Assembly (NCBI GenBank): GCA_016931695.1
Contig: JAFGEI010000022.1
Coordinates: 1-64,000 of the forward strand
Source: Anaerolineae bacterium
GTDB lineage: Bacteria > Chloroflexota > Anaerolineae > B4-G1 > DUEL01
Length of the DNA: 64,000 nt
Direction: 5' to 3'
This document shows, piece after piece, positions 1-64,000 of this stretch. A program made the position numbers and the translations under genes. Below the pieces are notes generated by a model. The model saw only the letters and a list, made by a program, of their open reading frames with translations. It was not told where the DNA came from and ran no database searches. Each line of letters opens with the position of its first letter. Within the stretch, counting starts at the first letter, position 1.

Positions 1-29
1 CTTTCATAGCGTAAAACGTAGGGGTAAAA

Positions 30-767
30 CTACTCCCTTCCCATTCCCAGTCCGCGCAGCTCTCGCAGGACGTCGTGCACAAAGCGCCACACGGCGGGCA
101 GCAGGGCCAGTTGGGCGCCGGGGATCGCCGCTCTCAAGGCCAGCCCCGCCGCCCCGCTCGCGACGACCGAGACCATGCGCAGCAGGGCCAGGCGGGAGGC
201 GAGCGCCAGTTGAACCGACTGGCGGTGAACCGCCATGGCCGCCGGGCTCGGGCTGCCGGCCCACGTCGTTGCAAAGCCGCCCCGCCAATCCACGACTGTC
301 TGGCCGACGAGCGCGCCAGCCCATTCGGTCCCGACTGCGGCGCAGCAGGCGACGGCCTGCCCCACCCGCCCCATCCAGTCACACCACTGCTGCTGCATCT
401 GGCGCTCCTGGCGCTGCGCCTCGGCAGTGGGCGCGGCAAAGGCCGGCGATTGGAGCCTGGCGACGGCCTGGGCCAGCATCTCCCGCTGGCAAGACAGCTC
501 TCCTGCAGCGCCGAAATCGCACTCCGGCAGCGCAAACTGCTGCAGCTCCCCCGCAACCCGGGCCAGGTCCTGCTCGACCCGTTCCAGCGCGGCCTGCCGG
601 GCCGTCAACGTGCTGCGCGCCGCCCCGAGCGGCCCATCGATGCGCACGCGCCAGGAGGGTCCGGCTGCCGCAGTCGAAAAGGCGCGGCCCGCCTCCCCTG
701 CCGCCGACCAGATTCCCAGCGGGTCCTCGCCGCCCGGCGGCGTGACCTCGCTCAGCAATTCGATCAC
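30..767 (-). CDS. Hypothetical protein with hydrophobic C-terminal half, last gene of the CHAT/STAND cluster
   Basis: In-frame part of ORF 30..1325; GTG start at 767 overlaps the TGA stop of the upstream gene (764-766) as GTGA; protein VIELLSEVTPPGGEDPLG...LRGLGMGRE (245 aa), with a hydrophobic stretch near LALASRLALLRMVSVVASGAAGLALRAAIPGAQLALLPAVW. Confidence 0.75.
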   Translation of the reverse strand: MIELLSEVTPPGGEDPLGIWSAAGEAGRAFSTAAAGPSWRVRIDGPLGAARSTLTARQAALERVEQDLARVAGELQQFALPECDFGAAGELSCQREMLAQAVARLQSPAFAAPTAEAQRQERQMQQQWCDWMGRVGQAVACCAAVGTEWAGALVGQTVVDWRGGFATTWAGSPSPAAMAVHRQSVQLALASRLALLRMVSVVASGAAGLALRAAIPGAQLALLPAVWRFVHDVLRELRGLGMGRE

Positions 768-2749
768 GGCCTGACCACGTTGAGCAGGTCGGTCGCCACG
801 CCGGTCATTGTCTGCAGAAAGTGAGCCCGGTTGGCCTGGGCGTCCCGCACCATCTCCCGGTGCAGTTGCCACACCTGGGGGTCGCTCTCCTCGACCTCGT
901 CCGGCAGGTAGGCCTCGACGCTGCCGTCGAACTTGATGCGGGTAAAGGCGCGGAGCTTTTTCTCCCCCCCCTGCCGGGCGATGGTCTCCAGATCGGGCGC
1001 GGTATAGGTGCGCACCTCCAGGGTAGCGATCTTGTCGGCCGCCTTTTGCAGTGCCTCGGACAGCTGCTGTGCGAACTGGCCCAGGGACGCGGTCAGATCG
1101 CCGAGTTGCGGGCGCATGGCGACGAAGGGATCGGCGCCGGCGCTCAGATCGACCGCTGGCGATACCCCCGTCCTGCCCATCCGCTCGCCCGCCTTGGGCG
1201 GCGCAATGCGGCCCGCCTCGGGCAGCGGGGGCCGCTCCGGCGGCGCGCCGTCGCGGGCAAAGGGAATGCTGACCGCCGGGTCGCCCAGGACGACATAGCC
1301 GCGCGCGTCGTTGGTCGCGGTCCACAGGCGCACCAGTTCGCGGTCGCTGACGAATGCGTCGTCAAAGCGCAGCTCTTTCAGGCTCTCGCCGAGCTCGGCG
1401 GCCATGTCGGCGTAGCGCATGCCAAAGCTGGGATCGGTCGCCAGGCCGACCGGCTCGCCGTTCATCAGCTTGCGCAGCGCCGTCTCAAAGGCCTGGATGT
1501 CGGGGGCGCCGCTTTCGGTGAGGAAGGAATAGCCCCAGGCCCGTTCGACGTGGCCCAGCACCGCCAGCGCGCCCCGCCGCAGCAGTTGGTTGGGCAGCGC
1601 GGCGGTAAACTCGTGCGGGGCGATCCGCGGCCGTCCCCGGCGGGCGTCGATGACGAACTGGTCGAACTGGGGCGTCCCGGCGCCGTAGCAGGCAAAGAAC
1701 AAGGCGACCATGCCGAGGACGTTGCCCTGCGGGACGTCTTCGGCGGCAAAGTAATGGGCGCGCCCGATGCCGTGGCCCGGGCCGGGCCACTCCTGGCCGA
1801 GCAGCGCGCCCTGGTGGGCAAACTGCTGGGCGTGATTGAGCGGAAATTCCACCCCGTGGCTGGCAGTCATCAGCAACGCCGGCGTCCGCTGCGGGTCGCC
1901 GCCCAACAAATCGCCGAGCCGGGCGCGGGTCGCCTGGCCGGGCCCGACGTGGGCGGCGAGGCGCCACGCCCATTCAAGCGGAATCTCGCCCGTCCGCTGC
2001 TGCTGTTGCAAGTGATCGATCAGGGGCTGGATCATGTAGGTCGAGCTCAACTCGGTCGCCCGGTCGCCGGGGTTGGCGACGCCCCAAAAAGCCGCCTGGC
2101 GGTCGAGCTGCACCTGGCCGCTCTCGGCGGCGACGACGTTGGCGGCGTACTGGGCGTAGGCATCCCAATCGTCGCCGAAATCGAGCCGGCCCACGCCGCG
2201 CATCAGGTCGAGCTCGTACTGGAAGAAATAGGGAATCTCGAGCGGGCTGCCGACGAGCAGGACGTAAAAGGGCAATTGCTCGGGATCGGCCGGGCCGCGC
2301 CGGACCTCGGGGGTCTGGCGGCGGAAGAAGGCAGACTTGCGCTCGCCGGGCTGGTAGCCGGATTCGCCCTCGAACAGGCGGAACAGGCGCTCGCCGGCCT
2401 GGTCGAGCCGCCGCTGGAGTAGGGGGGCCAGGGCCTCCTTGATCGTCTCCCGCCGTCCAGGGTCCATGTCGGCGGGCAAGATCACCGCCCAGCCGGCCTG
2501 GCCGAGGTCGGCGGCATCGACGCCCTCCTTGGCCGGCTCGTCGAACATCCGCGCCCTGCGGCCGCGCTTTTCCCGCATCTCGGAGAGGTGCTCGTCATCC
2601 GCCTCCGGCTCCCCCGCCGCCGGCTCGCCCTTGATGATGCGCGCCAACTGCTGCGGAGACATGGGCGGCAGGGCGTATTCGCCGGTCACGCCGTCGATGC
2701 CGTTGAAATAGAGCTTGTCGCCAAACAGGTCGGCTAACTCGTCAGACAT
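764..2749 (-). CDS. Caspase/peptidase C25-like protein (short paralog)
   Basis: Start reassigned to ATG at 2749 (MSDELADLFGDKLYFNGIDG), preceded by an AGGAGGG ribosome-binding site; candidate catalytic His in LLMTASHGVEF and Cys in ALFFACYGAGTPQ. Confidence 0.8.
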   Translation of the reverse strand: MSDELADLFGDKLYFNGIDGVTGEYALPPMSPQQLARIIKGEPAAGEPEADDEHLSEMREKRGRRARMFDEPAKEGVDAADLGQAGWAVILPADMDPGRRETIKEALAPLLQRRLDQAGERLFRLFEGESGYQPGERKSAFFRRQTPEVRRGPADPEQLPFYVLLVGSPLEIPYFFQYELDLMRGVGRLDFGDDWDAYAQYAANVVAAESGQVQLDRQAAFWGVANPGDRATELSSTYMIQPLIDHLQQQQRTGEIPLEWAWRLAAHVGPGQATRARLGDLLGGDPQRTPALLMTASHGVEFPLNHAQQFAHQGALLGQEWPGPGHGIGRAHYFAAEDVPQGNVLGMVALFFACYGAGTPQFDQFVIDARRGRPRIAPHEFTAALPNQLLRRGALAVLGHVERAWGYSFLTESGAPDIQAFETALRKLMNGEPVGLATDPSFGMRYADMAAELGESLKELRFDDAFVSDRELVRLWTATNDARGYVVLGDPAVSIPFARDGAPPERPPLPEAGRIAPPKAGERMGRTGVSPAVDLSAGADPFVAMRPQLGDLTASLGQFAQQLSEALQKAADKIATLEVRTYTAPDLETIARQGGEKKLRAFTRIKFDGSVEAYLPDEVEESDPQVWQLHREMVRDAQANRAHFLQTMTGVATDLLNVVRP

Positions 2750-2777
2750 GGTTCCCTCCTTTTTACACAAATTCCAC

Positions 2778-5468
2778 TCACGCGATATGCAGGCGCACAG
2801 CCGGATCGCCAAGGACGATGTACCCGCGGGCGTCATTGTTCGCCGTCCACATCTCGGCCAGCTCGTAGGGGTCTGGCGCCATCCCCAGGTCTGGGTCGGC
2901 GTTCTCCAACACGGAGACGAGCTCGGTCGACAGCGCGGCGTAGCGGCCGTTAAAGTACTCCATCGCCCAACCGACCGTCTGCCCTTTGAGGATGCGCTCG
3001 ACAGCGCCCTGGAAATGGCTGATCTGCTCCGTCCCCCGCTGTCCCAGGAACGAGGTGCCCCAGGCCCGCTCGACGTGGCCGATGACTGCCAGCGCGCCGC
3101 CGCGGGAGAGGCTCAGCATGGCCTTGGGCAGCGCGGCGATGAAGGGAGAATCGGCGATGGTCTCGCCGCGCGCCTTGTACCGCTGCCGGTAATACTCGTC
3201 GTAGCGCGGGGTGCCCGCGCTGTAGCAGGCAAAGAAAAAGGCGATCATCCCCCCCAGGTCGAACTCTTCCCCCAAATCGCCGCCGGACAGGTAGTAGGCA
3301 GGGGGGATTTCCTGCTCGCCGTCGGGGCCCGGCCACTCCTGGCAGACCAGCGCGCCCTGGCAGGGAACCTGGCGCTGCTGCGGGTCGTCCTTGGCGAACT
3401 CGATGCCGTGGCTGGCGGTAAAGAGCAGGGCAGGGGGTTCATCTTGCAATACCTGGCACAGCGCCTGCTTGGTCGCTTGCTGCCGCAGGAGCGGCGTCAA
3501 TTCCCACTCGCCGCCGTATTGCTTTTCCAGCTGCTCGTGCAGCGGTTGCACCAGGCTTTCGGTGTTCTGCCGGGTGGCCTCGTCGCTGCCGTTGACGGTG
3601 CTGAAAAAGACCGCCCGCCGGCCCCGCTGCACCTGCCCGGTCTCGGCGGCGACGACGCTGCGGGCATAGTTGGCATAGGCCGCCCAATCGTCGCCAAAAT
3701 CGATCCGGCCGACGGCGTACTGCACGTCGAGCTGGTACTGGAAATGGAAGGGGATCTCTTCCGGGCTGCCGACGAGGAGCAGGTAGTAGGGCGCGCGCTC
3801 GGGGTCTGCCGGTTGGGCCGGCTCGGCCCCGTGGCGGCCCAGGAACTCGGCGGCCGACTCTTGCGGCCGGTAGCCGTGCTTGCCCTCGTACAGCCGGTAA
3901 TAGCGGCCGGCCTGCGACTCGCGCCTCTCGAGCAGCGGGGCGAGGGCCTTTTTGATCTCGGGCACCTTTTGTGGGGCGGCCGGGTCCTCGTAGGGAAAGA
4001 CGATGCCCCACCCGGCCTGGGCCAGGTCCAGCGGATCGATGCCCTCCCTGACCCCGGCCTGCTTGAGCGGGTCGAGCATCCGCGACAGCCAGCCGTCCAG
4101 CAGGACGAGCAGGTCGCCCCAAGCCGCCCCGGACCGCTCGACCAGCGGGGGCCAGCGCTGCTCCAACTGGTCGAGCAGCAGACTCCACGACAAGTCGGCG
4201 GGATGGGCCGACAGGTCAGCGCGCAAGGCGGCCCACTCGGCCGGGCAGCCGCTGCTCTCCAAGGCATCGACGGCGTCGAGCAGCGGGCCCAGCCCGCGGA
4301 TGCGGATGCGCTCCTGCAGCCGGGCGACGTCGTTGATGGCATTGATCCCGGCGATGGGAACGGTGCGCAGCTCGTTGAACACCGCTGCCAGCCAACCGTG
4401 GCGCAGGCTGGCGTCCGCGCCGTAGCGCGGGTCGGCCCGGGCCTGGCGGATGCGCGCCCGGATCTCGTCGATCTTGTCCTTGGCATCCTGCTTCAAGTGT
4501 TCTTTCAGCACCCGCAGATTGTCCGGCTCCTCGTCCGGGTCGCTCAGCAAAAGCTTGAACAGGGAGTCCAGGTCGTTGTGGACCAGGCAGCGCACGATGT
4601 CGACCACCTTGTCGGCAGTATGGCCGGCCAGCCGGCGCTCTAGCGCCGCGCGCTGATCTGGGGCCCCATAGGCACTGCCCAACAGCCCGACCAGCACGTC
4701 GACCAGCCCGTCCATCTGTTCGCCGAGATTGCCGTGGGCAAGCAGTTGCGTGATGGCGACGACGGTCGCGTTCCGCTGGCGCTCGTTGCGACCCAAATCC
4801 CGCGCCAGGCCCTGGTACTGCCGCTCCGGCGGCGCGTAATGATGCGGGTCGCCCAGGATGTGCTCGGCCAGTGCCTCGGCGGTCATCGGCGGCAGGCTGT
4901 AGGCACCGGTCTGGCCGTCGAGGCCGTTAAAGTAGAGCAGGCGCTTTTGGGAACCCTGTCGCTCGTCCGCTGCAGCGGGGCCATCGCCCGGCTCGCCGTC
5001 GCTTTCCGAACCGAGCAGCGCACCGACGTCGACGGCGGGCAGGCCGCTCGCGGCCGGCTCGCCGCCCAGCCTGGCCTGCACGGCCGGATGGTCGCACAGC
5101 CGCCGCAGGGCATCCGCCGCCCCGGCATCCGCTTCGAGCTGCCGGCGGAGGTGATCCAATTTCTCCCTGTCGGGCGGCCGTTCCTGCAAAGCAGCGATCA
5201 GCGCCTCCACTGCCGGGCCGGCCCCGACGGCGCGGAGCGCGGTCAGCCGGGGGGCCAGGTCGGCGGCCTCGGAATTGTCCATCATCCGCGGGCGCTGCTC
5301 AAAGATGGGCGGGATTTCGCTCGCCTGGCCCAAGATGCGCAGCGCGTCGTCGTAGGAAGGGTCGAGGAAAGACCCTCCGCCAGAGCCGGCCCCCATCTCT
5401 TTGCGACCTCCCAGGTCCAGCGGGTCGCGTCCCAGGTCGTCATCGAACGGATTTCTATTCTCTGGCAT
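2778..5468 (-). CDS. Caspase/peptidase C25-like protein (long paralog with N-terminal and internal helical insertions)
   Basis: 896 aa; LLFTASHGIEF and AFFFACYSAGTPRYD dyad motifs; C-terminal half collinear with the neighbouring paralog; overlaps the upstream gene by 14 bp. Confidence 0.8.
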   Translation of the reverse strand: MPENRNPFDDDLGRDPLDLGGRKEMGAGSGGGSFLDPSYDDALRILGQASEIPPIFEQRPRMMDNSEAADLAPRLTALRAVGAGPAVEALIAALQERPPDREKLDHLRRQLEADAGAADALRRLCDHPAVQARLGGEPAASGLPAVDVGALLGSESDGEPGDGPAAADERQGSQKRLLYFNGLDGQTGAYSLPPMTAEALAEHILGDPHHYAPPERQYQGLARDLGRNERQRNATVVAITQLLAHGNLGEQMDGLVDVLVGLLGSAYGAPDQRAALERRLAGHTADKVVDIVRCLVHNDLDSLFKLLLSDPDEEPDNLRVLKEHLKQDAKDKIDEIRARIRQARADPRYGADASLRHGWLAAVFNELRTVPIAGINAINDVARLQERIRIRGLGPLLDAVDALESSGCPAEWAALRADLSAHPADLSWSLLLDQLEQRWPPLVERSGAAWGDLLVLLDGWLSRMLDPLKQAGVREGIDPLDLAQAGWGIVFPYEDPAAPQKVPEIKKALAPLLERRESQAGRYYRLYEGKHGYRPQESAAEFLGRHGAEPAQPADPERAPYYLLLVGSPEEIPFHFQYQLDVQYAVGRIDFGDDWAAYANYARSVVAAETGQVQRGRRAVFFSTVNGSDEATRQNTESLVQPLHEQLEKQYGGEWELTPLLRQQATKQALCQVLQDEPPALLFTASHGIEFAKDDPQQRQVPCQGALVCQEWPGPDGEQEIPPAYYLSGGDLGEEFDLGGMIAFFFACYSAGTPRYDEYYRQRYKARGETIADSPFIAALPKAMLSLSRGGALAVIGHVERAWGTSFLGQRGTEQISHFQGAVERILKGQTVGWAMEYFNGRYAALSTELVSVLENADPDLGMAPDPYELAEMWTANNDARGYIVLGDPAVRLHIA

Positions 5469-7644
5469 TCTTTTCCCCCCTTGACTCCTCTTCCCCTTGT
5501 CTCGCTGTCAGCCAGTCTCTCACGCGGGCGATGCGGTCGGCGTCGGAGGGCGGCGCCAGGCGCAGGTAGGTCTGGAAATCGACGCTGGCTCGTTCCTCTT
5601 TGCCCTGGCGGGCCAGGAGCCGCCCGCGGCCAAAGTAATAGCGGGCCTCGGCCGGCGCGCGGGCGATGGCGCGGTCGAGGGCCGCCAACGCCTGGTCGAA
5701 GCGGCCCAGGTCGCGCAGGGCGAGCCCCAACTGGTGGTAGGTCTCGGCCCGCGGCGCGCGGGCCAGCTCGGCCTGGTAATCGGCGGATGCCAGCTCGAAC
5801 TCGCCCCGCAGGTAATGGGCCAGCCCCCGTTCGCCATAGGCGGCGGCGTAATCGGGCCGGGCGTCGACGGCCTGGCTGTAGGCCTGGAGCGCCTGCTGCA
5901 AGCTGTCGCGCGCTCCCGCCTCGTCGCCCTGGGCGCGCCGGGCGACGGCCCAGACCCGCAGCGCCTGGCCCAGGTTGAAGGCGGCGGCGACCAGTCCGGG
6001 ATCGAGCGCCAGCGCCCGGCGGTAGTCGGCGATGGCGGCAGGCCGGTCCTGGCGGTGGACGGCGTGCAGGTTGGCGCGGTAAAAGTATGCCTGGGCCAGC
6101 CCCGGCGGGTCATTGTCGCCATCCCGCTCCACTGCGGCGATTGCCGCGCTCAACGCCGCCAGCGCTCGATCGTATTTCTGCTCCCAATAGTACAACTGGC
6201 CCAGGGTAAAGAAGGCAAAATAATCGACCTGCTGCGGCAGGTCATTGTTGACAAAGAGGACAAAATCGTCCGCCGCTGCCAGCCGGCCGCGCACGCTGGC
6301 GTCAGTGGGGGCAGCGGTCGGATCGCGATAGGCGAACAGCGGCTCGGTGACGCTGAAGCAAGCGCGGAAGCGGCTGCGGTCGTACCAGCCCCAGATGACC
6401 AGGGCAGCGCCGTAGCGGGCGGCCAGGCGGCGGACGTCGTCGTCGTCGCCGGGGCCAAAGGCGCTCTCTTTCAGCCACACCACGCGGACATCGGCCAGGC
6501 TGGCTTCCTGGACCCGCTGCTGCAGGTCGTCCCGCAGGTCGATCTCGAAAAAAGCCGCTTCGTGGCCCTGGAACTCGGGGATGAGGATGAGAACCTCGCC
6601 GGGCCGGGCGGGCTGATCTTCCAGCACGGCCGGAGGGGTGGCAAAGATGCGCTCGGCGCCTCGCTCCAGAAAGAGGATGGGGATGCTCCAGCTTTCCCCC
6701 CGGTCGAGCAGGTAGCTGCGGGCCTCGTTGGCCGCGCGGTCGATCTCGCCGTGGGTTGCCAGGCGGCGGTAAAAGTGGTAGACGAACTCGCGCGCGGTTT
6801 CGATGCCGACCTTGTCGCGCATGGCCACCACGCCGCCGGCCCCGCCGGCGATCAGCGCCGGCGCCATCCCTACCAACGCCCCCTCCTTCACCCGCGCCGC
6901 CGACTCGCAAGCAGCCAGGACGACCAGGTGCGGCGGCCTGGACAGCGTGCCCAGCCGCTGCGTCCATTCCTCCTGGGCGACGGCCTGGGCCGTCCCGTCG
7001 GCTTCTTCCAAATAGATCACCGCCCCTCCCGCGGCAGGGCGAAAGGCGCCGTGGCCCACAAAGTGCAGCACGTGCGGCCCGCCCTCCAGGGCCTGGGCAA
7101 TGCGGTCGAGGGTGACCGGCGAGGGAATGCGCTCCGCGTCGACCAACCCCCGCAACGGCTGGAGCGCCCGCTGCAGCTCGGCCCACTCCAGGTCGGCGTC
7201 GAAGCGGTCCAGGCCGGTGGGGTTGCTGATGGCGGCGACGACTCGCAGCGGCCAATCGGTCTGGGGGGCGTGGGCGCGGGCGGTGGATTCGGGATGCAGG
7301 AGGCGGGAGAAGGGCGTGGCCGGCCCGGCGGTCAAGGGGACAGCGGGACCCGCTGCGGAGCGCAGCAAGCACTCCCAGCGCAGGTCGTGCAGCGCGGCAG
7401 CGGAATCGGCAACGACCAGCCGCAGCCGCGCCGGGCCGGCTCGTTGCAGCGCTGCGCCGATCTCTCCCCCCAGCACCGCCGCCGCCAGCAAACGGCCGTA
7501 CTCTTTCGCTTGTGACTGGGCCGCGAGCTGGGCCAGGTCGAGGGCCAGGGGCTGCACCGCCAGGGGCTGCTCCCCGGCCACCAACAGTGCTGCCTGGAGG
7601 CGGCCATCCTGGCGGGATAGCTGGAGAACGATTTCCTGCGTCAT
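5455..7644 (-). CDS. CHAT-domain protein with C-terminal TPR repeats
   Basis: 729 aa; VLHFVGHGAF and LVVLAACESA CHAT dyad motifs; C-terminal TPR-like units (ALAALDRAIARAPAEARYYFGRGRLLARQGK). Confidence 0.87.
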   Translation of the reverse strand: MTQEIVLQLSRQDGRLQAALLVAGEQPLAVQPLALDLAQLAAQSQAKEYGRLLAAAVLGGEIGAALQRAGPARLRLVVADSAAALHDLRWECLLRSAAGPAVPLTAGPATPFSRLLHPESTARAHAPQTDWPLRVVAAISNPTGLDRFDADLEWAELQRALQPLRGLVDAERIPSPVTLDRIAQALEGGPHVLHFVGHGAFRPAAGGAVIYLEEADGTAQAVAQEEWTQRLGTLSRPPHLVVLAACESAARVKEGALVGMAPALIAGGAGGVVAMRDKVGIETAREFVYHFYRRLATHGEIDRAANEARSYLLDRGESWSIPILFLERGAERIFATPPAVLEDQPARPGEVLILIPEFQGHEAAFFEIDLRDDLQQRVQEASLADVRVVWLKESAFGPGDDDDVRRLAARYGAALVIWGWYDRSRFRACFSVTEPLFAYRDPTAAPTDASVRGRLAAADDFVLFVNNDLPQQVDYFAFFTLGQLYYWEQKYDRALAALSAAIAAVERDGDNDPPGLAQAYFYRANLHAVHRQDRPAAIADYRRALALDPGLVAAAFNLGQALRVWAVARRAQGDEAGARDSLQQALQAYSQAVDARPDYAAAYGERGLAHYLRGEFELASADYQAELARAPRAETYHQLGLALRDLGRFDQALAALDRAIARAPAEARYYFGRGRLLARQGKEERASVDFQTYLRLAPPSDADRIARVRDWLTARQGEEESRGEKNARE

Positions 7645-7767
7645 TTCGCTGCGATTATTGGCCGAGACTGGGGTATTCGCAAGGTAAGTATAGCCGTATC
7701 CCGCGGTGCGTCAAATTGCATTCGGGATGCTCTTCTGGGATGTAACAGAGTACAACTCCGCTCGGGC

Positions 7768-10700
7768 TCAGGGTGATGGATTGGGCTCTCCGAGCTCTGG
7801 CGTTTGCCCCTCGATTGCAGGCGCGACGAGGGACCAGATGGAATCTATGGTTTCCCGGTCGAACTGGACCCGATAGCGGCGCAGGGTGCCGTCCCACGAG
7901 CCGCTCGCCAGGTAACGACCGTCGGGGCTGTAGGCGACGCTCCAGATCAGGTCGGTGTGGCTGCTGATCGCCGTGACCAAGCGCGGCGATCGACGGGGCA
8001 GCGCCGACACGTCCCAGATTCGCAACCCGCCGTCCCGCGCCCCCGTTGCCAGGTAGCGCCCGTCGGGGCTGAAGGCGACGTCATAGACATAGCCGGGATG
8101 CTCCAACCGGCTCACCCGCTCCCCGCTGTCCAGGTCCCAAATGGCAACCGTGCCGTCCCAGGAGGCGGAAGCCAGATAGTCGTTGTTAGGACTAAAATCG
8201 ACGCCAAAGATCATGTTGGTGTGGCCGGTCAAGGTCATGGCCAACGTTGCCTCCAGTCTGCCATCAGGCTGGGCGACAAGCTCCCACAGGCGCACGGCGC
8301 TGTCGCGGTTGTGGAGGCCATGGGCCAGCGCGACGAGCCGCCCGTCGGGGCTAAAGTCGACATCATAGACCGGGCCGGGCCAGCCGCCGCGCGAGAGGAC
8401 GGCAACGGACTGCCAACTCTCTGTCTCCCACACCAGCGCCGTCTGGTCGCCGGAGCCGGTGACCAGGAACCGCCCGTCAGGGTGAAAGGCCGCCGCCTGG
8501 ACATTGGACTCGTGCCCGATCAGTTCTTGCACCCGCGTGCCGTCGGCGGCGTTCCAGACACGGGCGATGGCGTCGGAGCAGGTGACCATGTACTGCCCGT
8601 CCGGGCTATAGGCGACCGCCCAGACCTGACGGTCCAGCCTGGAGAGCGACTGCACAATCTGGCCGCTCTCGACCGACCAGACGTGCGCCCAGCCGTCATT
8701 GTCGCCGGAGGCCAGGCAGGCGCTGTCGGGGCTAAAGGCGATACCCCGCACGCGGGCAGTGTGGCCGCTGAGCATCGAAAAGACGCCCGCCTTGTAGGGA
8801 AAGTCGAGGTTCCAGATGCGCACGCGGTTGTCGCCAGAACCGGCGGCGATCGAGCTCCCGTCGGGGCTGAAGGCGACGGCGTGGACCAGGCTCGCCGGCC
8901 CGGTCAGGGTCGTGACGGGGTTGGGATTCCGCGCCGCAATGTCCCAGATGCGCACCGTCCGGTCGCGGGAGCCGGACACCAGCCGCGTGCCCGCCGTCTC
9001 GAAGGCGAGGCTGGTCACCGCCTCCGTGTGCCCCACCAGGGTCATGATCCCCTCCCATCTCGCGGTGTCCCAAACGCGGATGGTGTGATCCGCCGAGCCG
9101 GAGGCGAGCCAGGCGCCGTCGGGGCTGAAGGCGACGGCGCCGACGGCGGCGGTATGCCCGCCCAGGGTGGTGGGCGGCGGGGGGGTGCCGCGCAGCCCAT
9201 TCGCCGTCCCGACGTCCCAGATGCGGACGAGGCCGTCGTCAGAGGCGGCGGCCAGGTAGCGGCCATCGGGGCCAAAGGCAATGTCCTGCACGCGGCCGGT
9301 GGGATCGGCAAAATCCAGGGCGGACGCGTCGACCTGGAGGATGCCGTCCGACGCAGTCGAGACGGCCCACAGGCGCACCATTCCCCCGTCGGTGCCGGAA
9401 TTGAGATTGCGCGACTCGCCGCCATAATCTCCCCCGGTCGCCAGATACCGCCCGTCGGGGCTAAAGGCAACGGCATAGACCTCGTCGTATATGCCCTCCG
9501 GGGTGACAGCCTGAATCCACTGCCGCCACTCTCCCCGCTCGACGTCCCAGATCCCGACCTGGCCGCGGCCGTCGCTGTCGTTGCCGCCCACAGCCAGGAA
9601 GCGGCCGTCGGGGCTGAGGGCCAGGTCGTAGGCGGCGCGGGGGCCGCCGATGTTGCGCGGTTCCCCTCCGGCGGTCACGTCCCAGACCAGGATGCCGCGC
9701 ATCTCGCCTTCGACCTCGGCGGCGTGAATCGCGGCGTAGAGGTAACGGCCGTCCGCGCTGTAGACGATGCTGTTGACCTGGTCGTGGGGCTGGTCGAGGA
9801 CGTGGGAGAGGTAGAAATCGGCCATCGTCTGCCCGAGCACGATCTCGGCCTGGGACGTATCGACCCGGCCGAGAAGGGGCCGGACGAAGCGGAGCAACTC
9901 GCTGGCATCTGCCAATACCACCCCTTCCCGGGCCGCCTGGACGCTCTGCAGCTGGTCGATGGGCCAGAGGTAGAGCGCCTGGGCGGCCATCTGGCGGGAA
10001 TAGGCGGCCAGGGCGCCGCGGGCGGCGGTCCAGGCCAGAAACAGAACGAGGAGCAGGCCGAGGGGCAGGCCAACGCGCAAAGCCACGCGCAGGCGCTGGC
10101 CTCGCCGGCTGGCCTGCAGGAACTCGCGCTCGTACGGCTCGACTTCGCCGGGCCGTTCCCTGGCCCAGGCCCGGGCCTGGACCAGCGCCCGGTCGCGGTA
10201 GAGCAGCGAGCGGTCCCCGGTCTCTTTCCACTGCCGCGCCGCCTTGCGCAGCGGCGTCTCTCGCGCCGCCTCCCAGGCCCGGTTCGACGCCAGGACGGGG
10301 TCGATGAGTCGGTCGTGAGCCAGCTCGTACCAGCGCGCACCGGCCCGCAGCTCGGAATGCAACAACAACCGCCCTTCCAGCACGTCCACCGCCTGGTTAG
10401 ACAATCCGGCCGTTTCGTCCGCCTCGCGCACGACCAGGCCGCGGGTTCCCAACGGGGTAATCAACTGTTCCGAGAACCAGGCCCGCAGCTCCCGCTCCTC
10501 GGCCTGGACCTCGTCCCGCGCCGCGGCCAGGCCGCGTTCGTAAAAGTCGGCCAGCGCGCGGTCGACGTCGCCGTACTGCGCCACCTCCTGCCAGGTGATC
10601 GTATAATCGTCCTGCTCCGGCATGCCCGCCCAGAGGCGGCTGCAGACCACCTGCAGCTGCACCGGCTCCACTACTGGCCCCAACAGCGCATCGCCGGCCT

Positions 10701-11460
10701 CCTCCTGCCCGGCGATGCGCTGCTGCTTGATGCGCCGCAGGTCGTCGACCAGGCGCTCGGCAACGCCGGGGGCAAAGGGACAACCGGCGTTCGCGGCCGG
10801 CCGGGTCACCGCCTCCAACGCCTCTTCGACGCCCAGCCGGTCCATCCAGAAACGGGCCCGCAAGCGGTTGGGCAGCTCGGCGGCGTAGGGCTCGAGCTCG
10901 GCCACGTAATCCTCGCGGATGGTCAAGACCACGCCCAGCCGGGGCTGGGCGTCCAGCGCCGCGGCGAGCTGCTGGAAAAAGCCCCGCGCCTCCTGCCAGC
11001 GGTCGCGATGGGCGGTGAACAGCTCTTCGAATTGGTCGACGATCAGCAGCGGCGCCCGCGCGCCCCACAAGAGGTCCTCCGTTTCGTCGGCGGTATGGGC
11101 CGCCACGGCCGCGCTCAGCGTCTGGCCGAGCAGGGCCGCGGGGTCCGCCGCCTCCCCGGCCAGGCCGACGAGGGCGCTCAAGACAAAGACGTTCTCGACC
11201 GCCGCGGGCTCGACGCCGTAGGGAATCGCCTGCCCCACCCGCACCACCGGCAGGACGTCAAAGCCCTCCTCCTCCAGAGCGGGAATCACCACCGCGTTCA
11301 GGAGCGAGGTCTTGCCCGCCCCCGACTTGGCGTAAAAGAGCACCACCCGCTCGGCGAGGATGAGCGAGACCAGATCGCGCCCTTCCCGGCTGCGACCAAA
11401 AAAGTTATGGCGGTCCGCCCGCTCGTAGGGCCGGGGTCCGACGTAGGGATTATCTTTCAT
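7768..11460 (-). CDS. nSTAND-type NTPase with WD40 repeat C-terminus (paralog 1)
   Basis: 1230 aa; MKDNPYVGPRPYERADRHNFFGR and Walker A SGAGKTSLL; hydrophobic segment LRVGLPLGLLLVLFLAW; many VAFSPDGRYLA...IWD WD40 units. Confidence 0.92.
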   Translation of the reverse strand: MKDNPYVGPRPYERADRHNFFGRSREGRDLVSLILAERVVLFYAKSGAGKTSLLNAVVIPALEEEGFDVLPVVRVGQAIPYGVEPAAVENVFVLSALVGLAGEAADPAALLGQTLSAAVAAHTADETEDLLWGARAPLLIVDQFEELFTAHRDRWQEARGFFQQLAAALDAQPRLGVVLTIREDYVAELEPYAAELPNRLRARFWMDRLGVEEALEAVTRPAANAGCPFAPGVAERLVDDLRRIKQQRIAGQEEAGDALLGPVVEPVQLQVVCSRLWAGMPEQDDYTITWQEVAQYGDVDRALADFYERGLAAARDEVQAEERELRAWFSEQLITPLGTRGLVVREADETAGLSNQAVDVLEGRLLLHSELRAGARWYELAHDRLIDPVLASNRAWEAARETPLRKAARQWKETGDRSLLYRDRALVQARAWARERPGEVEPYEREFLQASRRGQRLRVALRVGLPLGLLLVLFLAWTAARGALAAYSRQMAAQALYLWPIDQLQSVQAAREGVVLADASELLRFVRPLLGRVDTSQAEIVLGQTMADFYLSHVLDQPHDQVNSIVYSADGRYLYAAIHAAEVEGEMRGILVWDVTAGGEPRNIGGPRAAYDLALSPDGRFLAVGGNDSDGRGQVGIWDVERGEWRQWIQAVTPEGIYDEVYAVAFSPDGRYLATGGDYGGESRNLNSGTDGGMVRLWAVSTASDGILQVDASALDFADPTGRVQDIAFGPDGRYLAAASDDGLVRIWDVGTANGLRGTPPPPTTLGGHTAAVGAVAFSPDGAWLASGSADHTIRVWDTARWEGIMTLVGHTEAVTSLAFETAGTRLVSGSRDRTVRIWDIAARNPNPVTTLTGPASLVHAVAFSPDGSSIAAGSGDNRVRIWNLDFPYKAGVFSMLSGHTARVRGIAFSPDSACLASGDNDGWAHVWSVESGQIVQSLSRLDRQVWAVAYSPDGQYMVTCSDAIARVWNAADGTRVQELIGHESNVQAAAFHPDGRFLVTGSGDQTALVWETESWQSVAVLSRGGWPGPVYDVDFSPDGRLVALAHGLHNRDSAVRLWELVAQPDGRLEATLAMTLTGHTNMIFGVDFSPNNDYLASASWDGTVAIWDLDSGERVSRLEHPGYVYDVAFSPDGRYLATGARDGGLRIWDVSALPRRSPRLVTAISSHTDLIWSVAYSPDGRYLASGSWDGTLRRYRVQFDRETIDSIWSLVAPAIEGQTPELGEPNPSP

Positions 11461-11466
11461 CTTCCC

Positions 11467-14400
11467 TCACTCCCCCGCTGACGACAGGCCAGGGCAGATC
11501 TCGACCTCGTCGCCAATGAACAGATATTGTTCCTCCAACGTCAGGCCGCGTTGCAAGCGGGCGCATACTGCCTGGATGATCTCTTCGGCACGCCAGAGCC
11601 AGAAATAGAGCCCTTCGTACTGGCTGGCAGGATAGTCGCTGTACGTGACGAGCCACGGGGTATCGGGGACGAACGCCGCCGCCGTCACCCCGCCCGCCGC
11701 AGGGATAGCGGAGCCGGGAAACGGGAGTTGCAGCAGCTCTCCGCCCGAGGTGACGTTCCACATCCGGATCAGCGGGCAGCCCGACAGGCCGCGCGGATCG
11801 CCGACGGGCGGGGTGTCGTAGGTCATCATCCACTCCGACTGCCCGGCAAAGCCGGCGATGGCAACGCCAGCCAGTTCGGTCTGGTGAACGCGGGCAACTT
11901 CCTGCCAAAACTCGGTATCGACCAGGACCACCTCGCCCCCCGCAAGCATGACGATCCGCTGTCCATCCGGGCTGAAGGCGACATCGTCGATGAACTCGAT
12001 GTACCCGTACTGCCGCAAGTTCTCGCCCGTCGCCAGGTCCCACAGCCCAATGGCGGTCGGCATGGATTGTTCGACAAGGTCGTAGCTGGCGATCAACAAC
12101 TGCTGGCTGTCGGGGCTAAAGGCCATCGCGCCGATATCGCTCAAGTAGCCGCTCAAAGCAATTTCCTCCCCGCTGACGACCTCCCATACCCCCACCGTGC
12201 CATCCCCCGCTGCAGCGGCGACCCAACGGTCATCGGGACTAAAGACAATCACCGCGGCGGTGGCCCCTGTCTCTCCCTCCTGCGTCGCCTGCTGCGTCCC
12301 CTGTTGCCCGACGGGCAGCAGCATTTGCAATTGCGCGCTCGCCACCTCCCAGACCTCGATCGTGCCATCCTCGCCGACGACGGCAACCCATTGTCCACCG
12401 GGGCTGAAAACCACCCCGGCCACCAGCCCCTGCGACCCAACAGCGTGCATTTCCTCCCCACTGGACAGCTCCCATATCCGCACGGTGCCGGCCTCGCCGA
12501 GCACGGCCACCCACTGCCCATCCGGATCAAAGACCACGTCCGCGACGGGTTCGTGCTGCTCCAACGAGAGCGTCTCTCGCCCGCTCGCCAGGTCCCAGAC
12601 GCGGACCGTTTGCCCCTCGATCCCGGCGACCCACTGCCCCCCTTCGTGGAGGTAGAACTCGCCGGTCATACCGGCGAGGGGATGCTCGCTCACCTGGTGC
12701 AGCTTGCCGCTGTCCCACTCCCAGACCGTCACGCTCCGCCCGGCAGCGACGGCGAGCAGATTTCCCTCGGCATCCATCGCGGCGACCTCTCCCTCCAGGC
12801 GGGCGATCTCTTCCCACTGCCCGTCATCCAGCCAAATCCGCGTCATGCTGTCGCCAGCGAACAGCAGCCAGGAACTGTCGCTGCTGCCGGCAAACTGGGG
12901 AACCAGTTCGCCTATCGCCCCCCACAGCATAAAAGGCTGGGGGTCGTCTTGCCAGTTCCAGGCGTAGGCATCGAAAGATGGGTCGCGGTAATCGTCGTTG
13001 GCATACCAGGCGACCTGCCCGCCGTTGGAACTCATCACCAGGCCAAAGGGGCGGCCCGTCCCCCACTCGGCCAGCTGCTGATCCTCCCGCCAGTCCCACA
13101 CGGCCACACCGCCCCCACCCTCACTGGCGGTGGCGACGTACTGCCCGTCGGGACTGAAAATGACCTCCGTCACCGGCAGCCGGGAGGCCTCGCCGGTCAA
13201 CTGGGTCACCTGTTGGCTGGTGCCGACGTCCCATATCCGCACCGTTCCATCACTGCCCGCCGTCACCAGCTGCTGCCCGCTGGCAGAGAAGGAGAGATCG
13301 ACGACGGCGCCCGAGTGTCCCCGCAGCAGCGCCAGCGGGTCGGCCGTTGCCGTCTCCCACACCTGGACCAGGCCGCTGCTATCGACCGTGGCCAACTGTT
13401 GGAAATCAGCGCTGAACGCCAGTTGCGTGTAATCCGTCGCCACAGTCGTCTCCTGGCCGGTGGTGACGTCCCAGACGCGAATGCGGCCCGGGCCATCGGC
13501 AATCGCCAGCCAGCGGCCATCGTCGCTGGCAGACAAAAGCTGCCCTGCCTCTTCTGCGACCGATTCGCCCGAACTGACGTCCCAGATCTGCAGGCCGCTC
13601 TCGCCCGCCGTCACCAGCCAATCTCTCTCGGAGACAAAGACGAGGTCTGTGACCTCTTCCGGGTGTTCCACCTGGACCACGATCGGGCCGGTGAAATCTA
13701 GCATGTTTTGGAGGACGCCGTTGGCCTTGACCGAGGGGTAGCGGTTCAGCGACTCGATAGCCAGAAACTCGCCGACCAGCCAGGATTGGGCCGCGGTATC
13801 GTAGAAATCCTCGGCAATGGTGGCAAGATATTGGGCAAACGAGCGATCGAGCTCGAGCTGGCGCTGGGCCACCAGTGCCTCATAGGCAGCAACTGCCGTG
13901 GCCTGGGCAGCCAGGGCGGCTTCTCTTTGCTCCATGGCCAGGTTGCGCTGAACATCGGCGTCCGCCTGAGCGGTAAGAGCGAGGCTGCGCTGCAGGTCTG
14001 CATCGGCATAGGCGGTCAGGGCGACGTCGCGCTGCTCCTCCGCCGCCATCTGGCCCCGCAAGGCGGCGATGGTCAAGACGGCCATGACCAACCCGCCGAC
14101 CAGCAAGGCAATGGAAACCGCTCGCCGCAAGCGCCGCCCACGGGCGGCGCGCAGTTCCTGGGCCTGCTGGCTGGCTGCCAGAAAGGCCGTTTCGTAAGAC
14201 GCCACCTGGCCGGGGTGAGCCTGGGACCACTCCAGGGCCTCTTGTAGTGCCTGATCGCGGTAGAGCAGCGAATCGTCGCCGACCTCTTGCCAGCGGCGGG
14301 CAGCCATCCGCAGCGGCGTTTCCTGGGCCGCCTCCCAGGCCTCGTTGGAGGCCAGCACCGGGTCCACCAGCCGGTCGTGGGAGAGCTCGTACCAGCGCGC

Positions 14401-15513
14401 TCCGGCCCGCGCCTCGGCGCGGATCAGCCGCTGCTTTTCCAGGACGTCGACCGCCGCGTTGGGCAGCCCGGCCGTCTCGACCTCGCCGCGGACGGCCAGG
14501 CCCTTGGTTCCCATCGGCGTGATCATCTGCTGGGAAAACCAGCGGCGCAGCGCTCGCTCGCCCACCTGGGTCTCTTGCACTGTCTCGGCCAGCGCACTTT
14601 CGTAAAAGTTGCTCAGCGCCTGGTCGACGTCGCCATATTTCTGCACGTCATCCCACTGGATGACGCCTTTTCCTTCCGACAAGCCTTCCCACAAGCGGCT
14701 GCAGACCACCTGCAGCTGCACCGGTTCCACGTACGGCCCCAGCACCTCCGCCTCTTCCTGCTCGCTCTGTTTCTGCACCTTGATCCGCCGCAGGTCGTCG
14801 ACCAGCCACTCGGCAACCTCGGGGGCAAAGGGATAGCCCTCGTTCGCGGCCGGTTTCTCCACCGCCTCCAGCGCCCCCTCGGCGCCCAGGCGTTCCATGC
14901 GAAAGCGCGCCTTGAGGCGCCGGGGAAAGAGCGCGGCGTAGGCATCCAGCTCGGCCACATAATCCTCGCGCATGGCAAAGACCACGCCCAGTTGGGGGTA
15001 TTTGTCCAGCGCCTCGGCCACCTGTTCAAAGAACTCGCGCCGCTCCTGCCACCGCTCCCGGTGGGCGGTAAAGAGTTCTTCGAACTGGTCAAAGACCACC
15101 AGCGTCGAGCGGGTTCCCAGGAAAGGGTCCGCTTTCTCTGCGCGACAGTGCGTCACCAGGAACGAGGAAACGGTTCGAGAGAGCAGCGTCTCCGGCGGCA
15201 TATCCCCTTGGGCCAATCCCATCAAGGCGCTAAAGACAAAGACGTTGCGGACCATGCCGGGACCGATCCAGGACGGGATTTCGCTGCCCACCCGCGCCAG
15301 GGGCAGGACGGCAAAGCCCTCTTCTTCCAGCGCGGGGATGACGGCGGCGTTCAAGAGCGACGTCTTGCCCGCGCCCGACTGGGCGTAAAAGAGCACCACC
15401 CGCTCGGCCAGGATTAACGACTGCAGGTCCCGCGCCTCGCGGTTGCGGCCGAAAAAGTTGTGGCGGTCCGCCCGCTCATAGGGCCGGGGTCCGACGTAGG
15501 GATTATCTTTCAC
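11467..15513 (-). CDS. nSTAND-type NTPase with WD40 repeat C-terminus (paralog 2)
   Basis: Start reassigned to GTG at 15513 (VKDNPYVGPRPYE), GTGA overlap with the upstream stop; SGAGKTSLLNAAVIP; TM-like AVSIALLVGGLVMAVLTIAAL; WD40 units. Confidence 0.9.
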   Translation of the reverse strand: MKDNPYVGPRPYERADRHNFFGRNREARDLQSLILAERVVLFYAQSGAGKTSLLNAAVIPALEEEGFAVLPLARVGSEIPSWIGPGMVRNVFVFSALMGLAQGDMPPETLLSRTVSSFLVTHCRAEKADPFLGTRSTLVVFDQFEELFTAHRERWQERREFFEQVAEALDKYPQLGVVFAMREDYVAELDAYAALFPRRLKARFRMERLGAEGALEAVEKPAANEGYPFAPEVAEWLVDDLRRIKVQKQSEQEEAEVLGPYVEPVQLQVVCSRLWEGLSEGKGVIQWDDVQKYGDVDQALSNFYESALAETVQETQVGERALRRWFSQQMITPMGTKGLAVRGEVETAGLPNAAVDVLEKQRLIRAEARAGARWYELSHDRLVDPVLASNEAWEAAQETPLRMAARRWQEVGDDSLLYRDQALQEALEWSQAHPGQVASYETAFLAASQQAQELRAARGRRLRRAVSIALLVGGLVMAVLTIAALRGQMAAEEQRDVALTAYADADLQRSLALTAQADADVQRNLAMEQREAALAAQATAVAAYEALVAQRQLELDRSFAQYLATIAEDFYDTAAQSWLVGEFLAIESLNRYPSVKANGVLQNMLDFTGPIVVQVEHPEEVTDLVFVSERDWLVTAGESGLQIWDVSSGESVAEEAGQLLSASDDGRWLAIADGPGRIRVWDVTTGQETTVATDYTQLAFSADFQQLATVDSSGLVQVWETATADPLALLRGHSGAVVDLSFSASGQQLVTAGSDGTVRIWDVGTSQQVTQLTGEASRLPVTEVIFSPDGQYVATASEGGGGVAVWDWREDQQLAEWGTGRPFGLVMSSNGGQVAWYANDDYRDPSFDAYAWNWQDDPQPFMLWGAIGELVPQFAGSSDSSWLLFAGDSMTRIWLDDGQWEEIARLEGEVAAMDAEGNLLAVAAGRSVTVWEWDSGKLHQVSEHPLAGMTGEFYLHEGGQWVAGIEGQTVRVWDLASGRETLSLEQHEPVADVVFDPDGQWVAVLGEAGTVRIWELSSGEEMHAVGSQGLVAGVVFSPGGQWVAVVGEDGTIEVWEVASAQLQMLLPVGQQGTQQATQEGETGATAAVIVFSPDDRWVAAAAGDGTVGVWEVVSGEEIALSGYLSDIGAMAFSPDSQQLLIASYDLVEQSMPTAIGLWDLATGENLRQYGYIEFIDDVAFSPDGQRIVMLAGGEVVLVDTEFWQEVARVHQTELAGVAIAGFAGQSEWMMTYDTPPVGDPRGLSGCPLIRMWNVTSGGELLQLPFPGSAIPAAGGVTAAAFVPDTPWLVTYSDYPASQYEGLYFWLWRAEEIIQAVCARLQRGLTLEEQYLFIGDEVEICPGLSSAGE

Positions 15514-17534
15514 TTTCCCTCCCATTCTGCTCGCAACTCGGCCATAAACTGCTGCGTGCTGCCCCAAAAGACATTGATCTCGGCATCCTGAAAATACTGC
15601 TGCAAAAAGCTCTGCACGGCAGCAGTGTCGGCCCGGCCTGCCTCGTCGAACTCGAGTTGCACGGCAACGTGCTTGAAGCGCCGCCGCTGGTCAGCCGACG
15701 CCACCAGGCCGCGCAGGATGACGCGAAACTCCCAGTCGTGCAGGCTGTAGCCGACAAAGAGCAGCGAACTGCTGGCAATCGCGCCGCGGATGAAATGGGG
15801 CACCCGCTCCATCTCGGCCGAGACGCGCACCAAAAAGTCGAGATAGTCGTCCTCAGATAGCACCAGCGAATCGACCGCCTCGTCGCTGCCAAAGAGATGA
15901 TAGACCAGCGGCGCCTCGGGCGTGGGCACATAGTTGGGATCGTCCTCAAAGAGCGAAGGCAACCCGTCCAGCAGCCGGTTCCAGCGGCAGACCTCGCGCG
16001 CCGGTTCTTTCCCAGCCGCCGCCAGCGCCTCGAACATCAGGCTGTCAAAGTTAGTGGTCAGGTAGAGCGGGAGGTCCAGGCTCGCCAGCACGCGGTGGGC
16101 CTCGTTGGGGTCGTCGGCGACGAGGTTCGACCAACCGACCGCCCGCAGCAGTTGCGTCGCCGTCTCACAGTCGGCCTCGGGCCGCAGTTCCTCCGGCAGG
16201 CGCGCGTGGAGATAGCACCTGAGCGCGTCCACCGCCTCCCAGCGGGGGAAATCCTTGCCCTGGTTGCTGGCCAGGTACTGGGCGACGCGGGGCAGCTCGT
16301 GCGCGTCCTCAAAAGGGTACCCGTGCAGTTCAGACCAGCTGAGGGCGATTTCCCTGGGAGTTGGCAGCCAGCGTCCGTGGACCCGCGGGCCGATGATGGG
16401 CGTGCACTTTTTCTGCTCGATCATGCGCACCAGGCCGGACCAAAAGACGCGCGGGTTCTTGCTGCCGAGGACCTGGCCGCGGGCGTCGGCCTCTGCACCC
16501 CACAGCTGGCCGGAGCGGAGGCGCATAAAGAGCACCGGCACGGCGGCGGCAGGGCGGCCGGCGGTGAGCAGGGTGGCGCGCGCCTCGTTGGCCGCCTTGT
16601 CGACCCGGCCGTGCGCCAGCAGGCGCTGGTAAAAGACCGTGCTGAAGGTGCGGGCGGTCTCGACGGGGACAAAATCCTGCATCGCAATAACCGCCGGGAC
16701 GCCGACCGAGACCAGCTTGGGAGCCAGGCCGCGGAAGGCATCCCCGGTATCGCGGCTCGCGCTCTGGCAGGCGGCGAGAAAGACGAGCCGGGGGTGGACG
16801 TCCTGCCGCGCCAGCATGCAGGCGATCTCGTCGTCGGGGACGATCGCCGCGTTGCCCGCGCCGTCCTGCAGGTAGAGCACCGCCTGCCCCCGCCGCTGGC
16901 TGAACGCGCCGTGGCCCAGGTAGTGCAGGACGTGGGCGCCCTGCCGCAGCGCCGCCTCCAACCGCTCCAGCGTCACCGGCGGCTCGAGAACGGTCAGTGA
17001 CAGCTCGCCGGGGTCGATCTCGCCCAGCGCCGCCGCCAGCGCCGCCCGCTCCACGGCGACGTCGAACGGCTCCAGGTTATAGTTCGCCAGGTCGCCGGGG
17101 TTCGAGATCGCCGCCAACACCCGGATCGGCCGCTCGTCCACTGCGCCGCCCCAGGGCAGAGCGACGGGCAGGTAGCGGGAGAAAGGCGTGTGGGCGTGGG
17201 CGGCGAGCATTACCGTTTCCTCGTGCAGCAGCTCCCAGGGCAGGCCGTGCAGCTCGGCGGCGCCGAGGTCGATGCGCAGGCGGATGGCACGCTGAGGCGC
17301 CGCGCCGCGGATCTCGGCCCACGCTTGCTGCAGGACCGGGTCGGCCAGCAGGCGCTCGATCAGCTGCTGCCCGTCCGCGACGGGGTTGCCGCTGGCAGCC
17401 CAGGAGGCGACGGCGGGATCAAGGTGGCCGCGAGGAAAGGCCCGCTCGCCAGCCAGGGTAAATTCGACCGGGTAACCCTCGCCGCGCAGGGGAAAAATGC
17501 GCACCTCTAAATCCATCAGGAATTCATCGCTCAT
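15510..17534 (-). CDS. CHAT protease domain fused to SIR2-like domain
   Basis: 674 aa; CHAT motifs HVLHYLGHGAF and LVFLAACQSAS; SIR2-like motifs IIGPRV, LYLTTNFDSLMFEAL, VYHLFGS, LLFVGYSLHDWEFRVILRGL. Confidence 0.87.
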   Translation of the reverse strand: MSDEFLMDLEVRIFPLRGEGYPVEFTLAGERAFPRGHLDPAVASWAASGNPVADGQQLIERLLADPVLQQAWAEIRGAAPQRAIRLRIDLGAAELHGLPWELLHEETVMLAAHAHTPFSRYLPVALPWGGAVDERPIRVLAAISNPGDLANYNLEPFDVAVERAALAAALGEIDPGELSLTVLEPPVTLERLEAALRQGAHVLHYLGHGAFSQRRGQAVLYLQDGAGNAAIVPDDEIACMLARQDVHPRLVFLAACQSASRDTGDAFRGLAPKLVSVGVPAVIAMQDFVPVETARTFSTVFYQRLLAHGRVDKAANEARATLLTAGRPAAAVPVLFMRLRSGQLWGAEADARGQVLGSKNPRVFWSGLVRMIEQKKCTPIIGPRVHGRWLPTPREIALSWSELHGYPFEDAHELPRVAQYLASNQGKDFPRWEAVDALRCYLHARLPEELRPEADCETATQLLRAVGWSNLVADDPNEAHRVLASLDLPLYLTTNFDSLMFEALAAAGKEPAREVCRWNRLLDGLPSLFEDDPNYVPTPEAPLVYHLFGSDEAVDSLVLSEDDYLDFLVRVSAEMERVPHFIRGAIASSSLLFVGYSLHDWEFRVILRGLVASADQRRRFKHVAVQLEFDEAGRADTAAVQSFLQQYFQDAEINVFWGSTQQFMAELRAEWEGK

Positions 17535-17661
17535 CTTTTGCTCCTCTCCTCGTTCTGTATGCTGTGAGAAAAGTGCCGGGCAGCAACCTGAGTAACTTGA
17601 AAGGTCCCATTTGCGGCTATCCGACCGTCAAGGTCTGGAAAACAGCTTTTTTTCGTAACTC

Positions 17662-17807
17662 GACAATGGCACATTTCAACATTGGATGCTCTACCGCAGT
17701 GGGAGAAGGGGAAAAGGGGGTTTCGCAGGCGGCTTCGCCGCCTGCGAAACCCCCTTTTCCCCCTTCCCCGTGCTTGGCAGAGCAATCTAATGAAATGTGC
17801 CATTGTC
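17662..17807. repeat. 146 bp palindromic, MITE-like element (element A)
   Basis: Perfect 17 bp terminal inverted repeats GACAATGGCACATTTCA / TGAAATGTGCCATTGTC; near-perfect central hairpin AGGGGAAAAGGGGGTTTCGCAGGCGGC-TTC-GCCGCCTGCGAAACCCCCTTTTCCCC. Confidence 0.8.
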
Positions 17808-17841
17808 AAAGTAACCACTGTAACTGCCCCAGAATCTGGTC

Positions 17842-20800
17842 TCAATGGGATGATTCTTCCGGCACTGCAAGTTCGGGACAGGTGGGATGGTATGGCTCAT
17901 CTCCAAGGTACCGGCTCCATTCTTCGCGGGTCAGGTTGCGATACAGATTTGCGCAAACCTGCGCGACCAAATCTTGGGGTTGCCACCACCAGATCCAGGC
18001 TGTGTCGTAGCTGATGCTTGCAATCCACTGGTCGTTCTGGCTGAAGGCGACATTGTCCGGGTATCCCAACACGTGTTCGATGCGAGTGACCTCCCTGCCA
18101 GAATCAACCTCCCAGACTCGCACTGTACCGTCGTAACTGGAGGAAACCAGCCACTGGCCGTCGGAACTGAAAGCCATGGCCAGCACCTGGCCATCGTGCT
18201 CCAAACGCCTGATCTCCCGCGCAGTGATTGTATCCCATATCCATATCGTGCCGGCCTCATATCCTGCCGCCACGTGCTGGCCATCTCTGCTCAACGCTAC
18301 GGCTGTCAAAGGAGATGGCAAGGCAAGTTGATCCACTTTTTGCCCTGTCTCAATGTCCCAAGAGATGACTGTACCGTTATGGCTTGCCGATACAACCCTT
18401 TCTCCATCGGACGCAAAGGCTACCGCGTTCACCTCCCAGCCGTGATCCATCCGGGCAATCTCGCGTGCAGCCGCCACCTCCCACACCAGCACGATGCCGT
18501 CGCCCCCGCCGGACACCCCCCATTCCTCATTGGGGCTGAAGGCCACGCTGTTTGCCTGCCACCCGTGTTCAATCCAGCCCACCATCCGTCTGCCAGATGT
18601 CTCCCATACTTGAACCGTCCCGTCGCGGTTTCCAACGATCAGCCATTGCCCGTTGGGGCTGTAGGTCACAACCTCGACCTGGCTCGCCGAGCACGTGACC
18701 TGCTCTCCCACGACTTGGATGTCATCAGTTCTCGCCAGGTCCCACCACCACAGGGAACCATCGTCGCCTCCCGTGACTGCCGATTGGTTGTCTGGGTGGA
18801 TCGCCAGGCTGTTTAGTCGACCCTGGTGCATCATCCGGGCTACCTCTCGCCCCTCGACCCTTCTTTCGTCCAGCATCATCGAGATGTTCCACACCCGAAT
18901 CGTGGCATCCCGCCCCCCTGAGACGACCCACTGGTCATCGTGGGCAAAGGCAACAGCGGCGATCTCGCCTTCCTGTTCTATGCGGGCGACCTCCTCCCCG
19001 GTCTCCAGATCCCAAACCCGCGCCGTGCCGTCGTTGCTCGCCGTGAGGAGCCACTGACCATCGGCGCTGAGCACGGCGTCGACCACCGTGGCTTGATGCC
19101 CGCGCAGCACGACGACCTCACGCCACGTCTCCACCTCCCATATCCTTGCTTTGAAATCATCGCTGCCAGAGATGAGCCACCGGCCGTCAGGGCTAAAAGC
19201 CAGGTAAAACACACGCCCGTTATGGAGCAAGCGGGCGACCTCTTCCCCTGTAGCGACTGACCAGACCCTGGCCGTGTTATCGTCGCTCCCCGAGACGATC
19301 CAGCGGCCATCTGGACTAAAGACCACGTCCCGCACCCTGGCGTCGTGGGCGACCTGAAGGACCTCTTTTCCAGTGGCCGTTTCCCAGACCACGGCGGTGC
19401 CATCCTCGCTTCCCGATGCCACCCAGCGACTATTGGGACTGAATGCCACGGCCAACACGCCAACCTGATCGTGACCTGGGGGGGGCAGTTCGGTACTGAA
19501 CCCATGCTCCAGGCGGGCCACTTCCTCCCCGGCGACAATGTTCCATATCCGTACCTGGCCAGAAATGCCGATTGTCCGCTCTGTATTCCCGCGAACGAGC
19601 TGGCCACCTCCCCAGGCCACAAATTCTCCATTGGGGCTAAAGGCAGCGTCATTTATCGAGTTTGCATCTGCCACCTGCACAATCGCTGTTCCAGTGTCTG
19701 GAGACCACACGATCGCGCCGCCAGAGCTCTCGGTCACCTCGCCGGCGCTATCCCAGGCGAGTTCACCGCTGCCCGACAGCACCCATTCCCCACCGGGACT
19801 GAGCGCCACGACATTGATCGGCTCCTCGTGCTGCACTCGGACTCGCTCTCGGCCTGTGTCCACCTCCCAAATCCTCGCCGTGCCTCCCTCGTCACCCGAA
19901 ACGCCCCACGTACCGTCAGGGCTGAGAACCATCGTGTTCACATCGCTCCCAAGTTCTACGAGCACCAACGGTTGGGCGAGCCCGTCGAGCAGCCTTTGCA
20001 AGGTGATGCTGGCTTCCAGATTTGGCTCCCGTTGTATCGACTCGACAGCCAAAAGACTGGCCAGGGTCCAGGTTCCCCGATTGCGCTCCACCTCTGCCTG
20101 TGCCGCCAACCGAAGAGCTGTAGCGATACGGGTCTGCTGTCGCGCCTCGCCCCAGCCGTAGAAAGCAAATACCGCTGCCACAGCTACAATAGCCAAACCA
20201 ACTCCCAGCCCAGCTATGATCATTCTGCGCAATCGGCGTTTCCTGTTCCGTTCTTGCTCTACCTTCTGGCTCGCGGCCAGGAACTCGGTCTCGTAAGACT
20301 CTGCGATGTCAGGGTTCGCCAGTGCCCAGGCCAGTGCCTCTTCCAGCGCCTTGCCGCGGTAAAGCAGCGATTCGTTCTCTGTTCTTTTCCACTGTTGTGC
20401 AGTCTTGCGCAAAGGCGTTTCCTGCCGCGCCTCCCAGGCCTCATTCGACTCGACGATTGGGTCGATCAATCGATCGTGAGCGAGTTCGTACCACCGTGCT
20501 CCGGCTCGAACTTGTACTCGGATCAGTCGCCGTTGCTCCAGTATATCGACTGCCAGGTTGGACAGTCCTTCCGTTTCCGCCTCTCCGCGCACGACGAGCC
20601 CTTTTGTCTTCATCGGCGTGATCAGTTGCCTGGTGAACCAGCGGCGAAGCTGCCGCTCGTTCACCCCGGCCTGTTGCACGATCTCTGCCAGGGCGCCCTC
20701 GTAAAAGCCGGTCAGCGCCCGGTCGACATCGCCATACTTTTGTACATCCTCCCACAGGATGACATCCTTTTCCTCTGGCAGCCCTTCCCACAACCGGCTA

Positions 20801-21612
20801 CAGACCACCTGGAGCTGCACGGGCTCCACGTACGGTCCGAGCGCCTTGGCTTCTTGTATCTCGGCTCGCCGCTGTATCTTGATCTGCCGCAGGTCATCCA
20901 CCAGCCAACTGGACACGTCGGCGGCGAACGGACAGCCACCATTTGCCGCCGGCCTTTCTACAGCTTCCAGCGCCCCCTCCAAGCCCAGCCGTTCCATGCG
21001 GAATCGTGCTTTGAGCCGCCGGGGCAGCAGTGCGGCGTAGGGATCCAATTCGGCCACGTAATCTTGGCGCATGACCAAGACCACGCCGATCTGCGGATGG
21101 GCATCCAGTGCCTCCACTACCTGAGCGAAAAAACCTTGCCGCTCTTGCCACCGTTCCTGGTGCGTGGTAAAAATCTCTTCAAACTGGTCAAACACCACCA
21201 GTGTTGACTGCTTCATCAGAAAAGATCGCTCTTCCCTTTCCTGGCAGTGCATTGCCAGGAAAGAGGACAAGGTCTGTCCCAGCAGGGTTTCGGGAGCCGT
21301 ATGATCTCCCGCCATCGTCATCAGCGCACTGAAGACAAAGATGTTTCCCCCTGCCTCGGTGCCGATCCAAGATGGCGCGTCGCCGCTTACCCGGGCCGTG
21401 GGGAGAATGGTAAAGCCTTCCTCTTCCAATGCCGGGATGACAACGGCGTTCAGGAGCGAAGTCTTGCCCGCGCCCGACTGGGCATAGAACAATACGACTC
21501 GTTCCGCCAGGATGAGCGAGACCAAATCCCGCCCCTCCCGATTGCGTCCGAAAAAGTTGTGGCGATCAGCCCGTTCGTAGGGGCGAGGGCCAATGTAGGG
21601 ATTGTTTTTCAT
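17842..21612 (-). CDS. nSTAND-type NTPase with WD40 repeat C-terminus (paralog 3)
   Basis: 1256 aa; MKNNPYIGPRPYERADRHNFFGRNREGRDL; SGAGKTSLL; TM-like MIIAGLGVGLAIVAVAAVFAFYGW; WD40 units. Confidence 0.92.
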   Translation of the reverse strand: MKNNPYIGPRPYERADRHNFFGRNREGRDLVSLILAERVVLFYAQSGAGKTSLLNAVVIPALEEEGFTILPTARVSGDAPSWIGTEAGGNIFVFSALMTMAGDHTAPETLLGQTLSSFLAMHCQEREERSFLMKQSTLVVFDQFEEIFTTHQERWQERQGFFAQVVEALDAHPQIGVVLVMRQDYVAELDPYAALLPRRLKARFRMERLGLEGALEAVERPAANGGCPFAADVSSWLVDDLRQIKIQRRAEIQEAKALGPYVEPVQLQVVCSRLWEGLPEEKDVILWEDVQKYGDVDRALTGFYEGALAEIVQQAGVNERQLRRWFTRQLITPMKTKGLVVRGEAETEGLSNLAVDILEQRRLIRVQVRAGARWYELAHDRLIDPIVESNEAWEARQETPLRKTAQQWKRTENESLLYRGKALEEALAWALANPDIAESYETEFLAASQKVEQERNRKRRLRRMIIAGLGVGLAIVAVAAVFAFYGWGEARQQTRIATALRLAAQAEVERNRGTWTLASLLAVESIQREPNLEASITLQRLLDGLAQPLVLVELGSDVNTMVLSPDGTWGVSGDEGGTARIWEVDTGRERVRVQHEEPINVVALSPGGEWVLSGSGELAWDSAGEVTESSGGAIVWSPDTGTAIVQVADANSINDAAFSPNGEFVAWGGGQLVRGNTERTIGISGQVRIWNIVAGEEVARLEHGFSTELPPPGHDQVGVLAVAFSPNSRWVASGSEDGTAVVWETATGKEVLQVAHDARVRDVVFSPDGRWIVSGSDDNTARVWSVATGEEVARLLHNGRVFYLAFSPDGRWLISGSDDFKARIWEVETWREVVVLRGHQATVVDAVLSADGQWLLTASNDGTARVWDLETGEEVARIEQEGEIAAVAFAHDDQWVVSGGRDATIRVWNISMMLDERRVEGREVARMMHQGRLNSLAIHPDNQSAVTGGDDGSLWWWDLARTDDIQVVGEQVTCSASQVEVVTYSPNGQWLIVGNRDGTVQVWETSGRRMVGWIEHGWQANSVAFSPNEEWGVSGGGDGIVLVWEVAAAREIARMDHGWEVNAVAFASDGERVVSASHNGTVISWDIETGQKVDQLALPSPLTAVALSRDGQHVAAGYEAGTIWIWDTITAREIRRLEHDGQVLAMAFSSDGQWLVSSSYDGTVRVWEVDSGREVTRIEHVLGYPDNVAFSQNDQWIASISYDTAWIWWWQPQDLVAQVCANLYRNLTREEWSRYLGDEPYHPTCPELAVPEESSH

Positions 21613-21697
21613 GACCTCACGACTTTCACCAGTTTGCCAGGGAATCCGCTACGATCCGTTTCACGGTCGCTGATACTTTACCAGGTGCAAGAGACGG

Positions 21698-23206
21698 TTA
21701 TTCCACCCACCCACGGCTGCGCTCGACCGCCCGCTGCCAGCCGGCGTAGACTGCCTGGCGGCGGGCGTCGTCCCACTGCGGCTCAAAGACGCGGTCGACG
21801 CCCCAGTTGGCCCGCAGTTCGCCCAGGTCGGACCACAGCCCGGCCGCCAGCCCGGCGGCGTAGGCGGCGCCCAACGCAGTGGTCTCGTTGACCGTCGGCC
21901 GGACCACCGGCACGCCGAGAACGTCGGCCTGGAGCTGCATGAGCAAGTCGTTGACCGTCGCCCCGCCGTCGACCTTGAGCGCGGTCAGCTCGATGCCCGA
22001 ATCGGCCCGCATCGCCTCCAGCACGTCGCGGGTCTGGTAGCAGATCGCCTCCAGCGTCGCCCGTACCAGGTGAGCCCGCCCCACGTAGCGGGTCAGGCCG
22101 ACGATGACGCCGCGGGCGTCCATGTCCCAGTAGGGGGCAAAGAGGCCGGAGAAGGCGGGGACGAAATAGATGCCGCCGGCGTCGTCGACGCTGCGGGCAA
22201 TGGCCTCTGTCTCGGCGGCGTTCTCGATCAGGCCCAGGTTGTCGCGCAGCCACTGCACGGCGGCGCCGGTGATGGCGATCGAGCCCTCCAGGGCGTAGGT
22301 GGTGCCCGCCGGCAAGCCGTAAGCGACGGTGGTCAGCAGGCCGCTTTGGGAGGGGACGATCTCGCCGCCGGTGTTGAGCAGCATAAAGCAGCCGGTGCCG
22401 TACGTGTTCTTGGCCTCGCCGGGTTCGTAGCCGGCCTGGCCAAAGAGCGCCGCCTGCTGGTCGCCCAGGTCGCCGCAGATGGGCGTCGACGCACCCATCG
22501 CCCGCGCCTGGCCGTAGAAAGCGGGGTCGGAGGACGGGCGGATGCGGGGCAGCATCTGCCGCGGGATGGTCAGCGCCTCGAGCAGCTCGGGCTCCCAATC
22601 GAGTGCCGCCAGGTTCATCAGCATGGTGCGGCTGGCGTTGGTCACGTCGGTAACGTGGGCGCCCCCATCCGGCCCGCCGGTCAGGTTCCAGATCAGCCAG
22701 GTGTCGACGTTGCCGAACAGCGCCTCGCCCCGCTCGCCCTTTTCGCGCAGGCCGGGGACGTGGTCGAGCAGCCACTTGAGCTTGGGGCCGGAAAAGTAGG
22801 TGGCGACCGGCAGGCCGGTCCGGGCGCGAACGGTCTCCTCCCAACCGTCCGCGACGAGCTGGCGGCAGAGCTCACGGGTGCGGGTGTCCTGCCAGACGAC
22901 GGCGTTGTACAGCGGCTCGCCGCTGCGCGGGTCCCAGACGACGGTCGTCTCGCGCTGGTTGGTGATACCGATGGCGGCGATCTGTTCCATCCCCAGCCCG
23001 CCCTGGTCCAGCGCGCCGGCAATCACCCGCCGGGTCCTGGCCCAGATCTCGCGCGGGTCGTGCTCGACCCAGCCAGGCTGGGGATAAATCTGGGCGTGTT
23101 CCTCGTAGCACGAAGCGACTACCCGCCCGCTGCGATCAAAGACCATGAAGCGGGTGCCGGTGGTGCCCTGGTCGACAGCGGCGGCGTACTCGGGGCGATC
23201 GCTCAT
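21698..23206 (-). CDS. glpK: Glycerol kinase
   Basis: 502 aa; [21 protein letters not shown] start, [35 protein letters not shown] kinase family. Confidence 0.95.
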
Positions 23207-23261
23207 ATTCTTCCTCCAAAGTCCGAGATCTCGTGCCCATCCACGCCTTACGTTTTACGCT

Positions 23262-23849
23262 TCACACATCCCTATTCGTGATCACTCGTGCCCATAACTC
23301 GCTTTTCCAGATGATCTCGCAGGCTTCTTCCAGCACGCTGGTGCGCTGAAAGGCCTGTTCCAGCGTCTCGCCGCTGGCAAAGGAGCCGTGGCTGCGCACG
23401 ACGACCACGGGACGTTCGCACAGCGCCGCGGCGACGGCCTGGGCCAGCTCGGGGCTGCCCGAAGGCCGTTCGACCGCCACGACGGGCACCGGGCCGAGAA
23501 TATACGCCCCCTCGCTGTCGACGGGGACGATTACGTCGCGGGAGAAGGAGAGCGCGACGGCGGTGCGGGGATGGGCGTGGACCACTGCCAGGGCGGAGGT
23601 GGCGCGGTAGATGGCGCGGTGGACGATCAGCTCGCTGGAGCAATCGGGGGTGTTCTGGTCGTCGTCGAACAGGCCGGTCTGGACGAGATCGGCCGGCTGC
23701 AGCCGGCCCAGCATCGCCCCACGCCGCTTGATCAGCAGCCGGTCGCCCTGGCGCACGCTGACGTTGCCGCCGTGGGAACTGGTCATTCCGGCGACATACA
23801 GGTCACGGCCGATAGCACGGATTTGTTGGTAGAGCGTTGGATCGACCAT
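23262..23849 (-). CDS. Class II aldolase/adducin family protein
   Basis: ATG at 23849; MVDPTLYQQIRAIGRDLYVAGMTSSHGGNVSVRQGDRLLIKRRG...VVHAHPRTAVALS. Confidence 0.88.
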   Translation of the reverse strand: MVDPTLYQQIRAIGRDLYVAGMTSSHGGNVSVRQGDRLLIKRRGAMLGRLQPADLVQTGLFDDDQNTPDCSSELIVHRAIYRATSALAVVHAHPRTAVALSFSRDVIVPVDSEGAYILGPVPVVAVERPSGSPELAQAVAAALCERPVVVVRSHGSFASGETLEQAFQRTSVLEEACEIIWKSELWARVITNRDV

Positions 23850-23910
23850 CTCACTCCCTGTTGTAGCACAAGAAGGCGGGAAATGCAAGGCGCGACGGCG
23901 CGGGTAGAAC

Positions 23911-23939
23911 TGGACATTGCAGGGCAAATCGTTTACAAT
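23911..23939 (+). promoter_or_regulatory. Predicted sigma70-type promoter of the NUDIX/GNAT gene
   Basis: TGGACA - 17 bp - TACAAT, upstream of the GTG at 23973. Confidence 0.55.
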
Positions 23940-23972
23940 TGGCATGACCGGGTCGTCCGGAAGGGAAAAGGA

Positions 23973-24920
23973 GTGGACGAAAAGATATTCTGCCCGCACT
24001 GCGGGATCGAGATGGAAAAAGCCCCCGTCGCCGGGCGGGTGCGCCGCTTGTGCAAAGCTTGCGGGTTCGTCCTTTACCGCAACCCGGTCCCCGGCGCCGG
24101 GGTCCTGGTAGAGATGGAAGGGGGAATCGTGCTGGTGCAGCGCAAGGAGCCCCCCTTTGCCGGTTGGTGGGCGCTGCCGGCCGGCTACATCGAGGCGGAC
24201 GAGAGCGTGGAGCAGGCGGCCATACGCGAGTGCAAGGAAGAGACCGGTCTCGACGTCGAGCTGGTCGAGCTGTTCGGCGTCGACTCGTTCCCAGAAGGGC
24301 CGGTCCAGTCCGGCATCATCATCTTTTACCGCGCCCGGCCGGTCGGCGGGACGATGCGGGCCGGCGACGACGCCCAAGACGTGCGGGTTTTCGCTCCCGA
24401 CGACCTGCCGCAGCAGCTGGCCTTTCGCACCCACCGGCAAGTCATCGAGCGCTGGATTCACAGCCGCTCACCCCAATTCCGCGCCCCCCGGCCGGGCATC
24501 CTCATCCGCGAGGCCCGCTGCGGCGATACGGAGTCGGTGCTGCAGCTGCTGCAACTGATCCCTCACTATGGCGGGATGTCGGAGGAAGAGCAGCGGGCGG
24601 CGGCGCAGCGGCTGCGGGAGAGCCCGGCCCTAGAGATACTGGTGGTGGAAGCTGCGGGGAAGGCGGTCGGATTCCTGGCGCTCACGTTCATGCCCAGCCT
24701 CACCGGCCTGCGGGCGCTGATCGGCGAGATATCGGTCAATCCCGATTTCCAGCGGCAGGGGATCGGGGCCGCACTGGTCGAGGCGGCAGCACAGCGGGCG
24801 ACCCACCGCGGGGCGACTCACCTGCTGGTCGACACCTCCCGCGGCGATGCGGCGGCGCAAGAATTCTACCACGCCTGCGGCTTTGAAGCCGGCGGCGTGG
24901 CCCCGCTGCGGATTCGCTGA
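23973..24920 (+). CDS. Zinc-ribbon/NUDIX hydrolase fused to GNAT acetyltransferase
   Basis: GTG start in frame with ORF 23388..24920; FCPHCGIEM...LCKACG zinc ribbon; [26 protein letters not shown] Nudix box; [22 protein letters not shown] motif. Confidence 0.87.
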
Positions 24921-24996
24921 GGTGAAAGCCGCAACGACCCGGACAATGTCGAAATCGCAGTTGCCACTGCAAAAGATTTTTGAGGAGGACGAGAGA

Positions 24997-25884
24997 ATGG
25001 AAAAAGAGGTCGGCACGGAAAAAGTCAAGCGCGGCCTGGCCCAGATGCTCAAAGGCGGCGTCATCATGGACGTGGTCAGCGCCGAACACGCGCGCATCGC
25101 CGAGGAGGCGGGCGCATGCGCGGTGATGGCCCTGGAACGGGTCCCGGCAGACATCCGCGCCCAGGGCGGCGTGGCCCGCATGGCGGACCCGGAAAAGATC
25201 GTCGAAATTATGGCGGCGGTCTCGATCCCGGTGATGGCCAAGTGCCGCATCGGCCATTTCGTCGAGGCGCAGGTGCTGGAATCGCTGGGGGTCGATTTCA
25301 TCGACGAGAGCGAGGTACTCACCCCCGCCGACGAGCAGCACCACATCGACAAGTGGGGCTTTACCACCCCCTTCGTCTGCGGCTGCCGCAACCTGGGCGA
25401 GGCGCTGCGGCGCATCGGCGAAGGGGCGGCCATGATCCGCACCAAGGGCGAGGCGGGCACCGGCAACGTCGTCGAGGCGGTGCGCCACGCCCGCGCGGTG
25501 ATGGGCGAGATCCGCCGCCTGACGACGATGGCCGCGGAAGAGCTGATGGCCTATGCCAAAGAGATCGGCGCCCCCTACGAGCTGGTGAAAGAGACGGCCA
25601 GCCTGGGCCACCTGCCCGTGGTCAACTTTGCCGCCGGCGGCGTCGCCACCCCGGCCGACGCGGCGTTGATGATGCAGCTGGGCGTCGACGGCGTCTTTGT
25701 CGGCAGCGGCATATTCAAGAGCGGCAATCCCGCCAAACGGGGTCACGCCATCGTCCAGGCGGTCACCCACTACAACGACCCGCAAATTCTGGCCGAGGTC
25801 AGCCGGGCGCTGGGCGAGCCGATGGTCGGCATCAACATCAGCGACATCCCCGCCGAGGAGCGGCTGGCGGAACGGGGTTGGTAA
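24997..25884 (+). CDS. pdxS: Pyridoxal 5'-phosphate synthase subunit PdxS
   Basis: ATG at 24997 preceded by [52 protein letters not shown]. Confidence 0.97.
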
Positions 25885-25911
25885 GCGAGAGGAAACAGGC
25901 CGGAAGCGAGG

Positions 25912-26490
25912 ATGAGCAGGCGGATCGGCGTGCTGGCGCTGCAGGGCGCCTTTATCGAGCACCAACAACTCCTGGCCCGCCTCGGCGCCGAGCCGGTCCC
26001 CGTGCGCATGCCGGCGCAGCTGGAACAGGTGACCGGGCTGATCATCCCTGGCGGCGAGTCGACGACCATCGGCCAGATCGCCGGGCGGTGGGGCCTGTTG
26101 GAACCGCTGCACGCCTTTGGCCGCTCCGGGCGCCCCATCTGGGGCACATGCGCCGGGATGATCCTGATGGCGCAGGAGGTGCTGGACGGCAAGGCAAACC
26201 AGCCGCTGCTGGGGCTGATGGACGTGGCCGTGCGGCGCAACGCCTTTGGCCGCCAGGTTGACAGCTTTGAGGCCGAGCTGGAGGTGCCGGTGCTGGGCGC
26301 GGCGCCGTTTCACGCCGTCTTTATCCGCGCCCCGCTCATCGAGCGGGTGGGACAAGAAGTAACAGTGCTGGCAACACTGCAGGACGGAAGCGTCGTCGCT
26401 GTGCAGCAGGGAAACCTGCTGGCTACCGCCTTTCATCCCGAGCTGACTGACGACGAGCGGTTCCACCGCTACTTTTTGCGCCTGGTATGA
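25912..26490 (+). CDS. pdxT: Pyridoxal 5'-phosphate synthase glutaminase subunit PdxT
   Basis: MSRRIGVLALQGAFIEHQQLL; LIIPGGESTTIG; IWGTCAGMILMA. Confidence 0.96.
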   Translation: MSRRIGVLALQGAFIEHQQLLARLGAEPVPVRMPAQLEQVTGLIIPGGESTTIGQIAGRWGLLEPLHAFGRSGRPIWGTCAGMILMAQEVLDGKANQPLLGLMDVAVRRNAFGRQVDSFEAELEVPVLGAAPFHAVFIRAPLIERVGQEVTVLATLQDGSVVAVQQGNLLATAFHPELTDDERFHRYFLRLV

Positions 26491-26497
26491 GTGTCAT

Positions 26498-26525
26498 GGG
26501 GGCGGCCGGCCAGCCGCCCCCTTTT
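26498..26525 (+). terminator. Intrinsic terminator after pdxT
   Basis: GGGGGCGGC-CGGCCA-GCCGCCCCC followed by TTTT. Confidence 0.8.
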
Positions 26526-26670
26526 GCCTTATTCTTCAATGTGAATATACTAAAGTTGCCCGGGCCACTCGACTGGATGCTCTTCCTCTGCAGCGCCGGG
26601 CACGCGCCATCCACGCGAGTGGCCAGGATATTTTGTCATCACCAGATATAGCCAAAATAAGGAGGAAAAT

Positions 26671-28158
26671 GTGAATAAAAACCAAGTTCTGGCCCTGGCA
26701 CTGGCAAGCGGCATCGGCCTGGCCGTGCTGCTCCTGGCCGCCACCCAGGCGACGGCCGATTCTACAATCGCGCGCCCGATGCCACCCGACGGCCCCGAAC
26801 CAGGCGCCTTCTCCCTCCCCGCCGCCAGTCTCGACGACAGCTGGAGCAGCGGCTGGTTCTACGTCCCCCCGGCCTCGGCGCAGATCCTCAGCCACAGCCT
26901 GGGCGGCGACCCCGACGACTATTTGATCCAGGTCTGGTTCTGGGACAATGAGAACGATGGAGACGCCGACATCGGCATCAATGTCCGCGGCTATGGCGGC
27001 TACGAAGGAGGCGGCAATTTCTATGGCGCGACGTGGCAAAACCTGACCGACGAGACGGTCCAGGTCTTTCGCTACAGCAACGACACCGCCGCCGACATGA
27101 TCCTGGTGCGCATCTGGATTCCCGACGACCCGGCCGATTACTGCAGCGACTGGACGGACATTGCGCAGGGAACGATAATGACCTTTACCCACAACCTGGG
27201 CGGGGACGTGGACGACTATTCCGTCGGGCTGGTGTTCAGCAGCACGGTCTCTACCCCCTTCGGCCCGGCCGGGCGCAACCACCGCTTCTATGGCGGGCTG
27301 GAATATGGCGGCGGCGCAAACATGGTCGGCGCCTACTGGGACAACCTGACCGATTCGACGGTGCGGGTCTACCGCCACGCGAACGACCTGTCCGCCGAGC
27401 AGGTTCGCCTCTGCGTGACCATCCCCGACCCGCCGGCCTATGACAGCGGATGGGTGACCGTGACCGCAAACTCGGTGACCACGCTGACCCACAACGTGGG
27501 CGGAATGCTCGGGCCCTACCGGGTGCGCCTCGACCAGTGGAATCCCGCCAGCGGCATCAATCACTATTGCCTCGGCGGAGAGGCGGTCAACGTCACCCCC
27601 ACCGGCGCCAACTGGGAAAACCTGACTGACGAGACGATCGCCGTGCTGGCACGGGGCGGCATCTCCCGCGTCCGCATCCGCATCTGGAACACCTACCTGC
27701 TCTACCTGCCCATCGTGGTCAACGATTATACCGGCCCCACCGAGCTGGCCTACGACGACGGGATTGCCGATTCGTGGCAGTCCCACGACCCGGACAGCGG
27801 CTTTGCCGTCCTGTTCCACACCGACGCGGCGGCTCAACTGACCGGAGCGCGTTTCTACCTCGACGCGGCCAGCGGCACAGCGCCCATCGAGGTGCACGTC
27901 TGGGACGCCGCGCACAACGACCTCATCACCCCCTTCGAGACCACCCCGCCGAACGGCGAAGGGTGGTTCGACGTCGACCTGTCCAGCTACAGCCTGACGG
28001 TGGACGGCGATTTCTACGTCGGTTTCACCTACCCCGAAGCCAGCTACGATCCCTCCATCGGCGTCGACAGCTCGGCACCCGACGGCTACAGCTACGAGGT
28101 GCCGTGGATACTCATGACCGACCGCGATTATATGATCCGGGCGACGATTGGTCAATAG
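26671..28158 (+). CDS. Exported protein with three internal ~90-100 aa repeats
   Basis: GTG start preceded by GGAGG; N-terminal hydrophobic signal; repeats anchored by LGGDPDDY/LGGDVDDY/VGGMLGPY and GATWQNLTDETV/GAYWDNLTDSTV/GANWENLTDETI; internal LYLPIVVN. Confidence 0.82.
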   Translation: MNKNQVLALALASGIGLAVLLLAATQATADSTIARPMPPDGPEPGAFSLPAASLDDSWSSGWFYVPPASAQILSHSLGGDPDDYLIQVWFWDNENDGDADIGINVRGYGGYEGGGNFYGATWQNLTDETVQVFRYSNDTAADMILVRIWIPDDPADYCSDWTDIAQGTIMTFTHNLGGDVDDYSVGLVFSSTVSTPFGPAGRNHRFYGGLEYGGGANMVGAYWDNLTDSTVRVYRHANDLSAEQVRLCVTIPDPPAYDSGWVTVTANSVTTLTHNVGGMLGPYRVRLDQWNPASGINHYCLGGEAVNVTPTGANWENLTDETIAVLARGGISRVRIRIWNTYLLYLPIVVNDYTGPTELAYDDGIADSWQSHDPDSGFAVLFHTDAAAQLTGARFYLDAASGTAPIEVHVWDAAHNDLITPFETTPPNGEGWFDVDLSSYSLTVDGDFYVGFTYPEASYDPSIGVDSSAPDGYSYEVPWILMTDRDYMIRATIGQ

Positions 28159-28177
28159 CATTTTGCGCCCGAACGGG

Positions 28178-28214
28178 TCTGGCAGGGGCGAGGCGTCGCC
28201 TCGCCCCTGCCAGA
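28178..28214. repeat. Perfect 18+1+18 palindrome downstream of exported protein gene
   Basis: TCTGGCAGGGGCGAGGCG-T-CGCCTCGCCCCTGCCAGA. Confidence 0.85.
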
Positions 28215-28261
28215 AAATGCGGAAGGACTTGCAATGTTCTGAACTTGTAAGGAGATCAAAA

Positions 28262-31200
28262 GTGGTCAAAAAGAGACTGCTTGGCCTGGTAGTGTTGTCG
28301 GCAATACTGGCGTCGAGTATCTTGAGCAGCCATGGAGCGGCGGGTGATTTGCCCCTTTCCCCTGCCCCACAGGCAAATGGCGACGTCGACCCCGGCGGTG
28401 ACATCCTGCTCTCCAGCTCCCTGTATAACGACTGTGACGCCGCCGTGGCCTACAACGATAACGCCCAAGAGTTTCTCGTCGCCTGGAACCACCAGGGAAA
28501 CATCTATGGCCAGCGCCACGACGTGCGGGGAGTGCCCCTGGGAGAGAATTTCGCCATCAGTGTCAGCGGTTTCTACAAGATGCGCCCCTCGGTCGTCTAT
28601 TCCCTCCACGCCGACGCCTACCTGGTGGTATGGGAGGATTATCACGACGGAGACGACTATGACATCTACGGCCAGTTGGTGGACGCCAACGGCGAGCCGC
28701 TCGGCGGCGAGATCGCCATCTACCCCGACGCCGGCAACCAGCAGTTCCCCGACGTCGCCTTTGACGGCACCAACTTTTTCGTCGTCTGGCAGGGACCGCA
28801 CCAGGACGACTCGGTCGATATCTATGGCCGCTTTGTGGAGGCGGACGGCACGGTGCTGCCGACGATCTTTCCCGTCGCCGATGCCGGGGGCGATTCCCGC
28901 CGCGAGCCTGCCGTGGCCTATAACGGCACTGAGCACGAGTACCTGGTCATCTTTCAGTACGGCGAGCAGCCAAACACCGAGATCCACGCCCGGCGCGTGG
29001 ACCCGGCCGGGGTCTTGCTCGGCGACGAGTACGTCGTCGCCATCCAGGAGGAGGCGCGGTCTCCCGACGTCGCCGCAGCGGATTGGGCGGCCTACGTCGT
29101 CGTCTGGTCCGACCGGCGCGTCTCGGGAGAGAGCTGGAACATCTACGGCCAGGTCGTCCTCGCCGGCGCCGACAGTTCCTTCGACGGCGACAACTTTGCC
29201 ATCGCTGCGGCGACCAGCATCCAGTGGAAGCCGGCGATTGCCCGCGCTCCCTCCAGCGGCGAGTTCTTGGTCGTCTGGGAGGACTATTGCCAGGAGGTCA
29301 GCAGCGGGGCGGATATCTACGGCCAGCGGCTCCAGGCCGACGCCAACCTGGACGGCGTCAACTTTGCCGTCAACGAGGAAACAGCAGACCAACTGGCAGC
29401 GGCCGTCGCCGCCAGCCACGGGCCTGACCTCTACCTGGTCGCCTGGGAACAAGATACAGCGTACGCCGATTCGGACCTCTTTGGCCAGCGGGTTTCGACC
29501 GGCGGCCTGCCGCTCTGGTACGCTTTCGAGATCTCGGCCGAGCCGGGATGGCAGTATTCCGCCGTCGCGGCCTACAACGGCCAGGAGGAGCAGTACCTGA
29601 CTGTCTGGGAGGAAGAAGACGGCAGCATCTATGGACGGCGGCTCTCCTACGACGGGCAGCCCCTGGAACAGCCCTGGGCAATCGAGACCAACGGCAGCCA
29701 CCAGAACCCGACCGTGGTCTATAACAGCTTTCGCAACGAGTACCTGGCCGTGTGGGAGGACCGCGATATCGACGCCATCGAGGGGCGCAAGATCCATGCC
29801 GCCGGCGAGGCCACGACCTACATCATGATCCCCGACAGCGATGGCGCGTTCGATACCACCCTGGCCTATGACTCCGTGGAGCATAGTTACCTGGTTGCCT
29901 GGCAGAGCCACAGCGACATCTATGGCCGGGCGCTCAACGACGGCGGGCTGCCGGTCGGGCCCCTGATCAATATCTGTAGCGAGGGCAGTCATCAGGACGA
30001 TCCCCAAGTGACGTTCGACCCCAACCAGCAGCGGTTCCTCGTCGTCTGGGAGGACGATCGCGATGGCGGGGCGGGGGACGTCTATGGCCGCTTCGTCCTG
30101 CCCGCAGGCGGCCTGGAGGGGAACGAGTTCTGCATCGCCGGCTGCGGCGACCTGACCGGGCGCGAGGCTCCCGCCCTGGACTATAACCCCGACGACGGTG
30201 AGTACCTGGTCGTCTACACGTACGGCGATCCTGGCACCGACCACGATATCTATGGCCAGCGGCTCAGCGGCGATGGCCTGCTGCTCGGCGACGAGACCGT
30301 CATCTGGAGCGAGGCCGACGACGTCAGCCAGCGCGACCCCCAGGTCGCCTACGTCTCCTCGCTCAACCGCTATTACGTCCTCTGGGTCGACGCCCAGAAC
30401 AGCGCGCAAAGCGGCTATGACCTCTACGGGCGCTGGCTGTTGGCCGACGCCAGCCCGGCCAGCCTGCGGCTGCCCAACTTTGTCTATGCCGGCGACCAGC
30501 TTTTTCCCGCCCTGGCCTATGACCCCGACCACGAACTGGGATTGACGGTCTGGACGGATTACCGGCGCACCGTCAGCGACGTCTACGCCCGCGTGGGGAC
30601 GCTGGACGTCGAACCGCCGACGCCGCGCTTTCTCCGCGATCCCCTCGTCGCCCCGCAGGGCACCACCTTCACCTTCAACGCCTGGCCCAGCAGCGACAAC
30701 CTGACCCCCCGCAGCGCGCTGATAGTCCGCTGGGACCTGGACGACGACGGCAGTTGGGACACGCCGCTCAGCCTGGACAAGGTAATCACGGCGACGGCCA
30801 ACCTGCCGGGATTGCACAACATCGCCCTGGCAGTGCAGGACCTGACCGGCCTGTCCGACACGCTCTCCCTGCCGATCCTGGTCCTGGCCGCCAGCGGCAA
30901 CACGCCGCCCACCGCCACGCTGACCGTCGATCCGCTCCTGGGCGTCGCCGGCACGTCGTTCCAGTTCGACGCCTCCGGCTCCGACGACGCCGAGACCCCC
31001 GGCAGCCTGGAGGTCTGCTGGGACTGGGACCGCGACGGCGCGTGCGACACCGCCTTCAGCCCCACGCTGCAGGCCAGCCGCGTCTTTACCCAGACCGGCT
31101 TTCACCTCGTCCGCGCCGTGGTGCAGGACGACGAAGGATTGACCGACGCAGCAGACCGGGGCATCCTGGTCGTGCCGGACGAGATCGCGGCGCTGGAGGT

Positions 31201-31483
31201 CCATCCGTGGTCGGCCTACGTGGGGCCGGAGGAGAACGTGTGGTACGTGGCGACGGCCTGGGATGCCTACGGCAATGCGATGGCCAATCCCACCGTCACC
31301 TGGACGGTGACGCTATCGCGGGCGGGGGTCATCAACGCCGCCGGCGTCTTTACCGCCACCACCTGGGCTGGCATCTATCCCGACGCCGTGCAGGCGGAGA
31401 CGCACAACCACGTCACCGATACCGCCAGCGTGCGCATCGTCTATCCCCGCACGCTCTACCTGCCGCTGGTGTTGCGCCAATGA
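28262..31483 (+). CDS. Large exported protein with tandem DIYG(Q/R)-type repeats, PKD-like domain and C-terminal LYLPLVLRQ
   Basis: GTG start in frame with ORF 28148..31483; signal-like KKRLLGLVVLSAILASSIL; repeated VAYN..EYLVVWED...DIYGQ units; FQFDASGSDD...DWDRDG PKD-like segment. Confidence 0.8.
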   Translation: MVKKRLLGLVVLSAILASSILSSHGAAGDLPLSPAPQANGDVDPGGDILLSSSLYNDCDAAVAYNDNAQEFLVAWNHQGNIYGQRHDVRGVPLGENFAISVSGFYKMRPSVVYSLHADAYLVVWEDYHDGDDYDIYGQLVDANGEPLGGEIAIYPDAGNQQFPDVAFDGTNFFVVWQGPHQDDSVDIYGRFVEADGTVLPTIFPVADAGGDSRREPAVAYNGTEHEYLVIFQYGEQPNTEIHARRVDPAGVLLGDEYVVAIQEEARSPDVAAADWAAYVVVWSDRRVSGESWNIYGQVVLAGADSSFDGDNFAIAAATSIQWKPAIARAPSSGEFLVVWEDYCQEVSSGADIYGQRLQADANLDGVNFAVNEETADQLAAAVAASHGPDLYLVAWEQDTAYADSDLFGQRVSTGGLPLWYAFEISAEPGWQYSAVAAYNGQEEQYLTVWEEEDGSIYGRRLSYDGQPLEQPWAIETNGSHQNPTVVYNSFRNEYLAVWEDRDIDAIEGRKIHAAGEATTYIMIPDSDGAFDTTLAYDSVEHSYLVAWQSHSDIYGRALNDGGLPVGPLINICSEGSHQDDPQVTFDPNQQRFLVVWEDDRDGGAGDVYGRFVLPAGGLEGNEFCIAGCGDLTGREAPALDYNPDDGEYLVVYTYGDPGTDHDIYGQRLSGDGLLLGDETVIWSEADDVSQRDPQVAYVSSLNRYYVLWVDAQNSAQSGYDLYGRWLLADASPASLRLPNFVYAGDQLFPALAYDPDHELGLTVWTDYRRTVSDVYARVGTLDVEPPTPRFLRDPLVAPQGTTFTFNAWPSSDNLTPRSALIVRWDLDDDGSWDTPLSLDKVITATANLPGLHNIALAVQDLTGLSDTLSLPILVLAASGNTPPTATLTVDPLLGVAGTSFQFDASGSDDAETPGSLEVCWDWDRDGACDTAFSPTLQASRVFTQTGFHLVRAVVQDDEGLTDAADRGILVVPDEIAALEVHPWSAYVGPEENVWYVATAWDAYGNAMANPTVTWTVTLSRAGVINAAGVFTATTWAGIYPDAVQAETHNHVTDTASVRIVYPRTLYLPLVLRQ

Positions 31484-33249
31484 AAAAATCGACCCGCGGT
31501 ATCAGCCGCCGCCAGTTCCTGGTCAGCGCCGGGGCAGCATTGGCCGGCGCCGCCATCGCCTGCGGGCAGGAGGAACAGCCGGGCGCCCCCACCGCCGCGC
31601 CCACCGGCGCCCAACCGGCCGCGACCAGCACTCTGACGCCGCTGCCGTCGATCACCCGCCCCATCACCGCCAACGACTTTACGCCGGAACAGCGCAACGT
31701 CGTCGAAACCATCGTCGTGCTGGCCAACTTTGCCGGGCGGCCGGAGCGGGTCTTGGACCTGCGCCCGCACTGGCACAAGATCTTTGGCACAGAGGACCCG
31801 CTGACCCAGCTCAACGGCTACTACCAGGTCAATTTCTACGGCCAGCTGGAGCTGCAGCCGGTCAGCACGCCCGAGGTGGGGGAGAAGGGCTATGTCGAGG
31901 TCGAGCTGCCGGGCCTGCCGCAGGATTACGCCTTTGGCTGGCTGATTGGGCTGGAGTCGGACGAGATCGATTCCGTCGATCCCGCCGCCGTGCGGCGGCT
32001 GATCCTGGAGGTGATGGCCCGCGTCTTGGAGCACGATCCTGCCCTCGGCTACCAGGATCGGTTCATCCTGATGGTGCTCAACGCCTCCGGTGCCGAGTAC
32101 GGCCGCGGCGCGGCCGGCTTTTTGCCCACCACCGGGGTAGACCCGCTCTACGAACTGTTCGTCGGCGACCTTGCCGAAGGGGAGGCGGAGGCCTTTGCCG
32201 ACGAAACCCATTTCCGCGTCGTCGACGGCGCCCGGGTCGTCGGCCTCATCGATTCCACTGGTTATACCTTCGACGACTATTTCCGCGACCGTCAGGCCCA
32301 CGTCGCAGCGGACCAGTTCATCCGCGGCATGGCCTGCTTCAGCCGCGATGCGCCCCTGAGCTGCGCCAGCCACGACGTCCTCCACGGCCTGCGGCGCCAG
32401 TCAGCCTACGCCAACCCACCGGAAGGACGGGTAAGAGCCTTGAACTGCCTCTACAACCTGCCCCTGCAGAGCCTGTGGCTGGTGGGGACGCCCGAGCACG
32501 GCCCGTTCGACCGCAGCGTCAACTGCAGCCCCTACATCGGCTGGTGGGACCCGATGGGCGACCACCTGCACCCGACGATGCCGCGGGACTTTTTCTGCGG
32601 CCACCCGCACGGCATGTGCGCCTTCAGCAAGCTGCGAATGGGCCTGATCCCCGCCCGCTGCGTCGCCTCCGTCGACGCGGACGACGTGACCCTTCGCCTG
32701 GCGCCGTTGAGCGCGCCGACCCTCCCCGCGGCAGGCAGCGACGCCGAGGCGATCGTGGCCAGGGTCCCGCTGCTGCCCGGCAACGACACCGTCGCCCACA
32801 TCTACCTGCTGCTGGAATACCGCTGCCGCTTTGGCGGGCCGGAGGGGCGCTATCCCGACAATTTCACCATCGACCCCGACGACGTCTTTGGCGACAAGAT
32901 TTTTGACCCCGGCTACGACGCGGCAAACCCCGCCAACAGCCACTATGTCAACCCGCCGACAGTTTTCGTCCCCGACGAGGGGGTGCTGGTCTACCTGGTC
33001 AACGAGCGCATGCCCGAGCTGCCCGCGATCCCCTACAGCGAATGGTACAACTTTGTGCTGGCGCTGCTCAACCCGGCGGGCAACGAGCAGCGGGAGGACT
33101 TGAACCAGGCGGCGTTGGACGCCGGCGAATCGATCACGGTCGACTTTGCGAACCTCTACGCCGACCGGGGCCTGCCCATCCGCATCACCGTGGCGGTGAC
33201 GGAGCGGACGGCGGCCTACGCCGCGGTGCGCATCACGCGCGAGCGGTAA
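31480..33249 (+). CDS. Tat-exported, lipobox-containing hypothetical protein
   Basis: ATG overlaps the previous stop (ATGA); MKKSTRGISRRQFLVSAGAALAGAAIACGQEE; Cys/His-rich core CASHDVLHGLRR and FFCGHPHGMCAF. Confidence 0.8.
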   Translation: MKKSTRGISRRQFLVSAGAALAGAAIACGQEEQPGAPTAAPTGAQPAATSTLTPLPSITRPITANDFTPEQRNVVETIVVLANFAGRPERVLDLRPHWHKIFGTEDPLTQLNGYYQVNFYGQLELQPVSTPEVGEKGYVEVELPGLPQDYAFGWLIGLESDEIDSVDPAAVRRLILEVMARVLEHDPALGYQDRFILMVLNASGAEYGRGAAGFLPTTGVDPLYELFVGDLAEGEAEAFADETHFRVVDGARVVGLIDSTGYTFDDYFRDRQAHVAADQFIRGMACFSRDAPLSCASHDVLHGLRRQSAYANPPEGRVRALNCLYNLPLQSLWLVGTPEHGPFDRSVNCSPYIGWWDPMGDHLHPTMPRDFFCGHPHGMCAFSKLRMGLIPARCVASVDADDVTLRLAPLSAPTLPAAGSDAEAIVARVPLLPGNDTVAHIYLLLEYRCRFGGPEGRYPDNFTIDPDDVFGDKIFDPGYDAANPANSHYVNPPTVFVPDEGVLVYLVNERMPELPAIPYSEWYNFVLALLNPAGNEQREDLNQAALDAGESITVDFANLYADRGLPIRITVAVTERTAAYAAVRITRER

Positions 33250-33278
33250 AGCGGCCCGGCGGCCACAGCCGCGCTAAA

Positions 33279-33307
33279 GATGGGCCGGAGTTAAACTCCG
33301 GCCCATC
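33279..33307. terminator. Bidirectional hairpin between convergent genes
   Basis: GATGGGCCGGAGT-TAA-ACTCCGGCCCATC perfect 13 bp stem between convergent CDSs; no long T-run, so terminator function is inferred. Confidence 0.5.
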
Positions 33308-33333
33308 TCCTGCGCCCCGCTTCCCGCGTCGCG

Positions 33334-34578
33334 CTACTCGTACCGCAGGGCGTCGATGGGGTTCAGCCGCGAGGCCCGCCAGGCGGGATACAGGCCCGAG
33401 ACGAGACCGACGACGGCCGAGACCGTCGTCGCCAGGAAAACCGCCTGCAGCGTGACCACCGAGCGGAACCCCTCGATGAGGGAGCTGACGATTTGGGCCC
33501 CGACCCCACCAATCGCAATGCCCATCAGCCCCCCCACCACGCCCATCAGCGTGGCCTCGATGAGAAACTGCCATAGAACGTCCCGCCGCCGCGCGCCCAC
33601 CGCCTTGCGCAAGCCGATCTCGCGCGTCCGCTCCGTCACCGAGACCAGCATAATGTTCATGATGCCGATCCCCCCCACCAGCAGGCTGATGCCGGCGATC
33701 GCCCCCAGAAACGTGGTCAGTACGCCGGTGATCTGGCCAAAGGTCTGCAGCAGGTCGGACTGGCTGAGCACGGTAAAATCGTCCTCGTCCTTAAAATCGA
33801 TGTTGTGCAGTTCGCGCAGCACAGCGCGGATCTGCTCCGCAGCTACGTCCATGCGCTCCTCGCTCGACGCTTCGGCCAGGATGTAGGAGACGCGGTACTC
33901 GCCGCTGGAGGTGCGGGCGGAAAAGAGACGCACCTGGGCCGTCGTCAGCGGTACAAAGACCGTATTGTCCTGGTCGCCAAAGGTCCCCCCTTTCTCCTCC
34001 ATCACCCCAATGACGCGAAAGGGCACGTTGTTGATGCGAATCGTCTCGCCGATGGGATAGGGGTTGTCGGGAAAGAGGTTGTCCACCACCGTCTGGCCCA
34101 ACACCGCCACGCGCGACCGGCCCTCCAGGTCCTGGGAAGAGATAAACTCGCCCACCACGGGGTACCACTTGCGGACCAGCGGATACTCGGGCGTGACGCC
34201 CTGCACCTGGCTGGTCGACTGCCGCCCGCCGGCCACCAGCGTGGCGACGCTGTCGAGCTGCGGGGCCAGGCGAGCCACGTCGGGCAAGAGAAAGGGGTCG
34301 GACAGCGCCTCCACGTCGCGCATGGTCATCGGCTGCGGAGCACGATGGCTGCTGGGCGGCCCCGCCTGCTGCTCAAAGGTGCCGGGGATGATAAAGAGCA
34401 GGTTGGTCCCAATCCCCTGGAACTGCTCGGTGATGTAAACCTGGACGCCTTCTCCGGCCGACATCAGGGTGATCACCGCTGCCACGCCGATGATGATACC
34501 CAGCATGGTCAGGATCGAGCGCAGCTTGTTCGCCGTCAGTGCTCGCAGGGCGATGCGGATGCTTTCGAAAATGTTCAT
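33334..34578 (-). CDS. MacB-type ABC transporter permease
   Basis: [37 protein letters not shown]-terminal FtsX-like GIGIMNIMLVSVTERTREIGLRKAVGARR. Confidence 0.93.
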   Translation of the reverse strand: MNIFESIRIALRALTANKLRSILTMLGIIIGVAAVITLMSAGEGVQVYITEQFQGIGTNLLFIIPGTFEQQAGPPSSHRAPQPMTMRDVEALSDPFLLPDVARLAPQLDSVATLVAGGRQSTSQVQGVTPEYPLVRKWYPVVGEFISSQDLEGRSRVAVLGQTVVDNLFPDNPYPIGETIRINNVPFRVIGVMEEKGGTFGDQDNTVFVPLTTAQVRLFSARTSSGEYRVSYILAEASSEERMDVAAEQIRAVLRELHNIDFKDEDDFTVLSQSDLLQTFGQITGVLTTFLGAIAGISLLVGGIGIMNIMLVSVTERTREIGLRKAVGARRRDVLWQFLIEATLMGVVGGLMGIAIGGVGAQIVSSLIEGFRSVVTLQAVFLATTVSAVVGLVSGLYPAWRASRLNPIDALRYE

Positions 34579-35312
34579 CGCGCGCCCTCCCCAGCCTCTT
34601 CAACCACGGACAGCAGGGGGTCCTCGACGTGCTCCTCGCGCAGAATCTGGCCGTCGTAGAGATGGAGGATGCGGGAGGTATGCTGGCCGATCTGCGGATC
34701 GTGGGTGACCAGCACCACGGTGATGCCCTGCTCCCGGTTGAGCCGCTGGATGATCGACATCACCTCGCGGCCGGAACGGCTGTCCAGGTTGCCGGTCGGT
34801 TCGTCGGCGAGGATGATCGAGGGTCGGTTGACCAGCGCCCGGGCGATGGCGACCCGCTGCTGCTGGCCGCCGGACAGTTCGTTGGGCGTGTGATGCAACC
34901 GGTCCCCCAGGCCGACCAACTCCAGCGCTTCCTGCGCCCGGCGCAGCCGCTCGGCGCGGCTCGCCCCGGCATAGACCAGGGGCAGGGCGACGTTGTCCAG
35001 CGCCGTCGTGCGCGCCAGCAGGTTAAAGGTCTGAAAGATGAACCCGATGCGCCGGTTGCGGATATCGGCCAACTGGTCGTCGTCCAGTTGCCCCACCTCC
35101 TCGCCGCGCAGCCAATAGTCGCCGGCGGTCGGCTGGTCGAGGCAGCCGATGACGTTCATCAACGTCGACTTGCCCGATCCAGACGGCCCCATGATCGCCA
35201 GGATTTCGCCCGGCCGGACCGAGAGCGACACGCCGCGCAGGGCGTGGACCTGCACCTCGCCCATCTGGTAGACCTTGGTGATATTCTCGATTTGGATGAC
35301 TGCCTGCTCCAT
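34575..35312 (-). CDS. MacB/LolD-type ABC transporter ATPase
   Basis: [16 protein letters not shown] Walker [16 protein letters not shown] signature; [12 protein letters not shown] Walker B. Confidence 0.95.
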
Positions 35313-35321
35313 TGGCCGTCC

Positions 35322-36713
35322 CTACTGCCCGGTGAAAAAGGTGTTCTGTTCCTGCACCAGCACCACCTCGTCGCCCGCCTGCAGGCCAGCCAGCACCTGG
35401 CTGTACCCCTCGTGGCGGACGCCCAACTGGACGTCGGCCCGCTCCAGCCCGTTGGAGGTCTGGCGGTAGACGTAGGTCTGCCCGGTCGACTGGTCGATGC
35501 GGACCACCCAGTTGGGGATGAGGAGTTGACCGACCAGTTCGTCCACCATGATCACGGCGGTGGCGGACATGCCCGGCCGCAGGGCGGCGTCGCTGGGGTC
35601 AAGGGTGACGACGACGGAATACGAAATCGCCCCCTGCTCAAAAGTCGCCGCGGGGCTGATGCGACCGACGGTGCCCGTCAGCAAGACATCCGGCAGGGCG
35701 TCGACCGAGAGCTCGACCGGCAGGCCCTCCGATAACTGGGCCACGTCGATCTCGTCGACGCTGACGGTGATGCGAAAGGCGGTGACGTCGACCAGGCGGA
35801 ATGCCGGCAGGCCGGTCGGGGCAATCTCCCCGGCGGCGACGTTGACGGTCGCAATGACGCCGTCAAAGGGGGCGACGAGCGCCGCCTTTTCCAACTCGCC
35901 CTGCGCCCGTTCCAGGGCCAGGCGGGCCGCTTCGACGTCGAGCTGGGCGGCCTCGAGATCCGCCGCGCTGACCCCCTCCCGCAGCCGGGCCAGGTTGTCC
36001 TGCGCCTGCTGCCAGGCGTGGTAGACGCGCGTGACCTCGCTGTTTGCCGTGGCCAGCTGCAGGTCGGCGCCCTCCACGGCGCGGTTGTAGGCGCCCAGGG
36101 CGTTCAGGTAAGCGTCGTGGGCCGCGTCGACCATCGATTGGTTGACGTACTGGGCCCCCTCGTCGAGCCGGGCCTGGAGATCCTGATAGACCCGGTAGGC
36201 TTCATCCCGGGCGTAGCGGGCCGCGCGCACCGCGTCGCCCACCGACACGCTGTTTTCGGTGATTTCCAGGTTGCGCTGTGCCAGTTGGTAGGCAATGGCG
36301 GCATCGGTCACGGCCGCTTCGGCCGCCTCGACGTCCGCCTCGTCCACTGGCTCTTGCAACCGCTCCAGGCGCAGTTCCGCCTGGCGGAGCGTCAACTCTG
36401 CCTGGGTCACCGCGCGCTCCAGGTCCGTCGCCCGCAACGTCGCCAGGACGTCCCCGGCGCGGACCGGGTCGCCCATCTCGACGTTGACCGCGGTGATGCG
36501 ACCGGGCAGGTCAAAGCTCAAGTCGATCTCCTGCCACGGCTCGATCCGGCCGCTGCCCGTCACCGTCACCCGCAGCGTGCCCTGCTGGACAGTCGCGGTG
36601 CGAACGTCCTCCATCTCTCCACGCGCCTCAAGCCGCCGCCACAATAAAAAACCGCCGATGGTCACGATCACAACCACGACGGTCAGGACGATCCACTTAC
36701 GATTCCGTTTCAT
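35322..36713 (-). CDS. HlyD/MacA-type periplasmic adaptor (membrane fusion) protein
   Basis: Start chosen at MKRNRKWIVLTVVVVIVTIGG (36713), preceded by GGAGGAG; GSGRIEPWQEIDLSFDLPGRI, long coiled coil, VAPFDGVIATVNV. Confidence 0.88.
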   Translation of the reverse strand: MKRNRKWIVLTVVVVIVTIGGFLLWRRLEARGEMEDVRTATVQQGTLRVTVTGSGRIEPWQEIDLSFDLPGRITAVNVEMGDPVRAGDVLATLRATDLERAVTQAELTLRQAELRLERLQEPVDEADVEAAEAAVTDAAIAYQLAQRNLEITENSVSVGDAVRAARYARDEAYRVYQDLQARLDEGAQYVNQSMVDAAHDAYLNALGAYNRAVEGADLQLATANSEVTRVYHAWQQAQDNLARLREGVSAADLEAAQLDVEAARLALERAQGELEKAALVAPFDGVIATVNVAAGEIAPTGLPAFRLVDVTAFRITVSVDEIDVAQLSEGLPVELSVDALPDVLLTGTVGRISPAATFEQGAISYSVVVTLDPSDAALRPGMSATAVIMVDELVGQLLIPNWVVRIDQSTGQTYVYRQTSNGLERADVQLGVRHEGYSQVLAGLQAGDEVVLVQEQNTFFTGQ

Positions 36714-36999
36714 CCATCTCCTCCACTGCCATCTTGTTGTCAAGAATCGAGCTGTCCGTCAGCAGGCGGGCGACGTCCGCCCACTGGGCCAGCATCTCGC
36801 CCAGGATGCTGGCCGGGATAAAGATCAGCCACCCCCCGGGGCCACTGACGGCCAGCAGCTTCTCCCCGACCTCAATCCCCAGGTCACGCCGGGCCTCGGC
36901 CGGGACGACGATCTGGCCCCGGTCGCTGACCGTGACCGCGCCGTAGAAGCGGACCCTCTTTCGTTCCTCGTCACAACCGTTGTCTTGTTTTTCTTGCAT
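36697..36999 (-). CDS. AbrB/MazE-like (SpoVT-AbrB) domain regulator
   Basis: ATG at 36999 (MQEKQDNGCDEERKRVRFYGAVTVSDRGQIVVPAEARRDLGIEVGEKLLAVSG). Confidence 0.87.
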   Translation of the reverse strand: MQEKQDNGCDEERKRVRFYGAVTVSDRGQIVVPAEARRDLGIEVGEKLLAVSGPGGWLIFIPASILGEMLAQWADVARLLTDSSILDNKMAVEEMDETES

Positions 37000-37008
37000 G
37001 TAAGGGGA

Positions 37009-37037
37009 ATTATACCACATACGTACTTTGCTGTCAA
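37009..37037 (-). promoter_or_regulatory. Perfect-consensus sigma70-type promoter of the abrB-like/macAB-like operon
   Basis: Minus strand TTGACA - 17 bp - TATAAT; predicted start ~3 nt from the ATG at 36999. Confidence 0.85.
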
Positions 37038-37060
37038 CCCCACAGGGTCGAGCATTGCTC

Positions 37061-37089
37061 TTGACAAACAACAACAAGTAAGGTATAAT
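37061..37089 (+). promoter_or_regulatory. Perfect-consensus sigma70-type promoter of the fur-family gene
   Basis: TTGACA (37061) - 17 bp - TATAAT (37084-37089). Confidence 0.87.
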
Positions 37090-37124
37090 TTCTTGTAAGG
37101 AAAGGCTATTGATTGGCGATCTTT

Positions 37125-37583
37125 ATGAGCAACAAGCACAACCGACTGGAAGAACTGGTGGCCCGGCTACGAGAACGGGGCTGCCGCCTGACGCCGCAGC
37201 GCATGGCGGTGCTCAAAATCCTGACCGCAGGAAACTGCCACCCCAGCGTCCAGGAAATCTATTGCCAGGTTCGAGACGAGTTTCCTATGATGAGCCTGGC
37301 GACCGTCTATAGCACGCTGGCATTGCTGAAAGAGATGGGCGAGGTGCAAGAGCTGTCCTGGGATGGGTGCAGACGCTACGATGCCGCCAGCTCGTCGCCC
37401 CACCCCCACCTGATATGCCTGCAGTGCGGCGAGATTGTCGACCTGGAAAGCGACCTGCTGGGCAACGTCGCGGATGAAATCGCCCGCCGGACGGGCTACC
37501 AGATCGTCAGTCACCGTTTTGAATTTTTCGCCATCTGTCCCCGCTGCCAGGAAGCAGCGTGCGCTGCCTCAGTCGGGGGATAA
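37125..37583 (+). CDS. Fur-family transcriptional regulator
   Basis: MSNKHNRLEELVARLRERGCRLTPQRMAVLKIL; CHPSVQEIYCQVR; HPHLICLQCGEIVDLE; CPRCQ. Confidence 0.93.
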   Translation: MSNKHNRLEELVARLRERGCRLTPQRMAVLKILTAGNCHPSVQEIYCQVRDEFPMMSLATVYSTLALLKEMGEVQELSWDGCRRYDAASSSPHPHLICLQCGEIVDLESDLLGNVADEIARRTGYQIVSHRFEFFAICPRCQEAACAASVGG

Positions 37584-37674
37584 GGTAACGAGCCGGTCAA
37601 CCCTGGAGCGAACAACCAGAACAGGGATTCCGCAATAGTTTCCAAGACAAAACCCATTATCTCAGGAGGAAAAA

Positions 37675-38169
37675 ATGCTTAGTGAAAAGATGCTCGACGC
37701 GTTGAACGAACAGGTAAAGCACGAACTCGACTCGGCCTACATCTATCTCTCCATGTCGGCCTACTGCGAGGCGCAGAACCTGCCGGGGTTTGCGCACTGG
37801 ATGCTCCTGCAGGCCCAGGAGGAACAGGAGCACGCGATGCGCTTTTTCCGCTTTATCAACGAGCGGGGAGGCCGCGTGATCCTGCAGGCGCTCGAACAGC
37901 CGCCTAGCGAGTTCGAGTCGCCGACCGACGTCTTTGCCAAGACCCTCGAGCACGAGCAGTTCATCACCGGGCGGATCAACCATCTCTACGCCCTGGCCCT
38001 CGAGGAGCAGGATTTCGCCAGCCAGACCTTTTTGCACTGGTTCATCGACGAGCAGGTAGAAGAAGAGGCAACGGCAGCCGAGATCCTGGACACGCTCAAG
38101 ATGGTTGGGGGACATCCACATTCCGTGCTCATGCTGGACCGGCAGCTGGCCCAGCGCAGCGAGGAGTAA
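37675..38169 (+). CDS. Ferritin
   Basis: [58 protein letters not shown]; preceded by AGGAGG. Confidence 0.95.
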
Positions 38170-38249
38170 GGGACAAATCGCCGCAAACGAGGCGCCGGGT
38201 GCTTGTCGCATCCGGCGCTCACTTTTACGGAACGGGCGGTTCTGCCCGC

Positions 38250-38483
38250 TCAGCTCTTGCTGCTGCAACCGGCGCACGAGCTGGCGGAACAGGAGCTGCA
38301 AGAAGAGCCGGAACCGGCAATCACTCCCCGCCCGCTGCTGACGGCCGAAAAGAGCGAGAGGGCGCGGCGGGTATTGGCGCTTCCGCACGCCGCACAGTCG
38401 ATGGGCGCGTCGGCCTCCGCCATCGCCCGCCGCCTGGAAAAGCGCTGGTGACAATCCTGGCAGCAGTACTCGTATATGGGCAT
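38250..38483 (-). CDS. FmdB-family zinc-ribbon protein
   Basis: MPIYEYCCQDCHQRFS...CAACGSANTRRALS with Ser/Cys-rich tail. Confidence 0.8.
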   Translation of the reverse strand: MPIYEYCCQDCHQRFSRRRAMAEADAPIDCAACGSANTRRALSLFSAVSSGRGVIAGSGSSCSSCSASSCAGCSSKS

Positions 38484-38567
38484 CGCCTGCCCATTTTACT
38501 CCTTTTCATGACCTGGGTCAAGGGAACACTTGCCCAAACAGCCACTTGCTGCTATCATTCCCCCATC

Positions 38568-39389
38568 ATGTCCAATGCACAACCTTTGCTCCTGATCACC
38601 AATGACGACGGGATCGATTCCCCCGGCCTCTGGGCTGCCGCCCAGGCAGTAACGGGCCTGGGAGAGATCATCGTCGCCGCCCCCTGCCAGCAGTGGTCCG
38701 GCGCCAGCCGTTGTTTCTCCAGCCAGGTCAGCGGCATCGTCACCCCCCGGGCCATCGAGATCGCGGGCCAGGCGGTCGAGGCGTTCTGCGTCGACGCCGC
38801 CCCTGCCCAGGTCGTCCTGCACGCCCTGCTCGAACTGGTCCCGCGCCGGCCGGACCTGCTGATCGTGGGCATCAACTATGGCGAGAACCTGGGCGCCGAC
38901 GCGACCATCTCGGGCACGGTGGGCGCGGCCTTGCAGGGGGCGACGGCGGGCATTCCCGCCATTGCCGTCTCCTTGCAGACGCCCAAAGAAATGCACGTCA
39001 ATCCCAGCAACGACGTCGATTTCACCGCGGCGATGCACTTTACCCACCTCTTTGCCCGGCGCCTGCTGCACGCTGCCCTCCCCTTTGACGCCGACGCGCT
39101 CAAGATCGACGTCCCCCAAGACGCGACCCCCTCGACCCCCTGGCGCCTGGCGCGGGTTTCCCGCCGCACCTACTTTCACGCCGTGCCGCCGCTGCGGGAC
39201 GACCTGTCGCAGCCATCTCCGATCGACTATGCGCCGCGCTGGGAACTGCAAGCACTGGAACGAGATTCCGACATCTATGCCCTGGCGGTGGAGCGCATCG
39301 TGTCGGTGGCGCCGCTGAGCGTCGATCTCACCTCCCGCGCCGACCCCGGACAGGTCGAGGCACTGCTGTGCGGCCCGCTGGACTTTTGA
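38568..39389 (+). CDS. surE: 5'/3'-nucleotidase SurE
   Basis: ATG in frame with ORF 38199..39389; LLLITNDDGIDSPGLWAAAQAV; GINYGENLGADATISGTVGAALQGA. Confidence 0.95.
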   Translation: MSNAQPLLLITNDDGIDSPGLWAAAQAVTGLGEIIVAAPCQQWSGASRCFSSQVSGIVTPRAIEIAGQAVEAFCVDAAPAQVVLHALLELVPRRPDLLIVGINYGENLGADATISGTVGAALQGATAGIPAIAVSLQTPKEMHVNPSNDVDFTAAMHFTHLFARRLLHAALPFDADALKIDVPQDATPSTPWRLARVSRRTYFHAVPPLRDDLSQPSPIDYAPRWELQALERDSDIYALAVERIVSVAPLSVDLTSRADPGQVEALLCGPLDF

Positions 39390-39413
39390 CCGCGGCAGCC
39401 GGCGTGTTATAAT
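39386..39413 (+). promoter_or_regulatory. Predicted promoter of the glycan cluster
   Basis: TTGACC - 16 bp - TATAAT, overlapping the surE stop codon. Confidence 0.65.
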
Positions 39414-39433
39414 GCGCGGGGAAAGGCGAGGAT

Positions 39434-40441
39434 ATGGACAAATCCGAGACCCAAATTGACCTGTCGATCGTGATCCCTGTTTACAACGAGGCCGGCAACC
39501 TCGCCGCGCTGCACGACGAATTGACCGCCGTGCTGCGTGGGCTGGGCCGCCCGTACGAGATCGTCGCCGTCGACGACGGCAGCACCGACGACAGCCTGCA
39601 GGTGCTGCGCCAGCTGCAGCAAGAAAATCCCCGCCTGCGGGTCATCACCTTCCGCCGCAACTTTGGGCAAACGGCGGCCTTTGCCGCCGGATTCGACTAC
39701 GCCCGCGGGGAGGTGATCGTCACCATCGACGCCGACGGCCAGAACGATCCCGCCGACATCCCCCGCTTGCTGCAAGTCATGGCTGAGGGCAGGTACGACA
39801 TCGTCAGCGGCTGGCGCCAGGCGCGCAAGGAACCCTTCATCACCCGCCGCCTGCCGTCGATGGCGGCCAACCGGCTCATCTCGCGCTCCACCGGCGTCAG
39901 CCTGCACGACTATGGCTGTTCCCTCAAAGCCTACCGGTCCGAAGTGGTCAAAAACGTCCATCTCTATGGCGAATTACACCGCTTCATCCCTGCCCTGGCG
40001 GGATGGATGGGCGTGCGCGTGACCGAGATCCCGGTCAGCGACCGCCCGCGGGCTTATGGGCGGTCCAAGTACGACCTCTCGCGCACGGTGCGCGTGCTGC
40101 TCGACCTGTTCACAGTCAGCTACCTGCTCAGCTTTTCCTCGCGACCGATGCAGCTCTTTGGCCTCATCGGCCTCACCCTGGGCGGCAGCGGCGGCCTGAT
40201 CGGCCTCTACCTAGCCGGCGCCAAGATCGCCCGCGGAATCCTGGAGGGCGCGGAGGGGTTCCGCGCCTATCGCATCGGCACCAGCCCCTGGCTGATGCTC
40301 GCCGTGCTGTTCATCGTGCTGGGGGTCCAATTTGTGGCCATGGGCCTGTTGGGAGAGGTCATGACCCGCACCTACCACGAGGCGCAGGGCAAGCCGATCT
40401 ATGCCATCCGCGAGATCATCGAGTCCAAGGAGGTTGAATGA
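39434..40441 (+). CDS. Family 2 glycosyltransferase with C-terminal TM helices
   Basis: LSIVIPVYNEAGNLAALHDEL; VDDGSTDDS; TIDADGQNDPADIP; two hydrophobic C-terminal segments. Confidence 0.93.
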   Translation: MDKSETQIDLSIVIPVYNEAGNLAALHDELTAVLRGLGRPYEIVAVDDGSTDDSLQVLRQLQQENPRLRVITFRRNFGQTAAFAAGFDYARGEVIVTIDADGQNDPADIPRLLQVMAEGRYDIVSGWRQARKEPFITRRLPSMAANRLISRSTGVSLHDYGCSLKAYRSEVVKNVHLYGELHRFIPALAGWMGVRVTEIPVSDRPRAYGRSKYDLSRTVRVLLDLFTVSYLLSFSSRPMQLFGLIGLTLGGSGGLIGLYLAGAKIARGILEGAEGFRAYRIGTSPWLMLAVLFIVLGVQFVAMGLLGEVMTRTYHEAQGKPIYAIREIIESKEVE

Positions 40442-42072
40442 ACCGAATCCTGGTCGTCGGCATTGACGGCGGCACCTTTGACCTGATCCGGCCCTGGGCG
40501 GAAGCGGGGCACCTGCCTCACCTGGCGCGATTGATGGACGAGGGAGCGTGGGGGCTGCTGGAATCGACGCTGCCCCCGGTCACTTCTCCGGCCTGGCCCA
40601 CCTTTGCCACCGGCAAGAACCCGGGCCAGCACGGCGTGTTCGACTTTATCCAGCCCGCGGGCGGCGAGTTCGACCTGGTGAACAGCACGTCGATCCAGAG
40701 CCCGACCCTGTGGCAGATCCTCTCCAACGCCGGGCGACAGGTAGGCGTGATCAACGTCCCCGTCACCTATCCCCCAGCAGCGGTGAACGGCTTTATCGTC
40801 GGCGGCATGCTATCCCCCCGCGCCGGCCGCATCACCTACCCGGACCATCTCCTCGACCCCTATCGCGACGAACTGGGCCCCTACCGGGTCGCCCCGGCGG
40901 TGCAGCACAAGGAAGGCAACGAGGACGAATTCATCGCCGACTTGTTGGACCTGGTTGCGCAGCGGGGCAAGTACGGCCTGCGCATGATGGCGGATCACCG
41001 GTGGGACTTTTACATGGTTCACTTCCAGGCCACCGACGTCCTGCAGCACGCCCTGTGGAAGCACATCGACCCGGCACATCCCCTCTACGACCCCCAGGCG
41101 GCGGCCCGCTTCGCGCCCATGGTGCGCCAGGTTTTCGAGCGGGTGGACGACTTTGTCGGCCGGTTGGTGGAGCAGGCAGGCGAAGATACCTCGGTCATCG
41201 TGATGAGCGACCACGGCTTTGGCGCGCTGCACTGGGTCGTCAACCTGAACCTGTTCCTGCTGCAAGCGGGCCTGCTGCAACTCAAACGAGACCCGTTTAC
41301 CCGCCTGCGAGCGGGGCTTTTCCGGGCCGGGCTGACCCCGGCCTCGGTCTGGCACTGGATCGAGCGGGCGGGACTGCAGAATTACGTCTGGCTGGTCTCT
41401 AAATCGACCCGCAACAAGGTCGTGAGCAAGTTCCTTTCCTTCGACGACGTCGATTGGTCGCGCACCCAGGCCTATTCGATGGGCCACGTGGGACAGATTT
41501 ACGTCAACCTCAAGGGCCGCGAGCCGCAGGGCATCGTGGAACCAGGGACCGCGTACCAGGCGGTGCGGCAGCGGGCGATCGAGGTGCTGCGGGAGCTACG
41601 CCATCCCGAAACCGGGCAGCCCATGGTCGACCAGGTGATCCCCGGCGACCAGGTGGCACACGGCCCGTATGCGCAGCGTGGCCCCGACCTGCACGTCGTC
41701 CTCGACGGCTACCGGGCGATTGCCTTTCCCCTCTTTGCCACCGACAGCCGGCTGGTCACCCGCCAGATCCGCGGCGATTCGGGCTGCCACCGGCGGCACG
41801 GGATCCTGATCGCCTGCGGCCCGGCATTCCGCGGCGGGCAGACCTTGCAGGGAGCCCGCATCGTCGACCTGGCGCCGACGATCCTGCACGTGATGGGGCT
41901 GCCGGTCCCCGACGATATGGACGGGCGGGTGCTGACGTCGATCCTCGCCACCGACCGTCCCGTCGCGTACGAACAGGCATCGCCGGCCGAAGCAAGCGCG
42001 GACAGTGCGCTTTCGGCAGAGGATTTGGCGGAGGTAGAGGAACGGCTGCGGGCGCTGGGCTACCTCGGATAA
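40438..42072 (+). CDS. Type I phosphodiesterase/nucleotide pyrophosphatase family protein (alkaline phosphatase superfamily)
   Basis: MNRILVVGIDGGTFDLIRPWAEAGHLPHLARLMDEGAWGLLESTLPPVTSPAWPTF; VIVMSDHGFGAL; 4 bp overlap with upstream gene. Confidence 0.9.
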   Translation: MNRILVVGIDGGTFDLIRPWAEAGHLPHLARLMDEGAWGLLESTLPPVTSPAWPTFATGKNPGQHGVFDFIQPAGGEFDLVNSTSIQSPTLWQILSNAGRQVGVINVPVTYPPAAVNGFIVGGMLSPRAGRITYPDHLLDPYRDELGPYRVAPAVQHKEGNEDEFIADLLDLVAQRGKYGLRMMADHRWDFYMVHFQATDVLQHALWKHIDPAHPLYDPQAAARFAPMVRQVFERVDDFVGRLVEQAGEDTSVIVMSDHGFGALHWVVNLNLFLLQAGLLQLKRDPFTRLRAGLFRAGLTPASVWHWIERAGLQNYVWLVSKSTRNKVVSKFLSFDDVDWSRTQAYSMGHVGQIYVNLKGREPQGIVEPGTAYQAVRQRAIEVLRELRHPETGQPMVDQVIPGDQVAHGPYAQRGPDLHVVLDGYRAIAFPLFATDSRLVTRQIRGDSGCHRRHGILIACGPAFRGGQTLQGARIVDLAPTILHVMGLPVPDDMDGRVLTSILATDRPVAYEQASPAEASADSALSAEDLAEVEERLRALGYLG

Positions 42073-45000
42073 TGAAGACGAGGAGAAAGCAAGACAAAGA
42101 GACTAGAAGGAAAGGAGAGCGTGGGAATACACTATCTCCTCGTCCTCTCGTCTCCTTGTCCCCTTGTCTCCTCATTCTAACACTCGCTCTTGTGCTGCGC
42201 CTCTATCCCCTCGTCCGCTATGTCACCCCCGACGAACCGGCCTGGGTCTATCGCTCGATCCGCTTCGCCGACGCGCTGGCGGCGCGCGACCTGGCGGCAG
42301 TTCCGCTCACCGGTCACCCCGGCGTGACGACGATGTGGCTGGGGGCGCTGGGGATCGGCGTGCGGCGCCTGCTCGATCCGGCGGCCAGCACGGGACACCT
42401 GGAATGGCTCCGCCGCATGGCCTGGCTGGCGCCCGAAAATGCGGCCGCCTTTCGCCACCTGGCCTACTTTCTCTCCCCCTGCCGCGTCGCCGTCGCCCTG
42501 ACCACCACGGCCGGGCTGCTCGCCGTCTACTGGCTGGCGGCGCGGCTGCTCGACCGCCGCACCGCCCTGGCCCTGCTGGCTCTGCTGGCCCTGGAGCCCT
42601 TTCTCGCCGGGCACTCGGGGCTGCTGCACACCGACGCGCTCCTGGCGACCTTTATCTTGCTGGCAATACTGGCAGCTTTTAACGGGCAGCGGGACTCTCG
42701 TCCATTCCGCTACTGGGCGCTGAGCGGCCTGTTCAGCGGCCTGGCCCTGCTGACCAAGACCCCGGCGGCGCTGCTGCCGCCGTTTTTGCTGGGGCTGCTG
42801 CTCGTCGGCGGACTGCGCCCCCCCCGTCCGGCAAGATTCACCGCCCACATCGTACAACTGGCGGCCCGTTTCCTCGTCTTTGCCGCCGCCCTCCTCGCCG
42901 TGTTTTTTGCCCTCTACCCCGCCCTGTGGTCGAGCCCTCTCGATGCGCTCCAGACCATGGGCAGTTTCACCGGCCAGCACATCGAGATGGCCCAGCGGCC
43001 GATCTTTTTCGCCGGCCAGATGACCTACGATCCGGGCCCGGGATTCTACCCGGTCGTGTTCCTGCTGCGCAGCTCACCCCTGCTGCTGATCGGGCTGGCC
43101 CTGGGCCTGTTCTGCCTGCGGCGTCTCTCTCCCGAGCGCCGCTTCTCGTTTCTGGCCTGTCTCGCCTTTGCCCTCCTGTTCGGGGCCGCCATCGCCCTGG
43201 CAGCCAAGCGGCACGATCGCTACCTCCTGCCGGCGCTGCTCCCCCTCGCCCTGGCAGCCGCGATCGGCTACCGACACGGGGCGGAGCACCTGCGCCAGAA
43301 AAAGGCGTCAACCGGGCTGCGCCTGCTCTTTTACTCTCCCCTGCTGCTCCAGCTCTTGCTGGCCCTCGCCTTTTTGCCCTGCCCGCTCGCCTACGCCAAC
43401 CCGCTGCTGGGCGGCCCGCCCGTCGCCGCGCGGCTCATTTCCCTCGACTGGGGCGCAGGGGTCGGGGCCGCCGCGCGCTGGCTCAACCAGCAGCCCGGCG
43501 CGGATCAACTGACCGCCGCCGTCGCCGACGTCCCCTCGTTCGCCGCCCTCTTTGCCGGGCGCACTGTTTCTCTCGCCGAGGCGCCGTTGGCCGATTACCG
43601 GGTCCTTGCCGCCGAGCCGTCCGCCGCCTGCTGCTTGTGCCCGCAGGCCCAGGTGCTGACCAACTCGCTCGTCCTGCAGCAGGCGGCCTACCTGGCCGAC
43701 CACGCCGCAGCGCAAGACCTGATCCTGCTCGACGCCTACACGCCGCTCTTTCGCCAGTACCAGGGGCCAGGGGACATGCGCCTGCTCAGCGGCGTCGCCG
43801 ACGAAGCGACGCTGGCGGCCCGTCTGCGCGAGATCGTTCCCGGCCACGAAGCGCTGTGGCTGGTCGCTTCGGCCGCGGCCTCGCCGGTCACCGCCATGCA
43901 TCTGCAGCGACAGGTGCGGGCCGTCGCCACCCCCATCTATACGGCCACCGTCCCGGACGCCACGATCACCCGCTTTGTCGTCGGCGCTCCCCAGCCCACC
44001 GCGCCGGCGCCATTTCGCGCTTCCTTCGCCGGGCGGTTCATCCTGGTCGACGGCGCCGCGCCGCCGACGGCCGCCGGGCTGGCTGTGCTGCCGGTGACGC
44101 TGCGCTGGCAGGCGGTGGGGGTTCCGGCGACCGACTACCGCGCCGTCGTCACGCTGCGCGACGCCGCGGGACGGGCCTGGAGTACGGCAGAGGGGCTGGT
44201 GTTGAACGATTTTACCTTTCCCACTGCCGCCTGGATGGCCGACGAATGGGGCGACGCAGCCTGCGAACTCGCCCTGCCCGCTGGCATGCCCCCCGATCGC
44301 TACGCGGTCGAGGTGAGCCTGTACGACGCGGCGAGCGGCGCCGGGCTGGGCGCTGCCGCCCCCGACGGCGCGTTCCGCGGCACGCGGGTGCCGCTGGGCC
44401 AGGTGACCGTCGTTCCCCCCGCCGTTCCGCCGGCGCTGGACGGCCTGGACGTCGCCCGGCGAGCTGACGTCGCCGTCGATTCGTTGATCCTGCTGGGGTG
44501 GGACCCGCCGCCGGCCCAGGCCCTCTCCGGCAGCCGCCTGTCCATCAAGCTGGCCTGGCAGGCGACCGCTCCCCCCGCCGCCGATTACCGGCTCCGCTTC
44601 CGGCTGGAGACGCCAGATGGGGCCGTGGCCTGGGAGACGCAGGCCGACCTCAGCCCCTATCCCACCCATCTCTGGCGGGCCGGGGACTGGTACGAGAGCC
44701 GCTACGACCTGCACGTCCATCCCGGCGTTCCCCCCGGTCATTACCAACTGCGCCTAGACGTCCTGGGCGGGGCGGATAACGCCCCTCTCGGCATAGATTG
44801 GACAGTGGGTGCGGTAGAGGTGCTGCCGCGGGAACGCTCTTTCGATCTGCCCGGCGACATCCCCCAGCCGCTCCAGGTCGCCTTTGGCGAGATGGTCCAC
44901 CTGCGGGGGTACGGGCTGGAGCGCCAGGCAGCGGCGCCGGGCGAGGCGCTGGCCCTGACCCTCTATTGGCAGGCGGTGGGCCCGGCCGGGCGGGATTACA

Positions 45001-45287
45001 CTCTCTTTGTCCACCTGCTGGGGCCGGACGGGCTTCCGCACGGCCAGGTTGACTGGATCGACTATGCGGCGCCGTCGAGCAGTTGGGCGGCGGGGCAGGT
45101 GCTGACGTGGCAGTTGACGCTCCCCGTCGCCGCCGACGCGCCGGTGGGTGTCTACCACCTCGCCGTGGGGTTCTACGACGCCGCCTACGGGCGCCGCCTG
45201 CCTGCCGTCGACGCTGCCGGGCGTGCCCTGCCGGAGGACCAGGCCGTCCTGCCGGCCGAGATTCACGTCCTGGAGGCCTCGCCGTGA
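42072..45287 (+). CDS. GT39/ArnT-like membrane glycosyltransferase with long C-terminal beta-rich region
   Basis: TAATG coupling; LRLYPLVRYVTPDEPAWVYRSIRFADAL; multiple TM helices; repeated LYWQAVGPAGRDYTLFVHLLGPDG-type units. Confidence 0.83.
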   Translation: MKTRRKQDKETRRKGERGNTLSPRPLVSLSPCLLILTLALVLRLYPLVRYVTPDEPAWVYRSIRFADALAARDLAAVPLTGHPGVTTMWLGALGIGVRRLLDPAASTGHLEWLRRMAWLAPENAAAFRHLAYFLSPCRVAVALTTTAGLLAVYWLAARLLDRRTALALLALLALEPFLAGHSGLLHTDALLATFILLAILAAFNGQRDSRPFRYWALSGLFSGLALLTKTPAALLPPFLLGLLLVGGLRPPRPARFTAHIVQLAARFLVFAAALLAVFFALYPALWSSPLDALQTMGSFTGQHIEMAQRPIFFAGQMTYDPGPGFYPVVFLLRSSPLLLIGLALGLFCLRRLSPERRFSFLACLAFALLFGAAIALAAKRHDRYLLPALLPLALAAAIGYRHGAEHLRQKKASTGLRLLFYSPLLLQLLLALAFLPCPLAYANPLLGGPPVAARLISLDWGAGVGAAARWLNQQPGADQLTAAVADVPSFAALFAGRTVSLAEAPLADYRVLAAEPSAACCLCPQAQVLTNSLVLQQAAYLADHAAAQDLILLDAYTPLFRQYQGPGDMRLLSGVADEATLAARLREIVPGHEALWLVASAAASPVTAMHLQRQVRAVATPIYTATVPDATITRFVVGAPQPTAPAPFRASFAGRFILVDGAAPPTAAGLAVLPVTLRWQAVGVPATDYRAVVTLRDAAGRAWSTAEGLVLNDFTFPTAAWMADEWGDAACELALPAGMPPDRYAVEVSLYDAASGAGLGAAAPDGAFRGTRVPLGQVTVVPPAVPPALDGLDVARRADVAVDSLILLGWDPPPAQALSGSRLSIKLAWQATAPPAADYRLRFRLETPDGAVAWETQADLSPYPTHLWRAGDWYESRYDLHVHPGVPPGHYQLRLDVLGGADNAPLGIDWTVGAVEVLPRERSFDLPGDIPQPLQVAFGEMVHLRGYGLERQAAAPGEALALTLYWQAVGPAGRDYTLFVHLLGPDGLPHGQVDWIDYAAPSSSWAAGQVLTWQLTLPVAADAPVGVYHLAVGFYDAAYGRRLPAVDAAGRALPEDQAVLPAEIHVLEASP

Positions 45288-48200
45288 CCGCCCGCCGCCT
45301 GCTGTTCGCCCTCGGCCTGCTGCTCCTCTGCGCCACCGCCGTGCTCCCGCTGCTGCGCGCCGAGAGCCCCTGCACCCACGACGGCGACCTGCACTATTAC
45401 CGCGTCGTGGCCCTGCGCCAGGCGCTCGAGCAGGGCATCCTCTTTAGCCGCTGGCTGCCCGACCTGGCCTTTGGCTACGGCTACCCGTTCTTTCACTACC
45501 GCGCCCCTGTCTCCTACTACCTGGCGCTGGCGCTCTGGCTGACCGGCCTGCCGCTGCCCCTGGCGCTCAATTTGGTCTATGTGCTCAGCATCCTGGGCGC
45601 TGCCGCTGGGGCATACCTGCTGGCGCGCGACCTGTTCGGCCCCTCGGCGGGCGTCGTGGCGGCGGTGGCCTATGCCTACGCCCCCTACACGTTCCTCGAC
45701 GCCCTGCTGCGGGGCAACGCGCCCGAATCGGTCGCCCTGGCGCTGATGCCGCTGGCGCTGTGGGCCTTTCGCCGCCTGCTCGTCGACGGCGGGCGGCGCT
45801 GGTTCGCCGCCGCCGTGGGGCTGCTAGCCACCCTCTACCTGACCCACAACATCTCTAGCCTCCTGTTCACCCCCTTTCTCCTGCTCTACCTGCTCCTGCT
45901 CGGCGCGGTCTATCGCCAGCCGCGGCGCTGGCTGTGGGCCGCCCTGGCCCTCGTCCTCGCCTTGAGCACGTGCACCTTTTTCCTGCTGCCCGCCCTGGCG
46001 GAGAAGGGGCTGGTCCAGCTCCACATGTCCCGCGTCACCCGCAACAACGACTTTCACTACAACTTTTTGGACCTGGCCGAGATGTTTGCCCCGCCGTCGC
46101 CGGTGGACAGCTCGCTGCTGAACCCGCCGATGGAGGTCCAGGCCGGGCTGGCGCTGAGCGTGCTGGCGGGCCTGGGGCTTGTGGTGGGGCTGGCAAAAGA
46201 GAAAAACGGGCGCCGCTCGAGCCCGGCCCGCCATTCCCGCGCAAGCGGGAATCCACTGATCGCGGTTACGGATGCCCGCTTTCGCGGGCATGACGTTCAG
46301 GTGGGCGGATGTTTTCCAAGCAATAAATGCAAAGAGCGGCGGGCAAGTTTGATCTTTTTCGCCGTCTCCGCCCTCGTCTTTTTGTTCATGAGCACCGAGG
46401 CCTCGCTGTGGCTGTGGGAAAACGTGCCGCTGCTGCCCTTTGCCCAGTTCCCCTGGCGCTTTGTCGGGCGGGCGATCCTGCCCCTGGCGCTCGTGGCCGC
46501 GGCCGCCTTTTCCCAACCGCCGGGCGACAAAGCCGCCCGCTGGACAACGCTTGCCGCGCTGCTGGCCGTCGCTCTCCTGATCCTCGCCGCCTTCCCCGCC
46601 ACCGCTCCCCCTTACGGCTACTGTCCGCGCGACGCCCAACCGACGATTGCGGACGTCCACCGCTACGAGCGCCAGAGCCGCCTGGTGGGGGTCGATCCGG
46701 AAGGCTCCTACTTTCCGGTCTGGGTCGAGCAGCGGCCGCAGGGCTCGCCGTTGGAGGCGCAATATGCGGCGGGCGGGGAGATCGCCCGCTTCGACACCGC
46801 CGCCCTGCCAGAGGGCGCCGCGATCCTGGCGGCGACATATGGCAGCAACGAGGCCGTGCTGGTGGTTGAATCGCCGGATCCCTTCAGCGCCCGCTACCGG
46901 GCCTTTTACTTTCCCGGCTGGCGGGCCTGGATCGACGGGCAGCGGGTCGACGTCGTCCCCAGCGAGCCGGAGGGGCTGATCGCCTTCGACGTGCCCGCCG
47001 GCCGCCACGAGATCACGATTCGCTTTGGCGAGACGCCGCTGCGGGTGGCCTGTGACGTCGTATCCCTGTTCTCCTTCCTCGCTTTCGTTTTTCTAGTCCC
47101 AAGTCTCAAGTCTCCAAGTCCCAGGCCTCAAGCTCAGAATCGTCCCCCCGTCGCTCTCCTCTCCGGGGGGGGGGTGCTCGCCGCCGCGCTGCTCCTCACC
47201 CTCAAGCTGGCGGTCGTCGACCGGGTTGACACCCTTTTCCGCTACCCCACCCTCCAACCGGGCGGCGTGCTCCCCGGCGTGAGCCGGCCGCTGAACCAGC
47301 CTTACGCCGACGGCATGCTGCTTGCCGGATACGAGCTCAGCGCGGACGAGCTGCCCGCCGACGGCACGCTGCGGGTCGACCTGTACTGGACCACCTGGCA
47401 GCAGCCCACTCGTTCCTACCAGGCGACCGTCCACCTGGTGGGGCCGGAAGGCTTCCGGTGGAGTCCGCAGGACAGCTACCGCCCGCGCGGCTACCACCGC
47501 CCGCCGCCGACCAGCACCTGGCAGCCGGGGCAGTACGCCGTCGACAGCCACGAGATCGAACCGCTGCCCGGCACGCCTCCCGGCGACTACCAGGTCGTGG
47601 TGGTGATATTCGACCGCGACACGCTGGCCCCCCTCTCGGTATTGAACGCGGCGGGCCAGCCGGCCGCGCCCGAGCTGGCGCTGGCCCCGGTCGCCCTGGC
47701 CCGCCCGCGCCAGCCGGCCGGGCTGCCCGCTCGGGACTGGGTCGAGCAACCAGTGGGCGACCTGACCCTGCTGGGGGCCGATTTCGACCGCGCCGCCGCT
47801 GCCCCCGGCGACTCGGTCTACCTGACCCTCTTCTGGCGCGCCGAGGCCGCCGTCGATGCAGCGCCCGCCGCGACGCTCGAACTGCGCGCGCCAGACGGCA
47901 CGATGGCCGCATCCTACGACCTGCCGCTGCCCGCCAGCACCTGGCAGGCAGGCGACGCCTGGCGCGGGCAGCACCGCCTCGTCCTCCCAGCCGACCTGGA
48001 GAGCGGCGCCTATCGCTGGGTCACGCAGCAGCGCGAAGTGAGCACCTTGCAGGTCCAGGCCCCCGCGCACTTGTGGCAAGCCCCGCCCGTCGATCTGCAA
48101 ACCGAGGCCCATTTTGGACGCCTTGCCGCCCTGCTGGGCGTCCAACTCTCCCCTCAAACCTGCAACCTCCAATCTGCAACCTGGAGCCTGGAACCCGGAA

Positions 48201-48520
48201 CCCCGTTCACCGTCACCCTGGTCTGGCGCGCCGAGTCCACCGCCGCCGACTCGTACCACGTATTCGTCCACCTGCTCGACGCCGCGGGCGGGCTGGCGGC
48301 GCAGTCGGACGGGATCCCGGCGGGCTGGGCGCGGCCGACGACCGGCTGGCTGCCCGGCGAATACGTCCGCGACGTGCATCGCGTCGTCGTCCCCGCCGCC
48401 GCGCCGCCGGGCGACTATGTCCTGCAGGCCGGCCTCTACCTCCCCGGCGGGGAGCGGCTGCGCACCGCCGACGGACGCGACGCCGTCCCCCTGGTCACGG
48501 TCACGGTAACAGCGCGATGA
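45284..48520 (+). CDS. Large membrane protein, PTPS-related/YfhO-like family
   Basis: GTGA overlap; HDGDLHYYRVVALRQALEQGILFSRWLPDLAFGYGYPFFHYRAPVSYYLAL; many TM segments; C-terminal LFWRAEAAVDAAP... units shared with neighbours. Confidence 0.8.
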   Translation: MTARRLLFALGLLLLCATAVLPLLRAESPCTHDGDLHYYRVVALRQALEQGILFSRWLPDLAFGYGYPFFHYRAPVSYYLALALWLTGLPLPLALNLVYVLSILGAAAGAYLLARDLFGPSAGVVAAVAYAYAPYTFLDALLRGNAPESVALALMPLALWAFRRLLVDGGRRWFAAAVGLLATLYLTHNISSLLFTPFLLLYLLLLGAVYRQPRRWLWAALALVLALSTCTFFLLPALAEKGLVQLHMSRVTRNNDFHYNFLDLAEMFAPPSPVDSSLLNPPMEVQAGLALSVLAGLGLVVGLAKEKNGRRSSPARHSRASGNPLIAVTDARFRGHDVQVGGCFPSNKCKERRASLIFFAVSALVFLFMSTEASLWLWENVPLLPFAQFPWRFVGRAILPLALVAAAAFSQPPGDKAARWTTLAALLAVALLILAAFPATAPPYGYCPRDAQPTIADVHRYERQSRLVGVDPEGSYFPVWVEQRPQGSPLEAQYAAGGEIARFDTAALPEGAAILAATYGSNEAVLVVESPDPFSARYRAFYFPGWRAWIDGQRVDVVPSEPEGLIAFDVPAGRHEITIRFGETPLRVACDVVSLFSFLAFVFLVPSLKSPSPRPQAQNRPPVALLSGGGVLAAALLLTLKLAVVDRVDTLFRYPTLQPGGVLPGVSRPLNQPYADGMLLAGYELSADELPADGTLRVDLYWTTWQQPTRSYQATVHLVGPEGFRWSPQDSYRPRGYHRPPPTSTWQPGQYAVDSHEIEPLPGTPPGDYQVVVVIFDRDTLAPLSVLNAAGQPAAPELALAPVALARPRQPAGLPARDWVEQPVGDLTLLGADFDRAAAAPGDSVYLTLFWRAEAAVDAAPAATLELRAPDGTMAASYDLPLPASTWQAGDAWRGQHRLVLPADLESGAYRWVTQQREVSTLQVQAPAHLWQAPPVDLQTEAHFGRLAALLGVQLSPQTCNLQSATWSLEPGTPFTVTLVWRAESTAADSYHVFVHLLDAAGGLAAQSDGIPAGWARPTTGWLPGEYVRDVHRVVVPAAAPPGDYVLQAGLYLPGGERLRTADGRDAVPLVTVTVTAR
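46233..46291. repeat. Paired-hairpin dispersed-repeat-like sequence inside the coding region
   Basis: ATTCCCGC-GCAA-GCGGGAAT (46233-46252) and ATGCCCGC-TTTC-GCGGGCAT (46272-46291), translating to RHSRASGNP...DARFRGHD. Confidence 0.8.
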
Positions 48521-51264
48521 CGGAATCGCCGCGCCCCGCCATCCAGCTGCTGCTCACCCGCATCGGCCTGCTGGGGCTGCTGCTGTTCGCCTTTGCCCTG
48601 CGCCTCTACCGGCTGGACGCCCAATCGATCTGGTGGGACGAAGCGATCAGTATCCACCTCGCCCACTGCAGCGCGGCCGAAATCGTCGCCGACCGGGCCG
48701 GGAACCTGCACCCGCCGCTCTACTTTTTTCTCCTCAAGGGCTGGGTTGCCCTGGCCGGCGACGCGCCCTTCAGCGTGCGCTTCCTCTCGGCCTGCAGCAG
48801 CCTGCCGCTGATCCCTGCCCTCTACGCCTTTGGCCGCCGCTGGACGAACCGCCGCGCCGGTTTTCTGGCCGCGCTGCTCGCCGCGCTCTCCCCGCTCTAC
48901 CTGGCCTACGCCCAAGAGGCCCGCGTCTATGCGCTGCTGCCCCTGGCTGGCCTGGCCCTGCTGGCCGTAGCCTGGCGCCTGGCAGAAACAGGCGCCGCGC
49001 CCACCCTGTGGCGCCATTGGCTGGCGCTGCTGGCCGCCGAGGCGCTGGCCCTCGGACTGCACTATATGGCGTTGTTCGTCGTCGCCACAATCGTCGCCGG
49101 GCTGTTCATCCGCCTCCGGCGCCGCTCCGACCGGCTGCGGCTGCTGGCGGTCCAGGGACTGGTCCTGCTCGCTCTCCTGCCCTGGCTCCTGGTCGTCTGG
49201 CAGCACGCCGGCGAGCTCGACGCCCGGCTGGCGATGGGCAACTGGCAGGCCGAGGCGGTCACGCTGGCCCACTTTGTCCGCTTATTGTGGGTCTTTCAGC
49301 TGACCGGCCTGAGCGGCCTCGTCGCTGACCCCGCCGCCGTGCTGTCGAGCGCCGCCGCGGCCCTGGCGGCCCTGACCGCGTTCGGATGCCTGGTATACCG
49401 CCGCGCGACCCGCGCCACCGCGCTCACCCTGCTGCTGGCCTGGCTGCTTCCCCTGGCCTCCGCCTTTGTCGTCTGGCAGGCCCGGCCCCTCGCCCATCCG
49501 CGCTATGTGATTCTCTTTACGCCGCCGCTGTTCCTGCTGCTCGCCCTGGCCCTGGAGCGGCTGTTCGCGCGCACCCTGGCCGCGCGGGGCCTGGCATCGC
49601 TGCTGGCAATCTCGCTGGCGGCGACGTCGGGGCTGGGGATTCTCGCCTACCACGCCCCGCGCTTTGCCAAGGACGACGCGCGCGGGGCGGCGGCGGCGAT
49701 CGCCGCGCGCGCCGCGGCGGGCGACCTGGTGCTGACGCCGCCCGAGGACTGGTCGGTGGCTTATTACTACGACGGCCCGGCGCAGGTGGCGATGGTCCCG
49801 ACCGGCGACGCGGCGGCCGCCTGGGCGCAGCTGGCGGCGCAGAGCGCGAGGGACAGAACCGTCTTCCTGGTCGACTACTACCGCGGCACGCGGGACCCGC
49901 GCGGGCTGCTGCCGTTCGCCCTCGAATCCGCCGGCAGCCTGGTCGATCGCTGGCCGTTCAAGGGCCTCTACGTACAGGTCTACCGGATGGAGCGGCCCGT
50001 CGAGCAGCCGGCGCTGGAACCGCTCGACGCCCGTTTTGGCCCGCTGCGGCTGAGCGGCGCCTGGGCCGACCCGCGCGCCGCCGCCGACACCGCCGTCGCC
50101 GTGGCGCTGCGCTGGCAGGTCGCAGGGACATTGGGGCCGCTCCCCTGCCGGGTGGGGCTGCGCTTGCGGGACGCCGACGGCTGGAGCTGGGCCCGGGCCG
50201 ACGATTGGCTGCTGGACGACGCCGCCCAGCCCACCACGCGCTGGGCGGTGGGCCAGGAGACCGTCACCTACCACTTACTCGCACTCCCGCCCGGCACGCC
50301 GCCCCTCACCTACAGCATCACGGCGGAGGTTTACCGGCTGGAGGGGCAGACCGTTCAGCCCCTCGACCTCATGGACGGCGCCGGAAACCCGCAGGGGCGC
50401 TCCGCGACTGCCGCCATCGTTCGCCTGGCCTCCCCCTTGGGCCTGCCCAGCGACCCCTACCGGGTGGGCGATGACGTGCCACGCTGGGAGCAGCCGCTCC
50501 TGCTGGGCGACGGCCTGATCCTGCTCGGCGCCGCGTTGGACCGGGCCGTTGCTGCGCCGGGGCAGCCCATTTTCGTCACGCTGCATTGGGCGGGGGAGCA
50601 GAACAGTCCCCCCCCGCAGGCGACGCTGCTCATCCAGCAGGGCGAGAGCGTGCTGGCAACGACCAGCGCCCCGGTCGGCGGCCGCTACTCCACCGACCAG
50701 TGGCTCTCCGGGCAGCCGGTGGTCGAGCATCGCTACCTCGTCGTGCCGCCTGCCGCCGCCGACGGTCCGGCCGCGCTGCTGCTGCAGGCAGCCGGGCAGC
50801 GGGTGGAACTGGGGACGATAGAGGTTGCGGCCGGGGAGCGCCGCTTCGACCCGCCGCCGATGAGCCACGAGCTGGGCATCCGCTTTGGCGACGTGGCGGA
50901 ACTGCTGGGGTACGACCTGGCGGCGACAACGGTCCCGGCCGGCGAGCCGGTCCCGCTCACCCTATACTGGCGGGCGCTGGAGGGCGCCGCGACCGCCGAC
51001 TATACCGTCTTTGCCCACCTCTTGGCCGCCGACGGCCGGCTGGTCGGCCAGCACGACGGCCCCCCCGCCGGCGGCGGCCGCCCGACGACCGGCTGGCTGC
51101 CCGGTGAAATCATTGTTGATCCGCACGTGCTGACCTTTCGCGAAGCATACACCGGCTCGGCCCGCGTCGAGGTCGGCCTGTACGACCCCGCCTCGATGGT
51201 GCGGGTAGTCGTAGAGGGCGGCGCGGATTTCGTCCTCCTGCCCGCGCTCTTGACCGTCGAGTAG
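48517..51264 (+). CDS. GT39-like membrane glycosyltransferase
   Basis: ATGA overlap; FALRLYRLDAQSIWWDEAISIHLAHCSAAEIVADRAGNLHPPLYFFLLKGWVALAGDAPFSVRFLSA. Confidence 0.87.
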   Translation: MTESPRPAIQLLLTRIGLLGLLLFAFALRLYRLDAQSIWWDEAISIHLAHCSAAEIVADRAGNLHPPLYFFLLKGWVALAGDAPFSVRFLSACSSLPLIPALYAFGRRWTNRRAGFLAALLAALSPLYLAYAQEARVYALLPLAGLALLAVAWRLAETGAAPTLWRHWLALLAAEALALGLHYMALFVVATIVAGLFIRLRRRSDRLRLLAVQGLVLLALLPWLLVVWQHAGELDARLAMGNWQAEAVTLAHFVRLLWVFQLTGLSGLVADPAAVLSSAAAALAALTAFGCLVYRRATRATALTLLLAWLLPLASAFVVWQARPLAHPRYVILFTPPLFLLLALALERLFARTLAARGLASLLAISLAATSGLGILAYHAPRFAKDDARGAAAAIAARAAAGDLVLTPPEDWSVAYYYDGPAQVAMVPTGDAAAAWAQLAAQSARDRTVFLVDYYRGTRDPRGLLPFALESAGSLVDRWPFKGLYVQVYRMERPVEQPALEPLDARFGPLRLSGAWADPRAAADTAVAVALRWQVAGTLGPLPCRVGLRLRDADGWSWARADDWLLDDAAQPTTRWAVGQETVTYHLLALPPGTPPLTYSITAEVYRLEGQTVQPLDLMDGAGNPQGRSATAAIVRLASPLGLPSDPYRVGDDVPRWEQPLLLGDGLILLGAALDRAVAAPGQPIFVTLHWAGEQNSPPPQATLLIQQGESVLATTSAPVGGRYSTDQWLSGQPVVEHRYLVVPPAAADGPAALLLQAAGQRVELGTIEVAAGERRFDPPPMSHELGIRFGDVAELLGYDLAATTVPAGEPVPLTLYWRALEGAATADYTVFAHLLAADGRLVGQHDGPPAGGGRPTTGWLPGEIIVDPHVLTFREAYTGSARVEVGLYDPASMVRVVVEGGADFVLLPALLTVE

Positions 51265-51295
51265 CCGCAGCGCCCTGGGAGGCCGGGCGAGGCAG

Positions 51296-51324
51296 TTGTC
51301 ATACTCTCCCAATGCTGATATAAT
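51296..51324 (+). promoter_or_regulatory. Predicted promoter for DUF4190-like gene
   Basis: TTGTCA - 17 bp - TATAAT. Confidence 0.7.
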
Positions 51325-51407
51325 GGCGGCAAGAAGTGGGCAGTCGGCGTGACGCCCTCGGGTAGCTGCTGCCTGCGCCATGCTCGTTCAAAAGGAGGAA
51401 TAGCGTT

Positions 51408-51725
51408 ATGGGAGATTATGGTTATCAGACAGCCCCGCCAAACAGCGGCCTGGCCATCGTTTCGCTAATTGCCAGCATCCTCGGCCTGACCCTCTTGCCG
51501 ACGATCGGCAGCATCGCCGGCGTGATCATGGGCTACATGGCCAAGAAGCAGATCGAGGAGAGCAGAGGTGCGATGGGCGGTGAGGGCATGGCCAAGGCCG
51601 GCATTATCATCGGCTGGATCGGCATTGGCCTGGCTGTGCTGGGAGTCTGCATCGCCCTGGCAATCATTCTCGCCAGCGGCGGCATCACCGCCTGCGCCTT
51701 CCTGGAGGCCGGCGGCGGGTACTAA
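51408..51725 (+). CDS. DUF4190-like small membrane protein
   Basis: NSGLAIVSLIASILGLTLLPTIGSIAGVIMGYMAKKQIEES...KAGIIIGWIGIGLAVLGV; preceded by AAAGGAGG. Confidence 0.83.
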   Translation: MGDYGYQTAPPNSGLAIVSLIASILGLTLLPTIGSIAGVIMGYMAKKQIEESRGAMGGEGMAKAGIIIGWIGIGLAVLGVCIALAIILASGGITACAFLEAGGGY

Positions 51726-51994
51726 AAGTCCCAGGCCCTGGACTCTTGCTTTGCCTATCGCGCTGGCCAGCCTGGCGCTGTTGCCCTTCATCCCCATCCT
51801 GCCGGGGTTGGGCAGCCTGTCGGCGCTCCTGCTGGTTTTGATCCAACAGGAGGCGCCGTGGCACTGGCGGCGCATTGCGGTCGCCATCGTCAGCCTGGGC
51901 GGGTTGACGTTTGCCGCATTACAGACGCTGTCCGCTCTTTTTTCGATGATGGGACTGGCACTTGGAAACAATATCAACTGAAAGGAGAACGAAA

Positions 51995-52216
51995 ATGTCG
52001 GAATTCACACCTGGCCCTTCTTACGATCCTGAACCGTTTACACCTGGCCCCGCGCCCCAAAAGGACTCGAAGAACACCATCCTCATCATTGTCATCGTCG
52101 TCGCGGTCCTGCTGCTCTGCTGCTGCTGCCTGACCATCATTGGCGTCGCCGCCATCTATGGCGAGGACATTATGCGGGCGCTCAGCCAGGCGCTGCCCTT
52201 GTTGCTCGCCAGCTAA
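51995..52216 (+). CDS. Small single-TM, Cys-rich membrane protein
   Basis: ATG preceded by GAAAGGAG; MSEFTPGPSYDPEPFTPGPAPQKDSKNTILIIVIVVAVLLLCCCCLTIIGVAAIYG (73 aa). Confidence 0.7.
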   Translation: MSEFTPGPSYDPEPFTPGPAPQKDSKNTILIIVIVVAVLLLCCCCLTIIGVAAIYGEDIMRALSQALPLLLAS

Positions 52217-52375
52217 CCAGCAGACACCCATCATTTCTGGCAGCAGCATGGTTACACTTGAGCCACTGGCTCAAGTGCGTGCCTGGAAACATCTCCCACG
52301 GCGCGCAATCGGGAAAGAGGGGGGGGGTTGCAGCCCGCAAAGCCCCCCTCTCCTGCCAACACAGATCGTCTTTCG

Positions 52376-54238
52376 ATGGTCATCCACGTCCCGGAGCGCA
52401 TACAGCAGACCCTGCACGGCCTGCCCGCCCAGCCCGGCGTCTACTTGATGCGCAACGTCGAGGGACGGGTGATCTATGTCGGCAAGGCGGTCAACCTCCA
52501 TAACCGCGTCCGCTCCTACTTTACCCCATCGGCCCAGGAAAACTCCAAGGTGCGCTGCATGGTCGGCGAGATTGCCGACCTCGAGTTCATCGTCACCGAC
52601 ACCGAGCTGGAAGCCCTGATCCTGGAGGCCAACCTGATCAAGGCCCATCGTCCCCGCTTCAACGTGCGGCTGCGGGACGACAAGCGTTACCCCTACATCA
52701 AGATCACCTGGGCCGAACCGTTCCCCCGCGTGTTCATCACGCGGCGGATGGAGCGGGACGGCAGTCGCTACTTTGGTCCCTTCACTTCCGCCTCGGCGGT
52801 GCGCTCGACGCTGGACCTGCTGCGGCGCACCTTTCCCTATCTCACCTGCAACCGCGAGATCAGCGGCACGGACGAGCGGGCCTGTCTCTACCACGACATC
52901 AAGCTCTGCATGGCCCCCTGCATCGGCGCGGCAAGCCAGGAAGACTACCGCGCCATGATCCGGGGCTTGATCCGTTTCCTGGAAGGGCGCGCCGACGATA
53001 TCCTCGCTCAGCTCCAGGCCGAGATGCAGGCTTCGTCCGATGCGTTGGACTTTGAGCGCGCCGCAACCCTGCGGGACCAGCTGCAGGCGGCGCGGCGAAT
53101 CGTCGAGCGGCAAAAGATCGTCGCCGCGGCCGGCAGCGACCAGGACGTGGTCGCCTTTGCCCGCGCCGACGGCGATGCCTGCGTGCAGGTATTTTTCATT
53201 CGCGGCGGCAAGCTGCTGGGACGCGAGTTCTTTTTGTTGGAAGGGGCCGAGGCGGAGCAAGACCAGCAAGTAATGGCCGCTTTTCTCAAGCAGTTCTACG
53301 AGGAGGCGGCCTACGTGCCGCCCGAGGTCATCCTGCCGCAAAACGTCGACGAGGCGCTGGTCATCGAAGAGTGGCTGCGCAGCAAGCGCGGCGCCAAGGT
53401 TGCGCTCCGCGTGCCGCGCCGTGGGCGCAAGCGAGAACTGGTGCAAATGGCAGCAACCAACGCCGCCCAGATGCTGCAAATCGTCCGGGCACAGTGGGAC
53501 GTCGACAGCCACAAGCAGGAACTGGCCCTCGACGAACTGCAAGAAGCATTGGAACTGTCTGCTCGTCCCGCGCGCATCGAATGTTACGACGTGTCGACCA
53601 GCCAGGGCGCCCAGACCACCGCCAGCATGGTCGTCTTTGAGCAAGGGGTCCCCAAAAAGTCCCACTACCGCCGGTTCGTCATCCGCGGCGTGGCCGGACC
53701 GGACGATTACGCCGGCATGCGCGAGGTGCTCACCCGGCGGCTCAAGCGCTGGCAGGCCGCTGCGTCGGAAGCGGCAAAGGGCAGCCGCGACGTCAAGGCG
53801 TGGGCGCTGTTGCCGGATTTATTGATCGTCGACGGCGGCAAAGGGCAGCTGAACGTGGCGCTGGAAGTGCTCGAATCCTTTGGGCTGCGAGAGCGGGTGC
53901 GGGCAATCGGCCTGGCAAAGCGGGAAGAAGAGGTTTTCTTGCCCGGTCACCCCAAGCCGGTTCTGCTGCCCAAAAACTCGCCGGGGTTGTTCCTGCTCCA
54001 GCGCGTCCGGGACGAAGCACACCGCTTTGCCATCAGCCACCACCGCACGCGGCGGCGGAAGGCGGGCCTGGCCTCCGAGCTCGACAGCATCCCCGGCATC
54101 GGCCCGGCGCGCCGGCGGGCGCTGCTGCGCGCCTTTGGCTCGCTGCACCTCGTCCGTGCGGCCAGCGTCGAGGAACTGGCCGCCGTGCCCGGCATCCCCC
54201 GCCGCGTGGCGGAGGCGGTCAAAGAGCATTTGGGGTAG
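52376..54238 (+). CDS. uvrC: Excinuclease ABC subunit C
   Basis: LPAQPGVYLMRNVEGRVIYVGKAVNLHNRVRSYF; DLLIVDGGKGQLNVALEVL; C-terminal HhH SIPGIGPARRRALLRAFGS. Confidence 0.96.
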   Translation: MVIHVPERIQQTLHGLPAQPGVYLMRNVEGRVIYVGKAVNLHNRVRSYFTPSAQENSKVRCMVGEIADLEFIVTDTELEALILEANLIKAHRPRFNVRLRDDKRYPYIKITWAEPFPRVFITRRMERDGSRYFGPFTSASAVRSTLDLLRRTFPYLTCNREISGTDERACLYHDIKLCMAPCIGAASQEDYRAMIRGLIRFLEGRADDILAQLQAEMQASSDALDFERAATLRDQLQAARRIVERQKIVAAAGSDQDVVAFARADGDACVQVFFIRGGKLLGREFFLLEGAEAEQDQQVMAAFLKQFYEEAAYVPPEVILPQNVDEALVIEEWLRSKRGAKVALRVPRRGRKRELVQMAATNAAQMLQIVRAQWDVDSHKQELALDELQEALELSARPARIECYDVSTSQGAQTTASMVVFEQGVPKKSHYRRFVIRGVAGPDDYAGMREVLTRRLKRWQAAASEAAKGSRDVKAWALLPDLLIVDGGKGQLNVALEVLESFGLRERVRAIGLAKREEEVFLPGHPKPVLLPKNSPGLFLLQRVRDEAHRFAISHHRTRRRKAGLASELDSIPGIGPARRRALLRAFGSLHLVRAASVEELAAVPGIPRRVAEAVKEHLG

Positions 54239-57200
54239 CTAGAACCCCTCCAGTTGCCCCAGGTCGGCGATGCCCTCGGCCAGCCCGGCGACGTGCTGCA
54301 GCAGCGCCAGCCGGTTCTCCCGCAGGACAGGATCGTCGTCCATCACCAGCACGCCCGATTCGCGGGCGAAAAAGCGGTCGATGACGTCCACCAGCGGCAG
54401 GAAGGCGGTCAGGAAATCGTCGACCGAACTCGACGGCGTGACGCGGCTCCGCGCCTGTCGATATGCCGCGTACAGCTCTTCCTCTGCCGGCTCGACCAAG
54501 CGGTCCGGCTCGAGGGCGAGCGGCGCGTCGAAACTGCGGGTGATGCGCACGCAGCGCGCATAGTTGTCGAGAATGCGCGGCCAATCCCCCCGCTCGATCC
54601 AGCGGCTCAACTGTCCCGCCGCCTCCTGGGCGCGGAAGGGATCGTCGCCGCGGGCGGCGAGCACCGCCTCCACCACGTCGTAGCGCAAGCCCTGGTCGCG
54701 CAAATAGACCCGCAGCCGCCCGGCGACAAACTCCCGCGCCGCTTGCAGCGCCGCGGCGTCCGCCGCGACGGGCAGCAGCGAGGCAGCCATGGATAGCCCC
54801 GCCGCGACAGAGAAGGAGAGGCCGGCAGCGATCAGGATCTGCACCATGCCCAGGGCGCTCCGGCGCAGGCCGTACGGATCGGTGGAGCCGCTGGGCGCCA
54901 TGCCCACCGCAAAGAGCCCGGCCAGGCTGTCCAGCCGGTCGGCCAGCCCCACGACCAGGCCAGCCTGACCCGCCGGCAGCGCATCCCCGGCAAAGCGGGG
55001 CAGGTAATGGTCGAAAATTGCCTCGGCCACCGCGGGCGGCTCACCCGACTGAAGGGCATACTCCCGTCCCATCACCCCCTGCAAGCTGGTAAACTCGACC
55101 ACCATCTGCGTCGCCAGGTCGGCCTTGCAGAGATGGGCCGCGCGCGCGGCCGTCGCCGCCGTCGCTCCGTCCAATCCCAACGCGCGGCACAGTTCCGGCG
55201 CCAGCTTTTCCAGGCGCTGGCTCTTTTGCCGCACCGATCCCAGCGTCTCCTGAAAGGTCAGCGTGTCGAGGCGCGGTAGGAAGGCTTGCAGCGGCTGTCG
55301 GGTATCCTCGCGGTAAAAATAGTCGGCGTCGGCAAAGCGGGCGCGGATGACCTCCTCGTTGCCTTGGCGGACGACGTCGAGGTGCTCCGGCCCGCCGTTG
55401 CGGACGGCGACAAAGTAGGGCAGCAGCCGTCCCGCCGGGTCGTAGACCGGGAAATAGCGCTGGTGCTTTTTCATCACCGCGATCAGGACGGCAGCGGGCA
55501 GGGCCAGGTACTGCGGGTCGAAGCGGCCCAGGAAAGCGGTCGGCTGCTCGACCAGGTGGGTGACCTCCTGCAAAAGGTCCGGGTCGTCGACAACTCGCCC
55601 GCCGACGCTCTGGGCCAGCTCCGCCGCCTGCGCGGCGATGGCCGCCCGCCGCTCAGCCGGGTCGACGACGATCCGCTGCTGCGCGACCCGGTCCAGGTAA
55701 TCGCCCGCCCGGGCGACGTCAAAGGGCGGCGACCCCGCCGGCCGCGGGCCGCGACTGGAGCGCCCGGCCTGCACCCCGGCGTACTCGAAAGGCACGACCC
55801 GCTCCCCCAACAACGACACGTACCAGCGGAGGGGGCGGGAGAAGGCGACCCCCGTTTCGTTCCAGCGCATGCTCTTCTGAAAGCTCAGGCCAGCGACGAG
55901 GTCGGGCAACACCTCGCCCAGCACCTCGGCGGCCGGGCGCCCCTCCTGTCGCCGCACCGCGACCACATACTCCCCGCCGTCGATCTCGCGCACCGCCAGT
56001 TCGTCGACCGGCAGGCCATGCTTGCGCGCAAAGCCCACGGCGGCCTGCGTCGGGCGGCCGCTGGCGTCAAAAGCGGCCCGGGCAGGAGGGCCCTTCACCC
56101 ACTCCTCGACCGCTCGCTGGCGGGGAGAGAGGCCATCGACCAGCACCGCCATTCGCCGCGGCGTTCCCACCACCCGCACGCCCTCGTACTCCAGCCGCGC
56201 TTCCGCCAGCAGCGCCGGGACGCGCTCGCGCAGTTGGGCCAGCGCGCTGTCGAGATCGCCGGCGGGCAGTTCCTCGCTGCCAATCTCTAACAAGAAGGTT
56301 GCAGGTTGCAGGTTCCAGGTTTCAGGTCGATCAAGCCGGGAACCTGAAACCTGCGAACCTGGAACTGTTTCCAGCCAGGGATATTCCAGCCGCTGGCGCT
56401 GCTCCAGGTAGGCCTGCGACGTCCGCTGGGCCATCTCGCGCATGCGGCGGAAAAAGGTCGCCCGCTCGGTGACGCCGACCGCCCCCCGCGTATCCAACAA
56501 GTTGAAAGCGTGGGAACAGCGCAGGACGTGGTCGTGGGCCGGGATGACCAGCCCCGCCTCCAGGCAGCGGTAGGCCTCCGCTTCGTAGAGGTCGTACAAC
56601 TGGCGCAGGGTGTCGACGTCGGCCAGCTCAAAGCCGTAGCGACAGTGCTCGACCTCCGCTTCCAGGTAGACGTCGCCGTAGGTGTGGGCGCCATCCCACC
56701 GGATGTCCCACACCGAGCGCACCCGTTGCAGAAACATGATGATCCGCTCCAACCCATACGTGATCTCTACCGCGGGCGGCTCCAGGTTGAACCCCCCGGC
56801 CTGCTGAAAGTAGGTGAATTGGGTGATCTCGAGCCCGTCGAGCCACACCTCCCATCCCAGCCCCCAGGCGCCCAGGGCGGGAGTCTCCCAGTTGTCCTCG
56901 ACAAAACGGACGTCGTGCTCCTGGCGGCGGATGCCCAGCGCCTCCAGGCTCTGCAGGTAAAGCTCCTGCGGGTTGCCGGGGTCGGGTTTCAGGATGACCT
57001 GCAGCTGGGTGTGCATCTGCATGCGGTTGGGGTTCTCCCCATAGCGCCCGTCGTCGGGGCGGTAGGACGGTTCGACGTAGGCGACGTTCCACGGCTCTGG
57101 CCCGAGGACGCGCAGGATCGTGGCCGGGTTCATCGTCCCTGCCCCGACCTTTTCGCTGTAGGGCTGCCAGATCAGGCAGCCGTGATCGGCCCAGAACTGT

Positions 57201-57244
57201 TGCAGGCGCAACAGGGCTTGTTGGAATGTCAGCGGGTTGCTCAT
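54239..57244 (-). CDS. glyQS: Fused glycyl-tRNA synthetase alpha/beta chain
   Basis: Start at ATG 57244 ([52 protein letters not shown]-type start); beta-chain start [22 protein letters not shown] in the same frame. Confidence 0.95.
56296..56376. repeat. Low-complexity inverted repeat at the GlyQ/GlyS junction
   Basis: GGTTGCAGGTTGCAGGTTCCAGGTTTCAGGT ... GAACCTGAAACCTGCGAACCTGGAAC. Confidence 0.8.
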
Positions 57245-57254
57245 TCGGCTCCTT

Positions 57255-58055
57255 TCATATCCCGCCTTCCCGCCGCAGCCGCTGCAGAAAGGCGCCGGAG
57301 CGGACCTCGCGCTCCAGGTGATAGGCGATATAGTGTTGGGCGGCCCGCTCGACCTCGCGCAGCAGTTGTGGCGTCGCCGGCCAATTGCGCAGGGCGACGA
57401 ACGGCTCCCGTTGGCAGGCCCGCAGCAGGGCCAACGCGGCGGGAGAGAGGGGGACGACCCCCCGCCGCTCGCGGTGGGTGCGGAAGCATTGGGGACACAG
57501 CACGCCGCCTCGCTCGGGGTCCAGGCCAAAGAGCTGCTCCCCCGTCGCCTCCAGGGGCTGCCCGTCAGCGTGATCCTCCCATCCCACGCACTGTTCCCAT
57601 TCAGGCCGAAAACCGACCTGCGCCAGCAGCCGCTGTTCGTAGCCGCGCACCAGCAGCGGGAGCTGTTCTTCGCGGCACAGATACCCCATGACCCGCACCA
57701 TCAGGTCAAAGAGAGCAGGATTTCCCTCCCCTTCGGCGACGAAATGATCGTACAGCTCGGCGACGTAGCGGGCGTAGGTGCCGCGGGCCAGGTCGTCCCG
57801 CAGAGCAGCGTGGGGCGCCACCGTCTCCGCCTGGCTGACCACGTCCCACGACGAGCGGCTGCGCGCCAGGACGAGATGCACGTGGGCAAAGAGTTCCAGA
57901 TGCCCCGCCTTGCGGCTGCGGACCTTGCGCGCGCCGCGGGCAATGACCGCCAGCTTGCCCATCGGCGTGCAGAGGGTGAGGATTCGGTCGGCCTCGCCCT
58001 GGTTGCGCCGGCGGATGATGATTGCCTCTGTGCGGTAGATTCGTTGGCTGCTCAT
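57255..58055 (-). CDS. recO: DNA repair protein RecO
   Basis: [66 protein letters not shown]. Confidence 0.93.
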
Positions 58056-58098
58056 TTGCAGCGGGTATTATACCACATATCTCCTGCAAAACTGTCAC

Positions 58099-58126
58099 TT
58101 GTCCCCCTCATTTCTTGGAGTATAAT
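58099..58126 (+). promoter_or_regulatory. Predicted comEA promoter
   Basis: TTGTCC - 16 bp - TATAAT. Confidence 0.6.
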
Positions 58127-58130
58127 AACG

Positions 58131-58271
58131 ATGTAACTGCTCAGGAAGCTCTCCCACTCTGGAAGAGGGAAAAATGTGGAGTTGCGGGCGGCTTCGCCGC
58201 CCGCAACTCCCACATCCTCCCCTTTCTGGACTTGGGAGGGATTCCAGAGGCAACCGGCCGAGCAGCTACAT
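58131..58271. repeat. Palindromic element B in the comEA leader
   Basis: Imperfect terminal repeats ATGTAACTGCTCAGG / CCGAGCAGCTACAT; central GTGGAGTTGCGGGCGGC-TTC-GCCGCCCGCAACTCCCAC. Confidence 0.78.
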
Positions 58272-58396
58272 ACCGACAACGACTCGGGCTGCTCCACCGG
58301 ATGTGCTTCCCCGCCAGAGGAAGGGCCGGCATCCAGGGACAGGCCAGGCCGTTGCCGATAACCTATAACAACGCCGTCCACAAAGTAGAGGTATCC

Positions 58397-58996
58397 ATGG
58401 AAGCAATCGTCGCCCGATATCGCAGTGTTCTGATCCTTTGTTCGACTTTGAGCCTGGTCACAGGCGGGCTGATCGGATTCTTCACCCCCCATCCCCAGCG
58501 GCCCCCGCTTGCGGTGGCGACCCCCGAACCGACGCCAACGCCCACGCCGACCGCCACCCCCAGCCCGTTACGCATCTATGTCAGTGGGGCAGTGATGGCC
58601 CCTGCCGTTTACCGTCTCCCCCCTGGCAGCCTGGTCGAGGATGCCATTCGCGCCGCCGGCGGCGCGGCAGTCAGCGCCGACCTGGACCACGTCAACCTGG
58701 CCCAAGAGTTGTCGGACCAACAGCAAGTCTACGTTCCCGCCCAGGGAGAGATCGATGCACTCCCCCAGCTGCCCGACCCAGTCCCACCCGACAGCACTCG
58801 AGCGCTGAACATCAACACCGCCACCGTCGAAGAGCTGGAGCGATTGCCCCAGGTTGGCCCGACGACCGCCCAACGGATCGTCGAGTACCGCGAGACCTAT
58901 GGCCCGTTTGCGGCGATCGAAGAGATCATGCAGGTGCCGGGCATCGGCCCGGCAACGTTCGAGCAAATCTGTGACCAGATCACGATCAGTGAATAA
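58397..58996 (+). CDS. comEA: ComEA-like SLBB/helix-hairpin-helix DNA-binding protein
   Basis: Signal anchor; IYVSGAVMAPAVYRLPPGSLVEDAIRAAGG; ALNINTATVEELERLPQVGPTTAQRIVEYRETYGPF. Confidence 0.92.
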   Translation: MEAIVARYRSVLILCSTLSLVTGGLIGFFTPHPQRPPLAVATPEPTPTPTPTATPSPLRIYVSGAVMAPAVYRLPPGSLVEDAIRAAGGAAVSADLDHVNLAQELSDQQQVYVPAQGEIDALPQLPDPVPPDSTRALNINTATVEELERLPQVGPTTAQRIVEYRETYGPFAAIEEIMQVPGIGPATFEQICDQITISE

Positions 58997-59007
58997 GAGA
59001 AACGCAC

Positions 59008-59036
59008 TTGACAATGCTGCTTACTTGTGGTAATCT
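59008..59036 (+). promoter_or_regulatory. Predicted promoter upstream of the roadblock gene
   Basis: TTGACA - 17 bp - TAATCT. Confidence 0.5.
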
Positions 59037-59044
59037 CTAAAAAG

Positions 59045-59195
59045 TTGTAACTGCTCAGGCTATTCGCCTGGGGGTGTCGTCCGCTGACCCACGCGGGGCT
59101 TGGCTAACTGAGCCCGGCCGCTTTAGCGCCGGGCGAGGACACGGAAAGAGCAAACATGCTTCTGAACCAGCCCATCCAAAGTTGAGCAGTTACAA
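59045..59195. repeat. Palindromic/structured element C in the roadblock gene leader
   Basis: 13 bp perfect inverted repeats TTGTAACTGCTCA (59045-59057) / TGAGCAGTTACAA (59183-59195) enclosing internal hairpins. Confidence 0.75.
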
Positions 59196-59259
59196 AATCT
59201 CTTGTCTGCACATTTCACTGCAGGGAGAGGCGGCTGATTTATACCTGAAGGAGCATAGA

Positions 59260-59634
59260 ATGGCAGGAAAATCCCGTACTGAAAGAATGGTGGAACGCCT
59301 GCGCGAACTGCAGATGAGCACACCGGATATTGAAGCCTCGGCTGTGGTGAGCGTGGATGGGCTGAGCATCGCTTCCTCCCTGCCGGGAGACGTAGAGGAG
59401 GATCGGGTCTCGGCAATGTCTGCCGCTATGCTGTCGCTGGGCGAGCGGATTGCCAGCGAGCTGGGTCGGGGAAACCTGGACGAAGTATACGTAAAAGGTA
59501 TCGGCGGTTACGTCATCCTGACCGCCGTTGGAGAGGAAGCGGTTTTAACCGTCTTGGCGCGCGGGGGGGCCAAATTGGGCCTCGTCTTTTTGGAAATGCG
59601 CCGCGCAGCCGAGGAATTATCGGATATATTATAA
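59260..59634 (+). CDS. Roadblock/LC7 domain protein
   Basis: ATG preceded by GAAGGAG; DIEASAVVSVDGLSIASSLPGDVEEDRVSAMSAAMLSLGERIASELGRG. Confidence 0.88.
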   Translation: MAGKSRTERMVERLRELQMSTPDIEASAVVSVDGLSIASSLPGDVEEDRVSAMSAAMLSLGERIASELGRGNLDEVYVKGIGGYVILTAVGEEAVLTVLARGGAKLGLVFLEMRRAAEELSDIL

Positions 59635-59658
59635 AGTGGATGGGACAGGAGGCATGCC

Positions 59659-60291
59659 GTGAGACGGATCGAGCCGAGTGGTAATTACTACCCGAACAAA
59701 TTGTCGCGGATTTATATCCTCGCCATCGAGGAAGTAATGGGGAAAAATGGCTTGAACGCCATTCTCAATCTGGCTGGTCTCTCCCACCTGATTGACAATT
59801 ATCCCCCCGATGACTTTGACAAAGAATTCGATTTTGCCGACTTTTCGGCCCTGAACTGGGCGCTGGAAGAGATGTACGGCCCCCGCGGCGGCCGTGGCCT
59901 GCAGCTGCGGGCCGGGCGCGCCGCATTTGCCCTGGGCCTGCCGGGTTTTGGCCCGCTGGCTGGCGTGGGCGACCTGGCCTTTAAGGTGCTGCCGCTCAGC
60001 GCCAAGCTCAAGGCCGGGCTCCCCGCTTTGGCCAAGATATTTACCCAGTTCAGCGATCAGGTGAGCAAAGTGGAGGATAAGGGGGAGTACTATACTTACA
60101 CAATGGATCCCTGTCCCTGCTGCTGGGGCCGCACCGCTGACCGTCCCATCTGCTTCCCCGGAATGGGGGTTATCGAAGAGGGATTGCACTGGGTGAGCGG
60201 CGGTAAGAAATTCCGCGTGGACCAGATCTTGTGCCACGCAGTGGATGGTTCCGTTTGCACGTACGCAATTTACAAAGAGCCGATCGGCTAA
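59659..60291 (+). CDS. V4R (4-vinyl reductase-like) domain protein
   Basis: GTG start; 210 aa with C-terminal DPCPCCWGRTADRPICFPGMGVIEEGLHWVSGGKKFRVDQILCHAVDGSVCTYAI. Confidence 0.7.
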   Translation: MRRIEPSGNYYPNKLSRIYILAIEEVMGKNGLNAILNLAGLSHLIDNYPPDDFDKEFDFADFSALNWALEEMYGPRGGRGLQLRAGRAAFALGLPGFGPLAGVGDLAFKVLPLSAKLKAGLPALAKIFTQFSDQVSKVEDKGEYYTYTMDPCPCCWGRTADRPICFPGMGVIEEGLHWVSGGKKFRVDQILCHAVDGSVCTYAIYKEPIG

Positions 60292-60316
60292 CCAATACAA
60301 AACATTGTGAGCCCCC

Positions 60317-61189
60317 ATGGCAGAAAACCATATTCTCATCGTTGAAGACGAGCCAAACACCGCAGAAATGCTGGCTTCTTATTTCGAGGCCCAGGGATAC
60401 AAGGTCACCACCGTCAGTTGGGGCAAGGATGCCCTCGCTTTTACCAAAAAGACCCTGCCCGACCTGGTCGTGTTGGACATTCGACTGCCAGACATCGATG
60501 GCTACGAGGTCTGCCGCCAGCTGCGCAGCCACCGCCGCACCTCCCAGGTACCGATCATTTTTTTGACCGAACGGCGAGAGCGAATCGACCGCCTGGCTGG
60601 ACTGGAACTGGGAGCAGTCGACTATGTCACCAAGCCGTTTGATATCCAGGAGCTGCGCCTGCGGGTGCGAAATGTCCTGCGCCGGGCAGAGCTGCCGCCG
60701 GTGACCCATCCGGTGACCGGCTTGCCCTCGGCCCGGCTGGTCGAGGAGCAACTGAACCGCTTGATGTCGGTCAAGGCCCGCTGGACCCTGATCGCCGTGG
60801 CGATCAAGGGGCTGGAACGGTTCGCCGATGTCTATGGCTTTGTGGCTCGCGACGACGTGCTGCGCGCCGTGGCGCTCATGATCCAGCGCATCGCCGACGA
60901 GGAAGCGGGGGACAAGAAGCCGTTTGTCGGCCAGCTGGACGAGGTGGGATTCTTCCTCGTCGTCAGCCACGAGTATGCCAAGCGGGTCCGCGAACAGCTG
61001 GACACCCGCCTGCGGGAAGCGATGGTCTTTTTCTACCCCCGGACGGATTGGGAAGCCGGTCAAGATCAGGCCGGGGAGCCCCTGCCGCGGCTCTCGATCC
61101 AGATCGGCACGATCATGGGCCCGGTGCCCTACCAAGACCTGAAGAGCCTGCGCCAGGCGATCAAGGATTCACTGGCGTCGACGGTATAA
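60317..61189 (+). CDS. Response regulator with degenerate GGDEF-like output domain
   Basis: HILIVEDEPNTAEMLASYF; LVVLDIRLPDIDGYEVC; DYVTKPFDIQELRLRV; HPVTGLPSARLVEEQLNRL followed by a diguanylate-cyclase-like fold lacking GGDEF. Confidence 0.85.
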   Translation: MAENHILIVEDEPNTAEMLASYFEAQGYKVTTVSWGKDALAFTKKTLPDLVVLDIRLPDIDGYEVCRQLRSHRRTSQVPIIFLTERRERIDRLAGLELGAVDYVTKPFDIQELRLRVRNVLRRAELPPVTHPVTGLPSARLVEEQLNRLMSVKARWTLIAVAIKGLERFADVYGFVARDDVLRAVALMIQRIADEEAGDKKPFVGQLDEVGFFLVVSHEYAKRVREQLDTRLREAMVFFYPRTDWEAGQDQAGEPLPRLSIQIGTIMGPVPYQDLKSLRQAIKDSLASTV

Positions 61190-61280
61190 CAATCAGGCTC
61201 CTCGCACCATCTTTTTCGGCTGTGCATCGCTGGGGTTGCGGCTGATTGGCCGCGCCCCTTTTTTGTAAGGAAGTGGGCCC

Positions 61281-62015
61281 ATGCGTGTAACCGTCGTCGT
61301 TCCAACGTACAACGAGGCGGAAAACGTGGCGCCAATGACCGGGGCGCTGTTGGCACTGGCGCTGGACCTGGACGTCCTGATCGTCGACGACGAGTCCCCC
61401 GACGGCACCGGAGCGATCGCCGACCAGCTCGTCGCGCGCTACCCTGGCCGGGTGCACGTGATGCACCGCAGCGGGCCGCGCGGGCTGGGGCGCGCCTACG
61501 TCGATGGCTTCCGCTGGGCGTTGGAACACGGGGCGGAAGCGGTGGTGCAGATGGACTGCGACTTTTCCCACGCCCCCAGCGACGTCCCTCGGCTGCTGGA
61601 CTGCCTGGCGCAGTACGACGTGGCGGTCGGCTCCCGCTACGTCGCGGGCGGGCGAACCGACGAAAAGTGGGAGTTGGGACGGATTCTTCTCTCCTGGTGG
61701 GCCAATTTTTACGCCCGCCTCATCCTCGGCAGCCGCATCCGCGACATTACCGCCGGCTTCAAGGCCTGGCGCAGCGAGACGCTGATCGGGATCGACCTGA
61801 GCCGGATTCTCTCCCAGGGGTACGTGTTCCAGGTCGAGATGGCCTATGTCAGCGAGCGGCTGGGATACCGCGTGATCGAAGTCCCCATCTATTTTGAAGA
61901 CCGGCGCATCGGTCAATCCAAGATGACCATGCCGGTCAAGATCGAGGCCGCGCTGCGGGTATGGGAAGTTCGCTGGCGCCACCGCCACCTGCGGCCCCAC
62001 CGCCGAGACGCATGA
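61281..62015 (+). CDS. Polyprenol monophosphomannose synthase-like family 2 glycosyltransferase
   Basis: [47 protein letters not shown]. Confidence 0.92.
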
Positions 62016-64000
62016 GCCGCAAATACCTCCCCCCTCTCGTCGCCGCCCTGGCCCTCTTCCTGCTGCCCTTGCTGCTCTTTGCTCCCGTCGCCCTGGGCCA
62101 GCGCACCCTGCTCCCGGCCGATGCCCTGTTCCTCTTTGAGCCGTACCGCTCTGCCGCCGACGAACTGGGCGTCGGCACGCCGCACAACAGCCTGGTCGTC
62201 GACCTGATCCTGGAGAACTATGCCTGGAAGCAGTTCCTGCACCAGGCGCTCCGGGCGCGAGAACTGCCGCTGTGGGACCCCTACATCTTTGCTGGTCACC
62301 CTTTCCTGGCCAACGGACAGCACTCGGGACTGTATCCGCTGAGCGCCCTGTTTTACGTCATGCCGCTGTGGCGCGCCTTTGGCGTCTTTGCCTGGCTGCA
62401 GTTGGCGCTGGCGGGCTGGTGGACCTACCTCTTGGCCCGCACGCTGGGCATCCGCCGCCTGGGCTCCTTGATCGCCGGAATGACCTTTTCCGGCTGCGGC
62501 TTTATGCTCGTCTCGGTCACCCATCCGATGATCGTCGCCGGTGCTTCCTGGCTGCCGTTTCTCCTGGCGATGGTGGAGCGGGTGATCCAGCAGCGGCCGC
62601 TGCTGGGAAACCGGCCCGCCACGCTGCCCTGGGCGCTACTGGGCGCACTGGGCCTGGGCTGCCAGATGCTGGCGGGCCACGCGGAGAACACCTACTTTGT
62701 GCTGCTGGTGACGGCGCTGTATACTGCCTGGCGGCTGCTCGTCCAGCTGGCGCGGCCAGGGGCGGACGGAGAGCGCGGGTTTCGCCGGGCCGCCGGGCTG
62801 CGCCGCGCCCTGGCCTGGCTGGCGCTGATGGCCGTGCTCGGCCTGGCGCTGGGGGCAGTGCAGTTCGCGCCGCTGTACGAGGTGGCGGCGGACAGCTTCC
62901 GCTCGGGCGAGGCGGCGGCGAGCCTGGAACAGGTCCGCGGCTGGGCCTATCCGCCGCGGCGGCTGATCGCCTTTGCCGTGCCCAATTTCTTTGGCAGCCC
63001 GGCCCACCACGAGACTTTTGACCTCTTCCGCTGGCGCACCGTCCCGGCGACGGAGAACGCTTACGGCGCGCCGATCTCGAGCCACGAGTGGGGCGTCAAG
63101 AACCACGTCGAGGGGGGCGCGTACCTGGGCCTGCTGCCGCTGTTCCTGGCCTTCCTGGGCGCCATCTCCCAACCTGCTGCCCAGACCGCAACCCAACGCG
63201 GAGGTAGATTGGCCGCCTGGCTCCGCCATCCGCACATTCCCTTTTTCTCGCTGCTCAGCCTCTTTTCCCTCGGCTGCATCTTTGGCACGCCGCTCTACGC
63301 CCTGGTCTATCTCCTGCCCTACATCCGCCAGTCCCACTCACCCTTCCGCTGGGTCTTTCCCCTCAGCCTGTCGGTAGCGGTGCTGGCGGGGTTTGGGGTG
63401 GAGGTGGTGCAAAAAACGAGACGGGGAGACAAGGAGGCAGGGGAACGAGGAGACAAAAGGAGAGTGTTTGCCCCGTGCAATGTCTTGCTCCTCTATACAG
63501 CTCCCTCGACAGTCAGCGTTCTGGCCGCCCTCGCCTTCTGGGGCGGAGTGGTCACGCTGGCCGGACTGGCGCTCAGCCGCGTCGTTTTCGCCGCCATCGA
63601 GCCGTTGGTGGAGCGGGCCTTTTGGGGCCTGGCCCTGGCCCCCAGCGCCTTTCCCGACCACCGCATTTTTTACTCGTACGAGTTCAAGTGGGTCGCCCTG
63701 TTCGGCCTGCTGCTCACCGCCACCGGGATCGTCCTCCGCGTCAGCCGCTGCCCCATCTACCTGCGCCGCCGCCCGCTGTGGGAGGTGCTGGCAGCCGTGC
63801 TGCTGGCCCTCGACCTGGCTTCCTTCGGCGCGGGGTTCCACGCCGCCGCGGACCCGGCGCTGTTGGACCACGTCCCGGCGGTGGTCGAGTTTCTGCAGCA
63901 GGACACTTCCCCCTGGCGCTATGCCACCTTCACGCCCCCCGGCACCACCAAGACGATGAACGTCAACGTGGGCATGTTCTACAACCTGCAAACCGTCGCC
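62012..64000 (+). CDS. YfhO-like membrane protein (truncated by window end)
   Basis: ATGA overlap at 62012; frame stays open to 64000: [45 protein letters not shown]...[30 protein letters not shown]; absent from the ORF track because no stop is reached. Confidence 0.8.

What the first reader, a model, noticed from the sequence alone, without database searches (positions are those of the whole stretch)
59045..59195. Element C: structured leader with the same GTAACTGCTCA terminal stem as element B
TTGTAACTGCTCA/TGAGCAGTTACAA form a 13 bp closing stem. Inside are CAGGC-TATTC-GCCTG, CCCGGC-CGCTTTAGC-GCCGGG and a GTGTC/GACAC pairing, giving a multi-branched layout unlike the single long hairpin of B. 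It again starts right after a promoter (TTGACA-17-TAATCT). Two neighbouring genes with leaders sharing the same 5' end suggests either a mobile element that targets promoters or an undescribed structured leader RNA.
Basis: partly seen in the sequence, partly recalled or inferred. Interest (0 to 1): 0.75.

Follow-up and report, generated by a model that had tools for sequence, protein, structure and literature searches.

The report
IS66-type mini-transposon in a gene leader
The supposed structured leader RNA is a 147-base miniature transposon, one of a family that runs to dozens or more copies in this Anaerolineae-type bacterium. It landed just after an old, conserved promoter, so it is an ordinary mobile repeat rather than a new kind of RNA.

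Summary
The 13-bp inverted repeat is real, but it is the terminal repeat of a miniature inverted-repeat transposable element (MITE), not the closing stem of a conserved RNA. The mobile unit is 59047-59193 (147 bp, GTAACTGCTCA...TGAGCAGTTAC).

The host genome has 145 near-exact copies of the terminus, against 14 for the reversed-pattern control. Of 86 paired copies (four genomes) with flanks, 48 have an exact 8-bp target duplication (about 0.05 expected). GTAA ends plus 8-bp duplications mark the IS66 family. A full-length single-ORF IS66 element in a same-class genome has the identical 14-bp terminus at both ends. The published active IS66/ISBst12-group element ISDge4 has nearly the same one (GTAACTGCTCAGCA).

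The promoter upstream is conserved in 25 of 29 relatives, none with an element between promoter and gene. In the closest relative the -10 lies 77 nt from the ATG; here it is 76 nt once the element is subtracted.

The nearest sibling copy differs at 12 positions, none compensatory. Without the terminal repeat, the interior folds no better than shuffles (z -0.67).

New here: an apparently undescribed MITE family, often beside promoters. A regulatory effect on the roadblock gene is possible but untested.

The parts
59008..59036 (+). Ancestral promoter of the roadblock gene, TTGACA-17-TAATCT with TGTGG before the -10; not part of the element
   Evidence: Conserved in 25 of 29 orthologous upstream regions (score >=13/16; 0 of 200 random 180-mers reach 13)
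59039..59046 (.). Left flank AAAAAGTT, candidate decayed target-site duplication
   Evidence: 5 of 8 identical to the right flank AAAATCTC; about 3% by chance in shuffled flank pairs
59047..59193 (+). Element C: 147-bp non-autonomous IS66/ISBst12-type MITE
   Evidence: 135/147 identical to the shared part of the C25 copy, which has a 7/8 target duplication
59047..59057 (+). Left terminal inverted repeat GTAACTGCTCA
   Evidence: 145 genome copies at <=1 mismatch against 14 control; GTAACTGCTCAGGC at both ends of full IS66 element L095
59183..59193 (-). Right terminal inverted repeat (TGAGCAGTTAC)
59095..59098 (.). GGGG junction where this copy lacks 117 bp present in the C25 copy (internal deletion here, or insertion there)
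   Evidence: clean single gap in the alignment
59095..59135 (+). Interior repeat module GGGGCTTGGCTAACTGAGCCCGGCCGCTTTAGCGCCGGGCG, also found outside MITEs
59194..59201 (.). Right flank AAAATCTC, candidate decayed target-site duplication
59260..59634 (+). Roadblock/LC7-domain gene whose 5' leader holds the element
   Evidence: Robl_LC7 PF03259, E 8.9e-20; orthologues start at this ATG
58133..58269 (+). Element B: another copy of the same MITE superfamily, main long-hairpin type; flanks ATAACGAT/ATACCGAC 6/8

Best explanation
Element C is a non-autonomous miniature transposon (MITE) whose ends are those of a single-ORF IS66 element (ISBst12 group). Shown: it is a discrete repeat with GTAACTGCTCA ends, its family has 8-bp target duplications, it has siblings elsewhere in the genome, and relatives have the same promoter and gene without it. 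Inferred: an IS66-type transposase, now absent or unassembled in this genome, moved it in trans. It landed about 10 bases downstream of the -10 of the roadblock gene's ancestral promoter. It is therefore probably transcribed as a 147-nt insertion in that gene's 5' leader, where the terminal repeats can pair. It supplies neither the promoter nor the ribosome-binding site. Any effect on expression is incidental or weak.
For: Copy number: 145 matches to the terminus against 14 reversed-pattern control in the host genome; 213, 123 and 20 matches in three relatives against 0, 1 and 0 control. Target duplications: 48 of 86 paired copies exact at 8 bp, almost none at any other length, 0.05 expected. 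Sibling: the C25 copy matches ends and interior over all 147 bases at 92%, with a 7/8 target duplication. Transposase link: L095 encodes a 491-aa IS66 transposase (PF03050 E 4e-43, zf-IS66) between two GTAACTGCTCAGGC ends; related elements L100, L102 and L108 have exact 8-bp duplications; an IS66 remnant lies between such ends in G024. Published ISDge4 has TIR GTAACTGCTCAGCA and an 8-bp duplication (PMC12898284). Equivalent site without the element: promoter conserved in 25/29 relatives; -10 to ATG 77 nt in the closest relative against 76 nt here after subtracting the element.
Against: Element C's own target duplication is only 5/8. No IS66 transposase was found in the host assembly, so its source is inferred from relatives. 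The interior does not resemble IS66 ends beyond about 14 bp, so derivation by simple internal deletion of an IS is not shown.
Confidence: 0.95

Rival explanations
1. A cis-regulatory structured leader RNA (riboswitch or attenuator) of the roadblock gene.
For: Lies between promoter and gene; folds somewhat better than shuffles with the terminal repeats included (z -2.77).
Against: Absent from the leader in all 29 orthologues examined. Its siblings sit at unrelated sites. No compensatory changes against C25. Interior no better than shuffles. No Rfam family reaches its cut-off. No terminator-like site.
Confidence: 0.02
2. A MITE that has since been co-opted: its stem in the 5' leader changes stability, translation or transcription of the roadblock operon.
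For: Position right after the -10. MITEs are known to act this way, e.g. a Correia element downstream of the mtrCDE promoter (review PMC10969869). The roadblock start and upstream ribosome-binding region remain intact.
Against: No comparative sign of constraint: decayed flanks, apparent internal deletion, and no relative with the same insertion.
Confidence: 0.15
3. A mobile element that actively selects promoter regions as targets.
For: 15 promoter-like sites facing the element in 168 flanks, against 8 facing away and 2.1 +/- 1.4 in shuffles; 14 of the 15 end within 20 nt of the element. Flanks are AT-rich, 48% GC against 63% for their loci.
Against: Copies in genes are lost by selection, which alone enriches promoters: sites spanned by an open frame of >=600 nt are 44% for elements against 83% for random sites. 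Most copies show no promoter-like site.
Confidence: 0.2
4. A REP-type palindrome mobilised by a Y1 (RAYT) transposase.
For: The interior module GAGCCCGGCCGCTTTAGCGCCGGGC occurs alone elsewhere.
Against: 8-bp duplications and IS66-type ends do not fit Y1 chemistry; no Y1_Tnp in the host genome.
Confidence: 0.03

Closest known systems
ISDge4 of Deinococcus geothermalis (IS66 family, ISBst12 group; PMC12898284)
   Same: Terminus GTAACTGCTCAGCA and an 8-bp target duplication; its first 12 bases, GTAACTGCTCAG, are identical to the left terminus here
   Different: ISDge4 is autonomous, with a 449-aa transposase; element C has no transposase gene
Single-ORF IS66 element in a same-class genome (L095, G078:C31, 1560 bp)
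   Same: GTAACTGCTCAGGC at both ends, identical to the left end of element C
   Different: Codes for a 491-aa transposase; interior unrelated; its own flanks match only 5/8
Bacterial MITEs such as Correia, MITEAba12 and MITECca01
   Same: Short, non-coding, terminal repeats, intergenic bias, possible structured transcript
   Different: Other parent IS families; the prokaryotic MITE review PMC10969869 contains neither 'IS66' nor 'Chloroflex'
REP/BIME palindromes (PMC3733652)
   Same: The interior carries a REP-like hairpin module that occurs elsewhere
   Different: Whole unit has IS66-type ends with target duplications; no GTAG tag or RAYT association seen

Membership tests
IS66/ISBst12-type MITE | Short, with no transposase gene | tested here: met
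   147 bp; no transposase frame within it
IS66/ISBst12-type MITE | Terminal inverted repeats starting GTAA and matching an IS66-family element | tested here: met
   Left end identical (14/14) to L095; right end identical over 11 nt; ISDge4
IS66/ISBst12-type MITE | 8-bp target-site duplication, family level | tested here: met
   48 of 86 exact, 66 of 86 at >=6/8
IS66/ISBst12-type MITE | 8-bp target-site duplication, this copy | tested here: inconclusive
   5/8 (AAAAAGTT/AAAATCTC), about 3% by chance
IS66/ISBst12-type MITE | Multiple dispersed copies | tested here: met
IS66/ISBst12-type MITE | Site without the element in relatives | tested here: met
   29 orthologous leaders lack it; promoter-gene distance restored on subtraction
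IS66/ISBst12-type MITE | Mobilised in trans by an IS66-type transposase | not testable with these tools
   No PF03050 in the host assembly; present in other genomes of the class
Structured cis-regulatory leader RNA | Conserved with the downstream gene | tested here: not met
   Absent from all 29 orthologous leaders
Structured cis-regulatory leader RNA | Covariation supporting the interior stems | tested here: not met
   12 substitutions against C25, 0 compensatory, 3 predicted pairs broken; only one full sibling was available
Structured cis-regulatory leader RNA | Interior more stable than shuffles | tested here: not met
   z -0.67
Structured cis-regulatory leader RNA | Transcript covering the element | not testable with these tools
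   No RNA data; transcription inferred from the conserved promoter

The most novel reading that the evidence does not exclude
IS66-type MITEs in these bacteria settle preferentially at transcription start sites and so place long palindromic stems in the 5' leaders of many genes, forming a genome-wide set of leader hairpins that affects expression. The main (element B) type keeps its palindrome through paired changes.
Probability: 0.15. Interest if true: 0.5.

Novelty: new member of a known kind. Interest (0 to 1): 0.2.

Why it matters
It removes a false candidate for a new regulatory RNA and shows a general trap: terminal repeats of a mobile element can pass for the closing stem of an RNA, and even co-vary between lineages. 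It also documents an abundant IS66-type MITE family in Anaerolineae-type genomes, a parent family and a phylum that do not appear in the prokaryotic MITE review read here. Copies often lie beside promoters.

Tried and rejected
Rfam at gathering score: no hits. At relaxed E-value only microRNA-like chance matches to element B's hairpin and other weak chance matches, none over element C. An apparent autonomous element in L025 proved to be a CofD-like gene between two separate termini. IS66 transposase in the host genome: none. Y1/RAYT transposase as the source of the interior module: none in the host or in G004 and G002, present in G021 and G032, so unresolved. A viral-contig scan failed on the server side and was not repeated. 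A first promoter pattern had the wrong spacing and was replaced.

Full report
What is there. The window is contig C159 of a 3.87-Mb draft genome. Its order-level relative G024 is very likely the MAG Anaerolineae bacterium Zod_Metabat.1210: a matched contig has the same length, 13808 bp, and the same sequence hit. The inverted repeat at 59045-59195 is exact over 13 bp. The unit repeated in the genome is GTAACTGCTCA...TGAGCAGTTAC, 59047-59193; the base outside it is random among copies.

It is a repeat family. TGTAACTGCTCA with at most one mismatch occurs 145 times in the host genome, against 14 for the reversed pattern. GTAACTGCTCAGGC with at most one mismatch occurs 213, 123 and 20 times in relatives G005, G024 and G010, against 0, 1 and 0. 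Many copies lie at contig ends, as expected for repeats that break assemblies. I extracted 91 paired copies; 86 had both flanks. Of these, 48 carry an exact 8-bp direct repeat immediately outside the termini, while exact repeats at other lengths are almost absent. Shuffled flank pairs give 0.05. Element B has a 6/8 match, element C 5/8 (about 3% by chance), and C's closest sibling (contig C25) 7/8.

It belongs to IS66. IS66-family elements have ends starting GTAA and 8-bp duplications (PMC11946415). No IS66 transposase is in the host assembly. In G024 a remnant of one lies between such ends. Searching its C-terminal part across the class gave full-length elements. L095 has a 491-aa transposase with IS66 DDE and zinc-finger domains and GTAACTGCTCAGGC at both ends; L100, L102 and L108 have related ends and perfect 8-bp duplications. 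The published, actively transposing ISDge4 (ISBst12 group) has the end GTAACTGCTCAGCA and an 8-bp duplication (PMC12898284).

The site without it. The roadblock gene (Robl_LC7) has orthologues in almost all relatives. In 25 of 29 the same promoter, TTGACA-17-TA..CT or TAATTT with TGG (or TGA) before the -10, lies upstream; random sequence never reaches that score. None has the element in the leader. G005 has an independent copy upstream of its promoter; the weak L213 match is a two-mismatch hit upstream of its promoter, probably chance. In the closest relative, G003, the -10 is 77 nt from the ATG. Here the distance is 223 nt, or 76 nt without the element. The promoter is therefore older than the element, and the element is an insertion.

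Not an RNA family. Against the C25 copy, element C has 12 substitutions and one clean 117-bp gap at a GGGG run. No substitution is compensatory and three predicted pairs break. With its terminal repeats it folds at z -2.77, without them at z -0.67. The 264-bp C25 copy is strongly structured (z -9.33), so element C, if it is the deleted form, has lost most of that. The closing stem does vary symmetrically between lineages (GTAACTACTCAG in G024, GTAACTGTTCAG in G010), but full-length IS66 elements do the same. That is transposase recognition, not RNA selection.

Promoters. Promoter-like sites facing the element number 15 in 168 flanks, against 8 facing away and 2.1 +/- 1.4 in shuffles. Copies avoid long open frames (44% against 83% for random sites). 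Target choice and survival cannot be told apart here.

Literature. A review of prokaryotic MITEs does not mention IS66 or Chloroflexi and gives precedent for a MITE acting just downstream of a promoter (Correia at mtrCDE; PMC10969869). My searches found no IS66-derived MITE in Anaerolineae; the library holds open-licence papers only.

Verdict. An ordinary kind of mobile element, in an apparently undescribed family, inserted in a 5' leader. Regulatory effect: possible, untested.

Noticed in passing
window 17662-17808: A second, unrelated miniature element: GACAATGGCACATTTCA...TGAAATGTGCCATTGTC, 147 bp with a long inner hairpin. The same terminus lies just downstream of the C140 copy of element C (L004) and in L127 and L138.
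   Followed up: partly
window 58133-58269 and alignment A2 (16 copies): The main MITE type (element B) is a near-complete palindrome in which 9 of 55 predicted pairs show changes on both sides. Loops occur in both orientations (TTC/GAA). This may be DNA-level palindrome correction; unexplained.
   Followed up: partly
window 59095-59135; L005, L006, L008-L012, L014, L017, L018: The interior module with the hairpin GCCCGGC-CGCTTTA-GCGCCGGGC also occurs outside the MITEs in several genomes; G016 has 11 copies of a related form. No Y1 transposase in the host; its mover is unknown.
   Followed up: partly
L202 (G005:C479): An independent copy of the same MITE superfamily lies just upstream of the promoter of the orthologous roadblock gene in G005.
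   Followed up: no
window 59074-59634: A GTG-started open frame runs through the element in frame into the roadblock gene, which could extend the protein; orthologues support the start at ATG 59260.
   Followed up: no
G058, G154, G187, G289: Many short, near-identical IS66 C-terminal fragments, often at contig ends, suggest high-copy IS66 elements or truncated derivatives in other genomes of the class.
   Followed up: no
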